DNA of 20,858 bases, from IMG/VR virus record IMGVR_UViG_3300030090_003400, positions 1 to 20,858 of that record, one strand, 5' to 3'. The stretch comes from a virus. Positions 1 to 20,858 of this stretch are shown one piece after another. Numbering within the stretch: the stretch's first letter is position 1; each line of letters opens with the position of its first letter. The translations under genes were made by a program, and so were the position numbers. The notes under the pieces were generated by a model, which ran no database searches, had not been told where the DNA came from, and worked only from the letters and a program-made list of their open reading frames with translations.

Positions 1-546
1 CAGATTGACTGGACGCAGGTAGCACTCGACTTTGCGCAGTCTGTCTGCACAGGTAGTGACTACTGCACTTGGGCCAAACCCAATCGTCGCTACATCGGTT
101 CGGACATCTACATGCCCAGTGCGCTCAGTGACAAGATCACCGAGATCGTGCTTGCGTGTGACACGTCAGGGTCATGCTTGTATGACGCACCTGCATTCCT
201 AGCCGAGATGCAGTCTATCTGTTCCACACTCAATATTAGTGGGGTCAGGATTCTGTACTGGGGCAGTTCGGTTGTCGGTGACGAGTTCTACGACGAAGAT
301 ACGATGGACAACTTTACTGAGCTTACCAAACCCGTAGGCGGCGGTGGCACTAAAGCACGGTGTGTAACTGATTACATGCAGGAACACCAGATCAACCCCG
401 AAGGCGTGATCGTCTTTACGGACGGTGACGTATGGGCTAACGAATGGGGTACTTGGAACGTGCCAGTTCTATGGTGTATCAAGGACAACCCCAAAGCCAA
501 GCCTCCGGTGGGTAAGACAGTACATCTAACAGCAGACCAACTTTAG
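1..546 (+). CDS. vWA-like (DUF2201-type) protein, 5' end missing
   Basis: The frame is open from the first base, so the start lies outside the window; 181 C-terminal residues are visible. I see a von Willebrand A-type fold with MIDAS metal-site residues: DTSGS at visible residues 54-58, a GGGGT threonine at 117, and a FTDGD strand end at about 139-143. Before the vWA part, a WAKPNRR stretch (visible residues 24-30) resembles the junction found in DUF2201 putative metallopeptidase-like proteins. In phages and bacteria this family usually pairs with a MoxR-type AAA ATPase, as in CobS/CobT-like metal-insertion or protein-remodelling pairs. That partner is not in the window and would be expected to the left. 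The exact role in phages is unknown. The vWA assignment is firm; the DUF2201 label is likely; any chelatase-like activity is inference. Confidence 0.8.
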   Translation, partial: QIDWTQVALDFAQSVCTGSDYCTWAKPNRRYIGSDIYMPSALSDKITEIVLACDTSGSCLYDAPAFLAEMQSICSTLNISGVRILYWGSSVVGDEFYDEDTMDNFTELTKPVGGGGTKARCVTDYMQEHQINPEGVIVFTDGDVWANEWGTWNVPVLWCIKDNPKAKPPVGKTVHLTADQL

Positions 547-556
547 GAGCAAGCTA

Positions 557-859
557 GTGGGACTTATAACAGGAAAGAGAAAGATACGACTATCGCGCAA
601 GATATGGCAGACGGTGGAGATCGAAGTGGATCTAGAACATATCCACATTGATGCCGAGCCTGAAACCGTAAGCGATGTAAAGGACTGGGTTCTGGGTGCG
701 GGGGATAGATACGTTGCCTATACCACAGTCAAACATCTCGTCGATGAGCAGATAGACCGAAACGCTGACTGGGTTGACGAAGAGCGCGAAGAGCACCACT
801 TGAGCGATTGGAAATGGGAAGAAGCTAAAGAGAATTTCAGGCACGACAGAAAAAGCTGA
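557..859 (+). CDS. hypothetical acidic protein following the vWA gene
   Basis: A 100-aa protein starting at GTG, with an AGGAG-type ribosome site (545-549) that overlaps the vWA stop codon, so the two genes are probably co-translated. After a short basic start (GKRKIRLSRK) the protein is rich in Asp, Glu and Trp. A central strand-rich part (about residues 17-55) is followed by a charged helical C-terminus. There is no signal peptide, membrane segment or recognisable catalytic motif. I do not recognise the family. The tight spacing suggests a role linked to the vWA protein, but that is only context. The gene ends in front of an AT-rich intergenic gap, so it may be last in its transcript. Confidence 0.65.
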   Translation: MGLITGKRKIRLSRKIWQTVEIEVDLEHIHIDAEPETVSDVKDWVLGAGDRYVAYTTVKHLVDEQIDRNADWVDEEREEHHLSDWKWEEAKENFRHDRKS

Positions 860-898
860 AGAAGCAGAAGAGGATAATCTGTCTGATTTAAATATTTA

Positions 899-916
899 GT
901 TATAAGTACTTATAAC
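899..916. promoter_or_regulatory. 18-bp perfect palindrome, candidate operator
   Basis: GTTATAAGTACTTATAAC is a perfect inverted repeat with no spacer, in the AT-rich gap before the 316-aa gene. It lies about 11 bases upstream of a candidate -35 element. A symmetric site of this kind suits a dimeric repressor or activator. As RNA it has no loop, so a protein-binding DNA site is likelier than a terminator. No cognate regulator is identifiable; the small HTH protein at 9258 is one candidate in the window. Confidence 0.5.
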
Positions 917-926
917 AAAGTATCTA

Positions 927-955
927 GGGACAGGATTTATCCACAACCATAAAAT
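927..955 (+). promoter_or_regulatory. candidate sigma70-type promoter
   Basis: GGGACA (927-932, four of six matches to TTGACA) is separated by 17 bases from TAAAAT (950-955, one mismatch to TATAAT). A transcript would start near 962, just before the ribosome site AAGGGA at 965-970 of the 316-aa gene. It sits in the only long gap in the left part of the window, where a new transcript would be expected. The -35 match is weak, so confidence is limited. Confidence 0.4.
937..945 (+). other. consensus DnaA-box sequence
   Basis: TTATCCACA matches the strict E. coli-type DnaA box at all nine positions. It lies between the candidate -35 and -10 elements, next to the 18-bp palindrome and in AT-rich DNA. 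A single box does not make an origin. It could be a host DnaA-responsive promoter element, part of a phage origin, or chance. Confidence 0.35.
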
Positions 956-976
956 AGTTTATGTAAGGGAAACAAA

Positions 977-1927
977 ATGACATATGTAAGTTCAACATAT
1001 AAGCACTGGGTAGAAGATCTACAAGAGGTAGATCTAGATAAAGTGTATGAAGCAAGCTACGAAACATACAGTGTTTTTGACAGGAACTACCTCGACTATG
1101 CTAGAGAAGTGCGAGACAAGTTACGTGGCCGATTACGTACACGCGATATACGGTTTGCTACGTACAAACCGCTCAACGACGATCATCCTAATTACTGGAT
1201 CTACGAGCAGGGTGATCTAATGCCGATGGGATACATCAGCACCGCTAACAAAACCGTCAATCGGGGGTACGTTGATGAAAAGACGTATCAGGTGTTCCGT
1301 GTCAGATCACCGCACGTCAATAACCAAAAGTACCACAACGAAGTTGTTCATAGTAAGTCACGGGCTACAGCAGTTAAGAAGGCATTAGGTGTTCTACACA
1401 ACCGCACGTTGGGTGAGATAGCAGAAATGCACACATACGGCTTCAAGGAAGCAATTAGCACCAAAAAGAACGCGCTAGACAAGGATCTAGAGGGGCTAAT
1501 AAAAAGTGTGTGCAGAGTCAGTGATTCTAAATACTTTTTACAATCTAATGCGTTCACTGCGATGACTAACCCCGCAGTGTTCGAGGTGTTGAGTAAGAAC
1601 GTGCCAGATGTTGCGAGTACGATTACGCAGATACATGACGCGCAGGACACCATAAAAGGCTTCAAAGATACCCATGACTCTAGCAGAGTGGTGTTTGTCC
1701 ATTGCAAAGAGAACGATGCCACTGTAATTTGGTCTAACAACTTTTCGGACTACGATCACACGGACGCAGCACTTGTGAGGCATTTTCGTGTCGGCGAGTT
1801 TCCTGAGTTGGAGCAGCGCATAAACTCGTTGTCTATTATGGACTCCAACGATGCGGTGCTAGACGTGGGTATGAAAGTACGAGATAACTTGTACTTTGTA
1901 GTCATCTCTCAAGTCCCGTCGTTGTAA
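977..1927 (+). CDS. hypothetical protein, 316 aa
   Basis: Starts at ATG with ribosome site AAGGGA six bases upstream, behind the candidate promoter and palindrome. The protein is soluble, with no signal peptide or membrane helix. The N-terminal 60 residues are helical and charged. Residues about 65-125 look strand-rich (NYWIYEQGDLMPMGYIS, then a YQVFRVRSPH segment). A basic helical stretch follows (about 125-165), and the C-terminal third is mixed alpha/beta. I see no nuclease, ATPase or protease motif. In phages, proteins of this general shape often accompany vWA/MoxR genes, but I cannot name a family. It is the first gene after a probable promoter, so early expression is likely. The function is unknown. 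Confidence 0.75.
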   Translation: MTYVSSTYKHWVEDLQEVDLDKVYEASYETYSVFDRNYLDYAREVRDKLRGRLRTRDIRFATYKPLNDDHPNYWIYEQGDLMPMGYISTANKTVNRGYVDEKTYQVFRVRSPHVNNQKYHNEVVHSKSRATAVKKALGVLHNRTLGEIAEMHTYGFKEAISTKKNALDKDLEGLIKSVCRVSDSKYFLQSNAFTAMTNPAVFEVLSKNVPDVASTITQIHDAQDTIKGFKDTHDSSRVVFVHCKENDATVIWSNNFSDYDHTDAALVRHFRVGEFPELEQRINSLSIMDSNDAVLDVGMKVRDNLYFVVISQVPSL

Positions 1928-1943
1928 GGTAGTAATTAATCTT

Positions 1944-2168
1944 ATGTATTACGTAGACTTGTCATACGATACAGATAAGTGTAAGGTCTGGTCGCTTGAT
2001 ACTCTTTCTATTGAAACATCGTATGAAGGTGTCTATGATAGTCCAGAGCATCTACCTGATGAAATTAAAAATCGGGTAGTTGCTCTGTCGATTATGCAGC
2101 CAAATAGTCCTCCAGTGTCGGGCGTAGGAATGCGCTCGGCAGTGGATAAATTTTGGGTCTACATCTGA
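1944..2168 (+). CDS. hypothetical small protein, 74 aa
   Basis: An ATG-started frame 16 bases after the 316-aa gene. The nearest ribosome-site-like sequence is AAGG at about 1926-1930, farther from the start than ideal, so translation may depend on the upstream gene. The protein is neutral to acidic and opens with a strand-like MYYVDLSYD segment. No motif, membrane helix or cysteine pair is visible. I do not recognise it. The next gene follows after about 30 bases on the same strand, which fits one transcript. Confidence 0.5.
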   Translation: MYYVDLSYDTDKCKVWSLDTLSIETSYEGVYDSPEHLPDEIKNRVVALSIMQPNSPPVSGVGMRSAVDKFWVYI

Positions 2169-2199
2169 TAACAGTTCCGTGGGCAAAAGGGAGAGTGTG

Positions 2200-2388
2200 A
2201 TGAGATACCACATCGTGACAAACGAGGTAGTGAGCTATTACACAGAAATAGAAGCTGAAGACGAGGAACAAGCGAGAGAAACAGCTTTGAAAAAAGGTGG
2301 TGTTTGGTTGCGTTTACCGCACTCAATAAGCCATGAGGTTGTAAGCGTGATGGACAAAGACACGCCTCACCAAGGGACAGAGAAGTGA
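2200..2388 (+). CDS. DpnD/PcfM-like small protein (copy 1)
   Basis: I chose the ATG at 2200 (62 aa), not the in-frame GTG at 2179, because AAGGGAG lies seven bases before the ATG. The pattern is an N-terminal beta strand (MRYHIVTNEVV), a strand ending in EIEAED, the signature EEQARE, then a helix and a LRLP turn. This is the layout of DpnD/PcfM-like proteins, small beta-alpha domains from phages and plasmids whose function is not established. The protein resembles the one at 4063-4248 across its core (shared EA..EEQAR and L.LP). Its stop overlaps the GTG of a 46-codon frame. Confidence 0.6.
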   Translation: MRYHIVTNEVVSYYTEIEAEDEEQARETALKKGGVWLRLPHSISHEVVSVMDKDTPHQGTEK

Positions 2389-2525
2389 GAGTTGTCTTGG
2401 AGCTTGAAGAAGAGGATTTCGTGCGGCTAATGGATCTACAACATGAGATCTTGGCAGTTCTGGAGCGTATAGAAAAACTTTTACAGGAGCAAACGAATGG
2501 CAATGACACCAGAAAAAAGAGTTAA
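2385..2525 (+). CDS. 46-aa helical microprotein overlapping its neighbours
   Basis: A short frame starting at GTG in a GTGA overlap with the previous stop and running 29 bases into the VRR-NUC gene in another frame. An AAGGGA ribosome-like site lies about 8 bases upstream. The sequence is strongly amphipathic: a leucine/isoleucine heptad-like run from residue 3 to 35, with acidic positions first and basic residues at the end, as in a short coiled coil. Without this frame there would be a 108-base hole in an otherwise packed gene array. No family is recognised. It may be a real microprotein or only a coupling leader. Confidence 0.45.
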   Translation: MRVVLELEEEDFVRLMDLQHEILAVLERIEKLLQEQTNGNDTRKKS

Positions 2526-2814
2526 AGAAGCGGTCAGAAAACAACTGCGTTCAGTAGGTGCATATCACTTCTTCCCTGCTACTGGTGGATACGGCAAGAG
2601 TGGTGTGCCTGATATTGTCGGGTGTTTTCGCGGTAAGTTTTTTGGTATCGAATGTAAGGCAGGTAACAACAAGCCTACCCCACTACAAGAAAAGAACTTA
2701 CAGGAAATACGTCAAGCGGGTGGGATCGCGTTGATAGTAAACGAGCAAAATGTAGAAAACGTTTTGGATGAGATAGGTGCTGTACCAGCACAACTGGAGA
2801 TGGATTTTAACTAG
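2497..2814 (+). CDS. VRR-NUC domain nuclease
   Basis: A 105-aa stand-alone VRR-NUC protein of the PD-(D/E)XK superfamily, predicted to cut DNA, possibly branched or flap structures. The catalytic core is clear: a basic N-terminal helix (residues 6-18), GVPD with the metal-binding Asp at 39, then E52-C-K54 on the following strand and Gln64 after a loop. The C-terminal GIALIVNEQNV is the closing beta-alpha unit. The length matches single-domain phage members. An AGGAG ribosome site lies about eight bases before the ATG. The gene lies in the replication module, which suits processing of replication or recombination intermediates. The family is firm; the substrate is inference. Confidence 0.92.
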   Translation: MAMTPEKRVKEAVRKQLRSVGAYHFFPATGGYGKSGVPDIVGCFRGKFFGIECKAGNNKPTPLQEKNLQEIRQAGGIALIVNEQNVENVLDEIGAVPAQLEMDFN

Positions 2815-2823
2815 GAGATTGGT

Positions 2824-3558
2824 ATGAAATACGAAAACCTACGTAAGGGCATGGTTTTTGAGTTTGTTGAGAATAGAAGAAACACTGAAAAAGCGTCCAA
2901 TGATCCGACTAAGTTTTGGGAAGTCATTAAACTAACCCAAGAACAAGAACGTGAGTATCTAATTACTCAAATAGTTTTGGGTAGGCTGGCCGATAGAAAG
3001 ACTTTCAACGCTGACGTTGAAGATCTCAATAACCCCCGAAGGTGGATGTACCATGAGGGTGCGGGGGTACAAGAAGTTACTGTTAAACAGTTATCTTTTC
3101 TCGATGGCCGCGACCCAATAATGCTTTCCCAAAACGCAGTCACCGAACCCCCCGCAACAAAAGCAAACGTTGTCAGTATCTCTGATGGGACAGTTCCTGT
3201 TGGCGATGTAGAAAGTGCGTATGCCAAATATGCCAACTGCACAATAGACGATTGGGAACTAATCGCAGATGCCTTCTTTGATACAAAGGGGTTTGATACG
3301 CGAAAAGAAAAACCCAAATCTTATACGCGCTCGTACCAAGTGCATTCTCAAGAGTGGTCAGCGTTTGTAGATCAAAAGACGGTCAGGGAAATAAGAAACC
3401 TTGGGTTGCGCATAACCGATTGGGAGCAAAACACGAGTCCTTGCAGCTACCAAACGGTTATTCGCAGGTTGTTACAAGGGTGCCAGTGGTTTGGGAAACC
3501 GCAGTACAGACAGTTTCTAACTCAAGCGATACAAAAGCGTATTCATAAGAACAGGTAA
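2824..3558 (+). CDS. hypothetical two-part protein, 244 aa
   Basis: An ATG start with an AGGAGA ribosome site that begins inside the stop codon of the nuclease gene, so the two are coupled. The N-terminal part (about residues 1-95) starts with a barrel-like MKYENLRKGMVFEF strand pair and contains charged helices. A low-complexity linker (about 100-125, rich in Pro, Thr, Val, Ser) leads to an acidic-then-basic helical C-terminal part (about 130-244) with several Trp residues and a basic tail (IQKRIHKNR). The basic end suggests nucleic-acid contact. No catalytic motif is visible and I do not recognise a family. Confidence 0.7.
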   Translation: MKYENLRKGMVFEFVENRRNTEKASNDPTKFWEVIKLTQEQEREYLITQIVLGRLADRKTFNADVEDLNNPRRWMYHEGAGVQEVTVKQLSFLDGRDPIMLSQNAVTEPPATKANVVSISDGTVPVGDVESAYAKYANCTIDDWELIADAFFDTKGFDTRKEKPKSYTRSYQVHSQEWSAFVDQKTVREIRNLGLRITDWEQNTSPCSYQTVIRRLLQGCQWFGKPQYRQFLTQAIQKRIHKNR

Positions 3559-3563
3559 TACAC

Positions 3564-3944
3564 ATGACTATTAAAAAGAAACGTGGCCGACCACGGAAGG
3601 ATGTTACTTCTTCTGTGGATATAACCAACAGCAGTGTTTCAAAACCACAGGTACATAAAACACCGCTATTGGTAAAGAAGCTGGCGGACAATGCACAACA
3701 GGAATCAATAATGCAGGGATTGGCAGCGGTTAGTGACGGTAGTACAGCTAGCTATTACGAGTTACCTAAAGGTGCAAAAGAACTTCAGGATCTCATATCA
3801 CATAAGAACATGAACGCCCAGATTGGAGAGATCTTCAGAGCGTGTTATAGGTACGGACAAGCATCTCATAGCGACCAGCTACGCGATGCTAAGAAGATTC
3901 GGTTTTATATCAACGCTGAAATTAAACGATTAGGGGGTAAGTAA
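3564..3944 (+). CDS. DUF3310-like protein with N-terminal AT-hook
   Basis: A 126-aa protein. Residues 4-13 (KKKRGRPRKD) form an AT-hook, a minor-groove DNA-binding motif built around RGRP. After a polar linker (about 14-60) comes a helical domain whose pattern YELP...ACYRYGQ...DAKKIRFYINAEIKRL (about 65-122) matches DUF3310, a small phage domain of unproven function sometimes described as having a nucleotide-kinase motif. The characteristic end of that domain, D.KKA..YL..EI.RL, is well preserved. The gene follows the 244-aa gene by five bases. Tethering to AT-rich phage or host DNA is inferred from the hook. Confidence 0.65.
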   Translation: MTIKKKRGRPRKDVTSSVDITNSSVSKPQVHKTPLLVKKLADNAQQESIMQGLAAVSDGSTASYYELPKGAKELQDLISHKNMNAQIGEIFRACYRYGQASHSDQLRDAKKIRFYINAEIKRLGGK

Positions 3945-3972
3945 CGGCTAGACCGCACCTGTTTTGGGGTAC

Positions 3973-4040
3973 GGCCCATCAGTAATGGTGGGCCTCAACC
4001 GGATGCTCGGAGTAGGCAAACCCTACTGCCCTGCCCCACC
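3973..4040 (+). promoter_or_regulatory. structured leader with two hairpins and an alternative pairing
   Basis: The 118-base gap before the second DpnD/PcfM-like gene is GC-richer than its surroundings. Hairpin 1 pairs 3973-3980 with 3987-3994 (8 bp, one G-U, 6-base loop). Hairpin 2 pairs 4011-4016 with 4022-4027 (6 bp perfect, 5-base loop). The 3' arm of hairpin 1 (GGTGGG, 3987-3992) can instead pair with CCCACC at 4035-4040, so two mutually exclusive folds exist upstream of the ribosome site GGAGA (4051-4055). No U-tract follows, so a plain terminator is unlikely. It matches no riboswitch class I can identify. Confidence 0.45.
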
Positions 4041-4062
4041 CACTTCTAACGGAGACAACGTT

Positions 4063-4248
4063 ATGGATACAAAAAAGAAGTTTAACATCACGCTAGAAGA
4101 GACTGTGCGTAGGCGCATACAAGTCGAAGCAAAGAACGAGGAACAAGCTCGGTTTGCTGTTCAAGACGGTGAGGGCCACTATTTAGAGCTACCTAAGACT
4201 GTAAAGTATGATATTCAACAGGTGTTTGAAGTTGAGGAAGCAAGTTAG
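4063..4248 (+). CDS. DpnD/PcfM-like small protein (copy 2)
   Basis: The start at ATG 4063 (61 aa) is supported by GGAGA seven bases upstream; an earlier in-frame start would translate the hairpin region. The sequence fits DpnD/PcfM well: a strand FNITLEETV, then RRRIQVEAKNEEQARFAV and a closing strand DIQQVFEVEE. It resembles the 62-aa protein at 2200, which suggests duplication. Its final base is shared with the GTG of the DNA polymerase gene, and GAGGAAG inside its last codons is the polymerase ribosome site, so translation of the two is coupled. The molecular function of the family is unknown. Confidence 0.65.
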   Translation: MDTKKKFNITLEETVRRRIQVEAKNEEQARFAVQDGEGHYLELPKTVKYDIQQVFEVEEAS

Positions 4249-6086
4249 TGGATCTAATCACGTTAGATTTTGAAACGTTTTACGATAAGGACTTTTCTCT
4301 ATCTAAGTTAACCACAGAAGAATACATCCGCGATTCTCGTTTTGAGATCGTGGGTGTGGGGGTGAAAGTAAATAATGGTGCTACGGAGTGGGCGAGTGGG
4401 ACTCATCAGGAACTTCAAGAGTACCTTAACGACTTTGACTGGGCTAATAGCATGTTACTCGCCCACAACACTATGTTTGACGGTGCTATATTATCTTGGC
4501 TCTTTGATATTCGTCCTAGGGTTTATTGCGATACTCTTTGTATCGCCCGTGCTTTACATGGGGTGGAAGCTAGTGGAAGTCTCAAAGCGTTAGCTGAACG
4601 CTACGACATTGGAGAAAAGGGTACCGAAGTACTCAAGGCAATCGGTAAACGCAGAGAAGACTTTAGTGATGATGAGTTAGATCTGTACGGTGATTACTGC
4701 ATCAATGACGTAGAGCTTACCTACAAGTTGTTTTCTCTGATGGGCCGCAACTTTCCCAAGAAAGAGCTACAGATAATCGACTGCACGTTACGGATGTATT
4801 TACTTCCGCGATTAGATCTAGATTTGAATTTACTAAGCTCGCATCTTTACACGATTAAAAAGAATAAAGAGAAGTTGTTATGTAAAGCAGGGGTCTCTCG
4901 TAAGGATCTCATGTCAAACAACAAGTTCGCAGAGTTGTTGATTGAGCAGGGTGTAACACCTCCTACCAAAATAAGCACCACGACAGGCAAAGAGACCTTC
5001 GCATTCGCTAAAACCGATGAAGCATTCAAGCGCCTTGAAGAGCATGAAAATGAAAACGTCCAAACGCTGGTTGCTGCACGGCTGGGTAACAAAAGCACTC
5101 TAGAAGAGACGCGCACCCAGAGGTTTATAGATATTAGCAACCGAGGGTTGCTGCCCGTGCCTGTAAGATATTACGCCGCGCACACTGGTAGGTGGGGCGG
5201 GGATGACAAGATAAATTTACAGAATCTTCCTAGCCGTGGGCCAAACGGCAAAATGCTAAAGCGGAGTATCCTTGCGTTAGATGGATACAGGCTAGTTGAC
5301 TGCGACTCTTCACAGATTGAAGCGCGAGTCTTGGCTTGGCTTGCGGGGCAGACAGATCTCGTAGATGCGTTTGCTAACAAAGAAGATGTCTACGTAAAAA
5401 TGGCCGCACGTATCTACAACATACCTATTGACCGACTTGAGCACGTAACCAAAGAGCAGCGGTTTGTTGGTAAGACCACGATTTTAGGTGCGGGTTACGG
5501 TATGGGCGCGGTGAAGTTTCAAGCACAATTAGAATCTCTTGGAACTCAAATCGACCTTGACGAAGCACGGCGTATCATCAATATATACCGTGACGCTAAC
5601 TGGAAAATAAACCACTTGTGGCGTGAAGCTCAAAACATGTTGTCCATGCTGTATGAAAAGCAGTCAATGCGTATCGGCGTCCCCCCTCTTATTAGATCTA
5701 TAGGTAAGAACTCTTCCATATTACTGCCAAGTGGTCTGGAAATGCGGTACGAAGATCTAGATAGAGAACAAGGTGAACGTGGCATAGAGTACAGTTACAA
5801 AACAAGACGAGGCCGAACTCGGATCTACGGTGGGAAAGTTATAGAGAACGTATGTCAGGCAGTCGCTCGGTGCATTATCGGTGAGCAGATGCTACTTATA
5901 CGTAAAAAGTACCCGCCCGTGCTGACCGTGCATGACTCTATCGTAGTCAGTGTTCCCAAAGATGAAGTAGAAGAAGCGCAAAATTACGTAGAGCAGTGTA
6001 TGCGCTACGTGCCAGATTGGGCGGAAGGACTGCCACTTGACTGCGAGAGCGGTGTGGCTATGGCGTATGGAGACTGTGAAGCATGA
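4248..6086 (+). CDS. polA-like: family A DNA polymerase with 3'-5' exonuclease
   Basis: A 612-aa replicative polymerase, about Klenow size, without the 5'-3' exonuclease domain. The N-terminal DnaQ-like proofreading domain shows Exo I (D7, E9 in DFET), Exo II (N74, D78 in HNTMFD) and Exo III (Y150, D154 in YCIND). The polymerase domain has HTGRWGG (312-318) and NLQNLP, motif A D353-SSQIEAR (D353 equals E. coli D705, E358 equals E710), motif B R405-x3-K409-x3-L413-G-x2-Y417, and motif C V-H562-D563-S564. Position 413 corresponds to E. coli Phe762 and is Leu. The usual motif C Glu (E883) is Ser564. The GTG start shares one base with the upstream stop, and the stop overlaps the nuclease ATG. It probably copies the phage genome together with the primase-helicase at 10950. 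Confidence 0.95.
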   Translation: MDLITLDFETFYDKDFSLSKLTTEEYIRDSRFEIVGVGVKVNNGATEWASGTHQELQEYLNDFDWANSMLLAHNTMFDGAILSWLFDIRPRVYCDTLCIARALHGVEASGSLKALAERYDIGEKGTEVLKAIGKRREDFSDDELDLYGDYCINDVELTYKLFSLMGRNFPKKELQIIDCTLRMYLLPRLDLDLNLLSSHLYTIKKNKEKLLCKAGVSRKDLMSNNKFAELLIEQGVTPPTKISTTTGKETFAFAKTDEAFKRLEEHENENVQTLVAARLGNKSTLEETRTQRFIDISNRGLLPVPVRYYAAHTGRWGGDDKINLQNLPSRGPNGKMLKRSILALDGYRLVDCDSSQIEARVLAWLAGQTDLVDAFANKEDVYVKMAARIYNIPIDRLEHVTKEQRFVGKTTILGAGYGMGAVKFQAQLESLGTQIDLDEARRIINIYRDANWKINHLWREAQNMLSMLYEKQSMRIGVPPLIRSIGKNSSILLPSGLEMRYEDLDREQGERGIEYSYKTRRGRTRIYGGKVIENVCQAVARCIIGEQMLLIRKKYPPVLTVHDSIVVSVPKDEVEEAQNYVEQCMRYVPDWAEGLPLDCESGVAMAYGDCEA

Positions 6087-6754
6087 ACGCCGCACCGTGG
6101 TCATTCAGCAAAATTAAAGCATTTCAACAATGCCCCAAGCAGTTTTACCACGAGAAAATAATCAAACAATATCCGTTCAAGATGACTGATGCCGTGCGTT
6201 ACGGTAATGAGTTTCACAAAGCCGCAGAAAACTACATACAGGGAAAAGAGTTAGATAGGCGATTTGAGTTTGCTCGGCCCGCGTTGGACTCACTTAACGC
6301 AAAAGAGGGTGACAAGTTATGTGAATACAGGATGGGGCTAACAAACCGTTTAGAACCATGTACGTTTGGTGCAAGGAACGTTTGGTTTAGAGGGATAGCG
6401 GACTTACTCATCCTAGATCATAAAAATAATCTAGCATGGGTTATTGATTACAAAACAGGCAAATCAGCGCAATATGCGGATAGCGGTCAGTTAGAACTTA
6501 TGGCGATGGCTGTGTTTAGGCACTTCCCACATATCGACACGGTGCGAGCTGGATTGTTATTTGTTGTGTGTAACGAGTTAATTAAAGATTCTTTCATAGC
6601 TTCAGACAGTAAAAAACTATGGATCAAGTGGGCAGATTCGTTTACTGATATGCAGTATGCGTATGAGAACGATGTGTGGAATCCAAACCCTAGTGGTTTG
6701 TGTAGGAGGCACTGCCCAGTGGTTGAATGCAGTCATAACGGGAGTAACAGATAA
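6083..6754 (+). CDS. Cas4/RecB-like PD-(D/E)XK exonuclease
   Basis: A 223-aa nuclease of the PDDEXK_1/Cas4-RecB group, which resects DNA ends for recombination or replication. Motifs in order: SFSKIKAFQQCPKQFY (7-22), GNEFHKAAE with His45, FRGIADLL with Asp107, VIDYKTGK with Asp122 and Lys124, and Gln136 in QLELM. One N-terminal cysteine (C17) and three C-terminal ones (C207, C211, C216) form the pattern that binds a 4Fe-4S cluster in Cas4 and AddB, although the spacing (CX3CX4C) differs slightly. The ATG overlaps the polymerase stop by four bases (ATGA), so it is made with the polymerase. There is no CRISPR array or cas1 nearby, so an adaptation role is not suggested. The family is firm; the Fe-S cluster is inferred. 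Confidence 0.88.
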   Translation: MNAAPWSFSKIKAFQQCPKQFYHEKIIKQYPFKMTDAVRYGNEFHKAAENYIQGKELDRRFEFARPALDSLNAKEGDKLCEYRMGLTNRLEPCTFGARNVWFRGIADLLILDHKNNLAWVIDYKTGKSAQYADSGQLELMAMAVFRHFPHIDTVRAGLLFVVCNELIKDSFIASDSKKLWIKWADSFTDMQYAYENDVWNPNPSGLCRRHCPVVECSHNGSNR

Positions 6755-7029
6755 TGCCTTATAAGAATCCAAAGGATCGTAAGAAACAAAAGCCAGATAA
6801 AAAAGGAACAAAGGCTTTTGAAGCTCGTATGGAGCGGCAACGCGCCAGACGTAAGATGGATAGAACCGGCAAAGACGCAAACAAAAACGGAGTGGCTGAC
6901 AAGCGCGAAGGTAAAGACGTTAGCCATAAAAAGATGTTGAGTAAGGGTGGATCGAATAAGGATGGTGTGCGGGTAGAAAGCCGTAGTGCAAACCGTAGCC
7001 GTAACGGCAAAAGCCCCAAACGTAAATGA
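6754..7029 (+). CDS. small basic HNH-like phage protein
   Basis: A 91-aa, extremely Lys/Arg-rich protein coupled to the nuclease gene by a TAATG overlap. The C-terminal part, GKDVSHKKMLSKGGSNK then SRSANRSRNGK (about residues 53-87), matches a widespread small phage family whose usual form is GKDVDHK.PLSKGGSN...NLRV...NRS and which looks like a minimal HNH nuclease fold. Here the Asp-His pair is Ser-His, so catalysis is doubtful and plain DNA binding is possible. A DANKNGVADKRE segment (about 41-52) resembles an EF-hand or dockerin calcium loop. No membrane segment or signal peptide. The family resemblance is from memory; the activity is unproven. Confidence 0.6.
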   Translation: MPYKNPKDRKKQKPDKKGTKAFEARMERQRARRKMDRTGKDANKNGVADKREGKDVSHKKMLSKGGSNKDGVRVESRSANRSRNGKSPKRK

Positions 7030-7115
7030 GAGAAGAAGTCAAAGGTGTTTTGGCTGGGGTCGGTGTCGCTGCTGGCGTATATGTCGTAGCGTTTATTTTG
7101 TATTTAATGGTTTAG
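7026..7115 (+). CDS. 29-aa single-helix membrane microprotein
   Basis: An ATG in an ATGA overlap with the previous stop opens a 29-codon frame ending in TAG. After a charged start (MREEVKG) the remainder is one hydrophobic stretch of about 20 residues (VLAGVGVAAGVYVVAFILYL), with no charged residue up to the final MV. This is a single-pass membrane helix with the positive charge near its N-terminus. The start-stop coupling and position right before a terminator suggest a real last gene of the polymerase set. Possibilities include a small inner-membrane factor or a holin-like peptide; nothing decides between them. Confidence 0.55.
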   Translation: MREEVKGVLAGVGVAAGVYVVAFILYLMV

Positions 7116-7145
7116 GCTTGGGGTACTTCATTGACCTCTCCAGCG

Positions 7146-7177
7146 CGTTCCCGCCCGCGTGGCCGAAGGCGGGCTTT
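7146..7177 (+). repeat. terminator-associated repeat, copy 1
   Basis: A 32-base unit, CGTTCCCG...GAAGGCGGGCTTT, nearly identical (28 of 32 positions) to 7229-7260, in direct orientation 83 bases apart. Both copies fold into GC hairpins followed by U, so the repeat is a duplicated terminator-like element and not a mobile-element end. Confidence 0.75.
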
Positions 7178-7179
7178 TT
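7153..7179 (+). terminator. rho-independent terminator after the polymerase gene set
   Basis: The stem GCCCGC (7153-7158) pairs with GCGGGC (7169-7174) and is followed directly by five T (7175-7179). An alternative register pairs CCCGCC (7150-7155) with GGCGGG (7168-7173). It lies about 40 bases after the microprotein stop and should end the transcript that carries the polymerase and nuclease genes. Confidence 0.75.
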
Positions 7180-7228
7180 AGGCCGAGGTGCGAGGGTTTA
7201 TTCCTTTTCTCTCGCTCCTATCTCATCA

Positions 7229-7260
7229 CGTTCCCGTCCGTGAGGCTGAAGGCGGGCTTT
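7229..7260 (+). repeat. terminator-associated repeat, copy 2
   Basis: The second copy of the 32-base unit. The stem CCCGTC (7233-7238) pairs with GGCGGG (7251-7256), with one G-U where copy 1 has G-C, so pairing is preserved despite divergence. Only CTTTC follows, so termination should be weaker. It ends 17 bases before the helicase ATG and the ribosome site GGCGG follows directly, so it may also act as a leader hairpin or processing site. Confidence 0.65.
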
Positions 7261-7277
7261 CAAAAAAGGCGGTAAGT

Positions 7278-8813
7278 ATGCAAGTCATAGACAATAAAGC
7301 TCTACTATTAAAATTACGCCAGCCTGAAAAGGTAACTAGTGTTATACCTAAAAGTAAGTTGTTACCTGATAATCGGGTATTGGTTAACTGGGGCATTGAA
7401 GAGACACACGTACTAAAGAACTTAAACATCAAAGCACCTTCGCCTATCGAAGCTGAGTACGAGTGGACAGGAAAGCACGAGCCGTTTGACCATCAAAAAA
7501 CTACTAGCTCGTTTCTGACGTTGAACAAAAGAGCGTTCTGCTTCAACGAACAAGGCACAGGTAAGACTGCTAGTGCTATCTGGGCAGCAGACTACTTGAT
7601 GAGTAAGGGCAGGATAAACAGAGCCTTAGTTATATGCCCGTTGTCGATTATGGATTCTGCATGGCGGCAAGATTTGTTTACTTTCGCCATGCATAGATCC
7701 GTTTCAGTTGCATACGGTAGTTCAAAGCAACGCCGAAAGATAATAGAGGAAGGCGCTGAGTTCGTCATAATTAACTACGATGGTGTTGAGGTTGTCAGGG
7801 ACGCTATCGAAGAAGGTGGGTTTGACTTAGTTATCGTGGACGAAGCCACGCACTATAAGAACGTGCAAACTAACCGATGGAAAACGTTGAACAGTCTCAT
7901 AACTGGTTCTACGTGGGTATGGATGATGACCGGAACGCCCGCTGCGCAAAGTCCACTAGATGCATTTGGATTAGCTAAGATCGTAGACCCCAAATCAGTA
8001 CCAAGATTCTTTGGCACTTTCCGTGACCAAGTTATGAGCAAAGTGAGTCAGTTCAAGTGGGTGCCGAAGCCCGAAGCTACAGAGATAGTATTTAGTGCTT
8101 TGCAACCAGCGATACGGTTTACTAAAGCCGAGTGTCTGGACTTACCAGAGATTGTTTACACACATCGTGAGGTCGAGCTTACAAGACAGCAGCAGAAGTA
8201 CTACAAAGAACTGAAAGATAAGATGGTGATGCAAGCAGCAGGAGAACAAATCTCTGCGGCAAATGCTGCCGTTAATCTCAACAAGCTACTACAAATATCA
8301 GCAGGGGCCGTGTACACAGACGAAGGCGAGTCTCTGGAGTTTGACATCAAGCATAGATATAAGGTGTTACGTGAGGTTATCTCTGAAGCGAGCAAAAAAG
8401 TTTTGGTATTTGTACCGTTCAAGAACGTCATAGATGTGCTTGTGGATAAGCTACGTCAGGACGGTATAACCACAGAAATGGTTCGCGGTGATGTGACTGC
8501 AAACCAGCGCACTGAGATATTTAAGCAGTTCCAACAAACCCCAAATCCACGCATTTTGGTAATACAACCACAAGCTGCATCGCATGGGGTCACACTAACC
8601 GCTGCCGATACTATTGTTTGGTGGGGGCCAACTTCTTCCGTTGAAACCTATGAACAGGCTAACGCCCGTATCCATAGACAGGGCCAAGATCACAAATGCA
8701 CGGTGATTCAATTGGCAGGATCTCTCGCTGAAAAGCGCGTTTACTCACTTCTAGATAATAAATTACACACTCACACAAAAATTATTGATCTCTACAAAGA
8801 AATTGTTGCATAA
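7278..8813 (+). CDS. SNF2-family DNA helicase/translocase
   Basis: A 511-aa superfamily 2 ATPase that moves along or remodels double-stranded DNA. Motifs: Q-like FDHQKT (70-75), Walker A GTGKT (93-97), motif Ia VICPLSI (118-124), Walker B DEATHYKN (188-195), TGTP (218-221), and motif VI QANARIHRQGQ (460-470), the typical SNF2 ending. I chose ATG 7278, with AAAGGCGG just upstream, over an in-frame GTG at 7188 that would read through the second repeat hairpin. It is compact, with no accessory chromatin domain, as usual in phages. It opens a second gene set after the tandem terminators and probably works in replication or recombination-linked repair with the nucleases. The fold is certain; the precise role is inferred. 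Confidence 0.93.
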   Translation: MQVIDNKALLLKLRQPEKVTSVIPKSKLLPDNRVLVNWGIEETHVLKNLNIKAPSPIEAEYEWTGKHEPFDHQKTTSSFLTLNKRAFCFNEQGTGKTASAIWAADYLMSKGRINRALVICPLSIMDSAWRQDLFTFAMHRSVSVAYGSSKQRRKIIEEGAEFVIINYDGVEVVRDAIEEGGFDLVIVDEATHYKNVQTNRWKTLNSLITGSTWVWMMTGTPAAQSPLDAFGLAKIVDPKSVPRFFGTFRDQVMSKVSQFKWVPKPEATEIVFSALQPAIRFTKAECLDLPEIVYTHREVELTRQQQKYYKELKDKMVMQAAGEQISAANAAVNLNKLLQISAGAVYTDEGESLEFDIKHRYKVLREVISEASKKVLVFVPFKNVIDVLVDKLRQDGITTEMVRGDVTANQRTEIFKQFQQTPNPRILVIQPQAASHGVTLTAADTIVWWGPTSSVETYEQANARIHRQGQDHKCTVIQLAGSLAEKRVYSLLDNKLHTHTKIIDLYKEIVA

Positions 8814-8859
8814 CTAACAGAACAATAGCAGAATGCGTTTCTCGCTTTTGGAGATTCGT

Positions 8860-9261
8860 ATGAGCGATGCAATAAACGTAGATAAGCTAACAAAAGTTTA
8901 TCTGAAAATAAAAGAGCAACGAGAAGAGTTGTCGAGTAGGTACAAGGAACAGGACGGTCATTTAGAAGAACAACAAAGCACGATCAAAAGTGAGTTGTTG
9001 AAGCATCTGCAAGAGCAGAACATTGATTCTATCAGGACACCTAATGGCACCTTTTACCGCACTACTAAGACAAAGTACTGGACTTCTGATTGGGAAAGTA
9101 TGCACGAGTTTATACTAGAGCATGGTTTGCCTGATCTTCTAGAGAAGCGGCTACACCAAACAAATGTGCGGACGTTTCTAGAGGAAAATGAAGATCTGCT
9201 ACCGAAAGGTCTGAACGTCGATAGCGAATACTCGTTATCAGTTCGGAGACCTAAAAAATGA
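8860..9261 (+). CDS. conserved phage protein with N-terminal coiled coil
   Basis: I place the start at ATG 8860 (133 aa) because GGAG sits six bases upstream; an ATG at 8833 lacks such a site. Residues about 5-50 form a charged coiled coil (KLTKVYLKIKEQREEL). A compact domain follows with RTPNGTFYRTTKTKYWTSDW, EHGLPDLLEKR, and a C-terminal GLNVDSEYSLSVRR strand. I recall the same arrangement in many phage genomes as an uncharacterised protein near replication helicases. No enzyme motif is visible. A DNA-binding or helicase-partner role is possible from context only. The stop overlaps the next ATG (ATGA). Confidence 0.7.
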   Translation: MSDAINVDKLTKVYLKIKEQREELSSRYKEQDGHLEEQQSTIKSELLKHLQEQNIDSIRTPNGTFYRTTKTKYWTSDWESMHEFILEHGLPDLLEKRLHQTNVRTFLEENEDLLPKGLNVDSEYSLSVRRPKK

Positions 9262-9476
9262 CAGACCCTCTAGTGCCAATCGAATCTGTTGCACAGCACT
9301 TCAAAGTGTCTATTTCAACAATTCGTTTGTGGGTTCGACAAGGTATTGTTCCTCCAAATAGTTACGTGAAGATAGGTAAAACCTACAGGTTTTCACTGCC
9401 TGATGTGACGTTTGCACTGCTTCGTTATGACAATGATATTGACGAAGTAGAGGAAGATTCGGACGATGATTTGTGA
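9258..9476 (+). CDS. excisionase/MerR-type helix-turn-helix protein
   Basis: A 72-aa protein with a winged helix-turn-helix of the HTH_17 (MerR/AlpA/excisionase) type: LVPIESVAQHFKVSISTIRLWVRQGIVP (about residues 5-32) followed by the wing YVKIGKTYRFSLPDV (36-50). The last 15 residues are almost all acidic (IDEVEEDSDDDL). This fold serves either as a small transcription regulator or as a recombination directionality factor. No integrase is in the window, so neither role is settled. The coupled ATGA start and GTGA end place it inside the helicase gene set. An obvious target to consider is the 18-bp palindrome at 899. Confidence 0.8.
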   Translation: MTDPLVPIESVAQHFKVSISTIRLWVRQGIVPPNSYVKIGKTYRFSLPDVTFALLRYDNDIDEVEEDSDDDL

Positions 9477-10126
9477 GAATCAGCATCCGTGGGGGTTACT
9501 TCTCTGGGCCACCAGAGCTAGATGCATACTGCACACAAATGAGTGCGGTAATCGTCCATGCTTCTGGAGTTCACAGAAGTTACTTCGCTGGTGAATACCA
9601 ACCAGAAGGTAATCAGTTACCTGCATGTTGGTCAACGGATACTGAGAGACCAGCGTTACAAGTGCCAGCGGCTACTCGCCAATCTGGTAGGTGTATCGAC
9701 TGCACTCAGAATATACGTGGATCAGCAATAGGTGGTAGTGGCAGAGCGTGTAGGTTCTTTCAGCTTTTAGCGATTGCTTTTGAGCATGATCTAAACACTG
9801 TACATAGACTGCAAGTTCCGTCAGCAAGCATCTTTGGCAAGAGCAACAGTAACATGTCGCTTGAAGCCTACTCGCGCTTTTTGGCTAAACACGGAACGCC
9901 AAGCGCAACTGTAGTAACAAAAATTTATTTTGATACGACAAGTAACATGCCTCGTTTGTGCTTTGCACCGTCGAGAGCATTGCGGACGGAGGAGTTAGAC
10001 GTTGTGCGTGAGGTCGTCACTCGGCCCAGCACCCTCAACACAATTACGTTTGAGGTTGTAGATCACACACAGTCTCCTTTTCCGGTTAGTAAGGGTTTTG
10101 AAATTAAGGAGACATATCATGGCTGA
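9473..10126 (+). CDS. conserved four-cysteine (zinc-ribbon-like) phage protein
   Basis: A 217-aa protein starting at GTG in a GTGA overlap and ending eight bases inside the single-stranded DNA-binding protein gene. Four cysteines are arranged as C52-W-S, C74-x2-C77 and C93 inside a CIDCTQN...GSAIGG.GRAC core, which looks like a zinc ribbon. The pattern C..C..N..GS...G.G.AC is one I associate with a conserved but uncharacterised phage family next to gp2.5-like proteins. The C-terminal half (about 105-217) is mixed alpha/beta. Constant pairing with the binding protein would suggest a role in recombination or replication, but the function is unknown. Confidence 0.7.
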   Translation: MRISIRGGYFSGPPELDAYCTQMSAVIVHASGVHRSYFAGEYQPEGNQLPACWSTDTERPALQVPAATRQSGRCIDCTQNIRGSAIGGSGRACRFFQLLAIAFEHDLNTVHRLQVPSASIFGKSNSNMSLEAYSRFLAKHGTPSATVVTKIYFDTTSNMPRLCFAPSRALRTEELDVVREVVTRPSTLNTITFEVVDHTQSPFPVSKGFEIKETYHG

Positions 10127-10844
10127 AGCCCAATACATAATACCTAGCGCAGAAGCGTTATACCCAAAGATCGACCAAACTTATAAGTTTGACCAGACTG
10201 CAAACCGCTCGGTTCCTTGTGATCCCTTTGATGACGGTGCAGCCTACGAGCTAAATTTTAAGCTATCAGAGTCTGACGCTAGGAAGCTATACAAGGCGAT
10301 GAAGGCTTACTACCTTGAGAGAAAAGAAAAGAGCTGGCCTGACAAGTTCCCAAATCCTTTCAAGAAGCAAGAAGACGGTACTTACGAAGGTAAGACCCGA
10401 CTAAAAGGCGCTTTTGGTAAAGATGCCAGCCGTAAGCCACTATTAGTGGACTCTAAAAATACGCCATGCGGTGACGATTTCAGACTCACTAGCGGCAGTA
10501 TTGTCAATATCTCTGTGACATTTGTTCCATACAGTGTCTCAGGTAGCACTGGTGTTAGTTTGCGTATCAACGCCGTACAGGTGTTGAAGTACGAGCCAAT
10601 GAAAGCTAGCAGTCCTTTTGCTGCTGTTTCTGATGGCTACGTGGCTACGGAAGCTAGCCCGTTCTCTCCTGCTCCCGAACAACCTGTTATCTCTGCAGAG
10701 GATGATGACGATGGTTTTGGGGATGAGGAAGATCTGCCCCCTGTGGCAGAACCGAAAAAGAAGGTTGTCAAAAAGTCTGCCCCTGCACCTACAGACGCTG
10801 GCAATCTAAGTTCGATCATTGATGCTTGGGATGACGAAGACTAG
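10119..10844 (+). CDS. gp2.5-like single-stranded DNA-binding protein
   Basis: A 241-aa protein. The start at ATG 10119 has TAAGGAG seven bases upstream; a TTG at 10098 is less likely. The N-terminal about 160 residues are strand-rich and fit the OB-fold of the DUF2815/T7 gp2.5 group (YELNFKLSESDARKLYKAM, then GSIVNISVTFVPYSV and GVSLRINAVQVLKYEP). Then come a Pro/Ser linker, an acidic run (195-205), a Lys-rich patch (213-219) and a short acidic-aromatic tip (IDAWDDED) like the protein-interaction tails of bacterial SSB and gp2.5. It would coat single strands and recruit the polymerase and primase-helicase. The family placement rests on pattern and context. Confidence 0.8.
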   Translation: MAEAQYIIPSAEALYPKIDQTYKFDQTANRSVPCDPFDDGAAYELNFKLSESDARKLYKAMKAYYLERKEKSWPDKFPNPFKKQEDGTYEGKTRLKGAFGKDASRKPLLVDSKNTPCGDDFRLTSGSIVNISVTFVPYSVSGSTGVSLRINAVQVLKYEPMKASSPFAAVSDGYVATEASPFSPAPEQPVISAEDDDDGFGDEEDLPPVAEPKKKVVKKSAPAPTDAGNLSSIIDAWDDED

Positions 10845-10860
10845 GTTTTAATGGTCACTT

Positions 10861-10939
10861 CATCACGGCTAGGTATGTGGCAAACCGAAAAGAGTGAAGC
10901 CCCCTAGTATTCACTCCTGCCGTGGTGTCTTTTCTTTTT
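10861..10939 (+). promoter_or_regulatory. nested, pseudoknot-capable RNA structure before the primase-helicase
   Basis: The outer stem pairs 10861-10869 with 10919-10927 (9 bp, one G-U). Inside it GAGTGAA (10892-10898) pairs with TTCACTC (10910-10916), 7 bp perfect, with an 11-base loop. Loop bases CCTAG (10903-10907) are complementary to CTAGG (10869-10873), allowing a pseudoknot of four to five pairs. A T-rich run (10928-10939) follows. The element could be an attenuator or terminator for the upstream genes, or a translational leader, since the ribosome site AGGTG (10940-10944) comes right after. It matches no known class I can name. Confidence 0.55.
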
Positions 10940-10949
10940 AGGTGCATAA

Positions 10950-13796
10950 ATGGATACAAAATTATTTTTAAGGAGTCTACTGCCCCCCAAAGGAATTTAC
11001 GTTTTATTGCGGATCAATTCGCAAACAGGAAACCTTGAGCAAACGTCTTACACGGACATAGATGATTTAGAACGTGCTGCTATAGAAGCAGACGGGGCGG
11101 GGTTAGACGTATATTTTGCGTTGAGTTCTTTCTGTAAAGAAAACTCTCGTAAGGCAGTAGACGCTAAGTACATACAAAGTTTCTTTTTGGATTTAGATTG
11201 TGGGGCTGACAAGCCACACGCAACACAGGTAGACGTAATTCAAGAACTGCAAAGTTTCTGTGCAGCAACTAAATTACCAAAACCACTTATAGTTAGCTCT
11301 GGTAGAGGCGTGCACGTCTATTGGATGCTGCGCGAAGCGGTCAGCGTCACGGATTGGAAACCCGTGGCACAAAGACTAAAGAACCTATGTGCAGAACATA
11401 AGTTTGAAATAGACACCAGTGTTCCCGCAGATGCAGCTAGGGTGTTACGTGTTCTAGGCACGCACAACTACAAGCCCGACTCACCCGCCCCAGTGCAGCT
11501 TTTAAGCGGTGTTCCCAAAGCTGTAGATTTCGATTGGTTTTCAGAGGCCATTGGTGGGCCGGTGATAACAGTTCCTACAAAACATGAAGAGGGAAGCGCA
11601 GGGGCTTTTGCTGAGTTCTTACTCAAGTCTAGTGAGTTTAGTTTTAAAGACATTTTAATTAAAACGAATAACGGTAATGGCTGTGCACAACTTGGTTTGA
11701 TAGTAGCCAATCAAGAAGTTACTACAGAGCCAATGTGGAGAGCGGGACTGTCTATTACGAAGTTCTGCCGTGATGGAGACAAGGCAGCGCATATGCTGTC
11801 TGCAAAGCACCCTGAGTACGTTCCGCACTTAACAGAGACTAAAAAGGATCTGGTAAAAGGCCCGTACAGGTGTGCAACGTTTGATGAGAATAATCCAAAT
11901 GTCTGCACGGACTGCCCTCACTGGGGCAAAATAAAATCTCCAATAGTGCTTGGGCGTAGGTTCAAAGCATCCGAAGATTGTGCCGACAGTGAAGACTCAG
12001 CAACCAACAATAGGTCTCCTGAACTTACAGACTCATCAGAGTTGGCGTTAGTAGATGATACGTCAGAACATGTTATACCCACATATCCACGTCCGTACTT
12101 TCGTGGAGCTAGCGGTGGAGTGTTTGTTAGAAGCACCAACCCAGACGGTGAAACAGATGAACGAGTGATCTACCAAAACGACATCTACGTAACACGGCGT
12201 TTGCATGATGTTGAAACCGGCGAAATGGTTGTAGTGCGGTTACACTTACCTAAAGATGGAGTGCGGGAGTTCACACTACCGCTAACAGCACTTACATCTA
12301 GAGAAGAATTTAGAAAGAATATGGCAGCGATGGGCGTTGCCGTTTTGAAACAGGACGACTTACAGCAGTATATGACTACATGGGTTAACGAGTTACAGGC
12401 AAAATCTGTAGCAGACACGGCACACCGGCAGTACGGATGGTCAACAGATGAATGCCGTAGCTTTGTGGTTGGTGACAAAGAGATACACCCAAATAAGATT
12501 TCTTATAACCCACCCACCGTGCCTACAATGCAGTCCTATCCGTTCTTCAAAACGAAAGGCACGCTAGAAGGTTGGCAAGAGATGGCGAACTTCTACCTGT
12601 CAAGAGAGGGTATGGAGATGCACCAGTATATAGTGTGCACTGCTTTTGGTTCTCCGCTCATGCAATTCCTACCGCAGAACTGTGCCACTATGCACGTCCA
12701 TGATAAGGCTGGCGGTGCAGGGAAAACGGCGGCTATGAAAGTGGCCGCAGCCGCGTGGGGGCATTTCAAGGGGATAGTGGTAGATGATAATGACACTACT
12801 TCTTTCAAGATGAATCGTGGAGAGGTGTTACACAATCTACCGTTCTACATTGACGAGGTGACAAATACGCCTGAGAAGGAGATGAGTGGTCTTGCGTATC
12901 AATTAACCAGCGGGCAGCAACGCGGGCGTATGAGTAATGGCTCAAACATAGAACGCACAAGGGGCGAACCTTGGAAACTATTGTGCTGCACTACAGGCAA
13001 CATGAGTGCAATTGAGAAAATATCATTGTTCAAAGCTGGGCCGAAAGCAGAAGCACAGAGGATATTAGAGCATCGTGCTAGACAGATCTTTTCAAAGTCA
13101 AAGGACAAAGAACTTACCGACAACTTTGAAAGGAGCATAGAAGAACACTATGGGCACGCAGGCCCGATCTTTATACAGCATGTAATGAATCACATAGAGC
13201 ACTACAAAGGACAGCTTCGTATCGTGCAGCAAACCATAGACCGCCGTGCTGGGCTGGCCCCAGAAAACAGATTTTGGTCGGCGGGAGCAGCGTGTGCCAT
13301 AACTGGTGGCATGATCGCTCAGAAGTTAGGGTTAGTAGATTACGATATGGAAGCCATTACCAAATGGATCGTAGGGCTACTAAAAGAAAACAAGAAAAAC
13401 GTAAGTGAAATGGGGGCATCAGTAGAGCAAGTCTTAAATGACTACATCATGGAACACTACGGTAACGTGTTATGGATAAAAAGCACTGATGACTTACGAA
13501 AACAAAATGAGACTAACATACTTGCAAACGGGTTAGATTCCCTTGTAGTGCCTGACGCTATACCAAAAGTTAAGTTTGTTGCGAGGTATGAGACAGACAT
13601 AAAACGTATGTACTTGCTACCTAAACCACTAAAAGAATGGTGCGGCAAACAGCAGATAAACTACGCAGGGTTTGTAGAAGACCTTATTGGTAAGCTGAAA
13701 GGCAAGCGCACCAAGATGCGTTTGAGTAAAGGCACACAAATGAGACTGCCGCCCACAAGTGTGATTGTAGTGAACTTCTCAATAGACGATGAGTAG
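10950..13796 (+). CDS. primase-helicase fusion (AEP primase plus SF3/DUF927-type helicase)
   Basis: A 948-aa replication protein. The N-terminal archaeo-eukaryotic-type primase has the metal-binding pair D81/D83 in FFLDLDCG, H122 in SGRGVHVYW, and the later DAARVLRVLGTHNYKP (161-176). A cysteine cluster (C308, C319, C322) suggests a zinc site. After a poorly conserved linker (about 340-380), the C-terminal helicase has Walker A GGAGKT (588-593), Walker B FYIDE (632-636) and a sensor-1-like LLCCTTGN (677-684), as in DUF927/superfamily 3 helicases. A 40-kDa-sized tail follows. It would unwind the phage DNA and lay down primers for the family A polymerase. The structured leader lies just upstream. 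The domain calls are strong; the primer chemistry is inferred. Confidence 0.88.
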   Translation: MDTKLFLRSLLPPKGIYVLLRINSQTGNLEQTSYTDIDDLERAAIEADGAGLDVYFALSSFCKENSRKAVDAKYIQSFFLDLDCGADKPHATQVDVIQELQSFCAATKLPKPLIVSSGRGVHVYWMLREAVSVTDWKPVAQRLKNLCAEHKFEIDTSVPADAARVLRVLGTHNYKPDSPAPVQLLSGVPKAVDFDWFSEAIGGPVITVPTKHEEGSAGAFAEFLLKSSEFSFKDILIKTNNGNGCAQLGLIVANQEVTTEPMWRAGLSITKFCRDGDKAAHMLSAKHPEYVPHLTETKKDLVKGPYRCATFDENNPNVCTDCPHWGKIKSPIVLGRRFKASEDCADSEDSATNNRSPELTDSSELALVDDTSEHVIPTYPRPYFRGASGGVFVRSTNPDGETDERVIYQNDIYVTRRLHDVETGEMVVVRLHLPKDGVREFTLPLTALTSREEFRKNMAAMGVAVLKQDDLQQYMTTWVNELQAKSVADTAHRQYGWSTDECRSFVVGDKEIHPNKISYNPPTVPTMQSYPFFKTKGTLEGWQEMANFYLSREGMEMHQYIVCTAFGSPLMQFLPQNCATMHVHDKAGGAGKTAAMKVAAAAWGHFKGIVVDDNDTTSFKMNRGEVLHNLPFYIDEVTNTPEKEMSGLAYQLTSGQQRGRMSNGSNIERTRGEPWKLLCCTTGNMSAIEKISLFKAGPKAEAQRILEHRARQIFSKSKDKELTDNFERSIEEHYGHAGPIFIQHVMNHIEHYKGQLRIVQQTIDRRAGLAPENRFWSAGAACAITGGMIAQKLGLVDYDMEAITKWIVGLLKENKKNVSEMGASVEQVLNDYIMEHYGNVLWIKSTDDLRKQNETNILANGLDSLVVPDAIPKVKFVARYETDIKRMYLLPKPLKEWCGKQQINYAGFVEDLIGKLKGKRTKMRLSKGTQMRLPPTSVIVVNFSIDDE

Positions 13797-14017
13797 TGGG
13801 CGTACTCAAGACTGATGATATAAACCCTGATGGAGTACGTATCGTGATTGATTGGCCGAGCATGGTTATCAGCAGTTCAGTGTTCGTGCCTTGCATAAAT
13901 ACTCAATTAGCAAAACAACAAATACTGAAAATAGTTACTGGTTTTGGTTGGGAATGTACGGTAAAAGTTGTTACCGAAAGTGACAAATTAGGTGTTCGTG
14001 TTTGGAGAACCATGTGA
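13796..14017 (+). CDS. small conserved phage protein, 73 aa
   Basis: A GTG start shares one base with the primase-helicase stop, so the two are coupled. The protein is a small alpha/beta domain: VFVPCINTQLAKQQILKIVTGFGWECTVKV, then a closing LGVRVWRT strand. I recall this pattern (FVPC.NT...K.QI......W....KV....GVR.WR) as a common uncharacterised small phage protein near replication genes. The conserved Cys and the WRT end are its landmarks. There is no catalytic motif and no membrane segment. It is the last gene of the rightward module, directly before the convergent terminator region. Confidence 0.65.
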   Translation: MGVLKTDDINPDGVRIVIDWPSMVISSSVFVPCINTQLAKQQILKIVTGFGWECTVKVVTESDKLGVRVWRTM

Positions 14018-14031
14018 TACCATCCCGATTC

Positions 14032-14060
14032 ATAGGATATAGTCTCCAGTAAAATCCTAT
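14032..14060. terminator. hairpin in the convergent gap
   Basis: ATAGGAT (14032-14038) pairs with ATCCTAT (14054-14060), 7 bp perfect, with a 15-base loop. It lies 15 bases after the last rightward stop codon. No U-tract follows, so it is a weak terminator or RNA end-stabilising hairpin. Confidence 0.45.
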
Positions 14061-14071
14061 CTCTCCCACGG

Positions 14072-14110
14072 CCCCTCTACCTTGGCCTCCCTTACACCTT
14101 GGTAGAGGGG
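14072..14110. terminator. strong hairpin between convergent modules
   Basis: CCCCTCTACC (14072-14081) pairs with GGTAGAGGGG (14101-14110), 10 bp perfect, with a 19-base loop. It sits between the end of the rightward replication genes and the end of the leftward virion gene, so it can serve both strands. Neither side carries a good T-run, so its activity may depend on the strength of the stem. Confidence 0.65.
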
Positions 14111-14115
14111 TATCC

Positions 14116-17100
14116 TTAAAAGAACCCCACATCGTCTACTAGGTTTTGTGCGCCTTCAGATAACGTAACACCGTTATACATCTTGGCCTTGGTTGTGCGT
14201 TTATGGCTCTCTAGAGACCGCTCTATTGTTTTGCTATCTATACGCAGTTTAGGGTTTATTCTGACAGCATCGCTGGCGTTAAACTCATTCATCTTTTGGC
14301 GTATTCTTCTCTTTTCATCAAACTCGCCGAATCTGGTAGCAACATAGTAGCTATTTAATAGTCGGCCCCTTTCTCGTGTGGCCGCAGTCTCTATGTTCTT
14401 CACCGCACGCTTTTCTGCTTCACTTCTCGTATATTCGGCTGGTGGGAATCCTAATATCTTTACTGCCAACTCTCCTGCCGACATGTCATCGTATATGTAG
14501 TCCCCACGTCTGTTACGTATACCTCCCTCCATAGGGTAACGAATTGCGCCCTGATACACGTTACGCACTGCTCCGGGCAGTATATCTTCAACCCCACGCA
14601 TAAGATCTCTACCGTTTTCTGCGTCTATTAGTTTTCCAGCTCCACGATATGCTCTGGATACCACACTCCATGCAGGGCCACCTAGATAATGCATGAATGT
14701 TTCTGCGGGAGATGGATCAGATGTGAACCTGTCTGCTTCAATAAGCAAGTCAGTCAACTTAATGCGCTCAGATACGTCAATACCAAATAGTTCTGTTGGT
14801 ATTCCCCTGTATACAGCCTCATTATTCAGCGAGCTACGCACAAAAGTATCGAAATCTTCCTCGTAATCATCCGTAAATGCGTCGTACAACGCCGAAATTG
14901 CCCCGTACAGCGGCAGTCCTTGCACCCCAGCTAGCAGCAATGCAGATAAATGCACGCCTGCAAGCTGCTTGAACGCCTCTGATTTGGCTGTTTTTACGAG
15001 CGCGTCTATTGTGCTTTTTGCCACACCTTTTGATTCGAGGTCTTTTCTGTAACTATCAGCAAATACTTGAACAGCCTCATAACCTGTTTTGCCCATCGCG
15101 TAGTACATTTGAATACCGTAGTTCTTGTACATCAACGCAACACGGCCTATGCCCTCTCGTGCAAGTCGAGGGCCAGTCTCTAAAGTAGCACCACCGTTTA
15201 TTAACTGAGTTTCATATAACGCTTTATCTGCCGCTTGTTTTCTTTGTTCTGCCGTCGCCTTGTTCGGGTCACCGTTTGTGAGTTTATCCAGTTCTAGCTT
15301 ATAAGCAGTTACCATAGTCACTTGGCGATTCATCAACTCTGCTTGATGGAACATAAGCGCAGAGGCGTTTGTCATAGTGTCATAACGGCTCATTTTGCGT
15401 CCTGCACCATCCACGCTCAGTGTATCTGCAAGGAACGACGAGTTTAGATGCCCTCGTCTAGAAGCCAATTGAACCAGCGGTGCCAACCCCTCTAGTTCAG
15501 TAATCATATCTTTAGGTAGGTCTAAGTCTTCTCTTACAGAAAAGAGTAAGTCCCCGCTGTTTGGGTCTCTAGTAAACGTGTAGTAGTTATCCAAACTCTT
15601 GAGGGACATATCTTGCAATGTTCCGTATAACCCGTCCTCTGCAAGTTTTTGTTTTATGCTATCTGGCGTCCGCACATCACCATATAAAGTACGGCTTGCC
15701 TTGTTCATAGGCGCACCTTGAAACAACTTCGCAGAATCTTTTACTGCATTAGTGGCTTGTTTGGCTCCATATTTACCGCTCAACATGGGTAACGCAAATA
15801 ACGGTATTTGAGATAAGTTCACGAGTGCCGAAGATGCGTTAAATCCTATCGTGTACAAAAATGCCAAGCGGTTAGCGTGTTTAGGCCAGCCTTCTACGGT
15901 GGGCTGTATCGCAAACTGTGCACGACTTCTAAGCTCTTCGATTAGCTGTGCGTTTCTAGCACTGTCTTTACCTAGCCCTTGTGCTTCAACTTGCTCTAGC
16001 ATCTGGTCTAGTTCACGCGATATAGCGTTGCTGTTCTTGATGCGTTCTGTCTGTCGCGCCAAATCAAAGGCTTTTGTTCTGGCTGCGTCTACTGCATCCA
16101 TGTCATAGCCTTCAGTGTTTTTACGTTTGATTAACGCTTTTGCAAAAGAAGATTCTGGTAGCTCCTCAATGAACAACCTAGTTATTTGTTCTTTTACTGT
16201 GGGATCTATGGTCTGGTCTGTTAGATCTAATATCTTCAATACATCAGAAACAAATGACCCCGGCGGTGGGTTTCTATAAGAAGACGACTTACTGTTATCC
16301 CAAGAATCAACTTCAAAGCCTTGCTTCTCGTAAGACTCCATTGCGGTAAGTCGCTCTCCCGGCGTGTTAAAAGCAAATACCGCCGCGTTAGATCTATCAC
16401 CTTCCTTTTGCCGCACAGCTAACCAGTAGCTGCCACTACGAGTGAGTGGGAAGTATGGCTCCTTACCTGTGTTTTCTAGCAGTTTAGCCAGCAGTTCGTT
16501 TTTAAGGTTAGTTCTTGTGGTCTCTCCTACGGGTAGATCATCAAGCCGCCCCCGCAAAGAATCTATCAGCGCGTTGTATTGATCTCTGTAGAATCCACGC
16601 AACTCTTCATAGGCTTTTCTTCCATCTGGCCCCATTTCTGCACTCTGAAATAATGCACGTAACTCGTTATATTTATCTATCTTCCGTTGTGAAGTTCCTT
16701 CAACTGTTTGATCGCCGTATTTCTTCTTGGCTTCAGCAGGTGTTAAGTTGGGGTCTACCTCGTTTATGGTGCTTTCGTAAACAAGATTATTAAAGGTCTT
16801 CATTGTTTCCTGTGGTGCTTTACTGGCCCACCGGAATACAGGCTCTAACGTCTGCCTAGTAACCTGTTCTGCCTCCGTCAAACGCCCACGCTGCGTTTCT
16901 ATGGCATCTAGTATTCTTTTTGCGTTGGGTATGCCACGGGCTTCGGCGATGTCTTGTATTGATCCGTTTGGCAGAAACCCAAATATCTTAGTAAGGTACT
17001 TCTTAGCCCCTACTTGCGGGTCTGTCAGGAAGGCTTCTATCTCTTTCGATAGCTTCTTTCTTGCAGTCGCTCTACCCTCGGCTGTCCTAAACCCAGCTTC

Positions 17101-20100
17101 TTGACCTTTTATCTCTTCAAAGATTCTACGTACATCATCGGGCCTACCTGATGCAGCCAGCAGCGGGCCATACCTAAACTCAGGTGCAGGCGCTAATATC
17201 TCTTGTATGCGTCTGAACGCTTTACCTTTAGCACTGCGGTCAAACCTCTGAATACCTAAAAAGTCCGATAATATCTGTAACAGCTTCTCCCAAAAGGTTA
17301 GTTGTTCACCCTTGGGCGATATTTTTGCTAGGTCGTTTTGGAACTTAGCGTTGGTGAAGGCTTCCGCTACAAACTCTTTCAGGTTGGTCGCTCCATAGGC
17401 ATCCCCAAGCTGTCCTTTCACTTCGTCATAGAGTCTTTGCAGCTTCTTTGTGTTTGGGTGGGACTTGTTTGCCAGCACGTTATCTGTGGCTGCGTGTGCC
17501 ATCTCATGCAGCAGAATGCCGACAGATGTACCAGATTCTTCGTCTAGTAGTATCTCGTTTGTTTTTGGATTAAACGCACCGTCTAACGGTACGATTTCTC
17601 CCGTAACTGGGCTTTTGCCTCTGATAGAACGACTAGGCCGCACCTTGATCTTAGTGGTAAACGTGTAGTTTGCTAGCGTCCTAGCTATCTTCTTAGTGGT
17701 CGGGTCATCCACGGTTTGAGCTATCTCTAGCAAAGCGCGTCGTAGTTCGCCCTTTTTAGCAGCACGCAGTGCCGTGTCCGGTAGGGGTGCGTCTATTGCG
17801 TTGTATGCAATCTGGCTGGCTCCAAGCAAGTTGTCTTGGTCGTTTATGGCTTGCTCATCTCGGGCGGCTTCTACAGCTTGTTTTTGAGTAAGTCCTTCCT
17901 TTTTCTTATCAGCGACAAGTTTCGTAAACTCTGCGTTACGTGCAGCTCGTTCCTCCTTGGATAAATCATTTGAGGTAACTGCTTCTGTGATGTCAGTTTC
18001 GACCTCGGTTTCTGGCGCTTGTTGTGTCCTTGCCGCAGTCTCTTCTCTAGCCGTTTCTTCTATTTTTTTATTTTTATCGGCTATCTCACGTTCTGTACGC
18101 TGTTTAAGCGCCTCATCTCTTTTCTTATTTACAGCATTTGTTTTTTCTTCAAGCTGCTTTGTTAGCTCTTCTGTCTTTGCTGCTATCTCTCGCTTACGAG
18201 CCTCTTTAGACGATACGGATTTACGAACCCGTTTTTTCATCGCGGTAAGATCTTTTGAGAGTTGCTCTCGTAGCTCCCGCTTTTCGTTTGCGGCTTCGGC
18301 TATTATCGGATCAGCACGTTCTGCTGACTGTTGTTCTAACTCCGCAAGAGTTTCTGCATCTACAGCGGTAACTTCTTTTTTTGGTTCAGCTTTTGCTGCA
18401 ATCTTCTTTCTTGTTCGCTGTATCAGCGTAGGGGCAGCGACCTCTTCTGTAACACGGGGTCTTCTACCCGTGGGGGTAACAAGTTCTAGCTGCGCTTCTG
18501 GTGTACCTTTTAAAAACCTGTTTATAGCAGATTTTGCTTTTCCAGAAGTGCCTCTTCTAGCAGCGTATTTGGTAAGTATGTCCTGCTGCTCAGTTTCTCG
18601 TAAGTCCTTATCTAATAGTTTTTGCCGTATCGGGTCTTTCGCCGGGATAGATAGACTGTCCAGAGCTTCTTCTGTAGCAACCACCGGATCTGGCGCGGTT
18701 TCAACGTCTGCAGACTCGGTAGCGGTGAGCCTCGCTTCTTGCCGTGCTTTGGCTAGTTCAGTTGGAAACAAATCGGGCTGATCTTCTGCGGCTATTGCTG
18801 CACGTTGCTGCCCTAGCCGTGCCTCATCTGACACAGGCTCTTCTGTAATTCGTCGTTCTCTGTCTTGACGGTTAATACGATCTAATGCTTCTTCTCTAGT
18901 AAGCGCCTGTCCTTCTGGAGTAACGGCAAGTGTTTCACCAGCGATGGTCTCACCTTCTGGCGCAGGTATTCCTAGTAGTTGTGGGCCAATGCGTTCTGGC
19001 TCAAGCCCCGGTAATGCCATTTGATCGGGGGACACTTGTTCACGAACAGGTGTATCAGGTTCTTCTAAAGATCTTTCATACAAAGCACGTTCTTCTGGAG
19101 AGAGTTTTTGCACACGCTTTGCTATTGACTCCAGCCGACTTTCTTTCTGCTTATCGGTAAGCTCTGCAAAAGGCTTCTTGTAGCCGCCCTCTACCTTGGC
19201 TCGGATCTCTTCAATATCTAGCTCTGGTGCTTTGGGCACGCCCAGTAGTTCTAACTGTGTAGGTTCTTCTGGCCTAAACTCAAGCAGCCCTGCAATCTCA
19301 GGGCTGTCTGGCTGTTCTTCTGCCGCTTCTGCAATAGTTTTACCGCTCTTGCGAGAAGTAAATAAATCCACTAATCCCTGCAATATCGCGCCTGCAGAGC
19401 CACCAAGAGCTGCTTCTTGAGCAGTTGTTATGTCAAATGCTTCTGCTAGAGCGTCGTACTCTCTTGCATTTAAGTTTTGTAGAACGTTAGACGCTGCTTC
19501 CTGCGCAGCTTCTGCACCACCTGTTACACCTGCACTGCGTATACGCTCGCCAAAAGTCTCGACTTTCTCAGGAGGTATTTTATCTAGTATTTTATTAAGG
19601 GTAGGCAGATCAGCAAATTTTACTACTCTTGCAATAGGTAGTATGTCTAGCAGTCCAATACCAGCACCACGCGCTGTAACCGTAGCTCTTTCTTCTTCAG
19701 TAGCGCCAGCGGCCCTTGCTCGTTCACTTGCTTCACCGGCTCCAGCACCAGCGGCAGCTAGGGCACCAAGACCTATAGCAGCGGCACCGGGAGCACCGGC
19801 AGCGGCAGCGGCTGCAGGCAAAGTAGCAATACCTGCAATAGACCCAAGGGCTTGGCTTATTTGATAACTAATGGAGTCAGGGTCACCGCCTTCTGGGCGT
19901 AAGGCCGCAGCACCGGCTTTAATTTTTTCACGGGCAACAAGTTCAGCCTCTTCTTCTAGTGCGGCTGCACCACCCAGTAACGCAAGCTCACCTACGTCAA
20001 CGATACCTGCGCCGATTCCAGAAGTAATGTTCTCAATTACGCCAGCTTCTTCGCGTGGAGCAAGAGCACGTAGTATTGCTATATCTCTTTTTATGTCTTC

Positions 20101-20196
20101 TTCGTAGTCTTTGAGGGCTGCTACGGCTCTAGCGTCCCCTGCGGCTTGGGCGTTTCTAATCGCCGTTTGTACCTGCTCTAAAGAATGAGTTTGCAT
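14116..20196 (-). CDS. giant internal virion / polyvalent protein (PLxRFG type) with metallopeptidase motif
   Basis: A 2026-aa leftward protein. Residues about 50-290 are Gly/Ala-rich with hydrophobic stretches, as expected of a virion protein that enters membranes. Residues about 300-800 are charged, with long coiled-coil helices (about 600-780). LLHEMAHAATD puts a zinc-peptidase HEMAH at 897-901, with a later EFVAEAF (941-947) offering the third ligand. YFPLTRSGSYWL (1248-1259) matches the PLxRFG signature of large phage virion proteins, with Ser for Phe. The C-terminal part (about 1600-1990: NGGATLETGPRLAREGIGRVALMYKNYG and following) resembles large polyvalent protein domain 38. Such proteins are packaged and injected with the DNA. 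The ATG overlaps the upstream stop (TAATG). The virion role is likely; protease activity is untested. Confidence 0.85.
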   Translation of the reverse strand: MQTHSLEQVQTAIRNAQAAGDARAVAALKDYEEDIKRDIAILRALAPREEAGVIENITSGIGAGIVDVGELALLGGAAALEEEAELVAREKIKAGAAALRPEGGDPDSISYQISQALGSIAGIATLPAAAAAAGAPGAAAIGLGALAAAGAGAGEASERARAAGATEEERATVTARGAGIGLLDILPIARVVKFADLPTLNKILDKIPPEKVETFGERIRSAGVTGGAEAAQEAASNVLQNLNAREYDALAEAFDITTAQEAALGGSAGAILQGLVDLFTSRKSGKTIAEAAEEQPDSPEIAGLLEFRPEEPTQLELLGVPKAPELDIEEIRAKVEGGYKKPFAELTDKQKESRLESIAKRVQKLSPEERALYERSLEEPDTPVREQVSPDQMALPGLEPERIGPQLLGIPAPEGETIAGETLAVTPEGQALTREEALDRINRQDRERRITEEPVSDEARLGQQRAAIAAEDQPDLFPTELAKARQEARLTATESADVETAPDPVVATEEALDSLSIPAKDPIRQKLLDKDLRETEQQDILTKYAARRGTSGKAKSAINRFLKGTPEAQLELVTPTGRRPRVTEEVAAPTLIQRTRKKIAAKAEPKKEVTAVDAETLAELEQQSAERADPIIAEAANEKRELREQLSKDLTAMKKRVRKSVSSKEARKREIAAKTEELTKQLEEKTNAVNKKRDEALKQRTEREIADKNKKIEETAREETAARTQQAPETEVETDITEAVTSNDLSKEERAARNAEFTKLVADKKKEGLTQKQAVEAARDEQAINDQDNLLGASQIAYNAIDAPLPDTALRAAKKGELRRALLEIAQTVDDPTTKKIARTLANYTFTTKIKVRPSRSIRGKSPVTGEIVPLDGAFNPKTNEILLDEESGTSVGILLHEMAHAATDNVLANKSHPNTKKLQRLYDEVKGQLGDAYGATNLKEFVAEAFTNAKFQNDLAKISPKGEQLTFWEKLLQILSDFLGIQRFDRSAKGKAFRRIQEILAPAPEFRYGPLLAASGRPDDVRRIFEEIKGQEAGFRTAEGRATARKKLSKEIEAFLTDPQVGAKKYLTKIFGFLPNGSIQDIAEARGIPNAKRILDAIETQRGRLTEAEQVTRQTLEPVFRWASKAPQETMKTFNNLVYESTINEVDPNLTPAEAKKKYGDQTVEGTSQRKIDKYNELRALFQSAEMGPDGRKAYEELRGFYRDQYNALIDSLRGRLDDLPVGETTRTNLKNELLAKLLENTGKEPYFPLTRSGSYWLAVRQKEGDRSNAAVFAFNTPGERLTAMESYEKQGFEVDSWDNSKSSSYRNPPPGSFVSDVLKILDLTDQTIDPTVKEQITRLFIEELPESSFAKALIKRKNTEGYDMDAVDAARTKAFDLARQTERIKNSNAISRELDQMLEQVEAQGLGKDSARNAQLIEELRSRAQFAIQPTVEGWPKHANRLAFLYTIGFNASSALVNLSQIPLFALPMLSGKYGAKQATNAVKDSAKLFQGAPMNKASRTLYGDVRTPDSIKQKLAEDGLYGTLQDMSLKSLDNYYTFTRDPNSGDLLFSVREDLDLPKDMITELEGLAPLVQLASRRGHLNSSFLADTLSVDGAGRKMSRYDTMTNASALMFHQAELMNRQVTMVTAYKLELDKLTNGDPNKATAEQRKQAADKALYETQLINGGATLETGPRLAREGIGRVALMYKNYGIQMYYAMGKTGYEAVQVFADSYRKDLESKGVAKSTIDALVKTAKSEAFKQLAGVHLSALLLAGVQGLPLYGAISALYDAFTDDYEEDFDTFVRSSLNNEAVYRGIPTELFGIDVSERIKLTDLLIEADRFTSDPSPAETFMHYLGGPAWSVVSRAYRGAGKLIDAENGRDLMRGVEDILPGAVRNVYQGAIRYPMEGGIRNRRGDYIYDDMSAGELAVKILGFPPAEYTRSEAEKRAVKNIETAATRERGRLLNSYYVATRFGEFDEKRRIRQKMNEFNASDAVRINPKLRIDSKTIERSLESHKRTTKAKMYNGVTLSEGAQNLVDDVGFF

Positions 20197-20858
20197 TACT
20201 GCTGAGATTTTAGGTATTGATCCATAAGCGCACTTCGTTGTTGCTGTTGGGCAGAAGCGGCTCTTTGCGAGCTAACATCTTCCCCTAATGCCTCTAAGCG
20301 CCGTAATATGTCTTGTTCTCTTGCGAATACGCCATTTTGTTCTAAGATAAATCCTTTAACTAATCCCGCTTGATTTACTAACGCTTCCACATCAGCCCCC
20401 GGAGCTAACGCTCTATCTATTAACCCGGCTATTATTGGTGCGAGTAATGCGTCACGGCGTTCTATTTCCGCTTTTAGTAATTCTTGCATTTCTGTGCGTG
20501 ATGCCCCGCGCAGTTCAGCAGCGGCTATTGCACGATCAGTTTCTTGCCCTAGTAAATCTAATTCCGTTTTAATGTTTTGTATGTTTGCATCAAGTATGCG
20601 CTCTGCTTCTTTTTCAGCGGCAGAAATATCGCCTGTAGCGGCTTGAGACATAGTGCTTGCATACGCCCGCTTCTCTTCTGATAGCACGCGCTCCGCCTTA
20701 TCCGCACTGTCAATGCCTTTAGCCAACACAGTTTGCTCGATATTTAGAAGCTCGTTCTCTATGCCAAATTCATCTTTGAGATCTTGCCGCTGCTGTGCAC
20801 GTTGCTGAGACAATTTACCTATATATCCTGCAGCAAAGCCTCCCGGCCCACCACGTTG
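20196..20858 (-). CDS. coiled-coil internal virion protein, 5' end missing
   Basis: The frame is open through the right edge of the window, so the start is outside; 220 residues are visible. The first visible residues are Gly-rich and weakly hydrophobic (GGPGGFAAGYIGK), then the protein is almost entirely charged helix with Gln/Ala/Glu-rich coiled-coil character, ending in a Gln-rich tail (SAQQQQRSALMDQYLKSQQ). By size, composition and position directly upstream of the giant virion protein it fits a T7 gp14/gp15-like internal virion protein of the DNA-ejection apparatus. No enzymatic motif is visible. A TTG codon at 20813 could be mistaken for the start, but no stop precedes it in the window. 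Confidence 0.65.
   Translation of the reverse strand, partial: QRGGPGGFAAGYIGKLSQQRAQQRQDLKDEFGIENELLNIEQTVLAKGIDSADKAERVLSEEKRAYASTMSQAATGDISAAEKEAERILDANIQNIKTELDLLGQETDRAIAAAELRGASRTEMQELLKAEIERRDALLAPIIAGLIDRALAPGADVEALVNQAGLVKGFILEQNGVFAREQDILRRLEALGEDVSSQRAASAQQQQRSALMDQYLKSQQ

Follow-up and report, generated by a model that had tools for sequence, protein, structure and literature searches.

The stretch of DNA analyzed here (the window) is the entire virus record IMGVR_UViG_3300030090_003400, positions 1-20,858, i.e., 20,858 nucleotides. On its plus strand, a gene for a Gp2.5/Enc34-like ssDNA-binding protein (ssb, 10116-10844) is followed by a primase-helicase gene (10950-13796, with the ATG at 10950), and the gap between them is occupied by a structured RNA at 10861-10942 on the same strand, with ssb directly upstream of this leader. 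The ssb start at 10116 is internal to a longer mechanical open reading frame (10098-10844); the product matches the PHROG family phrog_112 (E 6.1e-19) and the Pfam family PF10991 (E 1.6e-8). The primase-helicase contains a DUF927 helicase part (PF06048, E 2.5e-24) and matches phrog_8841, DNA primase/helicase (E 7.6e-38); its AEP-like N-terminus is weak, with PF21686 under its cut-off. The two genes probably share one transcript. Convergent with the primase operon, a 2026-aa open reading frame on the minus strand (14116-20196) has the stretch LLHEMAHAATD, which we take to be a zincin-like HExxH motif.

Fold of the Leader

The RNA at 10861-10942 is a real structured element with the overall fold P1-UA-P2-GAAAA-P3-CU-P1'. 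The 9-bp outer stem P1 pairs 10861-10869 with 10919-10927, in agreement between folding, parsing, and covariation. It is followed by the junction segment J12, a conserved UA at 10870-10871 (invariant columns 10-11 of alignment A2), by the P2 hairpin at 10872-10886 (GGU...ACC), whose two counted pairs are kept in 98-100% of cells, and by the segment J23, a conserved GAAAA at 10887-10891 that reads GARAM in most relatives according to the parsed leaders and the Rfam alignment. The P3 hairpin at 10892-10916 has a perfect 7-bp stem (10892-10898 with 10910-10916) of covarying pairs and the loop 10899-10909 GCCCCCUAGUA; the segment J31, CU at 10917-10918, is again conserved in the parsed leaders and in the alignment. 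Beyond P1 lie the U-rich tail TCTTTTCTTTTT (10928-10939), which is terminator-like in the window's clade only, and the sequence UUAGGUG (10938-10944), a candidate target of the P3 loop that overlaps the Shine-Dalgarno sequence (SD) AGGUG at 10940-10944. The fold energy of the window's leader is -23.3 kcal/mol compared with -15.96 +/- 2.82 for shuffled sequences (z -2.6), and 3 of 200 shuffles were equally good.

A sequence-only reading of this DNA had located the outer stem, the 7-bp hairpin, the T-rich tract, and the ribosome site AGGTG correctly, and it had neither the P2 helix nor the Rfam match described below. Because of this third short helix, the leader is a three-way junction. The same reading proposed a pseudoknot, in which the loop pairs back with bases next to the outer stem. 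In the window, the loop segment CCUAG (10903-10907) is indeed complementary to CUAGG (10869-10873), with five Watson-Crick pairs, C10869 being already the last base of the P1 outer stem. This pairing is unsupported across the family. Over the 79 clusters defined below, among the matches listed, pairing of the loop with the 5' CUAG scored 7.46 for own and 7.70 +/- 0.16 for swapped combinations (z -1.48), and the nearest relatives L002, L031, and L042 have no CCUAG in the loop. The hammerhead ribozyme is also a three-way junction, with GAAA between two helices and a CUGANGA core; this candidate was rejected, since the core is absent, the junction reads UA / GAAAA / CU, and cmscan reported no ribozyme family up to E 1.

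Family Assignment and Conservation

A cmscan search of the whole window gave a single match, int-alpA RNA (RF02996), at 10862-10942, which covers positions 1-71 of the 71-position model and scores 40.3 bits against a cut-off of 35.8. P1, P2, P3, and the conserved junction bases are all present in the window, and the family has the same P1-UA-P2-GAAAA-P3-CU-P1' fold. Its consensus also has a conserved AgGG immediately 3' of the stems, in keeping with the candidate target site. We assign the leader to the int-alpA class of structured RNAs, as a member from a phage. It does not lie between integrase and alpA genes, its flanks being ssb and the primase-helicase gene; such a position is inferred from the family name and is not a criterion of the Rfam model, and the other members detected also precede many other genes. 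Rfam types the family as gene/sRNA, i.e., as a separate RNA, and the structure line of its model has no pairing between the loop and the SD. No second copy was found elsewhere in the window, either by cmscan or with a covariance model built without the window's clade. In the accessible text of PMC12370729, int-alpA is listed only among predicted small RNAs, and our literature search, outside of which the original description of the family falls, found no other paper naming int-alpA or RF02996.

In a public collection, at least 600 stretches match the primase of this phage group. A search with the window's primase protein yielded 43 viral loci, and 80 more came from a search with 14 aligned primases. 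The three-way junction was recognized by parsing in 71 of the 120 primase leaders read (55 distinct, 37 clusters); among the 49 that did not parse, some are plain hairpins, and a few (among them L425, L434, L489, L490, and L503) resemble junctions by eye and failed the thresholds. Covariation was assessed after MAFFT alignment of representatives of 32 of the 37 clusters, with L439, L450, L475, L480, and L495 left out for their long insertions. Eight of the nine P1 pairs changed on both sides, 94% of P1 cells pair, and the whole tested structure, including the loop-tail pairs, had 109 two-sided cells versus 35 in shuffled and 17-40 in slid versions. The stems behave alike when the window's clade is removed (29 sequences). 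Thus related leaders do share covarying stems, and the earlier opinion that the element exceeds a simple terminator is borne out by a conserved structured leader.

The model lacking the window's clade recognizes the window at 54.6 bits (E 1.9e-12), its sole hit there, and at E up to 1 it found 13 of 21 records, the window's own included and one of them only at E 0.08. Among 30 int-alpA loci, model R1, built with the window, detected seven at E <0.001 and a further two at E-values of 0.065 and 0.12. With the Rfam model, 2 of 12 records with related phage leaders scored above the RF02996 cut-off, most falling below Rfam's reach. No element was found by Rfam or by the model without the window's clade in the named phages Rollin and RHph_TM3_14A, which have distant primase relatives. 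The tails of most other clades have no U-rich tract. In L435, L437, L440, L443, L460, L468, and L469, a plain strong hairpin stands at the same place before related primases, and the junction may therefore be gained or lost around a constant hairpin. Three further leaders (L480, L482, and L495) have a long apical extension on P3, with P1 and the junction intact.

Complementarity of the P3 Loop to the Start of the Following Gene

To cover the wider class, elements were collected from pattern scans (among the matches listed), Rfam hits, and primase relatives. A descriptor of the stems gave 135 hits, 96 of them distinct, in 79 clusters (among the matches listed). The clusters were filtered by stems and never by loop-tail pairing, and hits with a tail of less than 50 nt were dropped. 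The reversed descriptor gave 1 hit versus 135, but this control is no clean background, as an exact core pattern had served to fetch many of the loci.

In these 79 clusters, among the matches listed, the P3 loop has two complementary partners, the sequence immediately 3' of P1 and the SD. Scored against the downstream sequence, own loops reached 14.69 versus 10.34 +/- 0.25 for swapped loops (z 17.4, among the matches listed), and, taken one by one, 39% of clusters outscored 95% or more of their swaps. Enrichment was seen only between about +5 and +30 nt, with no enriched complementary site in the 150 nt upstream of the elements, and a site within 22 nt of the element was present in 78 of 79 clusters versus 41 expected. 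The median distance from P1 to the start of this first site, t1, is 8 nt, as scored in 69 of 71 non-primase clusters. The second site, t2, is the SD. In the 66 of 71 non-primase clusters in which t2 was scored, a median of 5 nt separates its end from the next start codon, and it is within a hairpin loop in 56, with 29.0 expected. Both sites occur together in 65 of 79 clusters versus 29.7 expected. Clear examples are L196, where UCUUUCA faces UGAAAGG and a second UGAAAGG follows, L123 (CCCUUA with UAAGGG, twice), and L392 (UUCCCAC with GUGGGAA). A T-run of at least four follows P1 in only 17 of 79 clusters (among the matches listed). Five genomes have two scorable copies of the element. In three of them (G042, G049, and G038), each loop matches the tail of its own copy better than that of the other; in G015 and G020, matches across the two copies are about as good as those within each copy. 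The second copy of G034 has a 3-nt loop only, and L192 and L194 were unparsed.

Among the primase leaders alone (37 clusters), the signal is weaker than in the wider class: loop-tail pairing scored 11.03 versus 9.90 +/- 0.33 (z 3.4), and 2 of 5000 permutations were as high. Most of these leaders are short, with one site near the SD, and the two-site form occurs in L248 (GCCGUCG with CGACGGC), a more distant primase relative with 38% identity over about the first 400 aa. Compensatory changes are observed between the related leaders L456 (GUGCCG with CGGCAC), L459 (UGUGCC with GGCACA), and L461 (UGUGUCA with UGACACA), and further convincing clades are represented by L006 (AAAAUUUA with UAAAUUUU), L008 (UGCCGA with UCGGCA), and L021 (ACCGA with UCGGU). 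The window itself is a weak case. Its candidate pairing of CCUAG (10903-10907) with UUAGG (10938-10942) overlaps the SD and comprises five pairs, including one G-U, and in L002, L031, and L042 the loop-SD pairing is no better. In L442, L477, L445, L453, L455, and L457, loop-tail pairing is impossible because P3 is capped by a UUCG, GCAA, or GUAA tetraloop. These capped leaders retain UCUCGGA in the tail; pairing of the tail with the P2 3' strand, considered as an alternative in them, was not above chance (z 0.42).

Distribution of the Class and the Genes That Follow

Of 369 genomes in the class to which a Pseudomonas belongs, 40 had RF02996 matches, as did 22 of 40 genomes chosen for a prior match to a core pattern. 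The downstream genes are diverse. Among 66 proteins scanned, HNH_3 occurred in five, and GIY-YIG, NUMOD4, Rha, Dam, integrase, DUF1376, and others once each. This set is without five proteins of the window's primase set and others with no usable frame or locus, and it still includes three primase relatives, L248 (identified by comparison) and L237 and L343 (by their N-termini). On viral contigs, int-alpA-like elements with a matching t1 stand before HNH or GIY-YIG endonuclease-like genes (L387:4525-5082, L394:1348-2049, L318:1682-2293, L403:5894-6295, and L356:1079-1741), an arrangement suggesting that such elements may control free-standing homing endonucleases at the SD.

Discussion

The tip of one arm of the junction matches the start signal of the next gene across the family, and the element therefore probably controls the amount of that protein. 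We consider it about an even chance that the leader is a cis-acting translational control element of the primase-helicase mRNA that works by pairing of the loop with the SD. The three-way junction would hold the P3 loop beside the ribosome site of the primase-helicase gene, the loop would base-pair with the tail beside or over the SD, and this pairing would lower or gate primase-helicase translation relative to that of SSB from a shared transcript. For the class as a whole, t1, some 8 nt beyond P1, could be a decoy or nucleation site, or else the first antisense site, and t2, the SD in a small hairpin loop, would be the regulated site. On this reading the pairing would form in the cell, act in cis, and repress translation, and the window's clade, in which it is weak, would presumably work the same way. 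Against it count the weak loop-SD pairing in the window and in L002, L031, and L042, the tetraloop-capped leaders, for which the tail-P2 alternative gave no signal above chance, the 49 unparsed leaders, and the typing of RF02996 by Rfam as a separate sRNA.

The same complementarity could be used by a released RNA of the C4/CI kind, and this we regard as a possible though doubtful alternative. The junction would be cut or terminated off the leader, and its loop would repress in trans, at t1 and the SD, the mRNA it came from or the corresponding mRNA of an incoming relative, in the service of immunity or copy control. Such an RNA would agree with the layout of P1 c4 and P4 CI, where one complementary site directly follows the junction RNA and another is at the SD of the downstream gene, with an SD in a hairpin loop, which suits kissing, and with the preference of loops for their own tails in three of the five two-copy genomes; P4 CI, in the accessible part of PMC4825925, pairs with seqA and seqC and stops the expression of replication genes. 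Nevertheless, the cis reading is favored because the matched site adjoins the element in nearly all clusters, most tails have no T-run, and no sigma-70-like promoter site was found in the ssb-primase gap. In addition, the copies in G015 and G020 do not discriminate between tails, and no upstream site is enriched, unlike in C4 and CI. The strong hairpin retained at this place even in the junction-less relatives L435, L437, L460, and L468, together with the U-rich tail after P1 in the window's clade, would also suit an intrinsic terminator or attenuator, or a hairpin that stabilizes the mRNA or insulates ssb from the primase gene, the junction detail and the loop matches being incidental. This explanation seems unlikely to us, as the junction bases UA, GAAAA, and CU are conserved, all three helices covary, and the U-tract is missing in most other clades. 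A terminator scan of 9200-11200 named none at the leader, its loop limit excluding a fold of this kind.

The remaining explanation, a ligand or protein sensor, had been offered by the sequence-only reading in the form of autoregulation by the SSB encoded just upstream. The adjacent ssb gene lends itself to this idea, and according to the available text of PMC535899, the T4 SSB gp32 uses a pseudoknot to repress the mRNA that encodes it. However, the gp32 operator precedes the start of its ssb gene, whereas the leader here is 3' of ssb, and this leader could therefore act on the primase and not on the start of ssb itself. With the window's SSB as a tblastn query, a detectable relative was encoded upstream in 5 of 79 clusters, a count that a more diverged SSB could escape. 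The class precedes many unrelated genes, the pseudoknot is unconserved, and the constancy of the junction bases before such genes points to some general factor of the host, or to a role in structure alone, and against an SSB sensor. Sensing of SSB by the leader is thus unlikely, and any sensor of this kind is in our opinion highly improbable.

Comparison with Known Phage Regulatory RNAs

The T4 gp32 operator is another phage RNA near an SSB gene, and it controls translation. In the accessible text of PMC535899, it consists of a pseudoknot of about 28 nt followed by UUAAA repeats, located before the ssb gene itself. The element at 10861-10942 is a three-way junction 3' of ssb (10116-10844) and not upstream of the ssb start, and so lacks the position of a gp32-type operator.

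A closer likeness is to the C4 antisense RNA of phage P1 (described in the accessible part of PMC2864571) and CI of satellite P4 (RF01695, clan CL00128), which also form a three-way junction upstream of a phage gene. As in the int-alpA class, P1 c4 and P4 CI have one complementary site immediately 3' and one at the SD (annotated as a2 and b2 in P1), and CI controls replication genes, as the available part of PMC4825925 reports. The systems differ in that C4 uses two segments for its two sites, whereas in the int-alpA class one loop fits both. Homology was rejected, as no sequence match was found in either direction: there was no C4 (RF01695) match in 10700-11100 at E up to 1, where RF02996 alone was reported, and model R1 had no hit in the P1 and P4 loci. 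The c4-a1b1 target region of phage P1 (L200:48217-48311) also matches isrK, below the cut-off, in agreement with the published likeness of IsrK and P4 seqA (accessible part of PMC4825925).

Our best reading is that the leader, which is no member of the C4 family, would work by analogy with the C4/CI antisense RNAs. More tentatively, and with somewhat less than even confidence, we propose that int-alpA-type RNAs constitute a portable, self-addressed class of translational control elements of mobile elements, in which the junction is constant and the P3 loop is re-coded to the SD of the next gene and its decoy copy, with a specificity per element like that of antisense immunity groups. Such a class would serve satellite and prophage genes, free-standing homing endonucleases, and the replicative primase-helicase of a large group of metagenomic phages, whose translation, if this is true, would be tuned by an RNA with a specificity readable from sequence. 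The loop-to-SD code gives the int-alpA family a testable job, and it would link the mode of action of these RNAs to phage control of the C4/CI type, now at the entry into DNA replication.
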